Positions 1 through 64,000 of a stretch of DNA of 64,000 nt are shown piece by piece; within the stretch, counting starts at the first letter, position 1; each line of letters starts with the position of its first letter. The notes below the pieces were generated by a model. The model had not been told where the DNA came from and did not search any database. It saw only the letters and a program-made list of their open reading frames with translations. The stretch spans positions 1-64,000 of the forward strand of contig JAJECN010000031.1 in assembly GCA_022821965.1 (NCBI GenBank). The letters run 5' to 3'. Position numbers and translations under genes: made by a program. This DNA comes from Candidatus Poribacteria bacterium (GTDB lineage: Bacteria > Poribacteria > WGA-4E > WGA-3G).

Positions 1-116
1 TGCTTTTCAGGGGTTTCCTTGGTTTCCATAAGAGCACCTTTCATAACCTAATAGGGATGTAAAGTGGAAAAAGAGACATAAACTATCTGCTCTGTTTCCA
101 CTATTTTACCACATTC

Positions 117-821
117 TTAGGTTTTACTCAATATGACTTCAATTTTATACGTATTTGCCCAACGCCCGTGTGCAAAAGCAATGTATCTCCCATCTGGTGA
201 GAAGGCGGGGCAACCACCATCTCTGCTTATCTGTAGAACTTCTTGGGTTAGGATATTAAAGATACAAACGCCATCGGAAGTACTATAGGCGATCTGTTTT
301 CCGTTCGGTGACCATTCTACAGTATACGCCTCACCTGCTTTTACCAGATGGACTTTCGGTCGCAATTTCTTTAATTCACGTTTTGGAATGAGATATATCC
401 CAGTCGCTGGTGCCGGTCCTGTCCGCTCGTGCGTGAATACGATATCACCGTTTTGTGAAATGTCGAGCCCCCAAATAAGACTAAATTGCTGACGCGTAAG
501 GTCTCGCACTTTTGGAAAATCAGCCTCTTTATCAAAAAGGTAGATGTCGTTACCAAACATTAGTTGATCGTGCGAAGTGGTCGTGACGACGAGGTTCCCA
601 TTTGTTTGTACGGCGAGTCCCTCCGGTGAACGTTCCAGTTTAAAAAACGGACGATCATCGCGTGCTTTTTCCACGTCGGTGACCCAGAGTTCGTTGAATG
701 CATCAATTGGAGGGGCAAAGATGACTTCCCCGGTGAGTTTCGCCTGTGCTGTTGCAAATGGAAAGAAAATAGCGAGACAGATAAGAAAGTACTTTATTTT
801 TTTAAACGGTCTCATTTCCAT
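117..821 (-). CDS. Secreted TolB-like (PD40) beta-propeller protein
   Basis: The start is the ATG at 819-821, which has an AGGTG ribosome site about 7 bases upstream; a longer open frame exists but lacks one. The N-terminus is a typical signal peptide (basic MRPFKKIKYF, then a hydrophobic stretch ending FATAQA), so the protein is probably exported. The body carries PD40/WD40-type blades: VEWSPNGKQIAY and PAFSPDGRYIAF have the SPDG/SPNG turn of TolB-like propellers. At about 234 residues it holds only part of a full propeller. It follows the SDR gene on the same strand after 16 bases, so the two may share a transcript. The ligand is unknown. It lacks the C-terminal tail found on the other PD40 proteins of this window. 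Confidence 0.75.
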   Translation of the reverse strand: MEMRPFKKIKYFLICLAIFFPFATAQAKLTGEVIFAPPIDAFNELWVTDVEKARDDRPFFKLERSPEGLAVQTNGNLVVTTTSHDQLMFGNDIYLFDKEADFPKVRDLTRQQFSLIWGLDISQNGDIVFTHERTGPAPATGIYLIPKRELKKLRPKVHLVKAGEAYTVEWSPNGKQIAYSTSDGVCIFNILTQEVLQISRDGGCPAFSPDGRYIAFAHGRWANTYKIEVILSKT

Positions 822-837
822 TTGAAATTCACCTAAA

Positions 838-1608
838 TCAAATATTTGAGTGCGACTGGCATCCATCAACGTTCACACAAGCACCCGTCACAAGGCTTGC
901 CCGTTCCGAGGCAAGAAAGACAACAACATTCGCGATTTCTTCCGGCTTCCCGAACCTACCGAGCGGCATATCGCTCTTTACAAAAGCCTCCATCGCCTCT
1001 GGGTCCGCCGCCATCCGACGCGCCCAACCGCCACCCGGAAAGAGGATCGAACCCGGCGCGACACTATTAACGCGGATATTGTCCGATGCAAGCTCCTTTG
1101 CCAACGATTTTGTCATGCTAATCTCAGCAGCTTTTGAAGCGTTATAGGTGATATGTCCGCCGCCTTCTCGACCATAGATAGACGTTATCATCAGAATCAC
1201 ACCGCCCCCCCGCTTTTTCATCTCAGGGATCGCGCGTCGGTTAACCCGTGCCGCAGAAACAAGGTTCAAATCAAGAATCTCGTGCCATTCGGTATCCGAA
1301 ATCTCTTCCAAAGGTGTCCACCGACTGCCACCCACGTTGTTCACAACGACATCAATCCCGCCGTAAGTGTCCACCGTTTCTGTGATAAACGTTTCGACCT
1401 GTGTCCCATCCGTAACATCTGTAAGTTTAGCGAAAACCTCCGCGCCTTTCGCCGTGAGTTCATCCGTAACACTTTGGAGTGTATCCTCGGTTCTGCCACA
1501 GATGCTCAACCGTACGCCCTCTTCAGCGAATCCATGTGCAATCGCGCGACCGATCCCACGGCTCGCACCCGTTACAACGACCACTTTACCTTTTAGTCCT
1601 AAGTCCAT
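838..1608 (-). CDS. SDR-family NAD(P)-dependent oxidoreductase
   Basis: This is a classical short-chain dehydrogenase/reductase of about 256 residues, the usual family length. The Rossmann motif TGASRGIG lies near residues 13-20. NNVGG follows, then the catalytic Ser in ITSIYG and the Tyr-x3-Lys of YNASKAAE. A C-terminal segment (FLASERASLVTGACVNVDG) is typical of the FabG/glucose dehydrogenase group. The ATG at 1606-1608 is chosen because the protein then begins MDLGLKGKVVVVTG, as in relatives, with AGGA 8 bases upstream. The enzyme should interconvert an alcohol and a ketone in the cytoplasm; the sequence does not give the substrate. Confidence 0.9.
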   Translation of the reverse strand: MDLGLKGKVVVVTGASRGIGRAIAHGFAEEGVRLSICGRTEDTLQSVTDELTAKGAEVFAKLTDVTDGTQVETFITETVDTYGGIDVVVNNVGGSRWTPLEEISDTEWHEILDLNLVSAARVNRRAIPEMKKRGGGVILMITSIYGREGGGHITYNASKAAEISMTKSLAKELASDNIRVNSVAPGSILFPGGGWARRMAADPEAMEAFVKSDMPLGRFGKPEEIANVVVFLASERASLVTGACVNVDGCQSHSNI

Positions 1609-1716
1609 TAGAATCCTCGTATTTTCTTGTAGTATGGGCTTGTATAATAACACCCTAATATATCTATGTGGCTATTATAGCGAATAACCCTGAAAATATC
1701 AACGGGATAGTTTTTA

Positions 1717-1857
1717 GTTACGGGTTGTCAGTTATCAGTACTCAGTAGTCAGAATTAGCATTCACAGAATTTTCAGAATTATGGAGGTTGTCGGTTGATA
1801 CACAGAAACCTTGATTACTGAAAACTGACAACCGACAACTGATAACCGAATACCTCC
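1717..1857. repeat. Intergenic mosaic of short inverted repeats
   Basis: Variants of TTGTCAGTTATCAGT and TTGTCGGTTG recur in both orientations. The right end (ACTGACAACCGACAACTGATAACCG) reads as the imperfect reverse complement of the left end. The stretch can fold into a long imperfect hairpin. It fills most of the gap between the divergent SDR and ferredoxin genes and contains no gene. Confidence 0.55.
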
Positions 1858-1877
1858 GATTTCAAACAAAAATACAC

Positions 1878-1906
1878 TTGACAACTTATAATGATTATGG
1901 TAAAAT
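1878..1906 (+). promoter_or_regulatory. Sigma-70-type promoter for the ferredoxin gene
   Basis: TTGACA at 1878-1883 and TAAAAT at 1901-1906 are separated by 17 bases. The start codon lies 56 bases downstream. Confidence 0.65.
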
Positions 1907-1961
1907 ATATGTATTGAGGATAACAGAAACATTCTATCCGACTTAAAAAACAGGAAAACTC

Positions 1962-2420
1962 ATGGCATACTATATCACTGACGAGTGTATCGGGTGTATG
2001 GCGTGTTTAACCAATTGCCCCGTTGACGCAATCACGGGTGACAGGAACATGCTGCACATCATCGATCCAAACATTTGTATCGACTGCAGCGCATGCGGGA
2101 TGGTCTGCCCCGTTGAAGCGATTCGGGACCAGTTTGGTGAGGTCTGCAAGTTCATCCGCCGCCCAACACACCGACCCATTGCCGTCATCTACGAAGAACT
2201 CTGCTCCGGATGCGATTTCTGCGTTCATATCTGTCCCTGGGAATGCTTAGAACTCAAGGACCCAGATACCGGTGAACACGCCGAAAGCTTCTTCGGCATC
2301 TGCGAATTGGTTAAACCCAAGGATTGTGTTGGATGCAAGTTGTGCGAAGAAGTCTGTATCAAAGACGCTATTCGCATTGAATCACCTGTCCTCGTCGAGT
2401 TAGATGAAGCCGCAGATTAA
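1962..2420 (+). CDS. Ferredoxin with four 4Fe-4S cluster motifs
   Basis: The 152-residue protein contains four C-x2-C-x2-C-x3-C motifs: CIGCMACLTNC, CIDCSACGMVC, CSGCDFCVHIC and CVGCKLCEEVC. Three are followed by P and the last by I. It should therefore bind four [4Fe-4S] clusters, unlike the usual two-cluster bacterial ferredoxin, and act as a cytoplasmic electron carrier or a subunit of a redox enzyme. AGGAAAA precedes the ATG. No oxidoreductase partner is adjacent; gmk follows after 39 bases. Confidence 0.88.
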   Translation: MAYYITDECIGCMACLTNCPVDAITGDRNMLHIIDPNICIDCSACGMVCPVEAIRDQFGEVCKFIRRPTHRPIAVIYEELCSGCDFCVHICPWECLELKDPDTGEHAESFFGICELVKPKDCVGCKLCEEVCIKDAIRIESPVLVELDEAAD

Positions 2421-2459
2421 CATAGGGCAACACACCTTTGTAAGGGTGCAACGTTTCCA

Positions 2460-3113
2460 ATGGCGAATACCCATCTTTACAAACCAAACCTTGTCATCGT
2501 CATTTCTGGACCCTCCGGTTCAGGGAAAAGCACCATTATTAATGCCCTCTGCAAATCGGACGAAACCTTGCAGTTATCCGTCTCTGCAACGACACGTAAA
2601 CCCCGTCCGCGTGAAGTAGATGGTGTTGACTACCGATTCCTGTCAAAAGCAGAATTTGAAAAGCATATCCAGCAAGGCAGCTTCTTAGAATGGGCAGAAT
2701 ACGGTGACAACCTCTATGGAACGCTCAAGTCTGAAATAGTTACAGCACGTGAAGCTGGTAAAGATTCTATTTTAGAGATCGAGGTAAAGGGTTCTCTGGC
2801 AATCCGGGAGCAAAACCTCGCACCGGCGAGAAGTGTGCTCATCTTCATTGTCCCACCATCCCTAACGACCTTAGAGAAACGCCTCCGCCGCAGAAAAACA
2901 GAATCGGAGGCGGAACTGAAACAACGGTTGGACATAGCCAAATCCGAAGTCCAAGAAATTAAGAATTACGATTACTGGGTTAGTAATCCAGAGAAAGCAA
3001 TCCAAGAGGCAGTCCGACAAATTCAGACTATCATTCGTGCTGAGCGATCCCGCATTGATGACAAACTAATAGAAACAATCAACCCTCTGCTCAGTATTGA
3101 CAGCGCAGATTAA
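2460..3113 (+). CDS. gmk: Guanylate kinase
   Basis: Guanylate kinase makes GDP from GMP and ATP in the cytoplasm. The P-loop GPSGSGKST is near residues 17-25. It is followed by SVSATTRKPRPREVDGVDYRF, the GMP-binding segment of the family, then FLEWAEYGDNLYGT and the lid-like region RLRRRKTESEAELKQRL. The length of 217 residues is normal. The gene often precedes rpoZ and coaBC; here coaBC follows after 143 bases, and I see no rpoZ-like frame in that gap. Confidence 0.95.
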   Translation: MANTHLYKPNLVIVISGPSGSGKSTIINALCKSDETLQLSVSATTRKPRPREVDGVDYRFLSKAEFEKHIQQGSFLEWAEYGDNLYGTLKSEIVTAREAGKDSILEIEVKGSLAIREQNLAPARSVLIFIVPPSLTTLEKRLRRRKTESEAELKQRLDIAKSEVQEIKNYDYWVSNPEKAIQEAVRQIQTIIRAERSRIDDKLIETINPLLSIDSAD

Positions 3114-3256
3114 ATCCAAACTTGGTATTTCAAGTTATCTCTCAGAACCTACGTAAACACTTTTGCTTTGGTATCAATCCCAAATCCAGTTGAAATTAAC
3201 CGAAAACCCGATTTTGACAACGGAAAAATCGGCACAGAAACCCAATAGTTAACAAA

Positions 3257-4492
3257 ATGGAATTCAGAGAGCGAACGATCATCTTAGGTGTCACAGGCGG
3301 CATAGCCATCCACAAATCACTTGACGTGGCAAGCCAACTCGTCAAAAGCGGTGCTTATGTCCACGTCGTGATGACCGAAAACGCCACACGTCTCGTCCAA
3401 CCCTTGCAATTCCAAGTCATCTCACGAAACCCAGTCCTCCTGAATCTCTTCAACGCGGGGACAGATTGGAAGCCGCCCCACATCGATCTCGCCGACCGTG
3501 CCGATCTGTTCACGATTGTTCCTGCAACGGCAAATACCATCGGTAAACTCGCAAACGGCATCGCCGACGACGCACTCTCCACCGTAGCGGTTTCCGTTCA
3601 CTGCCCGATACTCCTCGCACCCGCAATGAATGGACACATGTATCAAAATCCCTTCGTCCAAAGAAACATCGACGCTTTGAAAGCACAAGATATCCATTTC
3701 ATCGAACCTGAAAGTGGCGATTTAGCCTGTGGTTATGAAGGTACAGGACGACTGAATACAGTAGAGACGATCCTCCAAACTATGACGGATATTCTGAAGG
3801 GGCGCGATTCGGAGAGCACTCCTACCAAAAGAGCAGGTGATTTGCAAGGGACACGTGTCCTCGTCACGGCAGGCGCAACGCGTGAATACATAGATCCCGT
3901 CAGATTTATCACCAACCGCTCCAGCGGAAAGATGGGGTATGCTATCGCCGAAGCGGCAGCACAGCGCGGCGCAGAAGTCCGTTTGATTAGTGGAACCGCC
4001 ACTGTTCCTGCACCCATTGGCATTGAAATTCAGGGCGTTGAAACTACGCTCGAAATGCACGACGCTGTCCTGAAAGCGTTTGGTGAAACGGATATCGTCA
4101 TCATGGCAGCGGCACCTGCTGATTATCGCCCACGCGAATTTACGCCCCATAAAATCAAAAAAACGAACGATACATTGACGCTCCCGCTCGAAAAGAACCC
4201 AGACATCGCACAGGCTCTCGGCGAACAGAAAACCCATCAAACGCTCGTCTGCTTCGCCGCCGAAACCAACGATCTCCTCGAAAACGCGCAAAGGAAACTG
4301 ATCCGTAAGAACTGCGATCTCATTGTCGCGAACGACATCCTTGCGGAAGGTGCTGGATTCCAATCCGATACCAACATTGTCACCTTGCTGGATCGGCACG
4401 GCACCTGTGAACAACTACCACGCGCCTCAAAGCGGGACGTAGCGGATGTCATCCTAACAAAGGTTGTCTCCCTCAAGACACGAAAGAAGTAA
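3257..4492 (+). CDS. coaBC: Bifunctional phosphopantothenoylcysteine decarboxylase / phosphopantothenate-cysteine ligase
   Basis: CoaBC joins cysteine to 4'-phosphopantothenate and decarboxylates the product, two steps of CoA synthesis. The N-terminal flavoprotein half (about residues 1-185) has TGGIAIHK, the catalytic-His segment PPHIDLADRADL, PATANTIGKLANGIADD and APAMNGHMYQNP. The C-terminal ligase half starts near RVLVTAGATREYIDPVRF, with NRSSGKMGYA, KIKKTND and PLEKNPDI. The length of 411 residues matches the fused form. It is plus-strand, in line with gmk and rsmA. Confidence 0.95.
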   Translation: MEFRERTIILGVTGGIAIHKSLDVASQLVKSGAYVHVVMTENATRLVQPLQFQVISRNPVLLNLFNAGTDWKPPHIDLADRADLFTIVPATANTIGKLANGIADDALSTVAVSVHCPILLAPAMNGHMYQNPFVQRNIDALKAQDIHFIEPESGDLACGYEGTGRLNTVETILQTMTDILKGRDSESTPTKRAGDLQGTRVLVTAGATREYIDPVRFITNRSSGKMGYAIAEAAAQRGAEVRLISGTATVPAPIGIEIQGVETTLEMHDAVLKAFGETDIVIMAAAPADYRPREFTPHKIKKTNDTLTLPLEKNPDIAQALGEQKTHQTLVCFAAETNDLLENAQRKLIRKNCDLIVANDILAEGAGFQSDTNIVTLLDRHGTCEQLPRASKRDVADVILTKVVSLKTRKK

Positions 4493-4620
4493 ATCCTTTG
4501 AGAATAAGGATTTACCAACTCTTCTGAAAAATCGATCAAATCTTCAAATCTAGTCGCGAATTAATCGGAAACCTGCGCGCAACGTAGTGGAGCGCAGCTC
4601 AGATGCCCATAAATTAAAAA

Positions 4621-5472
4621 ATGAATTACCGACAGGTCCGCGACTTCTTTGCCTTAAATCAGACCCGCCCCAAAAAACAGTTAGGACAAAACTTCCTCGT
4701 TAACCCAGAAGTCCTCAAAATTATTGTCGAAGCAGGGGAACTGACAGACACCGATACCGTCATAGAAATCGGTGCAGGTTTAGGGTGTCTTACGGAGGTG
4801 TTAGTGCGGTGTGTCAAACGCGTAATTGCCGTTGAAGTGGACGAATTGCTATACAAAGCGTTGGCAGCCCAATTTTCCATAGATCCACGTGTCCAACTCC
4901 TCAATGCCGACATTCTCAAACTGGAACTCAATTCACTGTTATCGGACAGCACAGGGAATGCGACTACCACATTTAAAGTCATTGCGAACCTGCCCTACAG
5001 CATCACGACACCCATCCTGTGGAAACTCCTCTCACATCACAAAGAGATACATAGTTGTGTGTTGATGATGCAGAAGGAGGTCGCTGAAAGGATCGTCGCC
5101 GGACCAGGCGGAAAAGATTACGGTGCGTTGACAATTGGAGTTGGCTATCGCGCCGATACGGCATTAATCTCCACCCTATCGCCAGAAAACTTTTACCCTG
5201 CCCCCAAAGTAGATTCCGCACTCTTAAAACTGACAATGCGTGAAAACCCAAAGGTTGCCGTTGACAATGAGGAACTTTTCTTTAAAATAGTGCGGACGGC
5301 GTTTCGGACACGACGAAAGATGCTAAAAAACACCCTAACCAGGGGCAGACTCGCACCGGCAGAGGCATTAGCCGCTGCATTTGAAGAACTTGATATAGCA
5401 CCACAGAGACGCCCTGAAACGTTAGACATCACAGAATTCGCAGCCCTCACCAATTTCTTGTCTCGATCTTAA
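4621..5472 (+). CDS. rsmA: 16S rRNA (adenine(1518)-N(6)/adenine(1519)-N(6))-dimethyltransferase
   Basis: RsmA (KsgA) dimethylates two adjacent adenines in helix 45 of 16S rRNA. It shows KKQLGQNFLVNPEV at the N-terminus, the SAM-binding motif VIEIGAGLGCLTE, the acidic motif LNADILKLEL and the catalytic motif NLPYSITTPI. The C-terminal FYPAPKVDSALLKL and FRTRRKMLKN are typical. The 283 residues are normal. No clear ribosome site precedes the ATG; the upstream 60 bases include a segment similar to part of a dispersed repeat (see 36311). Confidence 0.95.
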   Translation: MNYRQVRDFFALNQTRPKKQLGQNFLVNPEVLKIIVEAGELTDTDTVIEIGAGLGCLTEVLVRCVKRVIAVEVDELLYKALAAQFSIDPRVQLLNADILKLELNSLLSDSTGNATTTFKVIANLPYSITTPILWKLLSHHKEIHSCVLMMQKEVAERIVAGPGGKDYGALTIGVGYRADTALISTLSPENFYPAPKVDSALLKLTMRENPKVAVDNEELFFKIVRTAFRTRRKMLKNTLTRGRLAPAEALAAAFEELDIAPQRRPETLDITEFAALTNFLSRS

Positions 5473-5477
5473 CGGAA

Positions 5478-6251
5478 TCACAATCGGACATCCAATTCAA
5501 AAAGCTGCCAATACACAATCTTCAAATCCGCTCCCTCACGGCGAAATTCAAATTGGCAACGAGCTTTGAGCTCCCTTAAGTCAAGATCCTCTCCCTTCTC
5601 GGCGTTTATATCAAGCTGAAGCGTTACCGCCGCTTTCCGGGCATGTGTAATATCCATCTCCATATCCTGGAACAGGAATTGAAGTGAGACATACTCCTCA
5701 AAGAGTTGTGTCATTGCCGGAACAACATCCGCATAATTCTCAGGAATAATTCCTGACGCCACACCGAAAAGTGTCGCTGGATCGTCAGCAGCGACGTAGG
5801 TCTCCGAAAAAAGTGCTTCAATCGCTTCAATGTTCTCCATATCTACAGATTCAAGGAGAACAGCAAAATTGTCAAAAAATTCCTGCAGCTCCACAACCGG
5901 ATCCCGAAGGGGTGTCAACATAATATTCACAACCAAACGCTCTTGATTGAGGGTAATCGGTTGGCTATACGGTTTGTAATCCGGATCTGAAACAATTAAG
6001 GTATGCGTATCTCCATAAGGAACGCCTTGAAAGGTGTAAGCACCATCCACACCAGTTTCGATCGATTGTTCCAGCAGCTTTACAGTTGACCCAGGAATTC
6101 GATTCCCTGTTCCAACATCGGTGATGTTTCCAGAGACCGCTCCGTATTTAATCACGACTGGTTCTTCAGGTTCAATTGTCTCTTCCGCTTCCCCACATGC
6201 AAAAATACATGTCATCAGTAAGAGAAGCAAAGTCGTTTTCTTGAGTGTCAT
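5478..6251 (-). CDS. Lipoprotein with carboxypeptidase-regulatory-like domain
   Basis: A lipoprotein signal (MTLKKTTLLLLLMTCIFACG) puts the lipidated Cys near residue 19. Residues of about 38-110 resemble a carboxypeptidase-regulatory-like beta-sandwich: GAVSGNITDVGTGNRIPGSTVKL, then GAYTFQGVPYG. The rest resembles an NTF2/SnoaL-like fold (VELQEFFDNFAVLLES, FEEYVSLQFLFQDMEM), a weak match. The protein is likely anchored in a membrane and faces outward; its function is not evident. It is convergent with rsmA, whose stop is 5 bases away. AAGGATGG precedes the start. Confidence 0.75.
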   Translation of the reverse strand: MTLKKTTLLLLLMTCIFACGEAEETIEPEEPVVIKYGAVSGNITDVGTGNRIPGSTVKLLEQSIETGVDGAYTFQGVPYGDTHTLIVSDPDYKPYSQPITLNQERLVVNIMLTPLRDPVVELQEFFDNFAVLLESVDMENIEAIEALFSETYVAADDPATLFGVASGIIPENYADVVPAMTQLFEEYVSLQFLFQDMEMDITHARKAAVTLQLDINAEKGEDLDLRELKARCQFEFRREGADLKIVYWQLFELDVRL

Positions 6252-6339
6252 GGTCTGTTTGCCATCCTTTTTCTTGGACTTTCACATCCCCACACCAGCG
6301 AAGCAGGGCGGAAATTCTCCGTGAAATGTTAACATATCT

Positions 6340-7797
6340 TCAGATTTTATTATAATCGAAAAACTTCTCAAGCGTTTGTGAATTCGGCGGTTTCGTGAGC
6401 AGAGAAACAATTATCAGTGTGACAGACGAAACAGCAATCAGGATCGCAGCAGGCATAATACCGGTTCCGCCCACACTATACCCGGGTGTCCGCCAGTTTT
6501 GGAGAAAGAAATAGAGCCATAATAGAATAACACTTATGATTGCAGCGAACACGCCTAACTTTGTGCTGCGCCGCCAGAACAACGCCGCAACCACAATCGG
6601 AAAGAGACCCGCAAACCCCGTGAACGACCAGATCGCGAGCCTAAAAATACTCGGTGTCGCAATAAGTGAGATTAGATAGGTGACACAAAGCACACCGCTC
6701 ACAAATAGGCGACCGACCCATACTTTCTGTTTCTCCGAAAACGCTTCCCGGCGATAATGCTCAACAATATCGTGTGTGAACATGCTCCCAATCGCAAGCG
6801 ATTGTGAATCCAATGAGGACATAATCGCCGCGAAGACACCCGCTCCCAGAAACCCAGCCAAAACACCAGGGGCATGCATACTGATCATCTGGATCAGCAC
6901 ATTGTTTGCCTGCGCCCCCTTTAAACCCGGAACATCCACACTCCCCAATATTCCAAGTAGCACGCTCGGAATCCATACAATCGCGATACATAACGGATAC
7001 AGAATAATTGCATAACGGAATGTCCCAACATCTCTCGCTGTTAGGAAATGTGAAAAGATATGTGGAAACATGCCAACACAGAGCGGAATACAGAGATACG
7101 TCAATAATTCCAACGGTTTTATATGCTCCGCCTGCATCAGCAAACCCGTGTCTACTTTAGAGATCGCGTTTGAAAAACCACCCATCCGATTCGTGATAAC
7201 AAAAAACGTGATGCCTCCGAGGGTCATGAAAACGAGCGTCTGGAACGTGTTTACCCATGCAGTCCCTCGCATGCCACTGTAGGTAACGTAACAGAGGACG
7301 ACAGCACAGATGAGTAAACCACCGCCCCACTGTGGAATCTTACCATCTGTGAGTGTTGCCAATGTTCCACCGCCGCCCATCACTCCGATAAGTAGATACG
7401 GAATGAGTAGCAACACAAACACGATAAAAAGAAGCAGCCCCAAGCCATCGGATTCCCACCGGTCGCGGAAGTATTGCGCCTGTGTCACATAACCGAACCG
7501 CTTTCCGAGCCGCCACAAGCGAGTTCCGATAAAAAGGAACACACACGGCACAACTATCGCAGAAGAAGAAGCCATTAACGCAAAAACACCGATACCTCTG
7601 TGATATGCCTCACCCGATGCACCGAGGATCGAGAATGCTGTCATGTTCGTGCCAAAAAGCGTCATCAACAGGATAAACCAATTGATTGTCCGACTCGCGA
7701 CGAAATAGTCTTCCCCAGTGTTTCGGAAGAGTTTATGGCTCAGAACACCGAGCAACAGCACCATAGCGAGGTAGATAAAAATAATAGCGAGACTCAT
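6340..7797 (-). CDS. Sodium:solute symporter family protein
   Basis: This is a multi-pass protein of about 485 residues with the layout of the SSS (SLC5-like) family. It has GEDYFVASRTINWFIL after the first membrane segment, TNMTAFSILGASGEAYHRG, then GLLLFIVFVLLLIPYLLIGVMGGG, and FAAIMSSLDSQSLAIGSMFTHDI, the conserved SSS segment near TM8-9. The ATG at 7795-7797 is chosen because its first codon overlaps the stop of the DUF3311-like gene (ATGA type) and starts MSLAIIFIYLAM. The substrate cannot be read from sequence. It is the last gene of a three-gene set with overlapping ends. Confidence 0.88.
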   Translation of the reverse strand: MSLAIIFIYLAMVLLLGVLSHKLFRNTGEDYFVASRTINWFILLMTLFGTNMTAFSILGASGEAYHRGIGVFALMASSSAIVVPCVFLFIGTRLWRLGKRFGYVTQAQYFRDRWESDGLGLLLFIVFVLLLIPYLLIGVMGGGGTLATLTDGKIPQWGGGLLICAVVLCYVTYSGMRGTAWVNTFQTLVFMTLGGITFFVITNRMGGFSNAISKVDTGLLMQAEHIKPLELLTYLCIPLCVGMFPHIFSHFLTARDVGTFRYAIILYPLCIAIVWIPSVLLGILGSVDVPGLKGAQANNVLIQMISMHAPGVLAGFLGAGVFAAIMSSLDSQSLAIGSMFTHDIVEHYRREAFSEKQKVWVGRLFVSGVLCVTYLISLIATPSIFRLAIWSFTGFAGLFPIVVAALFWRRSTKLGVFAAIISVILLWLYFFLQNWRTPGYSVGGTGIMPAAILIAVSSVTLIIVSLLTKPPNSQTLEKFFDYNKI

Positions 7798-7994
7798 TTT
7801 TCTCCCCAATCCCCGCGCGCTTTGACGAAAGCTGCCATTAGCAACGTCGCCACAACGCAGTAACCGATATGATAGAGCAGTCCTACCGGCACTCCTAAAA
7901 CGAGCTGCGGTGTCTTCCAGAACCAGAAATCGTTGTGTAGCAAAAACAGTAGCACGAGCAAACCATACAACACCCATCTAACTGGGCTCTTCAT
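7794..7994 (-). CDS. Small membrane protein, DUF3311-like symporter partner
   Basis: The 66-residue protein starts at the ATG 7992-7994 (MKSPVRWVLYGLLVLLFLLHNDFW). It has two predicted membrane segments, one at the N-terminus and one around GVPVGLLYHIGYCVVATLLMAAF. Small proteins of this shape, with a D/N-x-W motif between the helices and GLPxxxxYHxG-like wording, are typically encoded directly before sodium:solute symporters, as here, where its stop overlaps the symporter start by 4 bases. It is inferred to be a helper or subunit of that symporter. Its start lies inside the end of the TRAP gene. Confidence 0.75.
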   Translation of the reverse strand: MKSPVRWVLYGLLVLLFLLHNDFWFWKTPQLVLGVPVGLLYHIGYCVVATLLMAAFVKARGDWGEK

Positions 7995-9978
7995 GAGGTT
8001 CCTCCTTCTTTTGCCAATTAGAGTAGAAAATAACAATACTCGCGAGGACGACTATTCCATGAATCCACACGAACTGCATGCCGGTCGGTAGAAAAAAGAG
8101 AATGAGTGCAGCAATAAACAGAATGCCGCGCGTCCATAGCGTCAACCTGTTAAAGATATAACCAGCGATCGCAGCCGCAAAGATAACCGTCCCAACCAAC
8201 GTTAGTGAGAAATTCCCTAAAACTGTCCATACTTCTGGCGTACGACCATCCCCGCTCAACCAGAGTAACGCCGGTCGCAATACAAACACGTAAGGCAGCG
8301 CAAAACCGACAAGCGCGAATCTGAACGCAGCGAATCCCGTTGCCATTATTCCCGAACCCGCGATGGCAGCTGCAGCATACGCCGCCAAGGCGACAGGTGG
8401 GGTTACCATCGACATCATTCCGAAATAGAAAATGAAAAAATGCGCTGCGAGCGGAACGACACCCAAATCCAGAAGCACGGGACCCACCAAAATAGCCATC
8501 AATAGATAACAAACCGATGAAGGCAATCCCATCCCCAGAATAATCGTCGAAATCATCAGAAAGAACAACGCTAACATCAGATTCGTAGACGCAATCGGCA
8601 AAAGTGTTGAGGGCAGCTTGCTACCGATCCCTGTTAGCGTTACCACACCCAAGATGATACCGACACACGCTGCAGCTGCAATCAGGGACACACCGCTCTG
8701 CGCAGCGTTTTCCATCGCCTTTGAAATCCCCGAAATTCCGACGCGGGTTTTAGAATGAAAGAGACCCACAACCAATACAACTAACAGACTCCAACTCACC
8801 GCCCGGAAGGGTGTAGCATCCATTCGCAGGAAAACAATCAGTGTGATAAACGCCGTGAAAAAGACGACCCCTTGCATCTTAGGAAGTTTGTCCGTAGACG
8901 CACGCGTTTGATCACTTTCTCGCTCCTGATTCTCGTCCGTAACATCGACATCCGGGGCACTATCCGACGCAGCGTTCCCGATATGTTTCGCCAAAAAATG
9001 CACCATACACAACATCGCCACATAGTAAAGGATTGCTGGTAGCAATGCAGCTGTAATAATCTCAGAATACGTAACAGCAGGCTCTACGATTTCGAGCATC
9101 ATATACGCCCCTGCTCCCATAATCGGCGGTACCAACGCGCCACCAGAACTCGCAGCGGCTTCAATACCTCCCGCCATCGCCGGTTGGAACCCAGCACGTC
9201 GCATCAACGGAATCGTAAACGTACCCGTCGTTGCAGTGTTCGCAACAGCGGAACCAGATAGCGATCCCATCATACCGCTGCCCAACACCGCGACCTTTGC
9301 AGGCGCACCCGCACTTGAACCAAAAACGCGCCTCGCCAAATCTAAAACATAACCTGTTGCCCCCGTGCGTTCCAATAACGTACCAAACAACACAAAAAGA
9401 AAAACATACGTGAACATCACCCGCAGCGCGACACCAAATGTGCCTTGACTGTGTAAAAACGTCTGGCTGACAATCCGTTGAATAGAATACCCGCGATGCG
9501 GGAATAATCCATCCGGCATAAACTGTCCAAAGCCAGCGTAAAGAAGAAACGCGAGCGAGAGCAGCGGAAGCGTCACACCGATAGAACGGCGCGTCCCCTC
9601 TAAAATCAAGATAAGTCCAAACCCGCCAACCACATAATCCAATAGCCGCTCCACTCCCGCCCGGTCCCCGAGGGACTTATCATCCAACCAGAACGCTCGG
9701 AAGATCGGTTCCGTTTGACCGACAACATAACCGAAACAGACAATCACACCGACTATCAGCACAAAATCAAGTGCTTGAAAAACAGGAGTGTCCGCAAAAC
9801 GTGAGTGAACAGGGTATTTCAAAAACACCACTATTAACCCCAGCATCGCGAAGAACGCCAACTCAGATTGCGGTGCAAGCTGCGGATAGTTAACCTCGAT
9901 TAAAATAAAGAGGCATAACAGCACCGAAACTACAAGAAAGATGTTATCCTTTAACTTTTGTATCAATAGATTAACCAA
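7978..9978 (-). CDS. TRAP transporter fused permease (DctQM-type)
   Basis: This 666-residue, very hydrophobic protein resembles fused 4TM-12TM permeases of tripartite ATP-independent transporters. The signature GSAVANTATTGTFTIPLMRR, with FQPAMAGGIEAAASSGGALVPPIMGAGA, lies near the middle, and LGMGLPSSVCYLLMAILVGP comes later. A hydrophilic loop (about residues 345-380) separates the halves of the M domain. Translation appears to start at TTG 9976-9978, since no ATG fits. A TAXI or DctP-type binding protein is expected for activity, but none is in this window. It overlaps the DUF3311-like start by 17 bases, implying translational coupling. Confidence 0.9.
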   Translation of the reverse strand: MVNLLIQKLKDNIFLVVSVLLCLFILIEVNYPQLAPQSELAFFAMLGLIVVFLKYPVHSRFADTPVFQALDFVLIVGVIVCFGYVVGQTEPIFRAFWLDDKSLGDRAGVERLLDYVVGGFGLILILEGTRRSIGVTLPLLSLAFLLYAGFGQFMPDGLFPHRGYSIQRIVSQTFLHSQGTFGVALRVMFTYVFLFVLFGTLLERTGATGYVLDLARRVFGSSAGAPAKVAVLGSGMMGSLSGSAVANTATTGTFTIPLMRRAGFQPAMAGGIEAAASSGGALVPPIMGAGAYMMLEIVEPAVTYSEIITAALLPAILYYVAMLCMVHFLAKHIGNAASDSAPDVDVTDENQERESDQTRASTDKLPKMQGVVFFTAFITLIVFLRMDATPFRAVSWSLLVVLVVGLFHSKTRVGISGISKAMENAAQSGVSLIAAAACVGIILGVVTLTGIGSKLPSTLLPIASTNLMLALFFLMISTIILGMGLPSSVCYLLMAILVGPVLLDLGVVPLAAHFFIFYFGMMSMVTPPVALAAYAAAAIAGSGIMATGFAAFRFALVGFALPYVFVLRPALLWLSGDGRTPEVWTVLGNFSLTLVGTVIFAAAIAGYIFNRLTLWTRGILFIAALILFFLPTGMQFVWIHGIVVLASIVIFYSNWQKKEEPHEEPS

Positions 9979-10163
9979 TTCTGCTTTTTGGGTTTGCTGG
10001 TGTGGTTTGAACTTCCACCTATTTTCAAAGCGAATAACGGGATACCCTAAATCTCTTTAAGTTTAGCAAGAAACAAGAGGTAAATCAAGGGAAAAGAGGT
10101 AGCACTGCCCACTCGCGATGGACCAAATGTTTCATTGTGCGCCCGAAAACCGAGCTCTGCTTA

Positions 10164-11048
10164 CTACGAAAAGGTTCGGAATTGTCCAGTCACATTAATT
10201 TTTTTCCCAAAAGAGAAGAGCATCGTAACGTTGGATGTCCTTTCAAGTGAACAACCGATAGAACGAAGCGGTTTCTCATATCTGCTTTCCTCGCAAGTCT
10301 CCCATATCAGTGGTGCGGAAATCGTTGCCTGCAGTGATTTGATAACTTCCATCGGATTTTGACCTGGCACAATCGGGTCACAAATTAATCCGTGTGGATA
10401 ACCTTCTAACGGTTCAGACCATTCAGACCATTCCGCGTAGCCAATAATATCTCCCTTGCTACGCAATACACGGTACTCGTTTAAATTGGACTGATCTACT
10501 TTCACGGCCCCCGGTTTCCACCAGACTCGGAAATTTTGTCTTGCCCATCTTTCATCCAATTGACGTAAGATACTTAAATCTTCAAGATGCGTGCTCATCC
10601 ACTTGAATCGAGAAGCATCGGAACTTGGTAAAAGTCGCGCTCGTAATTCCCTACCCACTTCCTGATATCCCACTTTCTGATACAATTGACGTGCCTCCTC
10701 CGTATCGGTATCAAGAACACTTCCGCGATAGTCTTTGCTTTCAAAGTATGTGTGCACTTCTTGCATCAGGCGGGTTGCAATGCCTCGTCGGCGCATGTCC
10801 AAGGCAACAAACACACCTGTAACTGTGCCGAATTTCTGGATCTTTCCTTCAATAAAAAGTGAAGTGGATTCACCCATCACATGTCCAACAACTCTTTCAC
10901 CGAGAAATGCCAAACGAATCCCTTCAGGTTCAAGGTCTGCATCGCCAAATTTATGCCGGAACCAGTCTTCGTTGGTATTAGGTAGAAACGCCAAGATAGC
11001 GTCATCATCGCCGGGCTGCCAATGTCTGTAAACGATTGTATTGCGCAT
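10164..11048 (-). CDS. GNAT-family N-acetyltransferase
   Basis: The 294-residue protein has a GNAT domain in its N-terminal half. VTGVFVALDMRRRGIATRLMQ contains the acetyl-CoA-binding R-R-x-G-I-A motif, and LDTDTEEARQLYQKVGYQEVGR is the C-terminal GNAT segment. The second half (about residues 150-294) has no clear family match and may be a second, degenerate GNAT fold. AAAGGAG lies 5 bases before the ATG, which fixes the start. It should acetylate an amine; the substrate is unknown. Element 1 lies upstream. Confidence 0.82.
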   Translation of the reverse strand: MRNTIVYRHWQPGDDDAILAFLPNTNEDWFRHKFGDADLEPEGIRLAFLGERVVGHVMGESTSLFIEGKIQKFGTVTGVFVALDMRRRGIATRLMQEVHTYFESKDYRGSVLDTDTEEARQLYQKVGYQEVGRELRARLLPSSDASRFKWMSTHLEDLSILRQLDERWARQNFRVWWKPGAVKVDQSNLNEYRVLRSKGDIIGYAEWSEWSEPLEGYPHGLICDPIVPGQNPMEVIKSLQATISAPLIWETCEESRYEKPLRSIGCSLERTSNVTMLFSFGKKINVTGQFRTFS

Positions 11049-11237
11049 ACGTCTCCTTTCGTGTAAATCACATCTGACAAAACAGATGTCCCCCTTGAAG
11101 TAACCACATAACGCGCGGTACTTAAGGGGTCCTGTCAGCGTATATTAAGAGGTTCAAGTTTATGGAAATTGCCCAGCAGAGCAACGGGAACAGTGAAAGG
11201 GCAGTGGAATAAGACTAATTTTAAGAAGTTAACACTG

Positions 11238-12539
11238 TCAACTACCCAAGCCTAAAGACTTGGGCTTGTCGCCAAACAACGTGAGTTGTGTTGCATTCTG
11301 CAAGTCCAAATCTCGTGCTTCGTTGGTGTTTCTCGTTTCAGTGAGGGTGGTAACCCACCGCTCTCCACGAAAGGCAGCAGCTGCCTTAAAAAGTATATTT
11401 CGTGCAGCGTTGTGGTCTCGGTCTAAAGCCGTGCCACAAGACTGACACTTAAAAGTTCGTATCGCCAGCGAAAGTTTCTTTGGCGATTTCTGACCGCAGT
11501 AGGAGCAAGTTTGTGAGGTATTCTTGGGATCGACTTTATGGAAGTGGAAACCGTCTCTTTCGGCTATGTTTCCACACCACGTAAAGAAGGTTGCCCAAGA
11601 CGCATCGGAAATGCTCTTGCTGAGGTGTCTGTTCTTTACCATATTGGATACACCTAAATCTTCTACCACTAAGACATTATTTTCCTTATGATGGTAGAGT
11701 TTGTAGACGAGTTTACCGATAAAGTCTTTACGCCTGTTGGCAGTTCGCTCATGGTGTAGGGTAAGTTTGTGTTGTTGTTTCTTTCTACGGTTAGAACCTA
11801 ACTTTTTACGCGATAGGTCTTTAGAGTGTTTTCGGAGGAGTCCTTCAGCTTGACGATACCAGCGCGGGTTATTTTCCTTTTCACCTTCGGAAGTCGTCAA
11901 ATAGTGCGTTGTGCCAACGTCAACAGCGATCGCATCTGTCGGTTCAACTTTCGGGGTATCGGGGAGTTCACAGGTAATATGAACATACCACCCCGACGCT
12001 TTTTTCACGAGCGACACTTCTTTCGGATCGCCTTGCAGCGGGCGGTGCATGTAGATTTTGACTTCGCCAAGTTTCGGCACTTTCAAGCGGTCATGTTTCC
12101 ATGCTGTTTCTCGGATCGGGTTTTCGCGGACGCGTATCGTCTGTTTATCAGTCTCTTTTGTCTTTTTCCGAACGACTTTGGTATATTTGCGGAGACTCCA
12201 AGTCAGAGAACGCACACGCTTTTTGTAGCGAGGATACCCTTTTTTCGCAGCTCCGTTCTTACAACGCCTGCGAAAATTCGTGAATGCCTTATCGTTTCTC
12301 CGTAGGGCGTGGTTCTGAAAATCTTGTGGCACTTCTCGGAAATCGTCATACTTCTCACGCGCGGCTCTTAGGAGGTGCTGCTGGTCATTTAGGGAAACAA
12401 AAGCACCTTCCGTCTCATACGCAACAAGCCTATCGTGGCGCGCAGAGTTCTGAAGGTCGCAAAGATGGTCAAACCAGTGTAGTAATGTTGTCTCCTGTGT
12501 ACGCGTCGGATACACAGGATATTTGAAAGTCAATCTCAT
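11238..12539 (-). CDS. tnpB: TnpB, RNA-guided RuvC-like nuclease of an IS605-type element
   Basis: The 433-residue protein has an N-terminal helix-turn-helix-like region (FKYPVYPTRTQETTL), then a RuvC-like nuclease. Catalytic residues appear intact: D207 in AIAVDVGTTHYL, E293 in LVVEDLGVSNM and D375 in LDRDHNAARNI. A zinc ribbon has Cys pairs at 345/348 (CSYC) and 365/368 (CQSC). TnpB proteins are known to cut DNA using an RNA from the element's 3' end, which here should span the end of the gene and the 11245-11264 hairpin. Translation begins at ATG 12537-12539, just downstream of a structured leader. Confidence 0.93.
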   Translation of the reverse strand: MRLTFKYPVYPTRTQETTLLHWFDHLCDLQNSARHDRLVAYETEGAFVSLNDQQHLLRAAREKYDDFREVPQDFQNHALRRNDKAFTNFRRRCKNGAAKKGYPRYKKRVRSLTWSLRKYTKVVRKKTKETDKQTIRVRENPIRETAWKHDRLKVPKLGEVKIYMHRPLQGDPKEVSLVKKASGWYVHITCELPDTPKVEPTDAIAVDVGTTHYLTTSEGEKENNPRWYRQAEGLLRKHSKDLSRKKLGSNRRKKQQHKLTLHHERTANRRKDFIGKLVYKLYHHKENNVLVVEDLGVSNMVKNRHLSKSISDASWATFFTWCGNIAERDGFHFHKVDPKNTSQTCSYCGQKSPKKLSLAIRTFKCQSCGTALDRDHNAARNILFKAAAAFRGERWVTTLTETRNTNEARDLDLQNATQLTLFGDKPKSLGLGS

Positions 12540-12550
12540 GGTATATCAGG

Positions 12551-12630
12551 TATCAGGTTTTTATCTCCTAACGAGTGAGAGGCAGACACATTGTCAAGCG
12601 ACAATGCTCGTTATGTCTGCCAACCTGATA
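12551..12630 (-). promoter_or_regulatory. Structured leader upstream of tnpB 1
   Basis: Nested inverted repeats are exact. The outer stem is 12551-12559 with 12622-12630 (TATCAGGTT / AACCTGATA). The next is 12581-12588 with 12614-12621 (GGCAGACA / TGTCTGCC). The apical stem is 12589-12595 with 12600-12606 around an AAGC loop (GCTT in the tnpB sense). In addition 12570-12575 (AACGAG) pairs with 12607-12612 (CTCGTT), which crosses the second stem and would form a pseudoknot. The same layout, with different bases, precedes the other tnpB. Confidence 0.7.
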
Positions 12631-12767
12631 CGCTAAGTATACCACATTTGCAGACCAAAGTCAAATATGTTTCAACGCTTGGGTCTCATTCACAATGGCG
12701 ATTTTTCCTCCCAACGCTAAAGCATTGGGATTCCAAAACCGATAATTCTCTTGAACATGAAAAAATC

Positions 12768-14036
12768 TTAACTCTCGGCTCGGAGGGCATCAATAGGCGA
12801 AAGTCGTGCCGCCCGCATCGCAGGATAAACTCCAAAACCAACACCCATAAGAATTGAAAAGATAACGGAGATCAGGACCCAATGCCCAGAGAGAACAACG
12901 GGCCACTCTGGCACAACTGGAACGATCCGGACAGCGAGGCGTGTCATGCCGTGCGCTGCGAACCATCCACCCGCAATTCCGAAAAGTGTACCACAGAAAC
13001 AGAGACATATCGATTCCGTCAAAAATTGCCAGAAAATGTGAACCTGTCTCGCACCAACCGATTTCCGTAAGCCAATCTCTCTCGTTTTCTCGCCCACGGA
13101 AACAAGACACATATTCATAATACCGATACCACCCACAAACAGCGAGAAACTTGCGATACTTCCCAACGCGATTTTTATCATCTTTTGCGTGTGCGCAAGC
13201 CGCTGAATATTACCTTTCGGTATCCAATAACCGATAAAGTCATCTTTCCCCCGGTGTCTCTTACGCAGAACATGTTTGATCGAATCAATGACCCTATAAA
13301 CATCAGCATCTTTTCTAAAAAAGATAACCAATCTGTCAACGTAGGGGTTGCCTATAAGCCGCTGTTGACGCGTTGTCAGCGGGACACAAACGCTATCATC
13401 TAAAGAACGCCAAGAACTGAGACTACGACCTTTTGCTTTCATTACCCCGACAACACGTAGTCTTACCGAGGGATTCCGCCAAGAAAACCGTACCTTTACC
13501 TCTTGTCCGATGGGAGAAATGTTTCCGAACAACTCACTGGCAATACTGGCACCCAAGACACAGACCTGCGTTGCGTTTTCAATATCGTTCTCGGAGAGAA
13601 ACCTACCTTCTTGAAGCTCCCAGCGCATACCGAGGGCATAGTCTGCGGTGACACCTTCAAAATGCGGACCCGGTTGGCTGCCATATTGGCTACTAACGAG
13701 GTGGGGCCGGAATCTTTCATTTTTCGGCAAAACAAATAAGACATCCGGGCATTCCGCTTCAATCGCATGAGCGTCCGCAAGCGTATACCGTTCAGTTGTC
13801 CGCCGCACGAGCCCTCGACGCTTCCAAACGGTACTCCGGGTCCACAATTGGACTTGGTTGGCACCACCAAGTTTTTCAAGGTCTTTAACGATGAGGCGTT
13901 TAGCACCATCGCCGATAGCCATCATGCACAGCACACTCGCAATCCCGATAAGAATACCGAGAATAGACAACCCAGCACGCAATCGGTTTCGAGAAAGATG
14001 TAAGATGCCTGCAACAACGACATCACGGATTTTCAT
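12768..14036 (-). CDS. MacB-like ABC transporter permease (FtsX domain)
   Basis: The protein of about 422 residues starts at ATG 14034-14036 (MKIRDVVVAGILHLSRNRLRAGLS). It has the N-terminal membrane helix LGILIGIASVLCMMAIGDGAK, a large periplasmic MacB-PCD-like domain, and three C-terminal helices with IMNMCLVSVGEKTREIGLRKSVGAR, the FtsX signature, ending YPAMRAARLSPIDALR. The frame stays open for 86 more codons upstream, but those lie in a repeat (14092-14321) and are not part of the family. No ATP-binding subunit is adjacent, so the partner is encoded elsewhere. Members export peptides, lipoproteins or drugs. Confidence 0.88.
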   Translation of the reverse strand: MKIRDVVVAGILHLSRNRLRAGLSILGILIGIASVLCMMAIGDGAKRLIVKDLEKLGGANQVQLWTRSTVWKRRGLVRRTTERYTLADAHAIEAECPDVLFVLPKNERFRPHLVSSQYGSQPGPHFEGVTADYALGMRWELQEGRFLSENDIENATQVCVLGASIASELFGNISPIGQEVKVRFSWRNPSVRLRVVGVMKAKGRSLSSWRSLDDSVCVPLTTRQQRLIGNPYVDRLVIFFRKDADVYRVIDSIKHVLRKRHRGKDDFIGYWIPKGNIQRLAHTQKMIKIALGSIASFSLFVGGIGIMNMCLVSVGEKTREIGLRKSVGARQVHIFWQFLTESICLCFCGTLFGIAGGWFAAHGMTRLAVRIVPVVPEWPVVLSGHWVLISVIFSILMGVGFGVYPAMRAARLSPIDALRAES

Positions 14037-14091
14037 TTTGTAGAGGCTGTGTTGGTTTCCTGTGTTCCTTGCACCATAGGCTGTTAGCAAT

Positions 14092-14321
14092 GTAGGTTGG
14101 GTTGAACGGATCACCTCAGAAGGCTTGTCTATCAAAAAACACTGCTTGCCTTGGGCAACTAACGGTCTCAAGAGACCGAGTGAAACCCAACGATTTTCCG
14201 ATAAGGTTTCCCATATGACGTTGGGTTTCACTATGTTTTTGGAACATAAACGGACATATTCGATTTGATGCGTCTTTGAGGGACGACATCGCATTTTTTA
14301 TCCCCGTTCAACCCAACCTAC
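14092..14321. repeat. Repeat element with 18-bp perfect terminal inverted repeats
   Basis: GTAGGTTGGGTTGAACGG (14092-14109) is the exact reverse complement of 14304-14321. Inside, GTGAAACCCAACG near 14180 and GTTGGGTTTCAC near 14221 form a second inverted pair. At 230 bp with no gene, it looks like a MITE or palindromic repeat. It extends the permease reading frame upstream by chance. Confidence 0.75.
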
Positions 14322-14424
14322 GGTGATACTTAAATCTCTTATCGAACTCACGTTAGACTTAAAGAGGGAAATATTTGGGAAAAAGGTTTAAGAAAATGCA
14401 AAAGATGGGAAAAAGCGGTTTCCT

Positions 14425-14513
14425 GTAGGTTGGGTTGAGCGGTAAAGACCAAGACTACCCAAATTTCACCTTTCCATAAAACCGCGAGCGACATAGATAC
14501 AGCGAAACCCAAC
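14425..14513. repeat. Second, shorter copy of the GTAGGTTGGGTTGA repeat
   Basis: The left end GTAGGTTGGGTTGAGCGG matches the 14092 terminus with one change. The right part GCGAAACCCAAC resembles that element's internal motif. It is probably a truncated relative. Confidence 0.55.
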
Positions 14514-14542
14514 AAATTTTTTACCAAATTTTCGTGTATTTG

Positions 14543-14551
14543 TGGTATACT
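14543..14551 (+). promoter_or_regulatory. Extended -10 promoter for the proline-rich lipoprotein
   Basis: TGGTATACT fits the extended -10 form (TG-n-TATAAT). The gene starts 64 bases downstream. No good -35 box is seen. Confidence 0.45.
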
Positions 14552-14615
14552 CTTAGGTAGAAACCTTCATGCATTCCATTTGAAAAGTCTCAATCATTGA
14601 AAAAAGGAGAGTATC

Positions 14616-15173
14616 ATGAAATGCTTAGTTTCGCTCATTGCTCTGATTACTCTACTCGGTTGTGGAAGCGATTCAAACCTTATAACGCCCGATCCCGCAA
14701 TGGATATGGAACAACCCGCTGAAAGAAATGAGTCACCGGTCGTGGAGGCTCTACCAGTGCCTCCTGATGTCGTCGCCGAAATACTCAATCAGGACCCACC
14801 AATAATACGCGTCTTAGACCCCGACGCTATCGCCCAAATACTCAATCAGGATCCACCAGTGCCCCCGGATGTCGTCGCTGAAATACTCAATCAGGACCCA
14901 CCAATAATACACGTTTTAGACCCTGACGCTATCGCCCAAATACTCAATCAGGACCCACCAGAGGTGCCAGTATTAGAACCCCCTGAGGTGCCCGATATTA
15001 TTATCGCTGAAGTACTCGAGAATCCGCCAAAGATACACGTCTTAAAACCACCCGAAATTGCCGAGATTGTCATTGAAATCCAGAACAATGAGGACCCACC
15101 AGTGATAATAGTGATAAACCCTCCCGAGCGTATGCCTGAACCACCGAACGGGGATCCGCCGCCTGACGAGTAG
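14616..15173 (+). CDS. Proline-rich repeat lipoprotein
   Basis: The 185-residue protein has a lipoprotein signal (LIALITLLGC). The rest is a low-complexity acidic chain built from recurring units: PPDVVAEILNQDPPI, then VLDPDAIAQILNQDPP, repeated twice almost exactly, followed by degenerate copies (EPPEVPDIIIAEVLENPP, KPPEIAEIVIEIQNNEDPP). Regularly spaced double prolines with I/V-rich intervals suggest an extended, rod-like surface or periplasmic spacer. AAAAAGGAG precedes the ATG. No family is recognised. Two more lipoprotein genes follow on the same strand. Confidence 0.8.
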   Translation: MKCLVSLIALITLLGCGSDSNLITPDPAMDMEQPAERNESPVVEALPVPPDVVAEILNQDPPIIRVLDPDAIAQILNQDPPVPPDVVAEILNQDPPIIHVLDPDAIAQILNQDPPEVPVLEPPEVPDIIIAEVLENPPKIHVLKPPEIAEIVIEIQNNEDPPVIIVINPPERMPEPPNGDPPPDE

Positions 15174-15348
15174 TCGCGGCAGAACCAGCAGAGGATAAAA
15201 AAACATCCTCGATTTAGATTAAAACCCAAGTCGGGAATTTTGGCATGTGCAGTAAAATCCGTGCCGAAGTTTCCGACTTGCTTCTGAAAGCCCTCAGATT
15301 TTACGGACAGGCTCCAGATTACTTTCCGCTGCATGGAGGAGATTTCTT

Positions 15349-15876
15349 GTGAAATTCTCGCTATATTTCTCTTGCTTGTCAATTGTGTGTATCATTGCTT
15401 GTACAAGCTGCGGTTCTAAACGTTATGAGAATATACCGCAGGATCCCATACTGCTTCAGGCGAAAGTAGACGCTGAATCGGATGCCAAACACGATGTCAA
15501 TTTACTGGCTTATTTTGGAGCAGGCATGAGTGCTCCTCTCTCCGCAGGGATGTGTGCTTTGATGACTGGATGTATTGCTGACTTGCACTTTGGACAGAGT
15601 CAACCCGAACCTTCATATATAATCGCTGCAATGAGTGCTGCAACGGTTTTCAGTCTGCTGACACGATATTATATCCGTCTCCATCCACCGAATCCGCCAC
15701 CTGAAAGATTGATCGGAAAATCGCCTGAATACGTCAAGCTTTACGCCGATGCTTATCGGGCGAAAATGCGATCATATCAAATTAAATCAGGTGCCGCAGG
15801 ATCCATTTTCGGTTGCCTGACCCTAACCGGTGGGACCATTATTATTGTTGTCGGTGTGGTTGGTATAGACGAGTAA
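15349..15876 (+). CDS. Putative lipoprotein with two membrane segments
   Basis: Start is GTG 15349, with GGAGG 8 bases upstream. The 175-residue product has a lipoprotein-like signal (SIVCIIACTSC). Hydrophobic stretches follow around FGAGMSAPLSAGMCALMTGC, IIAAMSAATVFSLL and GSIFGCLTLTGGTIIIVVGVV. A short region SPEYVKLYADAYRAKMRSYQ resembles the linker of small Gly-rich membrane proteins. No family is recognised. Confidence 0.65.
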   Translation: MKFSLYFSCLSIVCIIACTSCGSKRYENIPQDPILLQAKVDAESDAKHDVNLLAYFGAGMSAPLSAGMCALMTGCIADLHFGQSQPEPSYIIAAMSAATVFSLLTRYYIRLHPPNPPPERLIGKSPEYVKLYADAYRAKMRSYQIKSGAAGSIFGCLTLTGGTIIIVVGVVGIDE

Positions 15877-15958
15877 AAAACAAATGCATAAATCTATCGC
15901 ATTGTGAGTATCGACAATACACCAGCCCAAATGGAGATCGTCAAGATTGGAGCATTTC

Positions 15959-16465
15959 ATGACTTTATTCACGAGAAAGTATCAAATGTGTGTGTTAGCC
16001 GTTTCTTGTTTGGCTATCACCATCCTATCTTCATGCGGCGATTTGCAAGACGAAACACCTGATCCCGAAACACTCGACCTCTTTGAAGTGTTTTTTCGCT
16101 ATAAATTTCAAAATAATGCCTCTGCACAAAAACAAGAAGCCGAGGCGTATTTCTTGGAAATTGAGGGAGAAGACCCTTCGCCCGAATTTCTTGCGCGATT
16201 TAAGGGACACTCCCCACCCGTAAAGAAGGGGTCGGAATTTGTAATGGGGAGCGGTATCGTGATTGAAGAAGAAACTCCAACGGCGGGGAATGGTCTTCTA
16301 TTCCGAATTGATAGTCATAGATGGATTAGTGTGTTTAGAAATTGTGTTAAAATTTCTGGCGGATACTCTGAAGGCGAACTTAGCGCGTCTTGGGCTTCAT
16401 ACATCTGGGTGAGAAGAAATGGGAAGTGGGAATTGGAATTTATTGGTGTCAGAGCAATCGCATAA
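15959..16465 (+). CDS. Putative lipoprotein of unknown function
   Basis: ATG 15959 has GGAG 7 bases upstream and is preferred over the TTG at 15947. The product of about 168 residues starts with a lipoprotein signal (VLAVSCLAITILSSC). The remainder ends YIWVRRNGKWELEFIGVRAIA, which resembles the last strands of NTF2-like folds. An acidic spacer EDPSPEF sits in the middle. It is the third lipoprotein gene in a row on this strand. Confidence 0.65.
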   Translation: MTLFTRKYQMCVLAVSCLAITILSSCGDLQDETPDPETLDLFEVFFRYKFQNNASAQKQEAEAYFLEIEGEDPSPEFLARFKGHSPPVKKGSEFVMGSGIVIEEETPTAGNGLLFRIDSHRWISVFRNCVKISGGYSEGELSASWASYIWVRRNGKWELEFIGVRAIA

Positions 16466-16523
16466 AACAGTATGCGACAACTACTTGCAAACTCTTACTC
16501 AGAAGAAGACAACTCGTTATAAT

Positions 16524-16560
16524 ACCCACAAGCTAAAGCATGGAATCTCCTGCCCGAAGA
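16524..16560. repeat. Solo remnant of an IS200/IS605-type left end
   Basis: ACCCACAAGCTAAAGCATGG and CTGCCCGAAGA resemble, in order, the end of element 2 at 25508-25540 (hairpin with CTAAAGCACGGGG, then CTGCCCGAAAA). There is no tnpB next to it. Confidence 0.5.
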
Positions 16561-16641
16561 TTGATGAGCGACACACCTGATAAATGGTTATCAATTTATT
16601 TTATAGTAAATTCCAAAAATAAATACACACTTTCAACCCCC

Positions 16642-16727
16642 GGTAGGTGCGGTTTTGCGGCGTACTCACCTGCCCCCCTGATAAGGGGGGATAAAGGGGG
16701 GTTGCGATCTGCATTCCTAACCACACC
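16642..16727. repeat. Short palindromic repeat with G/C-run core
   Basis: Imperfect ends GGTGCGGTTTTG (16646) and CCTAACCACACC (16716) are inverted. The core CCCCCCTGATAAGGGGGG is a strong hairpin, similar to the core of the 41929-42045 element. No gene is seen in 16466-16756. Confidence 0.5.
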
Positions 16728-16756
16728 GATGCTGAGTGTCCAAGTAATTACAGAAT

Positions 16757-18214
16757 CTACTTTAAGTCACATTTGAGGAACGATAATTGTGCGGCGATAA
16801 AGAATAGCAGATTGAAGAGGATCAGCAGTCCGAGTGGAAAAATCGCGCTTTGATGCGAGATGCGCTCTTTAAATACGGGTACGGTCTCTGGATCCACGGG
16901 TTTCTGAGATAAGCCTTCTCTCACGGGGTAGATATGGAGACTCTGCGGATCACCCTTATCCTCCGTTTTGATGAAATCTATGAATGTATTTCTATAGCGG
17001 CGTACTTGCTTAACAAAACTGATATAACTGACTATTCCGGTATTCGCGAGCCCTTCCATGGTGTATTGGAAACAGGCCGTCGGAGAGATTTGGGCGAGTT
17101 CGCGGGTGAGTTGTACCTGTCTCAATTGCTGATCTACACGCGCATCTACTATACGGGTTTGCACTTCAGACCTTGCAGCGAAGTAGGTCGCCCATAGGCG
17201 CGTTGCTGATGGATTGTCAACGGAAGGGGCTTCACTGAGTTTTGTGGCTTCCACCAGTGCTGCTGGGCGAAATTCATCATCTATGTTCGCTAATTGCAAG
17301 CGTTTTTCCGCGGATATTTTTTCTATTGATGGGATTGGATCAAGGGTTCCGACGAATAATCCGAGTAGACTCGGGAAAATAAATGCTAAACAGACCCAAG
17401 TTAGCAATAGCCACACTAAACTGGTGATGGGATTTGAGACGCGACTTGAGAAAAACAGTCCTAAAAAAATGAAGATAGAAATATGCAACGCGAAGAGTCC
17501 GACCATTCCTAAAATCCGAAGCCAACTGCCTGAATCAAAGGGGATGTTCCCTGACAGATAGATGATAAGAAGGTTCATGAGGACTCCAATCAGGAATGGG
17601 ATGATGAGCGTGAAAAATGTTCCTAAGTATTTCGCGAATAATACCTGTCCCCGAGGGATTGGGTTGGACATCATGAGACTGAGTGTTCCCCGAACGCGTT
17701 CCCCGGCGATGGCATCAAAAGTGAATAAAATAACAAAAAAACTCATGAAGACACCAATAAATACCCAGTCAATTTTGATGAGCGTAGTTGCGTCCCCGCC
17801 ATGATTTGAAGGTAGATATTCTAAGGACCACAACTCCCGCCAACTATAGCTTTCAACCAAGTCCTCGTATTCAGGCCGTTCCCAATTGATGCGATATGCG
17901 ATCATGATAGAATGGGGTATGAGGGCATCAGCTCCATCGGCACAGAATTTCAACTGGGGCGGACGCTTCGGTATCTCTGCTGGACCGGTCATCGCCAACT
18001 CCCCTAAACCTTGGGCAGCATATTTTTCAATATGAGAGCGTCCTTGGTCTACTTTACGGTTATAATCTCGTATTTCCGCTGTATACCCATTATTCCCGAA
18101 GCCATATATTAGGGCATTGGCGATCATCAAGACGGGCAACAGAATTATCATTAAGACGAACCGCAGGGTCATCAAATTGTGGTATATTTCTTTTTTTGCA
18201 ATGTGCCAAATCAT
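16757..18214 (-). CDS. ABC-2 type transporter permease 2
   Basis: The 485-residue protein has a first helix near residues 17-37 (FVLMIILLPVLMIANALIYGF), a long extracytoplasmic region, then FDAIAGERVRGTLSLMMSNPIPRGQVLFAKYLG. That segment is the ABC-2 coupling sequence, typical of permeases made without a fused ATPase. At least five more helices follow. It pairs with the gene at 18270-19775, which has the same plan. No ATP-binding gene is seen in either direction nearby. The cargo is unknown. Confidence 0.82.
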   Translation of the reverse strand: MIWHIAKKEIYHNLMTLRFVLMIILLPVLMIANALIYGFGNNGYTAEIRDYNRKVDQGRSHIEKYAAQGLGELAMTGPAEIPKRPPQLKFCADGADALIPHSIMIAYRINWERPEYEDLVESYSWRELWSLEYLPSNHGGDATTLIKIDWVFIGVFMSFFVILFTFDAIAGERVRGTLSLMMSNPIPRGQVLFAKYLGTFFTLIIPFLIGVLMNLLIIYLSGNIPFDSGSWLRILGMVGLFALHISIFIFLGLFFSSRVSNPITSLVWLLLTWVCLAFIFPSLLGLFVGTLDPIPSIEKISAEKRLQLANIDDEFRPAALVEATKLSEAPSVDNPSATRLWATYFAARSEVQTRIVDARVDQQLRQVQLTRELAQISPTACFQYTMEGLANTGIVSYISFVKQVRRYRNTFIDFIKTEDKGDPQSLHIYPVREGLSQKPVDPETVPVFKERISHQSAIFPLGLLILFNLLFFIAAQLSFLKCDLK

Positions 18215-18269
18215 ATTCGTCTGTTTGCCTCACGAGCACCTATTGATAGTTAGGTTGTTGGGTCATTGT

Positions 18270-19775
18270 TTAGCTTATTTCATAGCGAAGGAACGACACA
18301 TACACGCCTATAAACAGGACGACATTCCACGCCAACAGGATCAGGATATCGCTTGATGCGCGGGAAAGACTCTGAAATAGAGAAGTGTGTGGGTCATGAA
18401 AAACAGGGAGATCTTTAAACGCCGCCGCCCCTTGATCGCTGGAAAACCATGCTCTCGCGGAAAAAGCGTTTTTACCGCTGAGATAGTCGACAACTTGACG
18501 TTTATAACTCCTTGCCCCCCCAATAAAGTCTTGGTAACTTTCCCTGTCTGTATCGGTTATCGCGCCAACGGCAAATCGGTATGCATCAGCGAAAGAAAAT
18601 CGGGAGATATCTTTGGCAAGCTGTCTGTTCCTTTCCTCAACCTGTTCTCTCTGTTTGAGGAGTGCCTCTCCCTGATTTGCGTAGTCGATACGTAGCGGTT
18701 CTTGGTAACCCAATACTTCCTGAAAGTTGGAGACATCCACGATGTGGATCTGTTTGATATAATAGAACTCACTATACCCGATTTCCTCTGGTGAACTCGT
18801 GTACATCGCTACTAAAAAATTCCCCTCGCTTATCGGAGTAACCGCGCTAGCTGGATGTTCGTATCCCCACTTCTTGAGGATGTAAGCATCCCGTTCTTCC
18901 CTGAAATCTTCCCATCTCTGCTGAATATGCTGCAGAATCTCCTTTTCAGCTTGTGGTTGATAGGGCGGGAATTTCATGACTGCGAAGGTTGCTATATTGG
19001 AATGTAGGATTGTTAGGATTCCCCAAATGAACATTGAAAGGATGAGCGTGGTGGTTGCTTCCTTTGTCCATACGGATAGAAGCATCCCTAAAAGGTAACA
19101 CGTTGACACGTACAATAGAGAAAGGATGAGCACGGCAACGAGCCGGAACAGATCAGCACTATTGAAATCGGTCGCAGGAGAAGCGTAAGCGATAAGGATT
19201 CCGATGATAAAGCTTATAACCACCATTGGGAACAGAGATAACATGCCGCCGAGGTATTTTCCAACCATGAGTGTATCTCTGGGAATCGGATTGGATAACA
19301 CTAATTTTAGGGTGCCATCCTCGTGTTCCCCTGAAATCGTATTGTAAGCGAAAAGGATCGCCAAGGCACTGAGGATGATTTTGAAGACAAAGATAGCATC
19401 AATTGCAAGAAGAATGGAAAGAAACGGGTTATCGGATCCCTGTTTCTGCGCTTCTTTCTCCCAGATAGGTGTCGCGAGGTGAATACTCACCATATCGGCA
19501 CCGGATTTTTCCATGCCGACGTTGAAGATACTGAGCGGACTGGGTTTTCTGTGTGCCTTGGGATTAATTTGGCTGTAGAGATCCCATGTCTGGGCTGTTT
19601 CTTGATGTTCCTGAACGGCGGTGTGATATGCTGCTAAGCGTTTCTCATAATCTTCAACCTGAACGAAAACTGCAGCAGCGGTTGACATCAGACAGATGAG
19701 AAAACCGATCGTGAATCGGGAAGTCAATACATTTGAAACGAATTCTCGTTGAATAACAAGCCAAAGTGTTGCCAT
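18270..19775 (-). CDS. ABC-2 type transporter permease 1
   Basis: The chosen start, ATG 19773-19775, gives about 501 residues beginning MATLWLVIQREFVSNVLTSR; a TTG at 19796 is possible. Helix 1 (FTIGFLICLMSTAAAVFVQV) is followed by a long soluble loop. TISGEHEDGTLKLVLSNPIPRDTLMVGKYLGG is the coupling segment, and four to five helices follow. It is upstream of, and colinear with, the related permease (55-base gap), so the two probably form a heterodimer. Confidence 0.82.
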   Translation of the reverse strand: MATLWLVIQREFVSNVLTSRFTIGFLICLMSTAAAVFVQVEDYEKRLAAYHTAVQEHQETAQTWDLYSQINPKAHRKPSPLSIFNVGMEKSGADMVSIHLATPIWEKEAQKQGSDNPFLSILLAIDAIFVFKIILSALAILFAYNTISGEHEDGTLKLVLSNPIPRDTLMVGKYLGGMLSLFPMVVISFIIGILIAYASPATDFNSADLFRLVAVLILSLLYVSTCYLLGMLLSVWTKEATTTLILSMFIWGILTILHSNIATFAVMKFPPYQPQAEKEILQHIQQRWEDFREERDAYILKKWGYEHPASAVTPISEGNFLVAMYTSSPEEIGYSEFYYIKQIHIVDVSNFQEVLGYQEPLRIDYANQGEALLKQREQVEERNRQLAKDISRFSFADAYRFAVGAITDTDRESYQDFIGGARSYKRQVVDYLSGKNAFSARAWFSSDQGAAAFKDLPVFHDPHTSLFQSLSRASSDILILLAWNVVLFIGVYVSFLRYEIS

Positions 19776-20084
19776 AAGTATATACCGACTATTCAAGATG
19801 AAGTGCTTTTCGCCGTTCTGTTGGAAAGCTGATTCTCACTCAATCCTCTATTATTAAACCGATTTTTCTTTAATTTATTCAATTAAAATTTTTGGCGAAC
19901 GGTTATCAACCATCAGCAGTCTGACCTCGATGGTGATTTGGCAGGATGCGGCACAGAATAGGGTATACTATTATCACAAGTGAGCATACTATTTGAAATG
20001 CCTTTTTCTACTAATTCTTTCAATCTATCTTCTTTGGAGGATTTTTTCGGAATTAGTCGTTTTGGACTTGAGAAAAAAATAAAT

Positions 20085-20114
20085 TTGACAAAAAACAGAA
20101 AAAAATTGTATAAT
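20085..20114 (+). promoter_or_regulatory. Consensus sigma-70 promoter upstream of the 84-bp repeat array
   Basis: TTGACA (20085-20090) and TATAAT (20109-20114) are both perfect matches, 18 bases apart. Transcription would start near 20121-20122, which is the first base of the repeat array. Confidence 0.75.
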
Positions 20115-20121
20115 ATTTAGA

Positions 20122-20373
20122 ATGCCATTTGGTAGCGAATTTCATCTGTCTCGCTTGAGGCAGTCGCTACATCTGCCGAGTGGAATCGGAATGGCATTTT
20201 CAGGAGTGCCATTTGGTAGCGAATTCCACCTGTCTCGTTTGAGGCAGTCGCTATATCTACCGAGTGGAATCGGAATGGCGTTTTCAAGAATGCCATTTGG
20301 TAGTGAATTCCACCTGTCTCGTTTGAGGCAGTCGCTATATCTACCGAGTGGAATCGGAATGGCGTTTTTATCC
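20122..20373 (+). repeat. Three tandem 84-bp repeats
   Basis: Copies begin at 20122, 20206 and 20290, each opening RTGCCATTTGGTAG and ending near AATGGCRTTTT. Each unit contains inverted segments: TGCCATT/AATGGCA, TAGCGA/TCGCTA, ATTCCAC/GTGGAAT and CTGTCTC/GAGGCAG (with one G-T pair). The unit length is 28 codons, so a reading frame is kept. The copies differ at only a few sites. No spacers are present. Confidence 0.9.
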
Positions 20374-20454
20374 AATCTAATTGCCGCGTCAACCTCCTCA
20401 CGCGTTTATGAAATATTGTCTACACCACGATGCCTTCCCAACCAACTTTTCTGA
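20122..20454 (+). CDS. Possible leaderless small gene made of 28-residue repeats
   Basis: An open frame of 110 codons starts with the ATG at 20122, at or next to the predicted transcription start, so the message would be leaderless. The product repeats MPFGSEFHLSRLRQSL and YLPSGIGMAF. Across the copies about six of eight differences (apart from the last two codons of each unit) are silent in this frame, for example TTT/TTC, CAT/CAC, CGC/CGT, CTG/CTA, GCA/GCG and AGC/AGT. Silent bias supports translation, but base pairing between inverted segments is also kept, so a structured RNA is an equal alternative. No homologue is recognised. Confidence 0.35.
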   Translation: MPFGSEFHLSRLRQSLHLPSGIGMAFSGVPFGSEFHLSRLRQSLYLPSGIGMAFSRMPFGSEFHLSRLRQSLYLPSGIGMAFLSNLIAASTSSRVYEILSTPRCLPNQLF

Positions 20455-20522
20455 ATACGAGATTGCCGGTCTGCACGGCATTGTTTATGTGCACTTCCAT
20501 TTTTCTGTAGAATGGGTGTATT

Positions 20523-20564
20523 AAAAAAGAAAAAGACGAATTTGCAATAAAAATCACAAATTCG
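20523..20564 (-). terminator. Rho-independent terminator for the PD40 gene at 20583
   Basis: On the minus strand, CGAATTTG and CAAATTCG (20557-20564 and 20537-20544) form an 8-bp stem. It is followed by TCTTTTTCTTTTTT. It lies 19 bases beyond the stop codon. Confidence 0.75.
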
Positions 20565-20582
20565 CCCGAAATAACTGGTCCC

Positions 20583-21551
20583 TCAGTCGTGGACAGGCTG
20601 CTTCAACCTGCCCCAGAGTGTTGCTCGTGTCTCCGCAGTCGGAGCAACAGATAAAGTACCTGTTGGTACCCATGTCGGACCTATATCTGCCTCTGGATGG
20701 CGTGTCAATCGGCGGCGATTCCCTATGATGCCATTGATATCTGTTCGATAGATGTCAGCAGCTCTCTCCCACCAAGACATGAAAACAATCGTCTGTCCAT
20801 CAGGGGACCAGGCGGGCGACCCCTCACCGTTCCGATGGCGGGTGATCCGTCTGAGATCTGTCCCATCAACGTTTAGGATGCAGATGTCATAACCTCCGAA
20901 AAAAACTGCGCTAAAGGCGATCTGCTTCCCATCCGGAGACCACGCTGGCGTATATGCCTGGTTGGGTTGGTTTTCGAGTCTGCTCTGATTTCCGCCATCC
21001 GCATCCATGATATAGATACCAGACGGGTCCTTGAAAGAACGAAAAGCGATGAATTGACCATCAGGGGACCAAACCGGGGTGTTGTTCTTCTCATCCGCGT
21101 CCGTCAACTGTTGGAGATTCGCACCACTGGGTTCGACTTTGTAGATGTCAAGCGTCCCTGCTCTCTCGGAGGCAAACGCAATCCATCGTCCGTCTGGAGA
21201 CCATGCGGGACTATGGTCACGTCCCGGATGGTTCGTCAACTGGTGGGATACCTTCGTCTTGAGATTCATCACATAAATATCCCAATTGCCACCCGGAGAA
21301 AAAACGTAAGCCATCTGCTGTCCGTCTGGCGAAAACGCTGGAGAAAACTCATCGGCTAAGTGGTCTGTCAACCGTTGGAGATTATTGCCATTTATATCCA
21401 TCATGTAGATATCATAATTTTTCTTCCGCCGTTTGGAACTAAAGGCAATATACGGAACATCGGACGCGTAGACATAAAGGTTCGTCGCCAGCGAGAAATA
21501 CACGAATAGCATTGCAGCTCCCAACACAATATAGGCAAGTTTCCCTTTCAT
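20583..21551 (-). CDS. Secreted TolB-like (PD40) propeller with C-terminal WG-K tail, copy 1
   Basis: ATG 21549-21551 follows GGAGG by 8 bases. A signal peptide (MKGKLAYIVLGAAMLFVYFSLATNLYVYA) leads into about six PD40 blades, each with a pattern such as PAWSPDGRWIAFAS, PVWSPDGQFIAFRS and DIYVMNL. This is the TolB/DPP-like fold; such proteins bind peptides or glycans, but the partner here is unknown. It ends TLSVAPTAETRATLWGRLKQ plus five residues, a tail shared with four other secreted proteins in the window. It is the last of three similar genes on the minus strand. Confidence 0.88.
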   Translation of the reverse strand: MKGKLAYIVLGAAMLFVYFSLATNLYVYASDVPYIAFSSKRRKKNYDIYMMDINGNNLQRLTDHLADEFSPAFSPDGQQMAYVFSPGGNWDIYVMNLKTKVSHQLTNHPGRDHSPAWSPDGRWIAFASERAGTLDIYKVEPSGANLQQLTDADEKNNTPVWSPDGQFIAFRSFKDPSGIYIMDADGGNQSRLENQPNQAYTPAWSPDGKQIAFSAVFFGGYDICILNVDGTDLRRITRHRNGEGSPAWSPDGQTIVFMSWWERAADIYRTDINGIIGNRRRLTRHPEADIGPTWVPTGTLSVAPTAETRATLWGRLKQPVHD

Positions 21552-21638
21552 TTTTATATCCTCCACGTATACCAGTCAGACATAACGAGTTTATGGTGAA
21601 TTATAAAAATAAGTTTACATTTCAATAGGAGCGAGACC

Positions 21639-21710
21639 TACCACCCCCGCTGGCGAGGGTGTTTTTGATAGGGTGTTTTTTCTAGTATCCTCGCCCTCTT
21701 TTGGTGTATA
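21639..21710. repeat. GCTGGCGAGG hairpin repeat, extended loop form
   Basis: GGCGAGG at 21652-21658 pairs with CCTCGCC at 21689-21695 around a 30-base T-rich loop. The same GCTGGCGAGG word heads hairpins at 36237 and 39858. Confidence 0.5.
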
Positions 21711-21783
21711 CATAATTATAGATTTCACCATAGTAATAATAAGGGAGATGGGCTATGTCGTTCTCTGTAGATTCAATCTTCCT

Positions 21784-22869
21784 CTATCGGATGAACTTCA
21801 TTTCGTCGTGGACAGACTGCTTCAACCTACCCCAGAGAGTTGTCTGCTTCTCCGCAGTCGGTGATACTGAGAGAAACCCTTCCGGCACCCATGCAGGAGA
21901 TAAATCCCTCCCTCCAGCCTTCACAAGCGGTTTTCCACGTCCGTTTCCCATCGCATCTATGACATAAATATTAGCATTGCCAAATGTGTTTTCATAAACA
22001 TAGGCAATCCATTTCCCATTAGGCGACCATACAGGCTGGCGAATCTCAGGAAGTCGAATACCATCCTTGTTCCCCAATATAGGCGGTCCCTCGGTGAGTT
22101 GACGAAAGTTTTTACCATCTATGTCAATCACGTACAAGTGCATGCGATCTTCCCTTGGGACAACCATACTGAAGGCAATCTGTTCGCCATCGGGAGACCA
22201 AGCACACTCACTTTGAATTATGCCATCGAGTGCTTGTACTTCTTTATCATTAATTCGCCTTAACCTTTTTCCATCGGCATCCATCACATAGATACCTTTC
22301 CTTTCATCACCCCGATGGTAAGAGACAAAAGCGATCCGTTGGCTGTCTGGTGACCAAGCGGGTCCCACGTTTGTTCCGCGGTCAGTCAACTGCACCAGAT
22401 GTGCACCGTTGATATCTGCTTTGTAGATATGGGTCGTTATTTCAATTTTGACCCCGGGAATAAATTCATGGTTACCAGAAACAAATGCAATCCATTTTCC
22501 ATCAGGAGACCATGCTGGTGTCCATTCTCTCTCGTCAAGGTTTGTGAGTCGCCGATGTTCTCCTGTCCTTGTGTCCAAGACATAAATCTTGTAGGTTCCG
22601 TCTTGATTTGAGGTGTAAGCCAAAAATCGTCCATCAGGCGACCAAGTTAAATCTTTCTCATCTGTCGGATGGTTTGTGAGTAGACGAAGATTCTCGCCAT
22701 TTGTGTCCTGCAGATAAATGTTATAGTCTCCTGTTGTGTTAGATACATAGGAAATGTATTGAGCACCATAAGTCTGAGCGCAAATGTTATTTATGAACAG
22801 TGTGTGGACTAACACCAATGCGACCCCAAACGCGAAATACACCCGTTTATCTGTCATCGCTGATTTCAT
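21784..22869 (-). CDS. Secreted TolB-like (PD40) propeller with C-terminal WG-K tail, copy 2
   Basis: AGGAGGTG lies 7 bases before the ATG, fixing the start. The 361-residue protein has a signal peptide (FAFGVALVLVHTLFINNICAQ), then six or seven blades with LTWSPDGRFLAYTS, PAWSPDGKWIAFVS, CAWSPDGEQIAFSM and PVWSPNGKWIAYVY. The C-terminus FLSVSPTAEKQTTLWGRLKQ followed by SVHDEMKFIR closely matches copy 1, at DNA level too, so a recent duplication is likely. Its function is unknown. Confidence 0.88.
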   Translation of the reverse strand: MKSAMTDKRVYFAFGVALVLVHTLFINNICAQTYGAQYISYVSNTTGDYNIYLQDTNGENLRLLTNHPTDEKDLTWSPDGRFLAYTSNQDGTYKIYVLDTRTGEHRRLTNLDEREWTPAWSPDGKWIAFVSGNHEFIPGVKIEITTHIYKADINGAHLVQLTDRGTNVGPAWSPDSQRIAFVSYHRGDERKGIYVMDADGKRLRRINDKEVQALDGIIQSECAWSPDGEQIAFSMVVPREDRMHLYVIDIDGKNFRQLTEGPPILGNKDGIRLPEIRQPVWSPNGKWIAYVYENTFGNANIYVIDAMGNGRGKPLVKAGGRDLSPAWVPEGFLSVSPTAEKQTTLWGRLKQSVHDEMKFIR

Positions 22870-23032
22870 TTCTGTTCACCTCCTCTCTTTCCAAGCGAGA
22901 AACTATTTCACCAAGGAACGGAAGATTCCACGCCGGAAATGTCTGGAAACCATTTTTATTTCAGTGGGAAGGCGTATGTTGTTCGGATAACATCTCTGTC
23001 AAAGCAATTTCAAAATGATTATATCTCAACCG

Positions 23033-24046
23033 CTATCTCTTTTTGACTTCTCCCCACGTTGTCGTTAGTAACTCTGGTTGTGGTACAACTGGCAACGCAT
23101 ACACTGGGTCAAACCAATCCCCGCCAGAATTCCATGAAATATGTGTCAATTGCGTCCGAACCCCACTCCTTACGTCAACTTTGAAGATCTGATCCCGTTC
23201 CTTAATTTCTTGAGTATAAAGGACTTCTTCTCCATCTGGTGATAACTCGGGCCTCCTTGCCATAGGACCTGCCTCATCAACAAGTTGTTGGAGACCGGTG
23301 CCATCGCGGTTGACAATATAAATTGTTCGCTTATCAGCCCATCCCTCTGGTAGCCCATCTTCCTGCTTTAAATCTGGCGGCAATGGGTTGTTATTCCAAG
23401 CAAATGTAAGTTTGCCACCGGATACCGACCAAGAGGGCATCAGTTGACCCCCTAATTCTTTTCTCGGCAGGATCCGTTTTTGCGCACCCGTGCGAACATC
23501 AATGAGTGTGATTTTGCCATCTTCAAGCGGAGTATAAGCTATTTCCGCCCCGTCGGGCGACCATGCTGGATACCTACCATTCGCCAAGAAATTCTCTTCT
23601 TGTTCTTCTAAGTTCGTAATGTGGATGGCGTATATATCTTTATCCCAGTTGATGCGCGTGTAAGCGATCTGTTTACCATCGGGCGACCAGGTCGGATCAT
23701 CTCGAAGAGTGAAACTTCTCTTCCGTTCTTTCTCGAAATAGCGTCGGATATTGGATCCATCAGGGTTCATCAGATACAGGTCTCGCTTACCGTCGCGATC
23801 GGAGATGAACAGAATCTGTTCACCTGTTGGAGACCAAACGGCGTTCAGATCGTTTCCGGGATGGTCTGTAAGTCTTATCTGTTCAGAGCCATCTGGGTTC
23901 ATGATGTAAATTTCACGGTTACCATCACGAGAAGAGGTGAACAGGATTTTCGGCGTTGTCGGTGCCTTCGCGAAAACCGGAAAGACATCTACATGCAGAA
24001 TCAACAAATTGAATGAGAAAAGAACTAACAATCTTATTATTCTCAT
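23033..24046 (-). CDS. Secreted TolB-like (PD40) propeller with C-terminal WG-K tail, copy 3
   Basis: GGAGGG stands 8 bases before the ATG. The 337-residue product has a signal peptide (LLVLFSFNLLILHVDVFPVFA) and blades such as LFTSSRDGNREIYIMNPDGS, AVWSPTGEQILFIS, PTWSPDGKQIAYTR and PAWSPDGAEIAYTP, ending LPVVPQPELLTTTWGEVKKR. It is more diverged than copies 1 and 2. The three genes are colinear but separated by 160-230 bases, and may be transcribed separately. Confidence 0.88.
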   Translation of the reverse strand: MRIIRLLVLFSFNLLILHVDVFPVFAKAPTTPKILFTSSRDGNREIYIMNPDGSEQIRLTDHPGNDLNAVWSPTGEQILFISDRDGKRDLYLMNPDGSNIRRYFEKERKRSFTLRDDPTWSPDGKQIAYTRINWDKDIYAIHITNLEEQEENFLANGRYPAWSPDGAEIAYTPLEDGKITLIDVRTGAQKRILPRKELGGQLMPSWSVSGGKLTFAWNNNPLPPDLKQEDGLPEGWADKRTIYIVNRDGTGLQQLVDEAGPMARRPELSPDGEEVLYTQEIKERDQIFKVDVRSGVRTQLTHISWNSGGDWFDPVYALPVVPQPELLTTTWGEVKKR

Positions 24047-24178
24047 AAAACTTCCCTCCTAAGACCATCTTGCCATTTGAATGATAACTTCTAAATCAGC
24101 ATCCTCTTCAAATATTTGACATCCTCTCCCAGCTAAAGCAAGGGAGATTGCTTTGTTCCTTATAGGACAATTCTCTGG

Positions 24179-25339
24179 TTACCCAGAGCGACTTAGATGC
24201 CAATGGAATTTGACTCCTAAGGGGGCTGCCAGTTCCCCGACTACAGGGTAGAATAAATACCCTGATACTTTTGACCATAGATTGATAGCACCAACACCAT
24301 CGCGGTGGTATTTGAAACCGCAATGAGTGCAGGTATAATTTCGATTTGTAGGTTTCTTTCGGTTCGCACATTTCGGACAGGTCTGTGAAGTATACGCTTC
24401 AGATTCAAAAATCACGCAGATACCTGCCATCTCTGCCTTGTAGCAGATTTTCTGTGCTATCCGAGAGAATGCCCATTGGTGAATCTTCTGATTAGACTTT
24501 TTGGAAAACTTGGCACGATCCCGAATGCCTTTGAGGTCTCCAATCACAATCGTATCCGTCTTCGCCTTTTCGCAGTCGGATATAAAGCGTGTTGTGATTT
24601 TGTGTTCAGCATCCTTGAGTTGTGCGTTGATTTTGTCCAATGTTTTGCGTTTTGCTTTAAGAAGTTTATACCAGCGTTTTGATCGTTTCTCGCATCTATC
24701 CATTTTTTCTTGGAAACGGGCATTAACTTTGTTTCGGTATTGGATAATAGACCGAATGAAACGCCCATTATAGATGATAGTTTTTGCGCCATCGTGAGAG
24801 ACAATCGGATGTATTTCACCCATATCCACCGCAACGGCAATACCTGTCTCTTTTTTTCGAGGCACGTCTTTTTTGTCAACAATTGCAAAATAGTAGCAAC
24901 CGCGGCGAAAATACATCTCTACATAGCGAGGTTTTGTTTCTATTTCTTCTATTTCTAATACAATCGGAGCGCGTCCACGTCCATTAGAGAGTATCAGTTT
25001 TCCGTTTTTGTAGCGAATCGCTGTTGATTTCCAACGCACTTTGAAATGTTTTGGGGTTCGCTTTGGTGGCTTCGCATCGGGATTGAACCTGCGAACCTGA
25101 AAATAGGAATCCAACGCATTAAAATAAGAGTCCACACATGCTTGGATACTTTGAGAATGCAGCGCATACCCGCGGTGCCGTAGATATTTTTGGACATCGT
25201 TTTTCGATAGCCAAAATCCTTTTTTCGCATGTGTTTTTCTCACAAGCGAAACGGTTTTAGAGTAGCAACGCCCCGACTCACAGGCAAGGGAGTCTAAAAA
25301 CTCAGTTCTATGATGTTTTATCGTTGTTGTGGTATACAT
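24179..25339 (-). CDS. tnpB: TnpB family nuclease with altered RuvC-II motif
   Basis: The 386-residue IS605 OrfB-family protein has D172 in AVAVDMGEIHP, a zinc ribbon with Cys 321/324 (CPKC) and 337/340 (CTHC), and D347 in YHRDGVGAINL. At the second RuvC motif, where element 1 has VVED, it reads TIVIGDLKGI, so glycine replaces the usual Glu. E312 or E314 in FESEAYTSQTCPKC, just before the zinc ribbon, might supply the missing acid; rearranged active sites are known in some TnpB groups. It may be active through such a rearrangement, or inactive. AAAGGA precedes the ATG at 25337-25339. Confidence 0.88.
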   Translation of the reverse strand: MYTTTTIKHHRTEFLDSLACESGRCYSKTVSLVRKTHAKKGFWLSKNDVQKYLRHRGYALHSQSIQACVDSYFNALDSYFQVRRFNPDAKPPKRTPKHFKVRWKSTAIRYKNGKLILSNGRGRAPIVLEIEEIETKPRYVEMYFRRGCYYFAIVDKKDVPRKKETGIAVAVDMGEIHPIVSHDGAKTIIYNGRFIRSIIQYRNKVNARFQEKMDRCEKRSKRWYKLLKAKRKTLDKINAQLKDAEHKITTRFISDCEKAKTDTIVIGDLKGIRDRAKFSKKSNQKIHQWAFSRIAQKICYKAEMAGICVIFESEAYTSQTCPKCANRKKPTNRNYTCTHCGFKYHRDGVGAINLWSKVSGYLFYPVVGELAAPLGVKFHWHLSRSG

Positions 25340-25350
25340 CGTTTTCCTTT

Positions 25351-25421
25351 ACATCGTGACACCGCTACGAAACGGAGCAGTGGCACTCCCAAGCGGGAGG
25401 TCGTATCCACTGCCACGATGT
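25351..25421 (-). promoter_or_regulatory. Structured leader upstream of tnpB 2
   Basis: The outer stem is 25351-25358 with 25414-25421 (ACATCGTG / CACGATGT). The next is 25377-25383 with 25407-25413 (GCAGTGG / CCACTGC). The apical stem is 25386-25390 with 25395-25399 (CTCCC / GGGAG) around AAGC. TACGA near 25366 pairs with TCGTA at 25401-25405, crossing the second stem. The architecture, loop and crossing pair repeat those at 12551-12630, though the stem bases differ. Confidence 0.7.
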
Positions 25422-25820
25422 ATAATGAGTATACCACCATTCACAACCAAAGTCAAGTGTTTTTTCTATATCACGCTTTGGTCTAATGCACCAGGGCGGG
25501 CATTCATCCCCCCACTAAAGCACGGGGCTTTCTGCCCGAAAATCTGGTAAAACTGGTGCAAAGTTCTTGGAAAACCAAACATTTTTCTTCCAACCTTTTT
25601 GTTTCTTGTGATCATGCCCTTAAAATTAAAGACACAATACATGCAGACAAAGGGTGCAAAATTTGGAGAAAATATGCAGCCTCAATTACATTAAACATGC
25701 CCGCGCCTATTTCGCTGCGCGGCGCAATCGAACGATTCAAAGACGGAAAGCACTAACTTTACGTTCCTGCCACACGCAGCCCACCTAAAAAGGCAGAAAA
25801 CCTAACCTATCCTCTAAGAA

Positions 25821-26861
25821 CTAAGTACCAATCTCCCCGTCAGTTTGTCTTGTCTTTCGAGCCGCACCCTTAAACACAGTGTAAAGATACCAGAACGCGG
25901 GAACCAACAAGACACCTCCTGCAATCAGCACAATCAACAACGGACGCAACACCGTATCCGGTGCAGCTGTATTTGAAAAGGTTAAGTCTGGCGTGACAAG
26001 ATACGGATACTGCGCCAGTCCCCAACCGAAGACGATGAGTGTAACCTGTATTGGAACGAGGATACGTGCAAGACGAAATTGACGGTTCCAAATCGTCCAG
26101 ATCGCCCACAACGCCACCGCACCCGTCAAAATTTGAAATGGGATTGACCACGCAGCGCTACCGAGTCCACGTCGAATTGTGGGCGCACCTTCAGCCGATA
26201 AGATAAAACTCAATCCCGCCATTGCACCGACACCCACTGCAGCGAGAAGCGCACGTCGCCGAAAATCCTCCCGCAACTCGGTGTCCTCGGTCTCAAGCGT
26301 GAGATACACCGCCGCAAGCAACGCACACAACGTCAAAGTGAAGAACCCGATTGCAAACGGAAACGGCGCGAACCACGTTGAGATAAAATCGGTCTCTACC
26401 TGTCCACTTTCTGCGTCAACGTGAATCGTGCCAGATGCAACAGCTCCCAACGTAATCCCTAACATCACAGGCGTAATAGCACTCGCAATCGCAAACAACC
26501 GACTCCAACGGCGATGTATTATATCCGATTGAACGTCATAAGTCCGAAATACAAACGCCGTACCGCGAAGCACAATACCGATAAGCATCAGCGTCAGCGG
26601 AATATGTAAAGCCGTGCTAATCGCCGCGAAGGCGACAGGAAACGCCACGAAAAGCAGAACGACAATCACAATCAACCAAACGTGATTTGCTTCCCAGATT
26701 GGAGCGATCGCGTGTGCGATAAGCGAGCGTTGCGCTTTCGCACGACGACCCGTCGCGAAGAGGTCCCAAATGCCGCCCCCAAAATCAGCACCACCCGTCA
26801 GCATATAAATAATCAGGGAAATAAGCATCACACATGCAATGCAGAATTCAAGACTTAACAT
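25821..26861 (-). CDS. cydB: Cytochrome bd ubiquinol oxidase subunit II
   Basis: ATG 26859-26861 (MLSLEFCIACVMLISLIIYM) has GGTGAG at a good distance; a longer frame to 26900 is less likely. The protein of about 346 residues has the CydB hallmark GGADFGGGIWDLFA near residues 22-35, then APIWEANHVWLI and FPVAFAAISTALHIPL, all conserved in this subunit. Eight or nine membrane helices are apparent. It partners with CydA, encoded 58 bases upstream, in the quinol oxidase that reduces oxygen to water at the cytoplasmic membrane. Confidence 0.95.
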   Translation of the reverse strand: MLSLEFCIACVMLISLIIYMLTGGADFGGGIWDLFATGRRAKAQRSLIAHAIAPIWEANHVWLIVIVVLLFVAFPVAFAAISTALHIPLTLMLIGIVLRGTAFVFRTYDVQSDIIHRRWSRLFAIASAITPVMLGITLGAVASGTIHVDAESGQVETDFISTWFAPFPFAIGFFTLTLCALLAAVYLTLETEDTELREDFRRRALLAAVGVGAMAGLSFILSAEGAPTIRRGLGSAAWSIPFQILTGAVALWAIWTIWNRQFRLARILVPIQVTLIVFGWGLAQYPYLVTPDLTFSNTAAPDTVLRPLLIVLIAGGVLLVPAFWYLYTVFKGAARKTRQTDGEIGT

Positions 26862-26919
26862 CGGGTTCTCACCACTCTTCCAATCTTCCCTTTTTGCCAC
26901 GATCCCTCAAAACGTAAAT

Positions 26920-28218
26920 CTACAAGTCGGGACTCTGGAAGATTTGACGACGTAATAGGATAACAACAATAATTGAGAGGAAAATGTAAAGCACCGTAAA
27001 ACTGACAAACGGGACGACGAGGTTCGGCATTGAGGTTACCGCCTCAGCAGTACGCATGTAGTTATAGATAATCCACGGTTGCCGTCCGACTTCTGTGACC
27101 GTCCAACCCGCCTCTATCGCGATAAATCCAAGCGGTGCGCAGAACGTGACAAACCGAAGATACCAGCGTTGGTCAGGCAGACGCTTGTGTTTCCACGCGA
27201 GCCAGCCCCCAAGAACACCAGCGATAATCAGCACTATCCCACACGCAACCATAATCTGAAATGCGAAATGCACAATCGCCACAGGTGGACGGTCTTCCCG
27301 CGGTACTGCCTTAAGCCCCATAATCTCAGCGTTGAAGTCAAAATGCGCAAGAAAACTAAGTGCTTTCGGAATCTCAAGCGCATATCGGGTCTCTTCAGCG
27401 TCCTCGTCAGGGATACCGCCGATACGCAACGGTGCGCCGCGCTCCGTCTCCCACTGTGCCTCCATCGCTGCGAGTTTAATAGGTTGGTGTTTCGCGAGTT
27501 TCTTGGCACTAATGTCGCCCGAAATCGGTTGGAGAAGCGCGAACACACCACCAACACTCAAGGCAATAGCGAACGCCCGGCGATGGAAAAGGTTGTTCGG
27601 ATCGCGTCGCAGAAAATAGGCATGGATGCCCGCCACTGCAAACCCGACTGTCAGAAAGGCAGCGATGGTCATGTGAAGTGCTTGGCTAAACGACGAAGGA
27701 TTCAACATCGCCGCAATCGGATCGACATCTGTCACTTCCCCATTGACAATAGAGAACCCAGTAGGCGTGTTCATCCAAGCATTCGCGGTGACAACGAAAA
27801 TACCGGACAAGGTACCGCCGAGCAGCACCATCACACCAGCAAACCAATGTGCATATTGGGGGATACGCTCCCAGCCGTAGAGGTAAAGCCCCAAGAAAAT
27901 CGCCTCAAGGAAGAACGCAAACCCTTCCAATGAAAACGGCATGCCGATGATTGGACCGGCGTAAGCCATGAAATTGGGCCACAACAAACCGAGTTCAAAA
28001 GACAAGACAGTGCCAGAAACTGCCCCAACAGCGAACATAATCGCAGTCCCTTTTGCCCACCGCTTCGCAAGCGTCAGGTAAATCTCCTCTCGCGTTTTGA
28101 GCCATAGCCCCTCTGCGATTACCATCAGCAGCGGCATCGCTATACCGATCACCGCAAAAATAATGTGAAATGCAAGTGACATTGCCATCTGTGCGCGTGC
28201 TGCCAACAAATCCGACAT
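26920..28218 (-). CDS. cydA: Cytochrome bd ubiquinol oxidase subunit I
   Basis: The start ATG 28216-28218 (MSDLLAARAQMAMSLAFHIIFA) follows a strong GGAGG site. The 432-residue protein carries the heme-ligand His in AFHIIFA, EGFAFFLEAIFLGLYLYGW, and the GRQPW motif near the C-terminus. It is shorter than the E. coli protein, so the quinol-binding loop is probably the short type seen in cyanide-insensitive oxidases. It lies in an operon with cydB. No cydX-like frame was identified. Confidence 0.95.
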   Translation of the reverse strand: MSDLLAARAQMAMSLAFHIIFAVIGIAMPLLMVIAEGLWLKTREEIYLTLAKRWAKGTAIMFAVGAVSGTVLSFELGLLWPNFMAYAGPIIGMPFSLEGFAFFLEAIFLGLYLYGWERIPQYAHWFAGVMVLLGGTLSGIFVVTANAWMNTPTGFSIVNGEVTDVDPIAAMLNPSSFSQALHMTIAAFLTVGFAVAGIHAYFLRRDPNNLFHRRAFAIALSVGGVFALLQPISGDISAKKLAKHQPIKLAAMEAQWETERGAPLRIGGIPDEDAEETRYALEIPKALSFLAHFDFNAEIMGLKAVPREDRPPVAIVHFAFQIMVACGIVLIIAGVLGGWLAWKHKRLPDQRWYLRFVTFCAPLGFIAIEAGWTVTEVGRQPWIIYNYMRTAEAVTSMPNLVVPFVSFTVLYIFLSIIVVILLRRQIFQSPDL

Positions 28219-28299
28219 GAGAGTAACCTCCTTCATGCACCAGCTGCACATCAGTGAGCGTCACAGGCACCCACCCTATTTGCTAACGATCAAGACGCA

Positions 28300-29124
28300 T
28301 CACGCAACCCAAGGTTCAAGACCAAGGAGTTTCTTTCCTAAAGGGGTCAATTCCGCCGTTTCACCGTGGTAATGTTCCTTTTCTCTCGCCTCTCTTCCGA
28401 GACCAGTTAACCGTTCGCGCCATCCTTTAACACGATTTTCGTTTGTATCCTTACCGTCATTTGGTGCTGGTGACATCGTGATGTATTGCGCCATCCGAGG
28501 ACGCTCGGCAGAGTTCGGACTACTACCGTGCGGCAACGCACTATGCCAGATAACCAGATCCCCCGCTTTCCCAGCAACCGGCACCGCCTCGGCTTGGTAG
28601 TCTCGCACAACTTCCCGCGGGTTCGCATCATCAGGTAAGTCCCCCAACCATTTTTCCAACTTCCGATGGAAGCCCGGAATACAGGTGAACGCGCCCTGAT
28701 TACCCGGCGTATCCGCCAGATACAAAACACCTTGTACCTTCAAACGCACCGGCATATCATCCAACGACATATCCCAATGCAAATAAGGACCCGTGAACTT
28801 CCAGTCCGGACGTTCAGGCGGATTCATGCTCGCACGATCAAAACTAACCCAAAGTTTCTCGTTCTCCCAAATCTCTGAAAACGCCTGATGGATGCGAGGG
28901 TATTGGCGGTTGTTCCACAACGCTTGATGCTGATAAATCTCCACCATGATGCTCTTGCGCGGTGGCTCAGGATACCAACTATCTGGATTGTCGCGATCCA
29001 TTTCAAGAAAATCCCAGACGGCTTGTTCCGCGGCTCGGCAATTCTCAGGTGGCACCGCTTCTGGTACAACAACATAGCCGTTCTCTTCCCAAAATTCTAA
29101 GGCTTCTGCGTTAAAAACTGGCAT
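28300..29124 (-). CDS. Phytanoyl-CoA dioxygenase family protein A
   Basis: The 274-residue protein has the PhyH layout: FWEENGYVVVPEAVPPENC at the N-terminus, the iron-binding H-x-D in GPYLHWDMSLDD, the distal His in ALPHGSSPN, and Arg in SAERPRMAQYIT for 2-oxoglutarate. It should be a cytoplasmic Fe(II)/2-oxoglutarate oxygenase hydroxylating a small molecule; the substrate is unknown. AAGGAG precedes the ATG. It stands upstream of cydAB on the same strand, 81 bases away, with no functional link implied. Confidence 0.88.
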   Translation of the reverse strand: MPVFNAEALEFWEENGYVVVPEAVPPENCRAAEQAVWDFLEMDRDNPDSWYPEPPRKSIMVEIYQHQALWNNRQYPRIHQAFSEIWENEKLWVSFDRASMNPPERPDWKFTGPYLHWDMSLDDMPVRLKVQGVLYLADTPGNQGAFTCIPGFHRKLEKWLGDLPDDANPREVVRDYQAEAVPVAGKAGDLVIWHSALPHGSSPNSAERPRMAQYITMSPAPNDGKDTNENRVKGWRERLTGLGREAREKEHYHGETAELTPLGKKLLGLEPWVA

Positions 29125-29311
29125 AATTTTCTCCTTATCAATCTATTCAGTTTAGAACTGTTCTATGAACAGAAAAACATTTTGATTGCCTGAAGATCAA
29201 TGTATTTTTAAGAATACCACAAAATGTTAAGAGAATTCAAATTTTTAGACCATAGTAAACCCCCTGGACGTTGCAATATGAAGTAAACATTGCTGCGTAT
29301 GAAAAAGCAAC

Positions 29312-29340
29312 TTGATTGCCTTGAACATTGATGTTATACT
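29312..29340 (+). promoter_or_regulatory. Promoter for the Rpn-family gene
   Basis: TTGATT (29312-29317) and TATACT (29335-29340) are 17 bases apart. The ATG follows 48 bases later. Confidence 0.55.
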
Positions 29341-29387
29341 ATTCTTCAAATCTTATCCTCATCCTTGGATTGAAAATTTAGGTGCTT

Positions 29388-30443
29388 ATGTCAAAAGCCT
29401 CAAAACCGTCTGAACCTTCTGATATCCGGATAGTACACTTCTCTGACCGGAGTATCAGACGATTGCTCCAAGACCCAGAATTTGTGCGTGGGTTAGTCGC
29501 AATCATCGCGCCGGAACTGTTACCCTTGCTCGATTTCAGTAGAAGTGCACAGCAGAACCGGAGTTTTATCTCTGATGCCTTACGAGAGCGGGAGTCGGAT
29601 GTGCTACTGCGGGTGCCGTTCCAGGGCACACCTGATAGCGAGGAACTCCTGATCTATATTCTCATTGAGCATCAATCGACGGTGGATCCAACGATGGGCT
29701 TTCGGTTGTTGTCTTATATGATGGAGATATGGCAAGAGCAGTGGCGGATGTTGCAGGCTGGGACTGCGGAGAGGCAGCATTTGGATCCGATCCTACCGAT
29801 AGTCTTTTACACAGGGGATGGGCGGTGGACTTCTCCGTTGTCCTTGACAACCCTAATGGAGGTTCCTGAAGTGCTTGCGCGGTTCGTGCCGACCTTTGAC
29901 ACGCTATTTTTAGGGGTAAAAGGGGTGGATCAAGAGGTGTTGACGAAGCCGGGGCATCCATTCGGATGGTTGTTAAGTGTTCTTCAGAAGGAGGATGCGG
30001 GGAAGTCTGAGATAAGTGAGGCGTTAGTAGCGGCGGTATCGGCGTTAAGTCAGTTGGATGAGGCGCAGGGGTCGCAAGTTCGTCAGGCACTTCTCTATTT
30101 TGTCCAATTGATTTTGCATCGTCGGTCGGCTGACGAGCAGGAAGATTTAATCGAGTTGATCAAACAGTATAGTCGCGATGAAAGTGAGGTGGCAATCATG
30201 GCACAGACAGGAGCTGAGTTCCTAATAGAACAAGGACGTGAACAAGGTATACAACAAGGGGCACGCCAAAATAATATCGAAAATACTATCGCTATTCTCA
30301 GCGCGCGTTTTCCAAACGAGGACGTTAACACTTTAAAGTCTACGCTCGAAGCAATTGACGATCTTAACCGCTTAAAGCAGTTAACTCTAAACGCGTCCTT
30401 AGCAAATAGTTTTCATCAATTCCAACAACAGTTAGAGGGATAG
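29388..30443 (+). CDS. Rpn-family recombination-promoting nuclease / PD-(D/E)XK transposase-like protein
   Basis: The protein of about 351 residues matches the Rpn/YhgA-like group. It has an N-terminal segment FSDRSIRRLLQDPEFVRGL, then the nuclease core LRERESDVLLRVPF...ELLIYILIEHQS (Asp in SDVLL and E-x-Q in EHQS are the expected catalytic positions), then LLSYMMEIWQEQ. The C-terminal part has the EQGREQGIQQGAR coil typical of these proteins. E. coli Rpn proteins promote recA-independent recombination. ATG 29388 is preferred; GTG 29382 is an alternative. No transposon ends were found around it. Confidence 0.82.
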   Translation: MSKASKPSEPSDIRIVHFSDRSIRRLLQDPEFVRGLVAIIAPELLPLLDFSRSAQQNRSFISDALRERESDVLLRVPFQGTPDSEELLIYILIEHQSTVDPTMGFRLLSYMMEIWQEQWRMLQAGTAERQHLDPILPIVFYTGDGRWTSPLSLTTLMEVPEVLARFVPTFDTLFLGVKGVDQEVLTKPGHPFGWLLSVLQKEDAGKSEISEALVAAVSALSQLDEAQGSQVRQALLYFVQLILHRRSADEQEDLIELIKQYSRDESEVAIMAQTGAEFLIEQGREQGIQQGARQNNIENTIAILSARFPNEDVNTLKSTLEAIDDLNRLKQLTLNASLANSFHQFQQQLEG

Positions 30444-30693
30444 CATACCACTATACTTCTTAGGTCGCCTATCAATCACTTCATGCCCAGCTGACACCAC
30501 TTTAGCATCAATTTGCGTTAGCCATCAAGTCAATTTTGGCATTTTTCCAGCACCCTTCAATTTTCAGTTTCCTGAGTGCAGTAATTGAGTGCTTCTGCAA
30601 AATTTTCTTGCAATTGACTTAACCTTGTGCTAAAGTACGGATACTTCAACCGACGAAATTTAGCGAACATTAAGACGAAGGAGAGACATCACA

Positions 30694-31647
30694 ATGCTCA
30701 AAGCAGGATTTATCGGTGCAGGAGGACGCAGTCAAGGCGCACACTATCCGAGCGTAAATCGTTTGGAAGATGATGTCGAAATGCTCGGTGCCTGTGAACT
30801 GGATGAGGAGAAACTCGCACAAGTTGCCCAGAAATATGAGTTCCCCAACACCTTCACAGACCACCGGAAGATGCTCGACACACTGGACTTAGATGTCGTC
30901 TATTGTGTCATGAACGAGAAGTGGATTTTGCAACCCGCCTTGGATTGCCTCAACGCTGGCAAGCATCTATTTATTGAGAAACCTCCAGGTGCCAACAGCG
31001 ACGAAACACAACAATTACTTGAGGCAGCGGTGGCAAACGATGTCTACTGCATGGTAGGGTTTCAGCGCAGATATGCTGCTGTTACGCGCGAAGCCATGCG
31101 CCGTGTCGCAGAGAAGGGACCCGTTACATTAGCCGTTACCACCTTTAACAAACAGATGTTAGGCGGGAATCGCGAATTTACGACAACCCTTTGGAACGAT
31201 GTTTGCCATGTTGTTGATCTACTCCGCTATATGGCAGGTGGTGAACCCGTGGAAGTCACAGCGCATCGCGACACTTTTGGGGCAGAACAACGCAACTTTT
31301 ACACCGCCTTTGTCCGCTTTGATAACAACGTCACAGGCGTTCTTTTTGGGAGCCGCGCATCGGGTGGACGTGTCCTACGCTCCGAATTGCACGGGGTCGG
31401 CATCGGCTGCTATATGAAAATTCCGGAAGAAATCGAAATTCATGAAGATAACAATAGAAGCACTATGGGAGGTTGGGAAGTTGATGGCGTAGACCAACGC
31501 GACAGCCCCAGTTATGAGGGCGTACTAACGATGCACCGCCACTTCGCCGACTGCGTCCGCAACCGAGAAGTCCCGCTCACAGACCTCCGTGATGTTATTC
31601 ACTCCATCCATCTGGTCGATCAGATAGAAGGTCCTTTACCGGATTAA
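30694..31647 (+). CDS. Gfo/Idh/MocA-family NAD(P)-dependent oxidoreductase
   Basis: A Rossmann domain starts at once (FIGAGGRSQGAHYPS), then the EKPPG motif near residue 93 (HLFIEKPPG), typical of this sugar and inositol dehydrogenase family. FQRRYAAVTREAM holds residues of the second domain. The 317 residues are a little short for the family. GGAGAG lies upstream of the ATG. It is followed after 46 bases by a PhyH-like gene on the same strand, so both may serve one catabolic route. Confidence 0.87.
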   Translation: MLKAGFIGAGGRSQGAHYPSVNRLEDDVEMLGACELDEEKLAQVAQKYEFPNTFTDHRKMLDTLDLDVVYCVMNEKWILQPALDCLNAGKHLFIEKPPGANSDETQQLLEAAVANDVYCMVGFQRRYAAVTREAMRRVAEKGPVTLAVTTFNKQMLGGNREFTTTLWNDVCHVVDLLRYMAGGEPVEVTAHRDTFGAEQRNFYTAFVRFDNNVTGVLFGSRASGGRVLRSELHGVGIGCYMKIPEEIEIHEDNNRSTMGGWEVDGVDQRDSPSYEGVLTMHRHFADCVRNREVPLTDLRDVIHSIHLVDQIEGPLPD

Positions 31648-31693
31648 CCCATTCCGGTATGTGGACAAACATCAGAAATTGGAGAATTACCCC

Positions 31694-32557
31694 ATGCTTG
31701 ATGAACGACATCTACAACATCAGATTACTGACGAACAGCACCAAAAACTGAACGAGGACGGATATTTCATTGTTGAAAACGCGCTCCCATTAAATCTCGT
31801 TGAACGTCTTGAAACACGAGTAGACCGCATCTACCAAGACCATCTCGACGCAGGTTATGATCCCCATACCAAAAATCAGATGACCGAGCACAGCAACTTT
31901 TTCTACCCGAACTTCCTCGGCACTGATCAAATTTTCGTGAATATCCTGGACTGGCATAAAACATTCCCGAAGGTCTGGGGCATTCTCGGATGGAACATCT
32001 ATTCCTACCACAGCCATTTCATCATCACACCCCCTCGTCCTGACGAGGTTCGTGGCAAACCTACCCCGCTCGGATGGCATCAGGACAGCGGACGTGTTAA
32101 CATGGAAATCGAAAGTTCACCACGACCCCGTCTCTCAATAAAAGTCGTCTATTGGCTCTCCGATTGCTCCGAAACGGGACGCGGGAATTTCTATGTCGTT
32201 CCCGGAAGCCATCTTTGGGACAAACTTGAGAAACCGGAAGACGGTTCGTTCCCCGAAGGCGCAACGCCAGTCTGCTGTAAGCCCGGTGATGCCGTTTTCT
32301 TTGACCGACGTATATGGCACGCCCGCAGCGAAAACGATTCGGACATCACTCGCAAGGGACTCTTCTACGGATACGGCTACCGATGGCTACGGAGCAAAGA
32401 CAATATGACGATTCCACAAGAGATGTTTGAACGAAATGACCCGATTCGCCAGCAGCTGCTCGGTGGTGGAACCAATGCAAACGGGCACTTTTCACCCAAG
32501 GACGTAGACGTTCCATTGAAGGTTTGGCTTGAGGAGAAGGGAGTTATCTCAAATTAG
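31694..32557 (+). CDS. Phytanoyl-CoA dioxygenase family protein B
   Basis: ATG 31694 is chosen because GGAG lies 9 bases upstream; a GTG at 31661 has no such site. The protein of about 287 residues reads DGYFIVENALPLNLVERLE, then the H-x-D of PLGWHQDSGRVNME, and the distal His in FFDRRIWHARSEND, with RKGLFYGYGYRW near the end. It should be an Fe(II)/2-oxoglutarate oxygenase. The substrate is unknown. It lies in a probable operon with the preceding oxidoreductase. Confidence 0.87.
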   Translation: MLDERHLQHQITDEQHQKLNEDGYFIVENALPLNLVERLETRVDRIYQDHLDAGYDPHTKNQMTEHSNFFYPNFLGTDQIFVNILDWHKTFPKVWGILGWNIYSYHSHFIITPPRPDEVRGKPTPLGWHQDSGRVNMEIESSPRPRLSIKVVYWLSDCSETGRGNFYVVPGSHLWDKLEKPEDGSFPEGATPVCCKPGDAVFFDRRIWHARSENDSDITRKGLFYGYGYRWLRSKDNMTIPQEMFERNDPIRQQLLGGGTNANGHFSPKDVDVPLKVWLEEKGVISN

Positions 32558-32607
32558 CAGATCTTCAACAGATGGACAAAATCGTGTGTTGTTGAACGCA
32601 AACTCAC

Positions 32608-32636
32608 TTGACAGAAAGAAAAAAATAGCGTATAAT
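32608..32636 (+). promoter_or_regulatory. Consensus promoter for the selenoprotein peroxiredoxin
   Basis: TTGACA (32608-32613) and TATAAT (32631-32636) are perfect and 17 bases apart. GGAGG precedes the ATG at 32672. Confidence 0.85.
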
Positions 32637-32671
32637 TTCAGTAACAACATATTTAACGGAGGCATGACGCG

Positions 32672-33682
32672 ATGTTTCAAACATGGCTTAATGCGAGCGT
32701 TTGGGCTGTTATCCTCATAACAGCTATCTTGATTCCAACAGCTTCAGGGGAGAAAGCAGTGACAACGCCAGACACGCTAAAAGTGGGCATGATCGCCCCC
32801 GATTTCACATTGAAAGATGAAGAAGGCGTTGAGCGGAGCCTCAGCGACTATTTAGGCAAAAAGAATATCGTCCTCGCCTTTTATCCAAAAGATTTTACAG
32901 GCGGCTGAACAGCTGAACTTTGCTCGCTCCGGGATAATTTGAGCGAGATAGAAGCAACCGACAGTGTCCTTTTCGGGGTCAGTGTTGACGATGTTGACTC
33001 ACATAAGCGGTTTAGAGAAGAAGAGAAATTTGGATTTTCACTCTTAGCCGACACCGAATTTGAGGTGAGTAATCAATATAGTGGTATCATTGAAAATTTC
33101 AACGCCTCAAAACGGACAACCTTTATCATTGATAAAGCAGGATACATCCGTGCCATTGATAGGGAAGTCAACGTTAAAACGCACGGTGAAGATGTCGCCG
33201 CACTGCTTAAGGAAGTCCTACCCAAGGTAGAAGTTGGACAATCCGCACCAGATTTCATCGCGACCGATGGAACTGGTAAAACGCACCAACTGAGTGAATT
33301 ACATCAGAAGAAAAATGTCGTATTAGCGTTCTATCCACGCGATTTCGGGCGTGGCTGAACGGCTCAAGTTTGCTCGCTCCGTGATGAGTCGAGTAGTTTT
33401 GAAAAATACGATGCACAGGTCTTTGGGATTACGTCAAACGACGCAGACTCACATCAGAAATTTTCGGCAGAAAATCAACTGAACTTTCCGCTCTTGGTGG
33501 ATACGGGACGCAACCTCTCGCTCCTCTACGGCGCAACGAATGCACCAGACGGCAAGATTCAGCGATTAGCCGTTGTTATTGACAAAACTGGGAAAATCTT
33601 GGAAATCGACAAAAACGTCAACGCCAGCACACACGGAGCGGACTTAGTCAATTTCTTCAAAACTTTGGAAACGTCAAATTAA
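32672..33682 (+). CDS. Exported tandem-domain peroxiredoxin with two selenocysteine (UGA) codons
   Basis: Three open segments in one frame, separated only by UGA at 32906-32908 and 33356-33358, join into one 336-residue protein. Residues 1-26 look like a signal peptide. Two AhpC/TSA (PrxQ/BCP-like) domains follow, each with PDF, then AFYP[KR]DF, then x-G-UGA-T-A-x-x-C-S-L-R-D. Relatives have Cys at this spot (PGCT), so the UGA codons at residues 79 and 229 fall exactly on the two peroxidatic cysteines, with resolving Cys at 84 and 234. Each UGA has a hairpin 15 bases after it. The protein should reduce peroxides outside the cytoplasm. UGA is a stop elsewhere here (tnpB 1). selA, selB and the Sec tRNA are not in the window. 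Confidence 0.88.
32923..32947 (+). promoter_or_regulatory. Candidate bacterial SECIS hairpin 1
   Basis: CTCGCTC (32923-32929) pairs perfectly with GAGCGAG (32941-32947) around an 11-base loop beginning CGGG. It starts 15 bases after the first in-frame UGA, the usual bacterial SECIS distance. Confidence 0.6.
33373..33393 (+). promoter_or_regulatory. Candidate bacterial SECIS hairpin 2
   Basis: CTCGCTC (33373-33379) pairs with GAG and CGAG (33386-33393) leaving one bulged U at 33389, around the loop CGTGAT. It starts 15 bases after the second in-frame UGA. A bulged U and a G/U-containing loop are features read by SelB in known bacterial SECIS elements, though there the bulge is on the other arm. 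Confidence 0.6.
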
Positions 33683-33685
33683 TTG

Positions 33686-34300
33686 ATGGCGCGTAGCAAT
33701 TCATTGACAATCCCGGCATGCATCGCATGGGGCACCTCTGTTTTATTCAGTCCATTTTTGGTGCCAATTGTAACAGCTGCCGGTGTCGTCCAAAAACATG
33801 CGGACCCTCAAAACGCACTCCGTTGGTTAGTAATTGTCGTCCTATTTGTTACCGTGCTGCCTGTTTTGTCAATAGCAGTGATGGTCCGGTGCGCTAAAGT
33901 AAGCGACTTTCATCTGCAGAATAGGGAAGAACGACTTCTACCTTTATGCTGTACACTTATCAGCATGATTGCAGGTACCCTTTTACTCCATCAGCTGGGT
34001 GCAGCACGCGAAATCGTCTGGGCGGGAGTCGCATACATTACAAATAGCGTTATCTTCTCCGCAATTACCCCGATGTGGAAAATCAGCTTTCACAGCAGCG
34101 TCGCCACTGGATGCATTACTGTTCTCGTCATGCTTGTTAACCCACAATTCGGCTGGCTATTTCTGCTGATTCCCCTGATCTCTTGGGCGCGGATCTACCG
34201 AAAACGGCACACGCTTCTCCAAACCGTTGTCGGTGCTGTGCTTGCTGTTGGCAACACGGTACTTGTTTTGCATACCGCAAAACTCGGAAGCCAAAGTTGA
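33686..34300 (+). CDS. PAP2-like membrane phosphatase family protein
   Basis: The protein of about 204 residues has five or six membrane helices. It contains the segments NREERLLPLC, KISFHSSVATG (resembling the PAP2 S-x-H motif) and a C-terminal R-x3-QTVVGAVLAVG, resembling the third motif with His replaced. This points to the phosphatidic-acid-phosphatase superfamily, but the exact catalytic set is incomplete, so activity is uncertain. The ATG lies 3 bases after the peroxiredoxin stop, so translation is probably coupled. Confidence 0.6.
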   Translation: MARSNSLTIPACIAWGTSVLFSPFLVPIVTAAGVVQKHADPQNALRWLVIVVLFVTVLPVLSIAVMVRCAKVSDFHLQNREERLLPLCCTLISMIAGTLLLHQLGAAREIVWAGVAYITNSVIFSAITPMWKISFHSSVATGCITVLVMLVNPQFGWLFLLIPLISWARIYRKRHTLLQTVVGAVLAVGNTVLVLHTAKLGSQS

Positions 34301-34386
34301 AGTCCATCTTCACCGCAGAAACAATTCGGAGGGTCCTTCAATACCTCATAAATCCAACAAAATTGGATCTGTGCTTCAGTCTAAAG

Positions 34387-35250
34387 TTATCGTGGGTGTT
34401 TGAGGGGGGGTAGGTTATCCCAATCGCATTCTAAGCAGAAAATACCTTCTCTGCCGAGCTGGCGCACACGCCCACCACATTCAGGACATTTTATTACCGA
34501 AGCAGAGTTGGTCTCTTCGGCACTCGGCGGAAACATGAGCAACTGTTCTATTGGCACAGTCTGTTCCCGTTCCCCCACGAATTCTAATTGTACACTTTCA
34601 ATTATATCGCGGGTATCAAGTTTATACGGTGGTGGTGAATTTTGGGTGAGATTAATAAAATCACTACGGTAGACCCGAATTGTGTCTTCTTCCCGCGCCT
34701 GTCGTACAAAAAGCGTATATTTATCAGGTGCAACCAAATAAGCCGCAGTATCTAAAATGTACCTGCGCGGTTTGATCGCTATCTCATACCCCCCGTAGTA
34801 CAGCACAGAAGGGCTGGCATCGGGTTGGATCTGACAAATTTCAAAGAGTTCATGAGAACGCGACGCTGAGAGAATCAACGCATATTGTCGACAAGAATAC
34901 TCAGAGAGACGCTCAAACGGCAAAAAAGTCTCCGGTTCCGCATTATCTTCAAGGAAACCAATAAACGCTGTATAAGCATTCTCGGTAGCTTCTTGCAAGA
35001 TTAACTGGCTTAACCGCCGAGGTTGCGACGCACGCGCCGGACCAGTACGCGCAATTTCCCGCGAGTACAACTCCGATCGCACATCGACATCAATAGGCTG
35101 ATTTTCAGCATTGATACGATGCAGACGTTCCACAGGTTGGTCGGCGATCTTCAGAACAAAGGGTAACATAGCAACGTATTTAAACTCCTCAAACGAAGGA
35201 TGTAACAAGTTTAGCACAGACTTCAGGTTTTGTCCAATCAAAATATGCAA
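34387..35250 (-). CDS. Unknown protein with C-terminal zinc ribbon
   Basis: The 287-residue soluble protein is of no family I recognise. Its C-terminus reads CPECGGRVRQLGREGIFCLECDW, two C-x2-C pairs about 15 residues apart, which should bind zinc. The middle (FLEDNAEPETFLPFERLSEYSCRQYALILSASRSHELFEI) may be helical. No signal peptide is seen. It is divergent from yebC and convergent with the PAP2-like gene. A zinc ribbon suggests nucleic-acid or protein binding. Confidence 0.6.
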   Translation of the reverse strand: MHILIGQNLKSVLNLLHPSFEEFKYVAMLPFVLKIADQPVERLHRINAENQPIDVDVRSELYSREIARTGPARASQPRRLSQLILQEATENAYTAFIGFLEDNAEPETFLPFERLSEYSCRQYALILSASRSHELFEICQIQPDASPSVLYYGGYEIAIKPRRYILDTAAYLVAPDKYTLFVRQAREEDTIRVYRSDFINLTQNSPPPYKLDTRDIIESVQLEFVGEREQTVPIEQLLMFPPSAEETNSASVIKCPECGGRVRQLGREGIFCLECDWDNLPPLKHPR

Positions 35251-35401
35251 ACAACCGAATATCCGTAGACTGTCTGGCTTATAAGGTCTACATGCATTGC
35301 GAGTTCAAAGTCAACACCTCTCAACGCAGCATAGATTTAAGTTTCATCTTTTTCATTTTTATGCTATACTAATTGAATCAGAAGCAGAAAGGATACAGAT
35401 C

Positions 35402-36148
35402 ATGTCAGGACATTCTAAATGGTCAACAATTAAACATAAAAAAGCGGCAAATGACTCCAGACGCGGTAAACTCTTCTCAAAGTTGGTGAAAGAGATTACC
35501 GCAGCAGCGCGTATCGGCGGCGGCGATGTAGATATGAATCCAAGACTACGAACCGCAATTGCGACAGCAAAATCAAGCAATGTTCCCAACGATAACATTG
35601 AGAAAGCGGTACTTCGCGGCACTGGTGAACTTGAGGGTGAAACTTATGAAGAAATCCTCTACGAAGGTTACGGACCCGGCGGCGTCGCAGTGATGATAGA
35701 AGTCTTAACCGACAATCGCAACCGGACTATCGCTGAGGTTCGACATACCTTCAGTAAACACGAAGGAAGAATCGGTGAACGTGGGTGCGTCGCGTGGGGC
35801 TTTGACAAGTGTGGCTTGATTGTCGTTACATCAGAGAGCATCGATGAAGAAGAACTTTTCATGATCGCAGCTGAAGCAGGGGCTGAAGATATAACTGCCT
35901 CCGAGACAGGAATGGAAATCATTACGCCGTTTGAAATGTTCGACAGCGTCCTAACGGCAATTCAGGAAACATCCGCTGAAATCCAACTCGCTGAAATTAG
36001 CATGATTCCCCAAAACACAGTGAAACTCGAAGGGAAAGAAGCAGAACGGATGCTACGTCTCATGGATGCCCTCGACGAACTCGAGGATGTACAGAAAGTC
36101 TATGCCAATTTCGATATTCCCGATAACCTTTTAGAAGCCGCAGCTTAA
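35402..36148 (+). CDS. YebC/PmpR family protein
   Basis: MSGHSKWSTIKHKKAANDSRRGKLFSKL is the hallmark start, which fixes the ATG at 35402; AAAGGA lies upstream. The 248-residue protein has AKSSNVPNDNIEKAVLRGTG and EILYEGYGPGGVAV, as expected. Members act as DNA-binding regulators or ribosome-associated factors that help translation of proline stretches. Its place before ruvCAB is a common bacterial arrangement. Confidence 0.95.
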   Translation: MSGHSKWSTIKHKKAANDSRRGKLFSKLVKEITAAARIGGGDVDMNPRLRTAIATAKSSNVPNDNIEKAVLRGTGELEGETYEEILYEGYGPGGVAVMIEVLTDNRNRTIAEVRHTFSKHEGRIGERGCVAWGFDKCGLIVVTSESIDEEELFMIAAEAGAEDITASETGMEIITPFEMFDSVLTAIQETSAEIQLAEISMIPQNTVKLEGKEAERMLRLMDALDELEDVQKVYANFDIPDNLLEAAA

Positions 36149-36236
36149 CGGCCGCATCTAACTCGCGACTATTTAAAGTAAAACCCGAAAATAAAAAGGC
36201 ACTTTGGAAAACACAAAACACCTCAAGGTTTCCGCT

Positions 36237-36257
36237 GGCGAGGTTTATAACCTCGCC
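36237..36257. repeat. GCTGGCGAGGTT hairpin repeat
   Basis: GGCGAGGTT (36237-36245) pairs with AACCTCGCC (36249-36257) around TAT. The same hairpin sits inside the MITE at 39838 and, looser, at 21652. Confidence 0.6.
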
Positions 36258-36310
36258 CTTCCACAATGTCTAATTAATTGTAGGTTTTACGATAAGCATC
36301 AAAAACTGAG

Positions 36311-36396
36311 TCCGTAATGTAGTGGAGGACGGTTCTACGGGAAGGGACATCAAACGCAAAACCCACCTCACCGAACCGCAAGGAACATAAAAAAAA
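36311..36396 (+). repeat. Dispersed repeat directly upstream of ruvC
   Basis: The words CCGTAA, TAG-GGAGG-CG, TACGG-AAGG-AC-TCAA and ACCGCAAGG-ACA occur in the same order at 63064-63150. The repeat runs up to the A-run at the predicted ruvC start. The remainder of 36149-36310 has no gene apart from the hairpin at 36237. Confidence 0.55.
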
Positions 36397-36893
36397 TAAT
36401 TCTTGGCATTGACCCAGGCATCGCGAATACTGGATACGGCGTGGTTGAATCTCACGCGAACCAACTTAAGCCGCGCGACTTCGGAAACATCAAGACAAGC
36501 CCACAAACAGCGTCAGAGGTGCGACTCAAACAAATTTACGATGCCATAACCCATTTGATTGCAAAGTTCGCCGTTGAGAGTATAGTACTTGAGGATATTT
36601 TCTTCAGCAAAAATGTGAGCAGCGCATTCACCCTCGGTGAAGTCAAAGGTATTGTGAAACTTGCAGCAGCGAATGCGGAATGTCCCATTGCCTTCTATAC
36701 ACCAACGCAGGTCAAACAAGCAATTGTCGGTTACGGGAGAGCCACGAAATCCCAGATGCAAAAGATGGCACAGGCACTCCTTCAACTCAAGGAACCGCCT
36801 CGTCCCGATCACGCAGCAGATGCCCTCGCGCTTGCACTTTGCCATGCCCGTTCTTATAAAGTCCTTGAACTCGAAAAAAAGTATATACAGTAG
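36387..36893 (+). CDS. ruvC: Holliday junction resolvase RuvC, non-canonical start
   Basis: RuvC cuts Holliday junctions with RuvAB. ILGIDPGIANTGYG with its catalytic Asp, VLEDIFF with Glu, and RPDHAADALALAL with His and Asp are all intact, and about 168 residues is normal. The coding frame is closed by TAA at 36315. Between that and the GIDPG codons there is no ATG, GTG or TTG. The first usual start, GTG 36441, would lose the catalytic Asp. An ATA (36387 or 36396) or ATT (36399) start is therefore inferred; AGGA at 36381-36384 suits 36396 better by spacing. A dispersed repeat ends at this point, suggesting it replaced the original start. Confidence 0.82.
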   Translation: MKKIILGIDPGIANTGYGVVESHANQLKPRDFGNIKTSPQTASEVRLKQIYDAITHLIAKFAVESIVLEDIFFSKNVSSAFTLGEVKGIVKLAAANAECPIAFYTPTQVKQAIVGYGRATKSQMQKMAQALLQLKEPPRPDHAADALALALCHARSYKVLELEKKYIQ

Positions 36894-36924
36894 CGCAGCG
36901 GATCTCTGTTTAAAGGAACGTTAG

Positions 36925-37521
36925 ATGATCTCTTATATCAAAGGCATTATCGTCCATAAAGAGACAAAACAGGTTATTGTAGATGTAAACGGCATCGGAT
37001 ATGCCATCGACGTACCCCCACGAATCGTAACGGATTTACCACCCATAGGCGATACTGTTACCTTCTATACATACTACAACCAAACTCGCGAAAATAAGAT
37101 CACGCTCTACGGATTCACCTCCAGAGATGCCCTGAGAGTTTTTGAATTGGCACTTACCGTCACTGGCGTCGGGCCCGCACTCGCACAAAACATCGTTACG
37201 AGACTTTCCCCCACACAATTCCAGCGCGCCGTTCAACGAGGAGATGCAACCACTCTCATGCGTGTCCCACGATTAACAAAAGACATCGCCCAAGTCATCA
37301 TCACTAAACTGAAAAAGAATATTATGAAAATGCAACTCGAAGGTGACACTGAACTCGGAGAGACTGGCCCCCTAAATGTAGAAGTGATTAAAATGCTCGT
37401 CAATCTCGGCGCATCGGAACTCGAAGCCGAACAAGCCGTTGAAAAGGCACAGAAAATACTTGGTGATTCTGCACAGCGAGAAAATTTAGTTGCGCAGGCG
37501 CTCCGCTATATCCGAAATTAG
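36925..37521 (+). CDS. ruvA: Holliday junction branch migration protein RuvA
   Basis: MISYIKGIIVHKETKQVIVDVNGIGY is the typical start. Two helix-hairpin-helix regions follow (FELALTVTGVGPALAQNIV and LMRVPRLTKDIAQVIITKL), and a C-terminal RuvB-binding domain (MLVNLGASELEAEQAVEKA). The 198 residues are normal. RuvA binds the four-way junction and loads RuvB. It lies 31 bases after ruvC, with AAAGGAAC before the ATG. Confidence 0.95.
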   Translation: MISYIKGIIVHKETKQVIVDVNGIGYAIDVPPRIVTDLPPIGDTVTFYTYYNQTRENKITLYGFTSRDALRVFELALTVTGVGPALAQNIVTRLSPTQFQRAVQRGDATTLMRVPRLTKDIAQVIITKLKKNIMKMQLEGDTELGETGPLNVEVIKMLVNLGASELEAEQAVEKAQKILGDSAQRENLVAQALRYIRN

Positions 37522-37588
37522 TTTAAAAATCTGAGCAGACGTAACCGCTGCAAACAGGAACAGCACCGTCGCATTAGGACGAAACAAA

Positions 37589-38605
37589 ATGGACCACCAC
37601 GAAATACCAGATTTCTCTGAGATGCAAGATGAAGATGATGCCTTTGGATATAGCCTTCGTCCGGAGACACTGAGCGAATTTATCGGTCAAGAGCAAGCCA
37701 AAGAACAACTCCGCATTCATATTGAAGCTGCCAAAAAGCGTGGCGATGCGTTGGAACATGTTCTACTCGTCAGTCCACCCGGGCTTGGAAAGACGACGCT
37801 CGCGAAGATTATTTCCAATGAAATTCAGAGCAACTTTAAACAGGCGATCGGTCCCGTTATGGAACGCCTCGACCTCGCTTCAACCTTGACGAATCTTGAG
37901 CACACTGACATCCTCTTTATCGATGAAATTCACGGGATGAAAGGGCATGTGCAAGAATCACTCTACCCAGCGATGGAAGATTACCAACTCGACTTAACGC
38001 TTGGTCAAGGACCAGCATCAGATGTTGTGCAACTTCAGCTCAAGCCCTTTACACTTGTCGGTGCGACCACACGCGAAGGATTGCTTGCCGGTCCCTTCCG
38101 AGATCGATTCGGTATCCGCATTCACCTTGATTACTACGAAGCAGAAGACCTTCAACAAGCTATCCGTATCAATAGCGCGAAACTCGACATTAATATCGAG
38201 GAAACCGCAGAATACGCATTAGCCCGCCGTTCGCGCGGCACAATGCGAATCGCAAATAAGCTGCTCGCCAACGTCAGGGACTATGCCCAAGTCAAAGGCG
38301 ATGGCACACTCTCGCTTGAAGTCGTAGAGGAGGCACTCGAATTCTTTGGCATTGATGAACGGGGACTAAACGCACAAGATTCTGCTTACTTTCAGACACT
38401 TATCGAGAAATTCAACGGGCGTGCGGGACTTAAGGCACTCGCTGTCGCCCTCAGTGAAGATGAACGCACTATCGCAGAAGTTTACGAACCTTATTATATC
38501 AAAGAGGGGTTTTTGGCACTAACACCGGGTGGACGCGTCGCAACAGATGCCGCTTATGCGTACTTCGACTATCCTGTAGCGTCCCAAACGTCACTGTTCC
38601 ATTAG
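37589..38605 (+). CDS. ruvB: Holliday junction branch migration DNA helicase RuvB
   Basis: This AAA+ motor of 338 residues has LRPETLSEFIGQEQAK, the Walker A VSPPGLGKTTLAK near residues 60-72, the Walker B LFIDEIHG, GATTREGLLAGPFRDRFG (sensor I and arginine finger) and the C-terminal winged helix ending ALTPGGRVATDAAYAYF. It drives branch migration with RuvA. It completes the ruvC-ruvA-ruvB order and is followed by queA. Confidence 0.96.
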   Translation: MDHHEIPDFSEMQDEDDAFGYSLRPETLSEFIGQEQAKEQLRIHIEAAKKRGDALEHVLLVSPPGLGKTTLAKIISNEIQSNFKQAIGPVMERLDLASTLTNLEHTDILFIDEIHGMKGHVQESLYPAMEDYQLDLTLGQGPASDVVQLQLKPFTLVGATTREGLLAGPFRDRFGIRIHLDYYEAEDLQQAIRINSAKLDINIEETAEYALARRSRGTMRIANKLLANVRDYAQVKGDGTLSLEVVEEALEFFGIDERGLNAQDSAYFQTLIEKFNGRAGLKALAVALSEDERTIAEVYEPYYIKEGFLALTPGGRVATDAAYAYFDYPVASQTSLFH

Positions 38606-38804
38606 TTATCCATCTTTCTAATTTACCTTGCGGTCAATTACGCATGTTTCACAAACGCCGATCCCTTAGAAAATCCAGTCTCACCGATGGTCAGATTTAG
38701 AAATTTTTGCCAAAGAACCAAAAGTCAAACAACGTTTGGATTGGATTCAAGAAAGGATGCTTATCACCCAAACTCCCTCATTGACTGCAAGGAATATTAA
38801 AAGT

Positions 38805-39833
38805 ATGAGACTCACAGATTTCGATTACGATCTACCGCCTGACCGGATCGCGCAAAGTCCACTTCAACAGCGTGATGCATCACGACTTTTGGTAGTCAAT
38901 CGCGATACCTGTGATTTCCATCACATCCAGTTTTCGCAGATTGGGAAATACCTACCGGACAATGCCCTATTAGTCCTGAACGACACTAAGGTAATTCCGG
39001 CACGGTTAATCGGTAACAAAAGCGGAACCGGCGGAAAGATAGAACTCCTTCTTATTCGTGAAAAAGAGGTGGATATCTGGGAAGTGCTCGCCAAACCGCG
39101 GCGAAGCCTTCAAATCGGGACACAGATTGTATTCGGCAACGGGAACTTGACAGCAGAAGTACTGGAAAAGCCAGAGAGTGGACACTGCATCGTCCACCTC
39201 AACTACAGCGGTAGGTTTTCAGACATCCTCGCGGATGTCGGCAATATGCCTTTGCCACCCTATATTCGTCGGCCACCGAATGCCGAAGATAAGGTGCGTT
39301 ATCAGTCCGTTTACGCAACGACTGAAGGCGCGATCGCAGCCCCTACAGCCGGATTGCACTTCACACAAGAATTGCTGGAGGAATTGAAAAACAACGGGAT
39401 AGAAACAGCAACCCTAACATTGCATGTTGGACCCGGCACATTTCAACCGGTGAAAGTGGAAGACATTCAGACCCACAAGATGCACGCTGAATATATTCAC
39501 CTCACTGAAACAGAAGCGAACCGAATTCGCATAGCACGCGAGAGAAGCACGAAAATTGTCGCTATCGGGACGACAGTGGTCCGCGCCTTAGAAACGGCTG
39601 GCGCAACAGGTTCTGTCCAGCCTTATAGGGGCTATAGCGAACTTTTTATTTATCCGGGGTACCAATTTAACGTCGTAGATGCGTTGGTCACAAACTTTCA
39701 TCTACCCAAATCAACGTTACTCATGCTCGTGAGTGCCTTCGCCGGACGAGACTTAATTCAGAAGGCTTATCAAGAGGCACTTCAACACAACTATCGTTTT
39801 TATAGCTATGGCGATGCCATGCTCATTATTTAA
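38805..39833 (+). CDS. queA: S-adenosylmethionine:tRNA ribosyltransferase-isomerase
   Basis: QueA forms epoxyqueuosine on tRNA. It starts MRLTDFDYDLPPDRIAQSPL, which selects ATG 38805 over an earlier frame. PLPPYIRRP, AAPTAGLHFT, LTLHVGPGTFQPV and TNFHLPKSTLLMLVSAF are all conserved. The 342 residues are normal. The usual neighbour tgt is absent; a short MITE and then yajC follow. Confidence 0.95.
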   Translation: MRLTDFDYDLPPDRIAQSPLQQRDASRLLVVNRDTCDFHHIQFSQIGKYLPDNALLVLNDTKVIPARLIGNKSGTGGKIELLLIREKEVDIWEVLAKPRRSLQIGTQIVFGNGNLTAEVLEKPESGHCIVHLNYSGRFSDILADVGNMPLPPYIRRPPNAEDKVRYQSVYATTEGAIAAPTAGLHFTQELLEELKNNGIETATLTLHVGPGTFQPVKVEDIQTHKMHAEYIHLTETEANRIRIARERSTKIVAIGTTVVRALETAGATGSVQPYRGYSELFIYPGYQFNVVDALVTNFHLPKSTLLMLVSAFAGRDLIQKAYQEALQHNYRFYSYGDAMLII

Positions 39834-39837
39834 AAAT

Positions 39838-39927
39838 AGGACTTACGCAGCCCCATCGCTGGCGAGGTTTGAAACCTCGCCAGCTGCACGTAATATGTAG
39901 GGATTCATAGAAAATTGCGTAAGTCCT
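39838..39927. repeat. MITE-like element with AGGACTTACGCA ends, copy 1
   Basis: AGGACTTACGCA (39838-39849) and TGCGTAAGTCCT (39916-39927) are exact inverted ends, 90 bp in all. The inside holds a perfect hairpin, GCTGGCGAGGTTT (39858-39870) with its complement (39872-39884). It sits between queA and yajC. Confidence 0.8.
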
Positions 39928-39951
39928 GAAAAAAACAGAAGGAGAGATTTT

Positions 39952-40254
39952 ATGGAAGCACTAACAGGTTTACTTGTTCCTTTTATCGCGATGGGTGCTA
40001 TCATGTATTTTTTGCTATTTAGGCCCGAACAAGCCAAACGCAAAAGACATCAGACGATGCTGGAAAACCTGACCAAAGGCGATGAAATTGTAACAAATGG
40101 CGGGTTACACGGCAAAATCCTTGGACTCAGCAACGATAAAGACATTATTCTTATCGCCGTTGGAGAGTTGAACAACCAAGAGGTAAAAGTTCAAATCTCA
40201 CGGAGTTCTGTCGCCTTTCTCAAAAAGGGCGGCGAACTTATCGAAGGGGAGTAA
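39952..40254 (+). CDS. yajC: Preprotein translocase subunit YajC
   Basis: The 100-residue protein has one N-terminal membrane helix (GLLVPFIAMGAIMYFLLFRPEQAKRKRHQTML) followed by the GDEIVTNGGLHGKILGL motif and a short C-terminal domain. This is YajC, an accessory of the SecYEG-SecDF export complex in the cytoplasmic membrane. AAGGAG stands before the ATG. secD and secF, usual neighbours, are not seen in this window. Confidence 0.93.
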   Translation: MEALTGLLVPFIAMGAIMYFLLFRPEQAKRKRHQTMLENLTKGDEIVTNGGLHGKILGLSNDKDIILIAVGELNNQEVKVQISRSSVAFLKKGGELIEGE

Positions 40255-40261
40255 TGGTAAC

Positions 40262-40951
40262 CTAAGTTGCCACTTGCATCCACAATTGGTAGCCAACCCC
40301 TTCAGATGTTAGCGACACAATGTTATGCTGTTCAGGAATTGCTAACACATCGTTGTTGGACAACCGCACGCGTACCGTTTCCTCGCAATACGATGAACTT
40401 GCGAGACGCTCATTTTCGGTACGCGTGATCTCAAAAATAGCACTCCCCTCCCCCTCAAGAAACCTCTGGAGACAGATTGCCTCTCCCCGCGTAGGCATCC
40501 TGCGTGCATCACCTATCCCATCCGATAAAGCATTTTCCCAAATCCTAAGGTGCGTCTCATTTTCACCTATTGACTTCCCAGCATCCAAAATAGCCGCTGC
40601 AGATTCTGAGTGAGATGGCACTTTGCACACCGCAATCTCGACACCGATTTCGCCTGCGAGGACCTCATAAGTTGTGTGATGTGGGATATAGCCTATACAC
40701 GCCTCTCCATCGAAGACATCCGAACGCTCGCCCAAAATCCCGTTCGCTTTGTTCCCGTTATGTCCCACCAATAAAGTACAGTGCCCACCCAACGCGATCA
40801 AAGCGACTTCGGTGTCATCAGAATGGTCAAAAAAGGTTGCTTGGGGGGTAAGATTAAGAATTCCGAAATGGAGTTTTGCGATGCCCATTTCGCCGGGTTT
40901 CACAATTTCGGTGTAACCATCGGTAGGTATGTAATTCTTAGATGCCGACAT
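40262..40951 (-). CDS. IolB-like 5-deoxy-glucuronate isomerase family protein
   Basis: The 229-residue protein has a cupin-like pattern. FGILNLTPQATFFDHSDDTEVALIALGGHCTLLV and YIPHHTTYEVLAG resemble the N-terminal half of IolB, which isomerises 5-deoxy-glucuronate in inositol breakdown. It is shorter than usual (about 265), and the metal-binding HxH-type residues of the C-terminal cupin are not clear, so it could be a related isomerase. Its start overlaps the end of maf by 14 bases, so the two are translationally coupled. No other inositol genes are seen here. Confidence 0.6.
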   Translation of the reverse strand: MSASKNYIPTDGYTEIVKPGEMGIAKLHFGILNLTPQATFFDHSDDTEVALIALGGHCTLLVGHNGNKANGILGERSDVFDGEACIGYIPHHTTYEVLAGEIGVEIAVCKVPSHSESAAAILDAGKSIGENETHLRIWENALSDGIGDARRMPTRGEAICLQRFLEGEGSAIFEITRTENERLASSSYCEETVRVRLSNNDVLAIPEQHNIVSLTSEGVGYQLWMQVAT

Positions 40952-41552
40952 TGGATTGAAAATTCGATAGGTGTTCTACAAGACTCGCCAACGGAAGCCC
41001 AACCACATTAAAATAGCATCCCTCAATGCGTCGAACGAAAGCAGCACCCCGTCCTTGGATTCCGTAGGCACCCGCCTTATCTGACGCTTCCCCGCTCGCA
41101 ATATAGGCGGTTATTTCGGTTCTGGATAGCTCTCGGAAATAAACCTGTGTTGTCTCCGACCAGACCCTGTCCCGCCCTGTTGCCGCGTCAATTAACGTCA
41201 CGCCTGTCACAACCTCGTGGGAGTTACCACTAAGGTGTGTTAACATCGTCAGGGCATCCGCATCATCAGAAGGTTTGCCGAGAAGTTCTCCATCCAACGA
41301 TACCAGCGTATCCGCACCGATAATCACACCATCGTTGTGCCCCTGAGCGACAGCCTTCGCCTTAATCAAAGCAAGTTCGCGCGTTATCTCACTTGCGGAC
41401 TTGTTTGAATAAATGCTAAGTGGGGGTTCCACAACATCGCTCGGACAAACCTCAAATGTTAGCCCGATCTGCGATAATAGAGAGGCACGTCGGGGAGACG
41501 CAGAGGCTAAAATCAGACGCGGGACTTTTAAAGGAGACGCGCGCGTTTGCAT
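40938..41552 (-). CDS. maf: Maf-like nucleoside triphosphate pyrophosphatase
   Basis: The N-terminus reads RLILASASPRRASLLSQIGL, the Maf signature. GADTLVSLDGELLGKPSDDADA follows, with YIASGEASDKAGAYGIQGRGAAF near the end. Members hydrolyse modified or canonical NTPs and dNTPs and affect septum formation. The 204 residues are normal. The gene ends inside the start of the IolB-like gene. Confidence 0.93.
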   Translation of the reverse strand: MQTRASPLKVPRLILASASPRRASLLSQIGLTFEVCPSDVVEPPLSIYSNKSASEITRELALIKAKAVAQGHNDGVIIGADTLVSLDGELLGKPSDDADALTMLTHLSGNSHEVVTGVTLIDAATGRDRVWSETTQVYFRELSRTEITAYIASGEASDKAGAYGIQGRGAAFVRRIEGCYFNVVGLPLASLVEHLSNFQSNVGI

Positions 41553-41553
41553 G

Positions 41554-41928
41554 TTATTTTAGGCTATACCACCGTGCATCCCGCTCCTCGTGGATTTGCA
41601 ACAGATCTACACGGACCAGTTCTTGGAACGCTTTTTCAATACCCCTCTTTGAAAGCCCTATATTTTTAAGACGCTGGTCGGCCTCCGGCACGCGAAACCA
41701 GTCAGGCTTTTCACTCGAGGAATATTCTTTTTTGAAAACCCCTAAGACGCTATATAAACGCAAAGTCTTAGGCGGTAAACCAACAAGCGGATTAATCTTT
41801 GCAAAGGATTGAAGTGAACCATTTCGCATAGCTTCAGTCCATAGGTAAGCAGAGTTATTCATACTTTGAATAACGTAGTTGTCTATGGATCGGTTACAAA
41901 AAACAACATTATGGCATTTTTTATGCAT
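41554..41928 (-). CDS. Small unknown protein with winged-helix-like C-terminus
   Basis: The 124-residue protein has no clear family. The C-terminal LKNIGLSKRGIEKAFQELVRVDLLQIHEERDARWYSL looks like a winged helix: a recognition helix followed by a short wing. It may bind DNA, which is a guess. The start at 41928 is immediately adjacent to a MITE and lacks a good ribosome site; ATG at about 41865 is possible. It ends 1 base before maf begins. Confidence 0.5.
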   Translation of the reverse strand: MHKKCHNVVFCNRSIDNYVIQSMNNSAYLWTEAMRNGSLQSFAKINPLVGLPPKTLRLYSVLGVFKKEYSSSEKPDWFRVPEADQRLKNIGLSKRGIEKAFQELVRVDLLQIHEERDARWYSLK

Positions 41929-42045
41929 AGGACTTACGCATTTTCTCTTAAAGTCCCCCTACCCCCCTGATAAGGCAGGATATGGGGGGTTGGGGATTTA
42001 GGGGGTTTAAAACTTACCATCGCGTGCTAAATTTGCGTAAGTCCT
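41929..42045. repeat. MITE-like element with AGGACTTACGCA ends, copy 2
   Basis: The ends (41929-41940 and 42034-42045) match copy 1 exactly. The 117-bp interior is different: CCCCCTGATAAGG and GGGGGGTTGGGGA, like the repeat at 16642. ATGCAT flanks both sides (41923 and 42047), a possible target duplication. Confidence 0.8.
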
Positions 42046-42164
42046 GATGCATATACAACCGTTGTAACTTGTCATGATGCAGCAATCTCGCCCCCAAGTT
42101 GCATTTGACAACATCTTAAACATTATGATAAACTCTATCAAATTTCAGACAGGACAGTGCGATA

Positions 42165-44117
42165 TTGCTTCCTACAAATGAAAATCGTCTATCAGGGCGT
42201 TCCCTCCTGCTCGGTACCTGCTTCGTTATTGCTATATGTTGCATCGTCTCCTATGCGGAACTCGTAATAACTTATATCCAAATCGGGTTTTTACAACTAC
42301 CGCCCGCAGTTATTGGGTTATTCTTCTTTCTCATAATAGGGAATCGGTTGCTTGAAAAACTGAACGACCGACTCGGATTGTCCCCCCGCGAATTGATGGG
42401 TATTTACTGCATGATGCTCATTGCATCAATGATTTCATCGCGCGGTGTCATGGAGAAACTCATCCCCGCACTGATCGCAGTTAACTATTTCACCAACGAG
42501 ACCAACAGTTGGGACACCCTTTTTTTTCCACATATCAAGCCGTGGCTGATTCCATTTTCCCCAGAACAGAAAGGACAAGCGGCAATCGCTACCAGTTTCT
42601 ATGAAGGTATACAGACGGGTGACACGGTGCCGTGGCGAGCGTGGGTGGAACCGCTGTGCGTCTGGGGTGTGCTTGTCTTTTTGGTGTTCACGGCGTTTCT
42701 CTGCTTAGCAGCAATTCTGCGTAAACAGTGGATTGAAAACGAGAAACTCTCTTTTCCGCTGGTCTCGCTACCGCTTGAATTCGTACACGAGGGACGCGGC
42801 TTTCTTCGGAATCGCCTGATGTGGCTGGGGTTTGCGCTGCCCGCCTTTATCTTTACATTAAACGGAATTCATGAAATCTGGCCCCAAATCCCGAATCTCC
42901 CGCTGAGGTACATACTCAATCAATACTTCACAGAACGCCCCTTCAACGCTATGGTCTACACACCGATTTTCCTGTCCTTCGCAGCAATAGGCTTTTTCTA
43001 TCTACTCCCTACCCAACTCCTTTTCAGTTTGTGGTTTTTCTTTCTACTCACGCGGTTTCAAGATGTTGTCGCTGCGATATTTGGTTGGCGAGTAAGCACT
43101 ATGCCGCTCTACCCAACCCGACTCCATATCGGTTACCAAGTTGCGGGCGCTTACATGGTACTTGTGGTTTCATTTATCTACATGGGATTTCCGCATTTCC
43201 GACAAGTGTTTCGTCGGGCGTTCACTGCGACACAAGCAGATGACCGAGAGGAACTTTTACCGTATCGCACAGCGGTTTGGGGACTCATCATCAGTATAAT
43301 TCTCGCGATAGGATGGTGTTACACAGCAGGACTGAATTTAGGCTTTGCAGCGTTCGAGATACTGGTTTATATCTGCATTGTTGCCGTGGTGATGGCGCGT
43401 AGCACTGCTGAAGGCGGCTTGCTAATGACAGAAACATCGTTCCGACCGTTAGATCTCTACCAACTCATTTCAACCAAGGCGGCACTCGGTGCACAGAGCC
43501 TCACTGTGCTGTCGTTCCTTGACGCGATCTTCACCCGTGATCAGCGCGGATTAATCCTCACAGGTTTCTTAGATAGCTTAAAAATTAGGGATCGGGTGGG
43601 AATGTCTTACCGCTCGTTGTTGGGTGTGTTCGTGTTCGGCAGTATACTGGCATTTTTATGTGCAGCGGCGATCCATCTGTGGCTCCCCTATACCCACGGT
43701 GCCAATTATATGTATAGTTACACCTATCGTGGCAACCCGCTTTGGGCATTTCAAGACAATGTCGCAGCGATGGAAGGATTAGGCACGGATCTTCGCACAA
43801 CAGGCGGACTCTTTTTTGGGATTGGCGCACTCGTGACAACAGGTTTAGTAATCTTGAGAATGCTATATTGGTGGTGGCCCCTGCACCCACTTGGGTACGC
43901 CTTATCGGCTTCGTGGACACTCATCGTGTTCTGGTTTCCTGTGTTAATTGCGTGGAGTATCAAAACGCCGCTCCTACGTTACAGCGGCATTCGACAGTAT
44001 CAGCGACTGCGTCCATTTTTCTTAGGTATGGTTTTCGGGGAATTTAGCATGGCGGTTGTGTGGACGCTCATCAGTTGGGCAGCAAACGTTCCGGCACCGT
44101 TCTTTCCGTGGCCCTGA
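42165..44117 (+). CDS. Large polytopic membrane protein, DUF6785-like
   Basis: The 650-residue protein has about 13-15 predicted membrane helices, starting at TTG 42165 (MLPTNENRLSGRSLLLGTC) with AGGACA upstream. Landmarks are RLGLSPRELMGIYCMMLIASM, KQWIENEKLSFPLVSLPLEFV and RSTAEGGLLMTETSFRPLDLY. It resembles a family of uncharacterised membrane proteins (DUF6784/DUF6785) common in some environmental bacteria; an OPT-like transporter role is sometimes proposed. It is convergent with the D-threonine aldolase-like gene (21-base gap). Confidence 0.65.
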   Translation: MLPTNENRLSGRSLLLGTCFVIAICCIVSYAELVITYIQIGFLQLPPAVIGLFFFLIIGNRLLEKLNDRLGLSPRELMGIYCMMLIASMISSRGVMEKLIPALIAVNYFTNETNSWDTLFFPHIKPWLIPFSPEQKGQAAIATSFYEGIQTGDTVPWRAWVEPLCVWGVLVFLVFTAFLCLAAILRKQWIENEKLSFPLVSLPLEFVHEGRGFLRNRLMWLGFALPAFIFTLNGIHEIWPQIPNLPLRYILNQYFTERPFNAMVYTPIFLSFAAIGFFYLLPTQLLFSLWFFFLLTRFQDVVAAIFGWRVSTMPLYPTRLHIGYQVAGAYMVLVVSFIYMGFPHFRQVFRRAFTATQADDREELLPYRTAVWGLIISIILAIGWCYTAGLNLGFAAFEILVYICIVAVVMARSTAEGGLLMTETSFRPLDLYQLISTKAALGAQSLTVLSFLDAIFTRDQRGLILTGFLDSLKIRDRVGMSYRSLLGVFVFGSILAFLCAAAIHLWLPYTHGANYMYSYTYRGNPLWAFQDNVAAMEGLGTDLRTTGGLFFGIGALVTTGLVILRMLYWWWPLHPLGYALSASWTLIVFWFPVLIAWSIKTPLLRYSGIRQYQRLRPFFLGMVFGEFSMAVVWTLISWAANVPAPFFPWP

Positions 44118-44137
44118 GCGTCCTTTCCAACACCAAC

Positions 44138-45244
44138 TCACGCAGCACTCCGATTGCGCGCCGTGACCTCCCACGTGCCTCGACAATATCCATCGGTATC
44201 CACGAGATAGTAAAACGGATGCAGCGCAACACACGGACAGATATGTGTCGGGCAGACGTAAATCTCCTGTCCGATGTGCATCGGGGTACTGTCAGGAACG
44301 TTAATCGCCCAATGCTCCTCATGCTGCATGCTCACCTCCGCATCATCAATATTCAAAACAACACCACGCACGCCATCAGGATCCGCAGCGATGGCTTTAT
44401 GACCCAAATCAAGCGTAATCCGATGCGGCGTAGGAATACTAATGATACGGCTTAGGAGTAAAGCTGCAGGCGTAAAACCGAGATCGGGATAACGGGTCGT
44501 ATAGCCGTGATCATGAAAAACGAACGTCCCCGGCGATGTCTCAACACCCGGCGTCTCCGCATAGATAGGGAAGGTCGGTGTCCCGCCCATCACAATTAAT
44601 GGTATCTCAAGTCCTTTGGCAGCCAATCTATCTTTCATCTCTTCTACCTGTGCGAGGCTCTTGTTGCAGGATGCTCTCCGTTCGGTAATATCTTCATCGT
44701 GGATATGCCCATCGTAGACGTGCAACCCCCACGGTTGCAATCCGTCCGCCGATTCAATCTGCGCATAGACATCCACAGCAGCATCGCCAACCGGAATCCC
44801 TGTGCGGTTCATTCCTACATCCAGGTCCAGCATAACCTTGACGGTCAAACCGTGCTTCGCTGCTGATGAGAGTGCTGTCACTGCTTCTTGATGATCGACA
44901 ACGACCTTGAAATCAGCGTCAGGATACCTCTCCTGTAGCGAAACAAAACGGTTGACGTTGGGTCCCACCATCTGATAGGCAATCAGGATATCCGCTATGC
45001 CGTTCTGTGCCAGCATTTCTGCTTCCCGCAACGTCGCGCACTTGTGCTTAAGGATACCAGCATCACGCTCCATCGCGATAATCTCTGCGGTTTTATGCGT
45101 CTTCGCATGCGGTCTGAGCTTTGAGACATCCCCACCGACAGTAGCAATCGCATGCTCAATGTTATATTGAACCTGTGCGAGATAGACAACAAGGGATGGA
45201 CTCGGTATCGTCTCAACGTTCTGAATAAGGTATTTTTTATCCAT
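44138..45244 (-). CDS. D-threonine aldolase-like PLP enzyme
   Basis: The 368-residue protein is an alanine-racemase-type (fold III) PLP enzyme. TPSLVVY-like SPSLVVYLAQVQYNIE at the N-terminus, RPHAKTHKT holding the PLP Lys, and the C-terminal metal site PTHICPCVALHP are diagnostic of the D-threonine aldolase / D-serine dehydratase-like group. It should split D-3-hydroxy amino acids to glycine and aldehydes in the cytoplasm. It lies next to sulfatase 1 on the same strand, after 49 bases. Confidence 0.88.
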   Translation of the reverse strand: MDKKYLIQNVETIPSPSLVVYLAQVQYNIEHAIATVGGDVSKLRPHAKTHKTAEIIAMERDAGILKHKCATLREAEMLAQNGIADILIAYQMVGPNVNRFVSLQERYPDADFKVVVDHQEAVTALSSAAKHGLTVKVMLDLDVGMNRTGIPVGDAAVDVYAQIESADGLQPWGLHVYDGHIHDEDITERRASCNKSLAQVEEMKDRLAAKGLEIPLIVMGGTPTFPIYAETPGVETSPGTFVFHDHGYTTRYPDLGFTPAALLLSRIISIPTPHRITLDLGHKAIAADPDGVRGVVLNIDDAEVSMQHEEHWAINVPDSTPMHIGQEIYVCPTHICPCVALHPFYYLVDTDGYCRGTWEVTARNRSAA

Positions 45245-45293
45245 GGCTTACCTCTTTCCGTGTTAAAACATTATCGGTCACTTTTTAGCACAA

Positions 45294-46715
45294 TTAGGTT
45301 AACGTCGCCGTTCGGAGGATAATCCTATCCTCGGTCCAATTATCGCGATACCACGTACACGCCTCAAAGGTATCGTTAAGCGCATCCATGCGCTGCTGCA
45401 ACATTGCTCGAAATCGCTCTCGGAGTTCGGTCAATTCGGGGGCATCAATCAGGTTACGGATTTGGAACGGGTCAGCGATATTATCGAAAAGCTTCTCGCT
45501 TCGGTCCGGACGATGCACAGCGTAGGTATGTTGCTTTGTGCGGAGTGCCCGCCACTCATAACCGTCCTCCCATTTGGCAGTACACCCCATTCCCTGCATG
45601 AAGGCTGCATCCGGTTCTTCAGTCGGTTGATTAAAAGCAGCGTTGCTTAAATCAGTGCCTTCAACATCTTTCGGAATTGGCAGATCCATCATCGCCAGCA
45701 GCGTCGGCATGATGTCCGGTGTGTTCAAGCACACATCCGAGACGTGTCCTGCTGGAATTTGTCCTTGCCACCGCACCAGAAATGGAACGCGTACCGCTTC
45801 CTCATAAAAGATGTTTTTCGCGCGGCGTCCCTGCGCACCGAACATCTCACCGTGATCAGAGGTGAAAACAAAGATTGTATCCTCGCACAATCCAAGGTCA
45901 TCAACGGCTCGTAGCAACCGCCCGATATTCCGATCCAGATTCGCAGTCATTGCATAATAGACACGCATCCACTCAGGGAGTGCTGCACGTGCTACGGGGG
46001 ACATCGTCGCCCATGTATCGCCGTAAGGATCGTTCTCATCGCGATAGTTGGGGGGCAGTGGGAACTCAACGTCTCGAAACATCTCATAATCAGCGACTGG
46101 AACGTTGTCCTGAGTCCACGGATCGTGCGGTGTCCCGATTGAGAGGAAAAGCGCGAAAGGGTCGTCTGCGGTTGATGCCCGTTGCAGGTAGTCGATTGCC
46201 AAATCGGTCTGTCCGTCCGGTTCATACCCCGGAAGCACAATCTTTTCAGGTGAGTCCTCGTGATAATACGCGTCAAAATACAAGTGATGAAAATTGTACG
46301 CCGACCATTCCCCATCGAAGCCGAGCCGATGTTGCCCCGGCGGAATGTAGGAATTCTTGGGATCGCTATGCCTCCCCAATTGATTTGCCCACAGATGCCA
46401 TTTCCCGATGTAACTCGTCTGGTACCCGTTGCGATGCAAAACATGCCCGAAACAGTCATGGTTCGGATTCATCCGAAGTTCATTGATCGCCATACCGGTG
46501 CTACTGGCGTATTTACCGGTGAAAAGCGAGGCGCGATACGGCGCACACATCGGACTGCCAGAAACAGCGTTGCAGAAATCCGCACTTTCCGTAGCAAAAC
46601 GATCAATATTTGGCGTGTGCGCGCGGGTATCCCCCGCATAACCGCACGACTGATAGCGAAGCTGATCGGCGAAAACATAGACAAGATTCGGTCGCTTATT
46701 TGTTGAACGAGACAT
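45294..46715 (-). CDS. Type I sulfatase 1
   Basis: NLVYVFADQLRYQSCGY gives the metal-binding Asp, and SPMCAPYRASLFTGKY is the C-x-P-x-R formylglycine motif, with Cys near residue 57. A second metal site appears in FVFTSDHGEMFG. The 473 residues fit. It should remove sulfate esters from carbohydrates or other substrates. There is no obvious signal peptide, so it may be cytoplasmic. A formylglycine-generating enzyme is needed but is not in this window. Confidence 0.92.
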   Translation of the reverse strand: MSRSTNKRPNLVYVFADQLRYQSCGYAGDTRAHTPNIDRFATESADFCNAVSGSPMCAPYRASLFTGKYASSTGMAINELRMNPNHDCFGHVLHRNGYQTSYIGKWHLWANQLGRHSDPKNSYIPPGQHRLGFDGEWSAYNFHHLYFDAYYHEDSPEKIVLPGYEPDGQTDLAIDYLQRASTADDPFALFLSIGTPHDPWTQDNVPVADYEMFRDVEFPLPPNYRDENDPYGDTWATMSPVARAALPEWMRVYYAMTANLDRNIGRLLRAVDDLGLCEDTIFVFTSDHGEMFGAQGRRAKNIFYEEAVRVPFLVRWQGQIPAGHVSDVCLNTPDIMPTLLAMMDLPIPKDVEGTDLSNAAFNQPTEEPDAAFMQGMGCTAKWEDGYEWRALRTKQHTYAVHRPDRSEKLFDNIADPFQIRNLIDAPELTELRERFRAMLQQRMDALNDTFEACTWYRDNWTEDRIILRTATLT

Positions 46716-46816
46716 CGAAATATTCCCCTCAATTTGTGATGTCTACAGCATAGCATACCGCAGCAGATCCTTCAAGCCAAAAACAGAGTCTCGCTATCGA
46801 TTTCTATGGATATAAT

Positions 46817-46984
46817 TTGCTTTTTCCCTGAAAATATCGTATAATTCAGAGTTATCTATCGACTTTAGTATTTTTATTTAAATAAAAATATGAATCGACC
46901 GATTAGAACTAAAATAAGTGTGTCAATTGTCTCGCGATGAGTTGCGAGGAGCAGTGCGAATCGGATATCAAACATTCGATTCGC
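46817..46984 (+). promoter_or_regulatory. Promoter and a series of inverted repeats in a 438-base gap
   Basis: TTGCTT (46817) and TATAAT (46840) are 17 bases apart. Downstream lie a perfect A/T palindrome at 46869-46890, a CTCGC/GCGAG hairpin at 46931-46948, and a GCGAATCG/CGATTCGC hairpin at 46956-46984. If transcribed, these would form a structured leader before the lipoprotein gene at 47154. No gene is seen in 46716-47153. Confidence 0.4.
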
Positions 46985-47153
46985 AGGTTAACGATTGACT
47001 ACGGTTTATTCTCAAACTCACGTTAAATTATAAATTCTTAAAACCAAATGCCCCTGAAAGTTTCACATAGGACAGTATTGGAAAATTGGAAAATAGGTTA
47101 ATTTTCCGGCGCAAATGGTGTAGTATTTGGAAAAAACATGAGGTGGAACAATT

Positions 47154-48086
47154 GTGCCTTCAATATTTAGAAAGTTTTGCGTTATTTTACCGCTGGCAAC
47201 GATTTTATCTGTCATTAGCTGTAGTGAGGGTGATGACGCTGCTCGGATTGCCAAAGTTAACCCCGCTAAAATAACTGCAGATGACACACACTGGCAGGCT
47301 TCAGTCGAAGTCATTTTTTCCCAAGCCCCCGTCAATATTCAAATAGATTCTAAACTTGTGAAACCAGACACTGACCTAGAAGTAGAACCATGGTCTCAGG
47401 ACGGCGAGGTTGTGACTCTGCTGTATTCTGTCCCGCGATTGCCTGTGCCTTCCGGAGAGTTTGATAATGTTCCGCTTCCCGCTCTGTTGATTAATTGCGA
47501 TATAACGTGGTCTACAGGTCGCCAGAGCATTGAGGTAGAACTCAATCCACCTCGAGAAATGTTTTTCATTAAGGGCACATTAGAAGACGCACGTGTAGCA
47601 ATTACTGACGTTTTAGAAAGGTGGCGTGAAGGTTATGAGACCGAATCTATAGGGACCTACATGAGTGCTTTTTGGGATCAAGGATTCCGATACGTTTCCG
47701 ACCTGGGGTCAGACGACGATAAAACAGACGATTTGGAATTTGACGATATTCAAGAGGAACGCAGCAACGCCGCTAAATTCTTTGAGGCATTTAAAGATAT
47801 TGAGATTCAACTCTCCGCCCCACCAGAAATGAGCCTAAGTGCTAACTATAATCGCGCGGAAGTCCGAAACCATTACGAGATAACAGTTTTCGCTGAGTCT
47901 AACAACTCCGCGTGGTTTGGGGCAGGTAGTATTTCTTTTGTATTTGAAAAAAGAAATAACGAATGGCGTATAGCCGAATGGCACGACAACGCATATAGTC
48001 CCCAAGAAATTCTTGATGCTAAATTGCTTTTTGATTTAGGTAATAAAAATCCTGGATCTTGGGCAGGATTAAAATCAATTCTTTGA
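47154..48086 (+). CDS. Lipoprotein with NTF2-like C-terminal region
   Basis: The start is GTG 47154 with GAGGTGG upstream. A lipoprotein signal (ILPLATILSVISC) precedes about 290 residues. The C-terminal half, VLERWREGYETESIGTYMSAFW to WRIAEWHD, resembles an NTF2/SnoaL-like fold, a small cone-shaped domain often used for binding. The N-terminal part has beta-rich sequence of unknown family. It sits 16 bases before the 5'-nucleotidase gene, so the two are probably co-transcribed. Confidence 0.75.
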   Translation: MPSIFRKFCVILPLATILSVISCSEGDDAARIAKVNPAKITADDTHWQASVEVIFSQAPVNIQIDSKLVKPDTDLEVEPWSQDGEVVTLLYSVPRLPVPSGEFDNVPLPALLINCDITWSTGRQSIEVELNPPREMFFIKGTLEDARVAITDVLERWREGYETESIGTYMSAFWDQGFRYVSDLGSDDDKTDDLEFDDIQEERSNAAKFFEAFKDIEIQLSAPPEMSLSANYNRAEVRNHYEITVFAESNNSAWFGAGSISFVFEKRNNEWRIAEWHDNAYSPQEILDAKLLFDLGNKNPGSWAGLKSIL

Positions 48087-48102
48087 TAAGGAGTATTTTC
48101 TA

Positions 48103-50988
48103 ATGCAGAATAAGGAACCTTTCGTTCCGAATGTCATAGGGCTGAAAGCCCACATTACAAAAATAGTTTTCTCAATTTTATTGTTAGGTATTCTCACGCC
48201 TGCCTTTTCCCAAAACGAAGAGGCACTCTTGTCTAAAACTACACTTCAACTGCTCCACGCAGCAGACATGGAGGGTGGCATTGAGGCACTCGAAAATGCC
48301 CCTCGCTTCTCATCGGTGTTGAACGCGCTCAAAGCCGAAGTTGAGAACACAGTCATCATTGGCGCAGGAGATAGCTACATTCCCGGTCCACTTTTTGCAG
48401 CTGCGAATAACGGGAGTCTTCGTGAAGTGTTGGGACGAGAAGGTTCAGGACGCGCCGATATTTTGATGCTCAATGCAATGGGATTCATGGCAGGTGCCCT
48501 CGGTAACCACGAATTTGACGTCGGTACTGGCACCCTCGCTGGATTGATCGCACCAGATAGAGACTATGTCGGTGCAGCGTTCCCATTTCTGAGCGCGAAC
48601 TTAGACTTTAGTTCTGACAACAACCTCGCCTCCCTCGTTGTTGATCCGGGGCAAGAAGCAAGCACTATTCCGAATAGTATTACGAAGAGCGTGGTTATCA
48701 CGACTCCTTCCGGTGAAAAGGTCGGGGTTGTCGGTGTGACAACACCCCTACTCGGAAGCCTCTCTGTACCCGGGAACGTCGGGATCGCACCGACAGACCC
48801 AAACGATATGGCGGCATTGGCAGCCATCGTCCAAGAATCCGTTGATGCCCTGACAGCAACCGGCATTAATAAAATTATTCTTACCGGACACCTCCAACAA
48901 ATTAGCCTTGATGAGGCAATCGCAACACACCTCACGGATGTTGATATTATCATCGCTGGCGGTTCCAACACACTTCTCGCAGATGAAACCGACAGACTCC
49001 ACCCCGGTGATACCGCAGACCGTCCCTACCCGATCATGACACAATCCGCAACGAATGAACCGATTGCGATTGTCGGCACAGATGGAAATTACCGGTATGT
49101 TGGGCGATTAGTTGTTGATTTTGACGAAGCAGGTGTCTTAATTACCGAATCGATTGACGCTGCAGTTAGCGGGGCATTCGTCACCGACGAACAAGGTGTT
49201 GTAGACACCGGTAACGCGGAACCTGCAGCACGTGTGATCGAAATTACCGAAGCGGTACAGAATGTCGTGACTGCAAAGGACGGTAATATCTTTGGACAAA
49301 CGAGTGTCTATCTGAACGGAAACCGCGGTTCTATCCGTACAGAGGAAACAAATATCGGTAACCTAATCGCCGAGGCAAATCTTGCCGCAGGGAAGCGGGT
49401 TGACCCGAGCGTAGTTGTGTCTTTGAAAAATGGCGGGGGCATCCGCGCACCAATTGGTGTCACTATAGGTAGCGAACTGCTCCCACCACCTGCGAATGCC
49501 TTGGTTGGCAAAGCGATGGGTCAGATTTCACAGATTGACATCGAAAATACACTTCGGTTCAACAACGGATTGACACTTTTGACCTTAAGTGCAGCGGAAC
49601 TGATTGAAGTCATAGAACACACAGTCGCTGCCTCCGGTGGTGGCTCAACCCCCGGACGTTTTCCACAAATCGCAGGAATGGCGTTCAGTTTTGATACTTC
49701 ACTACCAGAAGGTTCAAGGGTTCAGTCGCTCGTCATCACCGATGCAGATGGAAATCCGATGGACATAATTGCCCAGAATGGTGAACTGGTCGGAGACGCG
49801 GAACGCACGTTCCGAATGGTCACGATCACTTTCCTTGTCGATGGCGGAGACGACTATCCGTATGGTAATTTCCTGAATACGAATCGCGTTGACCTTACTG
49901 AAACGATGACAGAGGAGCAGTCTGGTGGACAAGCGACTTTTGCTGCACCCGGCACAGAACAAGATGCGCTCGCAGAATATCTCGCGGCGAACTTCTCTGA
50001 AACACCGTTTGCTATTGCGGATGTTGGACCCGAAACCGATGAACGCATTCAGAATCTTGCTTTTCGTGCCGACAGCCTGATGATGCCTGTGACAAGTGAA
50101 AACGCTTACGACATAGCACTCAGCAAAGGTTTGAACATGATCAGTTTACCACTGATGCCGAACAAACCTCACACAGCGCGTTCCTTTATGGAAAAAACCA
50201 GCGCGACCACTGTTATTGAATTCGATGCCGCTGCACAAAGGTTTATCGGATTCACAGCAAATTCGACTGGAAATGGATTCCCAATTGAAGGTGGAAAAGG
50301 CTATATTGTTAACGTCCCCACCCCGAAAGTCATCAGTTTTACCGGGAGTGCATGGAACAATACAGCACCGACAACTGCAGCAGCACCTATGTTGCCATCA
50401 ATCCCGAAAACATGGGCATTTGTCCTCCGCGCACAGCTTGAGGGTATCAGCGGCGTGACGCTTACTGTCTATAACGGATACACCAGAGTCGCCGAAGCGG
50501 TTGCTTCTAACGGTTTCCACGCTACTTGGGCAGACACGAACCGTCAAGCAGTTGTCTCTGTCGGTGACATACTGACGATCGAAGTACGTGACACAACTGG
50601 CGATCTGATTCGCACACTCCAACACAAAATTAGTGCAACAGACATTCACCGAGCGTTCAGTGAACTTCGACTCACACCTGCTGACTTAATCCCGAAACGG
50701 ACTGTACTACTTGCCAATTATCCGAACCCGCTCAACCCTGAAACGTGGTTGCCCTATCAGTTAGCAAATGACGCTGAAGTCGAGATCCGTATCTATTCAT
50801 CAGCGGGACAACTCGTCCGGCATTTGGACCTCGGATTCCAACAGGCGGGGTATTACATAGGGAAGTCACGTGCTGCTTATTGGGATGGTCGTAATGATTT
50901 GGGTGAACGGCTCGCCTCAGGCGTTTACTTCTACCAACTGAGTACACCTGATTCATCAGCAACACGTAAGATGGTCATCACGAAGTAA
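48103..50988 (+). CDS. Secreted 5'-nucleotidase / metallophosphatase with FlgD-like C-terminal sorting domain
   Basis: The 961-residue exported protein (signal IVFSILLLGILTPAFS) has a metallophosphatase domain: LQLLHAADMEGG, GAGDSYIPG, GALGNHEFDVG and TGHLQQISL. The usual D-x-H of the first motif is changed to A-D-M-E. A 5'-nucleotidase C-terminal domain follows (NIGNLIAEANL, LKNGGGIRAPIG, FNNGLTLLTLSAAEL). The final 90 residues read LANYPNPLNPETWLPYQL to SGVYFYQLST, a FlgD-like/type IX-type C-terminal domain for outer-surface delivery. It probably releases phosphate from nucleotides outside the cell. Confidence 0.9.
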   Translation: MQNKEPFVPNVIGLKAHITKIVFSILLLGILTPAFSQNEEALLSKTTLQLLHAADMEGGIEALENAPRFSSVLNALKAEVENTVIIGAGDSYIPGPLFAAANNGSLREVLGREGSGRADILMLNAMGFMAGALGNHEFDVGTGTLAGLIAPDRDYVGAAFPFLSANLDFSSDNNLASLVVDPGQEASTIPNSITKSVVITTPSGEKVGVVGVTTPLLGSLSVPGNVGIAPTDPNDMAALAAIVQESVDALTATGINKIILTGHLQQISLDEAIATHLTDVDIIIAGGSNTLLADETDRLHPGDTADRPYPIMTQSATNEPIAIVGTDGNYRYVGRLVVDFDEAGVLITESIDAAVSGAFVTDEQGVVDTGNAEPAARVIEITEAVQNVVTAKDGNIFGQTSVYLNGNRGSIRTEETNIGNLIAEANLAAGKRVDPSVVVSLKNGGGIRAPIGVTIGSELLPPPANALVGKAMGQISQIDIENTLRFNNGLTLLTLSAAELIEVIEHTVAASGGGSTPGRFPQIAGMAFSFDTSLPEGSRVQSLVITDADGNPMDIIAQNGELVGDAERTFRMVTITFLVDGGDDYPYGNFLNTNRVDLTETMTEEQSGGQATFAAPGTEQDALAEYLAANFSETPFAIADVGPETDERIQNLAFRADSLMMPVTSENAYDIALSKGLNMISLPLMPNKPHTARSFMEKTSATTVIEFDAAAQRFIGFTANSTGNGFPIEGGKGYIVNVPTPKVISFTGSAWNNTAPTTAAAPMLPSIPKTWAFVLRAQLEGISGVTLTVYNGYTRVAEAVASNGFHATWADTNRQAVVSVGDILTIEVRDTTGDLIRTLQHKISATDIHRAFSELRLTPADLIPKRTVLLANYPNPLNPETWLPYQLANDAEVEIRIYSSAGQLVRHLDLGFQQAGYYIGKSRAAYWDGRNDLGERLASGVYFYQLSTPDSSATRKMVITK

Positions 50989-51017
50989 CGACGAACTGAC
51001 AACTACACTTACGGACA

Positions 51018-51052
51018 GTAGCGCGGGACCTTGGCTCTCGCGCTACTATTTT
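51018..51052 (+). terminator. Rho-independent terminator after the 5'-nucleotidase gene
   Basis: GTAGCGCG (51018-51025) and CGCGCTAC (51039-51046) form a perfect 8-bp stem followed by TATTTTG. It lies 30 bases past the stop codon. Confidence 0.75.
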
Positions 51053-51066
51053 GCAAACCAGCACAC

Positions 51067-52473
51067 CTATAGTGGCTTTCGCCATTGCCCCTCAGTGGCT
51101 TGGTCAATCAGAATGCGGGCTTTCTGACTCGCTCGAACCTGTCTCTCAATTTCAACAGGATTCCACTCTGCCAGTAGTTGTGTCTCAAGTTCTTCGCAAA
51201 CCGCCTGATACGCCTCATCATTGGCGAGATTCCGAAATTCACCCGGATCCGCGGCGATGTCGTAAAGTTCCGGTGGATCACCGAGGCTATAGTTGTATTT
51301 ATACCGTCCCTTCCGCACCATCGCCATCGGTCGCTCAACCCCGTGCGCGAGGTATTCGGAGAATGCGAAATCCTTCCAACCGCTTGCGGTGCCTTGCATC
51401 AAAGGTAACAGACTATCTCCATCCAGCTGACGAACGGATTGCACTCCGGCAATATCGACAAGTGTCGCTGTCAAATCTACAAGCGAAACCACTTCATCAA
51501 TACGCCTACCTGCGGATAGTTGGTCAGGAAACATAACTTGTAGCGGCACGCGAGCGGATGCCTCATAGAAATTCGACTTGCGCCACATGCCATGCTCACC
51601 ATTCATCTCACCGTGGTCACTGGTATAGATAACGACGGTATTCTCCAACTGCCCAGTCTCCTCAAGCGTTCTGAGTAGGTTGCCAATCTTTTCGTCAAGG
51701 TAGGTAATCAACCCATAATAACCCGCTCTCCCACGACGGACGAGTTCCTCGGGAAAATCAACACAACCGAACATGCGCCGCATTCGTTGATAGACAGGAT
51801 GCTGGTTTTCAAGGTGTCCCTCTGGAATGTGGGGAAGATCGATCTCGTCAAGCGGGTAGAGATCCCAAAATCGTTGCGGCACAATGAGCGGGAAATGCGG
51901 TGCGATAAACGAAACGTTGAGTGCCCACGGTTGTTCCTGTCGTGCCGGGTCTCGGAGATACGCCAAAGCCTCTGCTTCTGCTAAGTCATCGACTTCGATT
52001 TCCTCAGTTGTTCCCGGGCGTGCCTGTGCCAGTCCTTGCCATGGACGCTGTGCTGGGGGTGTACCGTTATCCCAATCCGTAAGTTCGTGCTGTCGTTCTG
52101 CATGCAGATCGCGGGCGAGTTGGGCACGAAATCCGTGGAGCTGATCCATACCACCGAAGTGCTGTTTTCCAGAGAGCACAACATCGTAACCCACTGAGCA
52201 CAGGAGGTGTGCCCACGTGACAGCATCCGGATGCAGCGGTGCAGCATTGTCCCACGCGCCGATGTGATGGATATACCGACCTGTCATAAACGACATTCGA
52301 GAGGGCATACAGAGCGGTGAATTGCAATAAGCGTTCGTGAAAGTTACACCCTCTTCAGCGAGTCTGTCCATGTGGGGCGTTTGAACGAAGGGATGTCCGT
52401 AGGGACCGCTGTACATCGGTGCATGCTCATCGGACATAATGATGAGGAGATTGGGGGGTTCTTTCGAGGGCAT
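51067..52473 (-). CDS. Type I sulfatase 2
   Basis: NLLIIMSDEHAPMYSG is the start, and NSPLCMPSRMSFMTGRY the formylglycine motif (C-x-P-x-R). VIYTSDHGEMNGEHGMWRK carries metal and substrate residues, and RKGRYKYNYSLGDPPELYDI the C-terminal subdomain typical of choline-sulfatase and related enzymes. The 468 residues fit. It is convergent with the 5'-nucleotidase gene. No signal peptide is seen. Confidence 0.92.
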   Translation of the reverse strand: MPSKEPPNLLIIMSDEHAPMYSGPYGHPFVQTPHMDRLAEEGVTFTNAYCNSPLCMPSRMSFMTGRYIHHIGAWDNAAPLHPDAVTWAHLLCSVGYDVVLSGKQHFGGMDQLHGFRAQLARDLHAERQHELTDWDNGTPPAQRPWQGLAQARPGTTEEIEVDDLAEAEALAYLRDPARQEQPWALNVSFIAPHFPLIVPQRFWDLYPLDEIDLPHIPEGHLENQHPVYQRMRRMFGCVDFPEELVRRGRAGYYGLITYLDEKIGNLLRTLEETGQLENTVVIYTSDHGEMNGEHGMWRKSNFYEASARVPLQVMFPDQLSAGRRIDEVVSLVDLTATLVDIAGVQSVRQLDGDSLLPLMQGTASGWKDFAFSEYLAHGVERPMAMVRKGRYKYNYSLGDPPELYDIAADPGEFRNLANDEAYQAVCEELETQLLAEWNPVEIERQVRASQKARILIDQATEGQWRKPL

Positions 52474-52676
52474 AGTGTTCCTAAACTTTCAGAGCATTCA
52501 GAATAAACATGAAAAACGATCTGTCAGGAAATAGGCGAAACCTCACGGCAGACGTGGATTTGTGGCATCTCAGGAGAAATGAAACTCAGAACTACTCTGA
52601 AATTAACGAAATATTCCCGATGCATCGGATTTCACAAAGACCATTTATCCGACATCTTATTGTCTTCAATATTCTA

Positions 52677-53351
52677 TCACTCTGGGATATCAATGGATAA
52701 TCTGTTATCAGGAAGTATCCATGGTTCTCGAAAGATATCCTGCCAGTCCCCTAGGACTGGGACCAAATCGCCTTCTATCTTTTCACCGGTAAACAAAAAC
52801 CAGTACTTCTTTATGAGTTCTACAAGACAATCTATACAAGCATCTACCTCCTTGAACGTCGGGATGCTTTTCGGTGGTTGCCGGTCGTGGTGTGCAATCC
52901 GTTTGTCAGTGAAGTCTTCCAACTTTTCACCTAACGCTTTTAATCTTTTCAGATCACACTTAACCCTGAAGAGGTCAACATAGTCCTTATCTGTTCCTGA
53001 GAATTTCTGGGTAAAAATGAAATCTGCTTCCTTATGCTTAGATTGAGGAAACAAATCTACAAAACGTCTTCTTGATAGCAAATGTGGAGTATCTGTTATT
53101 TCACACAACAGTTCAACAAATGAATTATCTTGATTTCTCTTGAGTTGTCTACGAACCGTAGTTGCAATAAACGCCTTATAGGTATTTCCCATAAACCTAA
53201 CAAACGGATTATTTTTTTGAATTTGAAGATTTGAATTGCGCCTGACAATTTCCATTAAGCCACAGAAAATTTCCCGATGTTCTAAGCACATTTCAACATC
53301 ATCGCGGATTACACTCAGCCATTCATTCCACTTTTCAAACCGTTGGTTCAT
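52677..53351 (-). CDS. HEPN / AbiU2-like protein
   Basis: The 224-residue, mostly helical protein contains ITDTPHLLSRRRFVDLF followed by TDKRIAHHDR, with R151, H154 and D156. That fits the R-x2-H-x-D pattern of AbiU2-type HEPN domains, many of which are RNases in toxin or abortive-infection systems. The family match is moderate only. It is the last of four minus-strand genes (FRG, TPR, WD40, this). 250 bases separate it from the WD40 gene. Confidence 0.5.
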   Translation of the reverse strand: MNQRFEKWNEWLSVIRDDVEMCLEHREIFCGLMEIVRRNSNLQIQKNNPFVRFMGNTYKAFIATTVRRQLKRNQDNSFVELLCEITDTPHLLSRRRFVDLFPQSKHKEADFIFTQKFSGTDKDYVDLFRVKCDLKRLKALGEKLEDFTDKRIAHHDRQPPKSIPTFKEVDACIDCLVELIKKYWFLFTGEKIEGDLVPVLGDWQDIFREPWILPDNRLSIDIPE

Positions 53352-53601
53352 ATTGGCAGTTCCGTTTGAGAAACGAACAAATTAATCTAAAAGGGTTTGT
53401 TCCTGAATCAAATTTCAGATTCTACTTACATCGACTTACGAAATAACCTGTTTGCTAATTTAAGCCCTATCTCTGTTGCCAAGAAGAAATAACGTATTAA
53501 CAACTAAATCTTTGGATTGCAACTGACAGATCCACACTCTATAGAGATCCAGTACTACTGTTAATCAGCGGAATCCAGATTCAATTCTTCCAAATCTAAA
53601 T

Positions 53602-55536
53602 CTAATTCACTATACGCGCTAGATCCCACAGCAGTATTGTGCCATCGTCACTTCCACTAGCAAGGGTGCGTCCATCTATAGAAAAAAATACACTATTGAC
53701 ATTCCGCACATGCCCTACAAGGACCTTCAGGAGTTGTCCAGTAGAGGCATTCCAGCAACGAACAATACCATAATTGCTTCCACTAGAGAAAATGCGACCA
53801 TCCGGACTGAAAACAATACTGTTAACTTTATCCATATACTGTGCTGTTAGGGTTGTTTTGTGTTGTCCAATAATAGCATCCCACAACCGTATAGTCCCAT
53901 CCCCATTCTGCAAACTGAACGCCCCACTTCCACTAGCAAGGGTACGACTGTCTGGTGAAAAGCATATACTTTGAATGCTTTCCGTATGTCCTACGAGGGT
54001 TTTCAGGAGTTGTCCAGTCGCAACATCCCACAAACGAATGAGATCATCCGAACCTCCGCTTGCAAGCGTCCGGCCATCTGGCGAAAAGCACACACTGTTC
54101 ACATGAAACGAATGTTCAGTGAAAGTTTGAAGGAGTTGTCCAGTAACTGTATCCCACAACTGAATAGTCCCGTCCGTGTTGTGTAATAAGCCAACACCTC
54201 CACTACCACTTGCAAGTGTCCGGCCATCTGGACTGAAAGTTACATTGAGGATAATCCCTGTATCCCCGGTTAGAGTTTTCAGATGTGCACCTGTAGCAGT
54301 ATCCCACAAACGAATGGTTTTATCGCCACTTCCACTTGCGAGGGTGTTTCCATCTGGCGAAAAGCACACACTGTTCACATGAAACGTATGCCCTATAAGA
54401 GTTTGAAGAAGTTTGCCCGTGACAACATCCCACAAACGAACAATGCCATCATCACTCCCACTTGCAACGGTTTGACCATCTGCTGAAAAACATACGCTGA
54501 AAACTCTAGGCGTATGACCTACAATGGTTTTTTGGAGTTGTCCTATGGTGACATCCCACAAACGCACGGTGTCGTCGCCACCTCCAAAAGAGCCGCTTTT
54601 ACTTCCACTAACGAGCGTCAGACTATCTCCCGAAAAACACACAGCGGAAACAGTTCCCGCATGCCCTATGAGAGTTTCTCGAAGTTGACTGGTGCCTACA
54701 TTCCATAAACGCACAGTATTGTCGTCACTTCCACTAGCGAGCGTGAGACCATCTCCCGAAAAACACACACTTTTGACATAATCCGTATGTCCTGTGAGGG
54801 TTTTTGAGGGCGTTCCGCTACTTATATCCCACAAACGGATAGTTGTGTCGTACCCCCCACTTGCAAGTGTAAGACCACTAGGAGAAAAGCACACGCTAGA
54901 AACACCCACTCCATGCGCTGTGAAGGTTTTGAGGGACCGTCCGGTAGTGACATCCCATAAACGCACAGCACTATCGCCACCCCCACTTGCGAGCATACTG
55001 CCATCCGACGAAAAACATACACTACCAACATAATTTGTATTTCCCATAAGGGTTTTTAAGGGCTGACCGGTGGCAACGTCCCATAAACGCACGGTGCTAT
55101 CACCACCCCCACTTGCGAGCATACTACCATCCGACGAAAAACATACGCTGAAAACTACATTAGTATGTCCGGCGAAGGTTTGCAAGTGTTTCCACCTATG
55201 GGTATCCCACAACACAACATCGCCCCAAGTCCCACCTGCGAGGGTGCGTCCATCAGTCGAAAAGCATACACTGTAGAACTCAACGGGTCTCTGCCACGTA
55301 AGGAGGTTAAGTTCTTTAGCTGTATGCGCGTCGTATATCCAAATCCCAATACGACTGGCCACGGCAATCCGCCTACCGTCAGGGGAATACGCGATATCAT
55401 TTATTGCACCTTTACCGAGACGGACTTTAGCACCTTCAGGTAATTCCCATTTGGTGTAATCTTTGTTTTGGGTATATCCGTATGTTGTGCCAGCAAACAT
55501 CAAGGCAATGATGAACAAACACGTCATTGTTTTCAT
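53602..55536 (-). CDS. Secreted protein with 14 WD40 repeats
   Basis: The 644-residue protein has a signal peptide (TMTCLFIIALMFAGTTYG) followed by 14 consecutive WD40 repeats from residue 40 to the C-terminus. Each has VCFSPDG or a close variant and ends RLWD or similar, for example VNSVCFSPDGRTLASGGSD and IRLWDVATGQLL. Fourteen repeats fit two seven-bladed propellers. It probably scaffolds a protein complex in the periplasm or on the surface. AAGGATA precedes the ATG. 110 bases separate it from the TPR gene upstream. Confidence 0.9.
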   Translation of the reverse strand: MKTMTCLFIIALMFAGTTYGYTQNKDYTKWELPEGAKVRLGKGAINDIAYSPDGRRIAVASRIGIWIYDAHTAKELNLLTWQRPVEFYSVCFSTDGRTLAGGTWGDVVLWDTHRWKHLQTFAGHTNVVFSVCFSSDGSMLASGGGDSTVRLWDVATGQPLKTLMGNTNYVGSVCFSSDGSMLASGGGDSAVRLWDVTTGRSLKTFTAHGVGVSSVCFSPSGLTLASGGYDTTIRLWDISSGTPSKTLTGHTDYVKSVCFSGDGLTLASGSDDNTVRLWNVGTSQLRETLIGHAGTVSAVCFSGDSLTLVSGSKSGSFGGGDDTVRLWDVTIGQLQKTIVGHTPRVFSVCFSADGQTVASGSDDGIVRLWDVVTGKLLQTLIGHTFHVNSVCFSPDGNTLASGSGDKTIRLWDTATGAHLKTLTGDTGIILNVTFSPDGRTLASGSGGVGLLHNTDGTIQLWDTVTGQLLQTFTEHSFHVNSVCFSPDGRTLASGGSDDLIRLWDVATGQLLKTLVGHTESIQSICFSPDSRTLASGSGAFSLQNGDGTIRLWDAIIGQHKTTLTAQYMDKVNSIVFSPDGRIFSSGSNYGIVRCWNASTGQLLKVLVGHVRNVNSVFFSIDGRTLASGSDDGTILLWDLARIVN

Positions 55537-55646
55537 AACGTAAATATCCTTTTCGGCAGCGGGATCTCAGAAATCAAGGCAATTGCAGACCCTTTATCAC
55601 CGGTATATAAAAATAAAAAAGTATATCTGAAATCAACTTTTTTCGC

Positions 55647-57347
55647 TTAATTTGCAAAGGCATAGTGGCTGGCTCGGTGTTGATTCTGTCCATGGGTTAT
55701 CGATACAAATGAAATTTGAGGAGGCTCATCTTGTTGCCCCAGCATTGTGGCGATGTCTCCGCTATACCCCATCCCACTCGGACACTGTAATAGGGATTTT
55801 GTCTTAGGCAAAGTTTGAGGTTGTTCGCCCTGCTTAGTCAACAGCACAACTATATTCTCTGGCAATTTAACATTATTTACCTGCTCAAAGCTCGCAACAC
55901 TATCATAAGCTTTATGAAACAATGCAAAAATATTTAATCCTTTTTCCGTTGCAAATGTTAGATCCTTTCTAGCTTTCTCCCATTCCTGTTGGAACAACCA
56001 AGCCCTAGCGCGAGTGTAATAAGTTTGAACATAATCCGGTTTTAATTCTAATGCTTTCGCATAGTCTGTAAGAGCTCGGTCAAAATTGCCTTTGAGAAAG
56101 TAAGAAAAACCGCGATTGTGATAGGCATAGGCATCATTGGAATTCAGTTTTATTGTTGTGTTATAGTTTGCAATAGCCGAGTCAAAATCACCTTGGAGAA
56201 AGTAAACATCGCCGATTTTGCGATAGGCATAGGCATCATTGGGATTCAGTTCAATCGCCTTGCTATAAGTCACAATAGCCGAATCAAATTCGCGTTTGCC
56301 GCCGTAGGCGTTGCCCAGATCAATATAAGCACCGGAATTTTCAGGTTCAATTTGTATCGCCTTGGTATAATTTACAATTGCCTTGTCAAACTCACGTTTC
56401 AGACCGTAAATGTGCCCGCGACTATAATAGAACCCGGCGTGACTGGGTTCAAGACATATTGCCTTGTTAAAATCTACCATAGAGAGATCAAACTCACGTT
56501 TAATGGCATAAGCATTCCCACGATGGTAATAGGCTTCGGCGTAGACCGGTTCATATTGTATCGCTTGGGTGAAGTCATCAATTGCTTTGTCAACCTCACC
56601 TTTCATGCCATAAGCGATCCCGCGATTGTAATATGCCTCAGCAAGCTGCCGGGTGAGGCTTATGGCAGTGTTATAATCCTCAATGGCAAGAGCAAACCTG
56701 TCCATATCACGGTGAAAATTGCCGCGCCGGATATAAACTTGGGCGTAATCAGGTTTCAACTCTAATGCTCTGTTATAATTTGCAAGCGCGAAATCAACTT
56801 CTCCTTTGATGCTATAAGCAATACCGCGATAGTAATAGACCTCAGCAAGTTGTGGGTTCCGTCTTATCGCGTTATTATAGTCTTCAATCGCAATGTCAAT
56901 TTCACCGATGCTAGTGTAAGCAATACCGCGCTTGAGGTAAGCTTCAGTATAATCTGGATTCAGTTTTATTGCAGCGTTGTAGTCCTCAATTGCAAGTGCG
57001 ATCTCCTCTTTGGTAACATAAGCGTTGCCACGATGGTAATATGCTTCTGGATAGTCCCAATCGTAGCTGCGGCTCCTGTGTATCGCGGTGGTAAAATCCT
57101 TAATTGCTTCGTCAATCTCACCTTTGGCCTCATAAACGAGCCCTCGACCACAATATGCTTTATGAGGTCTTCCGGTGAGGCTTGTCGCTTGCGTGTAGTC
57201 CGTAATTGCCAGATCAAACTTGCCCATTTTTCGGTAAACGTCGCCGCGGCGAACATAGGCTTCAACAAAACCGGGTCTTAACTCAATGGCTCTGCTAAGA
57301 TGCTTGATAGATTTTTCATAATGCGCCAATTTGGCTTCGGTCGCCAT
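55647..57347 (-). CDS. TPR-repeat protein with about 13 repeats
   Basis: ATG 57345-57347 has GGAGG 8 bases upstream. About 13 tetratricopeptide repeats run from residue 25 to 470, each with the W/L-G-Y-A-F-A-P-like pattern: EAYYHRGNAYVTKEEIALAIEDYNAAIKLNP, AYYNRGIAYGMKGEVDKAIDDF. The last 100 residues (LPENIVVLLTKQGEQPQTLPK) have no recognised fold. There is no signal peptide. It should bind peptides or proteins. It starts 24 bases after the FRG gene, so it is probably co-translated with it. Confidence 0.9.
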   Translation of the reverse strand: MATEAKLAHYEKSIKHLSRAIELRPGFVEAYVRRGDVYRKMGKFDLAITDYTQATSLTGRPHKAYCGRGLVYEAKGEIDEAIKDFTTAIHRSRSYDWDYPEAYYHRGNAYVTKEEIALAIEDYNAAIKLNPDYTEAYLKRGIAYTSIGEIDIAIEDYNNAIRRNPQLAEVYYYRGIAYSIKGEVDFALANYNRALELKPDYAQVYIRRGNFHRDMDRFALAIEDYNTAISLTRQLAEAYYNRGIAYGMKGEVDKAIDDFTQAIQYEPVYAEAYYHRGNAYAIKREFDLSMVDFNKAICLEPSHAGFYYSRGHIYGLKREFDKAIVNYTKAIQIEPENSGAYIDLGNAYGGKREFDSAIVTYSKAIELNPNDAYAYRKIGDVYFLQGDFDSAIANYNTTIKLNSNDAYAYHNRGFSYFLKGNFDRALTDYAKALELKPDYVQTYYTRARAWLFQQEWEKARKDLTFATEKGLNIFALFHKAYDSVASFEQVNNVKLPENIVVLLTKQGEQPQTLPKTKSLLQCPSGMGYSGDIATMLGQQDEPPQISFVSITHGQNQHRASHYAFAN

Positions 57348-57371
57348 CACCTGAACCTCCTTAGTGTTAGG

Positions 57372-58058
57372 TTAAGACATATAGAACTCTACATAGGCTT
57401 CCAGATGAACATCCTGATTTCTAATAAAACCATGGAGATCGTTGTAGATGGTTTTGACAGATATACCGTGGTACCTATGCAGGTACGTTAACATCGGGTG
57501 TTTGAGTTCTGTTGGAATATTGATAATATCGTCCTCGTCAGGATCGATAAATCCCTTGGGCGGTCTAATGAATACACTTTTCTGGGCAATAACACGATTT
57601 ATCGGTTCGTAAGGTTCTTCGATGTTGTCGGATGCTATCACGGACTTTTCTTGCAAGATAACCCGCCCATCTTTAGCTTTGGAACGAGAACCGCTACAAG
57701 CAAAGAAGAGCGCGATAAGGTAATCTGTAGTGAAATCTATGAGGTTGGTCTTACCCCCGTAGTGTTGAATTTCGGCGAGACGTTCAAGTTCACTGATAGG
57801 TTTACGAAAATACGCTTCAGCTTCTTCCAACATACTTGCTTGGACAGCCTCTATATCAAATTGTGCTGCTTCAACATCAAACGCTTCATGTTCAAGAAAA
57901 ACGCGGTAAAGATTTGAGGAGACCTTTCCATAATAAGGGTCTTCCTGATAATGTTCAGGTTCACCGCGGTAAAGATACTCTCCAGTGTTCGCTTTTTCTT
58001 CTATTTTTCGGAGTATGTCGTTAACTGTCCTTGGTTCGTTTTGGTTTTCTTTGTCCAT
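57372..58058 (-). CDS. FRG-domain protein
   Basis: The 228-residue protein shows the FRG domain signatures EYLYRGEPEHY (residues 28-37), EIQHYGGKTNLIDFTTDYLIALFFAC (96-121) and an Arg/Asp-rich C-terminal. FRG domains are found in predicted ADP-ribosylation or nuclease-type effectors, often in defence or toxin contexts; the activity of this one is unknown. AAAGGAAAGTG stands before the ATG. It is the first gene of a short cluster with TPR, then WD40, then a HEPN-like gene on the same strand. Confidence 0.85.
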   Translation of the reverse strand: MDKENQNEPRTVNDILRKIEEKANTGEYLYRGEPEHYQEDPYYGKVSSNLYRVFLEHEAFDVEAAQFDIEAVQASMLEEAEAYFRKPISELERLAEIQHYGGKTNLIDFTTDYLIALFFACSGSRSKAKDGRVILQEKSVIASDNIEEPYEPINRVIAQKSVFIRPPKGFIDPDEDDIINIPTELKHPMLTYLHRYHGISVKTIYNDLHGFIRNQDVHLEAYVEFYMS

Positions 58059-58241
58059 TCACTTTCCTTTACAATCACAATGCTGCTTAAAATAGTAACA
58101 CGTTTCGCAAGGCATGTCAACCGAATTTAATCAAGTCATGTGCAGTCGCGATAAGGAAATCACTCCTACAAAATCCCTTGAATTATTCCGTGTAAAGTGC
58201 TATCCTGATTTTACTAATAAATACAACATAAAGGAAACAGC

Positions 58242-59756
58242 ATGGCAACCGAAACCAAACCTAATATTCTACTCATCACCAGCGACCAGCAGCATTGGAA
58301 CACCTTGGGCTGCCTCAACCCAGAAATACAGACACCGCACTTAGACACATTAGCACAACAAGGCACCCTCTTCAATAGAGCCTACTGTCCGAATCCTACC
58401 TGCACACCGACGCGCGCATCCATTATCACGGGGAAGTACCCGAGCCAACACGGTGCCTGGTCCCTCGGCACCAAACTTTCTGAAGATGAACACACCGTCG
58501 GTGAAGACTTCACGGATGCTGGCTACCGGACAGCCCTTGTCGGAAAAGCACATTTTCAACCGCTGCACGGCACCGAGGAATTCCCATCTCTCGAATCCTA
58601 TCCGATCCTCCAAGATTTGGACTTTTGGCGGAGTTTCAACGAACCGTTCTACGGATTTGAACACGTCGAACTCGCTCGCAACCACGCCGACGAAGCGCAT
58701 GTTGGGCAGCACTACGCCATCTGGATGGAAGAGAACGGTTGCACCAATTGGCGAGACTATTTCGCACCGCCGACGGGGAACGCCCGCGGGCAATACCGAA
58801 AGTGGCACATCCCGGAAGAATATCATTACGATACATGGATTGCGGAACGCACTAACGCACTCATGGAGGCATACCAACAGAACGACGAGAACTTCTTCCT
58901 CTGGGCGAGTTTCTTCGATCCGCATCCGAAATATTTAGTGCCGGAACCGTGGGATACGATGTATGATTCGGCAGAATTGATGGTACCATCAGTGACGGAA
59001 GGAGAACACAACAACAATCCACTACACTTCCAGCTAACACAACAACAAAAGCCAGACTTCTCGGCTTGGCGTGAAAGTGGTAAAGGGGTACACGGCTTCA
59101 ACTCACATCTACGCGATCGCGACGAACTCGCTAAAGATATCGCCGTCTACTACGGGATGGTGAGTCTGATGGATAAGTATATCGGGAAAATCTTGGCAAA
59201 ACTCGACGAACTGGGACTCGCGGACAACACATTAGTCGTGTTCACATCCGACCATGGTCACTTTTACGGACAGCACGGACTCGTTGCAAAAGGCGCGTTC
59301 CATTACGAGGATGTTATTCGAGTGCCGTTCATCGTGCGGTATCCGGGCGTTGTGCCTTCAGGGAAACAATCGGAAGCGTTGCAGACGTTAGTAGATTTAG
59401 CCCCCACGTTCCTCAGTGCCACAGGTATCGACATCCCACGTCCGATGACCGGTGTAGATCAGATGCCGGTTTGGTCGGGACAAGCAGAACAAGCACGCGA
59501 CCATATCATCGTCGAAAACCGCCATGAGCCGACAACCGTACACGTCAAAACCTACGTTGACGATCGTTATAAAATTACCGTCTACTATAACCGAGACTAT
59601 GGCGAGTTGTTTGATCTGAAAGAAGATCCTGGAGAAATCAATAATTTGTGGAATTCCGCGGAGCATGCGGCGTTGAAAGCAGATTTAATCATGAAGTTGC
59701 TCTTCGCGGAGATGGGGAAGGAACCTCTGTGGATGCCGCGGACTTCTGGAGCATAA
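58242..59756 (+). CDS. Type I sulfatase 3
   Basis: The 504-residue protein reads NILLITSDQQHWNTLGC at the N-terminus, NPTCTPTRASIITGKY for the formylglycine site (C-x-P-x-R) near residue 49, and VVFTSDHGHFYGQHGL for the second metal site. RYKITVYYNRDYGELFDL is the C-terminal subdomain. AAAGGAAA precedes the ATG. It should be an arylsulfatase-like hydrolase. A secreted beta-sandwich gene follows on the same strand after 52 bases. Confidence 0.92.
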   Translation: MATETKPNILLITSDQQHWNTLGCLNPEIQTPHLDTLAQQGTLFNRAYCPNPTCTPTRASIITGKYPSQHGAWSLGTKLSEDEHTVGEDFTDAGYRTALVGKAHFQPLHGTEEFPSLESYPILQDLDFWRSFNEPFYGFEHVELARNHADEAHVGQHYAIWMEENGCTNWRDYFAPPTGNARGQYRKWHIPEEYHYDTWIAERTNALMEAYQQNDENFFLWASFFDPHPKYLVPEPWDTMYDSAELMVPSVTEGEHNNNPLHFQLTQQQKPDFSAWRESGKGVHGFNSHLRDRDELAKDIAVYYGMVSLMDKYIGKILAKLDELGLADNTLVVFTSDHGHFYGQHGLVAKGAFHYEDVIRVPFIVRYPGVVPSGKQSEALQTLVDLAPTFLSATGIDIPRPMTGVDQMPVWSGQAEQARDHIIVENRHEPTTVHVKTYVDDRYKITVYYNRDYGELFDLKEDPGEINNLWNSAEHAALKADLIMKLLFAEMGKEPLWMPRTSGA

Positions 59757-59808
59757 ACGGAGTGCTGCTATATCAACACGACTCATAAGAATTGCAAAGG
59801 AGAAAGCA

Positions 59809-60534
59809 ATGAGATTTAAGAAATTCAGAGGTCTTCTATACTTCTTCCATGTTGTTCTGTGTGCTATGGTCTTTAATCAACAGAGTTTTGGCGGAACATG
59901 GACAGACGATTTTGAAGATGACAGCACGCAAGAATGGGAACTTTTTAATACCTTTGATGGAAGCGCAGTATGGCGGATTGATGTCGGTGAAGCAATTGGC
60001 GAGACATTTGAACCTCGGCACTTTCCTACTATATGGGCAACAGGTGAACTTGATTGGAGAAACTATTCGCTTTCATGCAAAGCTAAATTAGTTGAAGCCA
60101 ATAAGGAACCAGCTACTTTAGGACTTATACTCCATCAGCGATGGGAGGAAGGCTCCTTCTATGTATTTCAGATTCTCTACCCATTGGAAGTCATCCATAT
60201 TACAAAGATTCACTCAGGCAACGTCTCAATAATCGGCGAATTCGATTTCGCAGTGAAACTCAATAGATGGTATACTCTCACCGCCTCTATTGATAGTAGT
60301 GAGATACTTAAAAGAGAGAAACTTAAATTTCAAATTGACGACGAGGTGTTCACTGTTACTGACAGAAACCCGATAAAAAGCGGAAAAGCTGGGCTCGAAG
60401 TCTCAGGAGCGCAAGTTCGGTTTGATGACGTTGAAATCACAGGGAGTAATATTCCGAACGGCGGGCCCGGAACTCTCCCAGTAGAACCGAGCGGCAAACT
60501 TGCTACTACATGGGGAAAACTCAAGCGTCAATAA
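59809..60534 (+). CDS. Secreted concanavalin-like beta-sandwich protein with WG-K tail
   Basis: The 241-residue protein has a signal peptide (LYFFHVVLCAMVFNQQSFGG) and a domain that looks like a LamG/DUF1080-type jelly roll: DDFEDDSTQEWELFN, WRNYSLSCKAKLVEA, GLILHQRWEEGSFYVFQI, RWYTLTASIDS, KSGKAGLEVSGAQVRFDDVEI. Such domains bind or cut carbohydrates. It ends LPVEPSGKLATTWGKLKRQ, matching the tail of four other secreted proteins here. It follows sulfatase 3, suggesting a related role. Confidence 0.8.
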   Translation: MRFKKFRGLLYFFHVVLCAMVFNQQSFGGTWTDDFEDDSTQEWELFNTFDGSAVWRIDVGEAIGETFEPRHFPTIWATGELDWRNYSLSCKAKLVEANKEPATLGLILHQRWEEGSFYVFQILYPLEVIHITKIHSGNVSIIGEFDFAVKLNRWYTLTASIDSSEILKREKLKFQIDDEVFTVTDRNPIKSGKAGLEVSGAQVRFDDVEITGSNIPNGGPGTLPVEPSGKLATTWGKLKRQ

Positions 60535-60542
60535 ACGGTCAA

Positions 60543-61361
60543 TCAATACCGCCGTTTCCAATGCCAACTGTCGCTCCCTGAAATGAGCGGACGAATGTCT
60601 TCTGGTAACGTCTCAATAAATTCCGGACTGACTTCATTGCCGGGCCACTCGCGCACCATCGGCGGTGTGTAGCCGGAGATAAGAATGACGCGCTCTTTGT
60701 CGCTACGAATGGCAGTGGTACTGTGAATCAACGCTTCGGCAAAAAGCAGCACAGAACCCGCTGACGCTTCGACTTGGTAGATGAGTTTGTCATCAGAGAG
60801 TGCCGCTTCAATCATCTCATTCTGATTCCACGTTAATCGATGGCTGCCCGGTATGACGCACGTCCCACCATCGTTGGGACCGACATCTGTAAGATATGCA
60901 AGTGTCTTGACAAAGATACAGTGGAACTTGTTCTGCTCCATGTATGTGCCCCACCCGTGTTGCGTCCCGCGATGAAATCCTGTCGGGTTATAACGGCGTT
61001 TATAGAGTTCGTCTAATTCCGCTTCTGGATTACGACTATTAATGATCGCTTCGGTTTCCTCAAGGCGCACTGCACCTCCCACTACCTCTTCAACGAGTGG
61101 CACGAGTTTTGGATGCGCGGCATATTCCAATAATGCTGGATCATATTCAACGAGATTGCCAAAAAGGATATGGTGTTCTCCGCCGGGACGGGCATAGACA
61201 CGCTTGGTATCCCGATTTTCGTCGGCTTTTATTTTGTAAAGTGCACCTTTCATCCGCTCAATTTCATCATCGTTTAGGACGTTCTCTAATAACACATAAC
61301 CGTAGATGTCGAAATGGAGTCGTTGTGCTGGTGTGAGGCAAACGGTATCACTGTTTGTCAT
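60543..61361 (-). CDS. Phytanoyl-CoA dioxygenase-like protein C with H-x-G in place of H-x-D
   Basis: ATG 61359-61361 follows GGAGG by 5-6 bases. The protein of about 272 residues has FDIYGYVLLENVLNDDEIERM and IPGSHRL, both typical of PhyH proteins. At the iron-binding motif it reads TGFHRGTQHGWG, so Gly replaces the usual Asp. The distal His (ALIHSTTAI) and the 2-oxoglutarate Arg (SDKERVILISGY) are present. Loss of the acid is known from Fe/2-oxoglutarate halogenases, where it makes room for halide. Inactivity or another metal use are alternatives. It is convergent with the beta-sandwich gene at 59809. Confidence 0.82.
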   Translation of the reverse strand: MTNSDTVCLTPAQRLHFDIYGYVLLENVLNDDEIERMKGALYKIKADENRDTKRVYARPGGEHHILFGNLVEYDPALLEYAAHPKLVPLVEEVVGGAVRLEETEAIINSRNPEAELDELYKRRYNPTGFHRGTQHGWGTYMEQNKFHCIFVKTLAYLTDVGPNDGGTCVIPGSHRLTWNQNEMIEAALSDDKLIYQVEASAGSVLLFAEALIHSTTAIRSDKERVILISGYTPPMVREWPGNEVSPEFIETLPEDIRPLISGSDSWHWKRRY

Positions 61362-61391
61362 GTGTTCCTCCAAATTCTCAGGCAATTACGT

Positions 61392-62144
61392 CTATAATCC
61401 GTGTTTAATCTGTCCCCAGAACGTGGTAAGTTTCCCGCTTGGGTCAACGGCGAGATCAAGTGCATCTGCCCCTTCATAGACCAGTAAATCATCAACATAA
61501 CCGGGGGCAGTTATCCCCCACGTATAGAAAGCGAACCACTTGGCGGTGGGAGCGAGAGCAGCGTTCCGAAAGGGGAGTCCCTTTTCTGGCTTGGCACCCA
61601 ATGCCTCGTTCCTGTCGTCTCCAACGTAGAAATCAAATTCGCTTTTACCGACATCCGCGATGATACGGACGTATTTCCATGTATCGGTTTCAAAATCTCC
61701 AATAAGTTGCCACGCACCACCGTCGTAAAGCCGGACAATACCAGCGTCCCAATTGATGTAGGTGCATCCGTTATTTTCTCCAATGTTGTCTGCAGTAGCG
61801 ACTTTCAGATTGAAAGACCTCCCACCGCCCTCAATATAAACCCAGAATTCGACCGAAATAATAGGGTTATCGGTTTCTATAGGGACACCGAGTCCATCGC
61901 CGTCTCCACCGCCCAAAATAGCGAGTGCTTTTTTATCCGTTTTAACGGTGTCACCAGAAACTTCAAAGTCCCCACCGATTACCTCCCAATCTTTCGGTGG
62001 GTTACCAGTAGCGAATTCCTCAAATCCGGTCTGTACGAAGACTTCTTGGGAAATAGCAATTTTCACGACAACAAGGTTGAAAAAAACAGTGAGCGTCAAT
62101 AGGAAATACCTGAAAAAGGCGGTTTGTTTCGTGTGAGTTATCAT
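61392..62144 (-). CDS. Secreted beta-sandwich protein with WG-K tail
   Basis: ATG 62142-62144 with GGAG upstream is preferred over the longer frame. A signal peptide (FFRYFLLTLTVFFNLVVVKIAISQ) leads into a concanavalin-like region: TGFEEFATGNPPKDWEV, VSVEFWVYIEGGGRSFNL-like beta-strands, WKYVRIIADVGKSEFDFYVG, then GYVDDLLVYEG. The tail reads LAVDPSGKLTTFWGQIKHGL. The fold resembles carbohydrate-binding jelly rolls. It follows a PhyH-like gene, with a 23-base gap. Confidence 0.8.
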   Translation of the reverse strand: MITHTKQTAFFRYFLLTLTVFFNLVVVKIAISQEVFVQTGFEEFATGNPPKDWEVIGGDFEVSGDTVKTDKKALAILGGGDGDGLGVPIETDNPIISVEFWVYIEGGGRSFNLKVATADNIGENNGCTYINWDAGIVRLYDGGAWQLIGDFETDTWKYVRIIADVGKSEFDFYVGDDRNEALGAKPEKGLPFRNAALAPTAKWFAFYTWGITAPGYVDDLLVYEGADALDLAVDPSGKLTTFWGQIKHGL

Positions 62145-62167
62145 TTTTATTTCTCCATTCAGTTTTC

Positions 62168-62947
62168 TCATGGCATCCAGATATTCCACTCCCCCTTCTT
62201 CTCCCATTTGCGACATGCAACGCACAAACACATATATCGGATAGCGAAGCGCGGGGAACTTCCAACATTTATTGTGCCAGAATGCGGCAACAGGTGATGA
62301 AAAAACAACACATCTCCCTGTTTCGCAACAACCTCCATCGGTTCACCTAAATCCATCTCTGGAAACAACGCTCGGACATCGCGGACATGATTAGAGAATT
62401 CTGGATTTTTCCTACGGAACTTACGAATCCGTCGCGGACCCTCGGGCCAGATCACTGTCGTCCCACCGTGTGAATTTGCATCGGTAAGGTAGGTCAAACT
62501 GGTTGCCCGAAATGTACCAGGATCTAATCGAAAATCCCGGAAGTCGCCATCTAAGTGTGGCGAAGGACTTTTCCATTCGGTTGAAACCGGGAATTGGTTG
62601 AGTGCCCAGATGCCATCCGGACGTGGATCTTCACAATGCGGAATTTCTGGGTATCGGGATGCAAGCTGTTTAAGGACAGTGAGGTAATCAGGGGTACAAC
62701 ACGCCAACACATCTGGATTCGTAACACCGAAAAGTTCTATGCGATTCCCATTTGACAGTTGTTCCATGTAAAATCCAGCAAGCCCTGGACGCTTGAAATG
62801 TCCCCACGAATCCGGGTTATCTGCCTCCATACCCATCATTTTCCACATCGCTTCCTCTGCCTTTACGACAGTCTCTTGTGGAATCAACCCAGAAAGGAGT
62901 AGATAACCTTCTTCTTCAAATTGCGTTAATTGTTGCTTTGAGAGCAT
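62168..62947 (-). CDS. Phytanoyl-CoA dioxygenase family protein D
   Basis: The 259-residue protein has FEEEGYLLLSGLIPQETVV, the H-x-D motif in SPSPHLDGDFRD, the distal His in HHLLPHSGTI, and SSPRFAIRYM for 2-oxoglutarate. All residues for a mononuclear iron oxygenase are present. A Cys-rich tail (CLCVACRKW) is unusual. It is upstream of the secreted protein gene at 61392 on the same strand, probably sharing a transcript. Confidence 0.87.
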   Translation of the reverse strand: MLSKQQLTQFEEEGYLLLSGLIPQETVVKAEEAMWKMMGMEADNPDSWGHFKRPGLAGFYMEQLSNGNRIELFGVTNPDVLACCTPDYLTVLKQLASRYPEIPHCEDPRPDGIWALNQFPVSTEWKSPSPHLDGDFRDFRLDPGTFRATSLTYLTDANSHGGTTVIWPEGPRRIRKFRRKNPEFSNHVRDVRALFPEMDLGEPMEVVAKQGDVLFFHHLLPHSGTINVGSSPRFAIRYMCLCVACRKWEKKGEWNIWMP

Positions 62948-63063
62948 TTTTTAATTTATCACTCCTGCGCTGCCCTCCATTACATTACGGGCAGGTTTTC
63001 AGTTCAGTCTCGACTCTGTTTGGGAATTTTGACGTTCTTTTAGCTTAAAAAAATTGTGGCAGC

Positions 63064-63150
63064 CCGTAAGCATAGCGGAGGGCGAATATACGGAAAGGCA
63101 CGTCAATATCCAAACACGTCTTATCAAACCGCAAGGTACAATTAAAAATT
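63064..63150. repeat. Second copy of the ruvC-upstream repeat
   Basis: It shares the ordered words CCGTAA, AGCGGAGGGCG, TACGGAAAGGCACGTCAA and ACCGCAAGGTACA with the copy at 36311-36396. It lies between the PhyH-like gene and the PPK2 stop. Confidence 0.55.
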
Positions 63151-63996
63151 TCAATCCCCAATCGTAAGATCGGTAACATCAATAGAGGGTTCGGGATACT
63201 TCATGTCCAGTTTTTTGAGCCTCTCAACGATACACTCCGTGACAACAAGGTTCCGATACCACTTCTTATTCGCCGGGATGATATACCAAGGTGCCCAATC
63301 CGTGCTACACTTTTGGAGCATGACTTCATACGCTTGCATGTAATTGTCCCAATAGGCACGCTCCCGAATATCGGATGCCTCGACTTTCCAATGCTTTGTC
63401 GGATCGCTAATCCGAGACTCAAGACGCTCCTTCTGTTCATCTTTCGAGATGTGAAGGTAAAACTTCATGACGACCGTTCCATTTTCAACGAGCATCTTTT
63501 CAAAGTCATTAATCTGTTGATAGCGCTGCGACCAGACCTGTTCCGGCACCAAATTATGGACCCTAACAACGAGGACATCCTCGTAATGCGAACGGTTAAA
63601 GATGCCGATTTTTCCTTTTGACGGAACGGCTTTGTGTGCCCGCCATAAGAAATCACGGGAAAGCTCATCCGCAGTCGGGACTTTGAAATTAAAGACATCA
63701 CACCCCTGCACATTTATACCGCCCATCACACGTCGGATAGTGCCATCTTTACCACACGTATCCATACCTTGCAAGATGATAAGAAGTGAATGTTGGCTTT
63801 CCGCGTAAAGCAGCCCCTGAAGTTCCAGCAGCTCCTTATGGAGTTTTTTCAGTCTGCGCTTCGTTTGACCTTTTTTTTCATAAGCACCCGTATATTCGGG
63901 CGGATAATCGTTCAAGCTGACAAGGTCACCGGGCTTGACGATATTTTTAGGATTAAGTTCCATTTTTTTAACGATTAAATCCGGTTTAAGAGGCAT
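63151..63996 (-). CDS. Polyphosphate kinase 2 family protein
   Basis: The 281-residue protein has the PPK2 Walker A LQGMDTCGKDGTIRRV, VMGGINVQGCDVFNFKVPTADELSRDFLWR, and the Walker B/lid segment GIFNRSHYEDVLVVRVHN, all strongly conserved. It should transfer phosphate between polyphosphate and nucleotides in the cytoplasm. It starts at ATG 63994-63996, 4 bases inside the window edge; the next Met (63961-63963) is possible, and an upstream start beyond the edge cannot be excluded. Confidence 0.9.
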   Translation of the reverse strand: MPLKPDLIVKKMELNPKNIVKPGDLVSLNDYPPEYTGAYEKKGQTKRRLKKLHKELLELQGLLYAESQHSLLIILQGMDTCGKDGTIRRVMGGINVQGCDVFNFKVPTADELSRDFLWRAHKAVPSKGKIGIFNRSHYEDVLVVRVHNLVPEQVWSQRYQQINDFEKMLVENGTVVMKFYLHISKDEQKERLESRISDPTKHWKVEASDIRERAYWDNYMQAYEVMLQKCSTDWAPWYIIPANKKWYRNLVVTECIVERLKKLDMKYPEPSIDVTDLTIGD

Positions 63997-64000
63997 CAGT

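What the first reader, a model, noticed from the sequence alone, without database searches (positions are those of the whole stretch)
24179..25339. TnpB with glycine in place of the RuvC-II glutamate
Where TnpB 1 has V-V-E-D-L, TnpB 2 has V-I-G-D-L, while the other two RuvC acids and the zinc ribbon are intact. Some TnpB and Cas12-like proteins are known to place this acid elsewhere. E312/E314 before CPKC is a candidate. If so the protein is an active, rearranged nuclease; if not it may be a nuclease-dead repressor-like TnpB.
Basis: partly seen in the sequence, partly recalled or inferred. Interest (0 to 1): 0.5.

Follow-up and report, generated by a model that had tools for sequence, protein, structure and literature searches.

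The report
TnpB nuclease with relocated catalytic glutamate
This is a transposon-carried RNA-guided DNA-cutting enzyme (TnpB) whose third catalytic acid sits at a different, already described place in the chain, so it is most likely an ordinary active member of a known enzyme subgroup rather than a dead or new one.

Summary
In detail: the 386-aa TnpB at 24179-25339 (-) has Gly267 where the window's other TnpB has Glu293, with D172, D347 and zinc ribbon intact. E314 lies six residues before CPKC, the published 'Ealt' position of one TnpB group and of Fanzors (PMC10711439). Of 97 distinct TnpB cores, all 70 with Gly at RuvC-II have Glu there; the 26 without it carry Glu at RuvC-II; one broken copy has both. 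Position 312 is Glu in 9 of 71. In an AlphaFold2 model E314 follows the strand before the zinc ribbon, as the Fanzor Glu does (PMC11423790). The gene sits in an intact IS200/IS605-type element, 24116-25546, inserted after TTAC; two related genomes hold the empty site and the right-end hairpin arms covary. dN/dS is 0.13-0.23. It is a new member of a known kind. Distances and cleavage could not be tested.

The parts
24116..25546 (-). IS200/IS605-type element, 1431 bp, carrying only tnpB
   Evidence: Similarity to related copies stops near both ends; empty sites in G074 and G078 bring 25547 next to 24115
25547..25550 (-). TTAC directly upstream of the left end: target site and presumed TAM
   Evidence: TTAC at 6 of the 8 distinct Ealt elements whose left end was located (score over 60); role as TAM is inferred
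25495..25546 (-). left end with GCCCCGTGCTTTAGTGGGG-type hairpin
24179..25339 (-). tnpB, 386 aa, Ealt-type RNA-guided nuclease
   Evidence: PF07282, PF01385; NF040570 180 bits against cut-off 100
24824..24826 (-). codon of RuvC-I D172
24539..24541 (-). codon of G267, the canonical RuvC-II Glu position
24404..24406 (-). codon of E312, not conserved
24398..24400 (-). codon of E314, the relocated catalytic Glu (Ealt)
   Evidence: pattern of PMC10711439
24320..24379 (-). zinc ribbon CPKC-x12-CTHC (C321-C340)
24299..24301 (-). codon of RuvC-III D347
24116..24300 (-). inferred omega-RNA scaffold (3' end of tnpB plus right end); 5' limit not determined
   Evidence: fold z-score only -1.46; inference from other IS605 TnpBs
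24125..24147 (-). right-end hairpin TCTCCC-TTGCTTTAGCT-GGGAGA, followed by GGATGTCAA
   Evidence: 13 distinct right ends, arms differ but pair
24100..24115 (-). inferred guide: first 16 nt outside the right end, ATATTTGAAGAGGATG
   Evidence: guide role and length inferred
11238..12539 (-). TnpB 1, canonical Glu (VVEDL), used as comparison

Best explanation
The protein is an active RNA-guided TnpB endonuclease of the Ealt (relocated-glutamate) class, carried by a solo-tnpB IS200/IS605-type element in a Poribacteria genome. D172, E314 and D347 hold the two metal ions; G267 is the vacated canonical site. The 3' part of the tnpB transcript and the right end form the omega-RNA, whose guide is the flanking DNA from 24115 onward. 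It would cut the empty site (TTAC followed by the guide sequence) and spare its own copy, in which the element parts TTAC from that sequence. Shown: sequence facts, conservation, element ends, empty sites, hairpin covariation, purifying selection. Inferred: catalysis, metal binding, guide and TAM roles.
For: E314 fits the published pattern D{P}G-x(120-160)-E-x6-CxxC-x(12-18)-CxxC-x(4-8)-D, with spacings 139, 6, 12 and 6. E314 is kept in 36 of the 36 related loci that cover it. In 97 distinct cores all 70 with Gly at RuvC-II have Glu at -7; the 26 lacking Glu at -7 have ETL or EDL 51-53 residues before the first Cys. The Ealt and Ecan rows lie on two sides of one branch. The model puts D172 at the end of strand 168-172, E314 right after strand 308-313 and D347 at the start of helix 346-359, as in the published description of the triad and SpuFz1 D383/E541/D606 with two Mg ions (PMC11423790). 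Solved TnpB 8h1j (Z 19.6, rmsd 7.2, 329 aligned) and Fanzor2 9b0l (Z 17.7, rmsd 6.4, 351 aligned) match over model residues 1-360 and 1-363. Clean empty sites, right-end arms that covary, dN/dS 0.13-0.23.
Against: No distance was measured: no coordinates were available, pTM is 0.60, and residues 271-286 and 361-386 are below pLDDT 50. The split between Ealt and Ecan has weak branch support (46) and long branches that meet. Related loci were found by similarity, so they share ancestry and are not independent tests. The omega-RNA fold is not unusually stable (z -1.46). The element carries no TnpA and the genome shows one copy, so current mobility is unknown. One empty site has TTGC, not TTAC. 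No activity data for this protein.
Confidence: 0.88

Rival explanations
1. A nuclease-dead TnpB, kept as an RNA-guided DNA-binding repressor (TldR-like), which lost its RuvC-II glutamate.
For: The canonical Glu is absent; single copy in the genome, no TnpA beside it; [quoted passage not shown]
Against: D172 and D347 are kept and E314 is Glu in 36 of 36 covering loci; the same Gly/Glu pair is found in 70 of 97 distinct cores, and the copies have different flanks; intact mobile-element ends and empty sites do not look like a domesticated gene at a fixed locus.
Confidence: 0.07
2. An active nuclease that uses E312 rather than E314.
For: E312 is present in this protein and lies two residues away.
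Against: That position is Glu in only 9 of 71 Ealt proteins, and Ile, Val or Gln in 54; E312 falls inside the predicted strand 308-313 rather than after it; the published pattern asks for six residues before CxxC, which is E314.
Confidence: 0.03
3. A decaying element: the protein is of this class but is no longer used in this genome. (This overlaps with the best explanation, which concerns the protein's class and mechanism, so the odds do not add to one.)
For: One copy only; broken relatives exist, e.g. L018 and L028, each with one in-frame stop.
Against: The reading frame is whole and all motifs are intact; dN/dS against the 12 of 17 relatives where it could be computed is 0.13-0.23, though this averages over family history.
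Confidence: 0.1

Closest known systems
Ealt TnpBs with D-Phi-G RuvC-I (PMC10711439; passages, section 23)
   Same: Hydrophobic-residue DxG (here DMG), Glu six residues before the first CxxC, no Glu at the canonical RuvC-II place
   Different: No difference in the features tested; the host is a Poribacteria genome, and a search for TnpB plus Poribacteria in the held open-licence papers gave 0 papers
Fanzors (SpuFz1, mimivirus Fanzor2 9b0l)
   Same: Relocated Glu before the zinc domain; same overall fold (9b0l Z 17.7, rmsd 6.4, 351 aligned)
   Different: Fanzors are near exclusively DPG at RuvC-I and eukaryotic or viral; here DMG, bacterial, IS605-type ends
ISDra2 TnpB (8h1j, 8bf8, 8exa)
   Same: Fold (8h1j Z 19.6, rmsd 7.2, 329 aligned), RuvC plus zinc ribbon, IS200/IS605-type element
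   Different: ISDra2 TnpB is of the canonical-Glu type (recalled, not tested here)
TldR, nuclease-dead TnpB repressors
   Same: TnpB ancestry
   Different: TldRs lack an active RuvC site (recalled); here a full D-E-D set is present

Membership tests
TnpB (IS200/IS605 RNA-guided nuclease) | Match to curated TnpB family models | tested here: met
   NF040570 180 bits (cut-off 100), PF07282 70.3 (26.3), PF01385 48.2 (30.5)
TnpB (IS200/IS605 RNA-guided nuclease) | Carried in an element with IS605-type subterminal hairpins and no target duplication | tested here: met
   Left- and right-end hairpins, empty sites in two genomes
TnpB (IS200/IS605 RNA-guided nuclease) | Guide-RNA-dependent DNA cleavage | not testable with these tools
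   needs protein
Ealt TnpB clade | Glu six residues before first zinc CxxC, within the spacing pattern of PMC10711439 | tested here: met
   E314-x6-C321; spacings 139/6/12/6
Ealt TnpB clade | No Glu at canonical RuvC-II place | tested here: met
   G267
Ealt TnpB clade | Groups apart from Ecan TnpBs in a tree | tested here: inconclusive
   One change separates 71 Ealt from 26 Ecan rows, but branch support is 46 and long branches meet; quick method, no Ealt references from the paper included
pro-Fanzor / Fanzor | DPG at RuvC-I together with Ealt | tested here: not met
   DMG at 172-174
TldR (nuclease-dead TnpB) | Loss of RuvC catalytic residues | tested here: not met
   D172, E314, D347 present and conserved

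The most novel reading that the evidence does not exclude
The relocated-glutamate lineage is a large IS200/IS605-borne family in Poribacteria whose kin in Dehalococcoidia (L039, L040) also have DPG, the Fanzor fingerprint, and in L039 sit beside a Y1 TnpA. [quoted passage not shown]
Probability: 0.12. Interest if true: 0.5.

Novelty: new member of a known kind. Interest (0 to 1): 0.2.

Why it matters
It settles on sequence grounds which acid replaces the missing one and shows, with a reciprocal Gly/Glu distribution, that absence of the RuvC-II glutamate in such TnpBs should not be read as loss of nuclease activity. Practically, it adds a compact (386 aa) candidate with a defined element and a presumed TAM and guide, from a phylum for which the search found no TnpB paper. 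Comparing Ecan and Ealt enzymes of one genome could test the published suggestion that the relocated Glu lowers collateral single-strand cutting (PMC10711439, and 61 passages).

Tried and rejected
E312 as catalytic acid: rejected for lack of conservation. Nuclease-dead repressor: rejected, see rivals. Rfam: no family reached its gathering score anywhere in the window. The single-sequence RNA fold of the last 185 nt was not significant. The MAFFT alignment of the right ends was out of register at the stem, so I compared arms by script instead of using it for pair counts; that script picks, for each element, the best-pairing 5' arm among ten places, which raises the within-element figure somewhat. 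sought right ends with a pattern that itself holds ATGTCAA; that the ends share it rests, where they were located by alignment. In one search MAFFT placed the canonical-Glu motif about five columns off the Gly motif, and the D347 column there was set wrongly, so D347 rests and the canonical Glu. The expression also flagged ten Ealt proteins as having Glu at RuvC-II: nine are an artefact (the E of ETIVIGD or ETIVLGD, before the Gly; the aligned column shows Gly), the tenth is L018. PADLOC lists Cas12f and other Cas12 models; I take this as common fold. I made no dedicated search for CRISPR arrays; the tandem-repeat run lists nothing between 20368 and 54884. Viral contigs: a scan with the single protein confirmed no relative; one with the alignment found four distant loci. 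Paper search (all four terms) gave nothing. A PNAS 2023 census of TnpB, which I recall as describing rearranged catalytic sites, and a second Fanzor paper are not held. Passages of PMC10432273 did not speak of the relocated Glu.

Rows dropped before counts: of 130 loci considered (L058-L081 left out beforehand, being flank, TnpA or empty-site loci), 19 had no open frame of 220 aa or more with a zinc motif and a DxG and were dropped, and 14 of the 111 left were identical to or contained in another core. Since the filter asks for a zinc motif, the zinc ribbon of the 97 is not an independent result. The 40 loci are part of the matches listed, picked for length and coverage; the loci are the tool's best matches. 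So the counts test linkage of the two positions and do not give frequencies.

Full report
Observation. The frame 24179-25339 on the minus strand encodes 386 aa. A script confirms D172, G267 in VIGDL, E312, E314, CPKC from 321, and D347. It is a TnpB by curated models: NF040570 180 bits against a cut-off of 100, PF07282 and PF01385 over theirs. The comparison TnpB of the window is 11238-12539 (-), with VVEDL; BLASTP aligns its E293 with G267 and its P338 with E314.

Which acid. [quoted passage not shown] passages, section 23 in full). Its search pattern fits this protein at every spacing: D172-M-G, 139 residues, E314, six residues, CPKC, 12 residues, CTHC, six residues, D347. E312 does not fit it.

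Conservation. Relatives came from 84 genomes of the phylum, own included, of which 53 have a match at 1e-10, some of them only to canonical TnpBs, and from GTDB contigs: 8 loci, six titled Poribacteria and two Dehalococcoidia. Of the 37 loci L006-L042, 36 reach the site: E314 is Glu in 36 of 36, position 267 is Gly in 35 of 36, and position 312 varies. The one exception, L018, is a broken copy with Glu at both places. On a wider set of 97 distinct cores (130 loci considered, 111 with a usable frame), 70 have Gly at RuvC-II and Glu at -7, one has both Glu (L018), and 26 have no Glu at -7; all 26 have ETL or EDL 51-53 residues before the first Cys. Position -9, that of E312, is Glu in 9 of 71. 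All 71 Ealt cores keep the zinc motif and the following Asp, the zinc motif having been a condition of entry. In this genome PF07282 has 15 matches: this protein, 13 of the canonical type, and one 41-aa fragment that I could not class. A quick tree with the motif columns removed needs one change between the two types, but with branch support 46 and long branches.

Structure. D172 ends strand 168-172, G267 lies in strand 263-268, E312 lies in strand 308-313, E314 follows it directly, and D347 is the second residue of helix 346-359. The Fanzor structure paper places the catalytic Glu on the loop between the fifth strand and the zinc (TNB) domain, and reports D383, E541 and D606 of SpuFz1 around two Mg ions (PMC11423790, passages, section 7). 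That paper describes this pattern for Fz, TnpB and Cas12a together, so it does not itself separate Ealt from Ecan; the separation rests on PMC10711439. The model matches Cas12f (best Z 21.7), ISDra2 TnpB and mimivirus Fanzor2 with large rmsd of 6-7 A; fold matches do not tell Ealt from Ecan.

The element. Similarity to closely related copies runs from about 24113-24117 to 25550-25551. Two genomes of the same genus, G074 and G078, hold the locus without the element: matches to the two flanks abut in G074 and are two bases apart in G078, and the joined flanks align across the junction. The insert is thus 24116-25546, 1431 bp, without target duplication, between TTAC and ATATTTG (G078 reads TTGC). 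Of eight distinct Ealt elements whose left end was located (score over 60), TTAC precedes six; L006 and L034 differ. Thirteen distinct right ends located by alignment end in ATGTCAA followed by unlike sequence. Their six-base stem arms pair 5.85 of 6 within an element against 4.5 of 6 between elements, with 10 different 5' arms and 8 different 3' arms, which argues for selection on the RNA or single-strand DNA hairpin; the within figure is somewhat raised by the choice of the best 5' arm. No TnpA lies in the element; four Y1 transposase matches lie elsewhere in the genome, so it would be moved in trans (inference). In this assembly (95% complete) no exact copy of TTAC plus guide was found; the nearest with TTAC is a two-mismatch site on C23.

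Selection. Nei-Gojobori dN/dS of the window gene is 0.13-0.23 against the 12 of 17 relatives where it could be computed; five were saturated, and the two most distant of the twelve have dS over 2. This is what a protein in use would show, although it averages over the whole family history.

Mechanism. Shown: three acids with relocated Glu, intact ends, clean insertion, covarying hairpin. Inferred from the TnpB literature: the omega-RNA is cut from the 3' end of the transcript, its guide is the flank beginning at 24115, and the complex cuts restored empty sites carrying TTAC, which favours retention of the element; its own copy is spared because the guide-matching flank is preceded by TCAA, not TTAC (sequence).

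Comparison and verdict. In the tested sequence features this is an Ealt, D-Phi-G TnpB. It fails the DPG test, so it is not a pro-Fanzor or Fanzor, and it does not show the loss expected of a dead TnpB. The finding is sound but already explained: new member of a known kind. [quoted passage not shown] I did not place this pair on a tree with Fanzors.

Noticed in passing
L039:2110-3690; L040:2501-3643 (Dehalococcoidia contigs): Ealt TnpB with DPG at RuvC-I, the Fanzor fingerprint (both loci); in L039 it overlaps a Y1 TnpA (PF01797, 140.8 bits) and ends in an IS605-type right end with GTCAA. Published work ties DPG plus Ealt to cyanobacteria and IS607 TnpA.
   Followed up: partly
L018:1095-2241: Broken relative with Glu at both the canonical and the relocated place (MEDL and SEAYTS); may be an intermediate or simple decay.
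   Followed up: partly
L050:1742-1810 and L002 near 1691: Canonical-Glu TnpBs of the same genome end in a similar right-end hairpin and GTCAA as the Ealt element, so both types may be moved by the same transposase.
   Followed up: partly
window 20583-24046: Three adjacent genes for repeat (TolB-like by eye, not searched) proteins downstream of the element; G000 alone has 16 DNA matches to 23400-24115, an amplified family in the genus.
   Followed up: no
window 20119-20368 and 14746-14961: Short tandem arrays: three copies of 84 bp (93% matches) and two of 102 bp (92% matches).
   Followed up: no
L082, L083 (IMG/VR contigs): Distant Ealt TnpBs on contigs classed as viral, with Gly at RuvC-II and Glu at -7.
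   Followed up: no
L014, L015, L030, L042: In these relatives the Asp after the Gly (D268) is Lys (VIGKL where seen), so that acid is not strictly kept.
   Followed up: no
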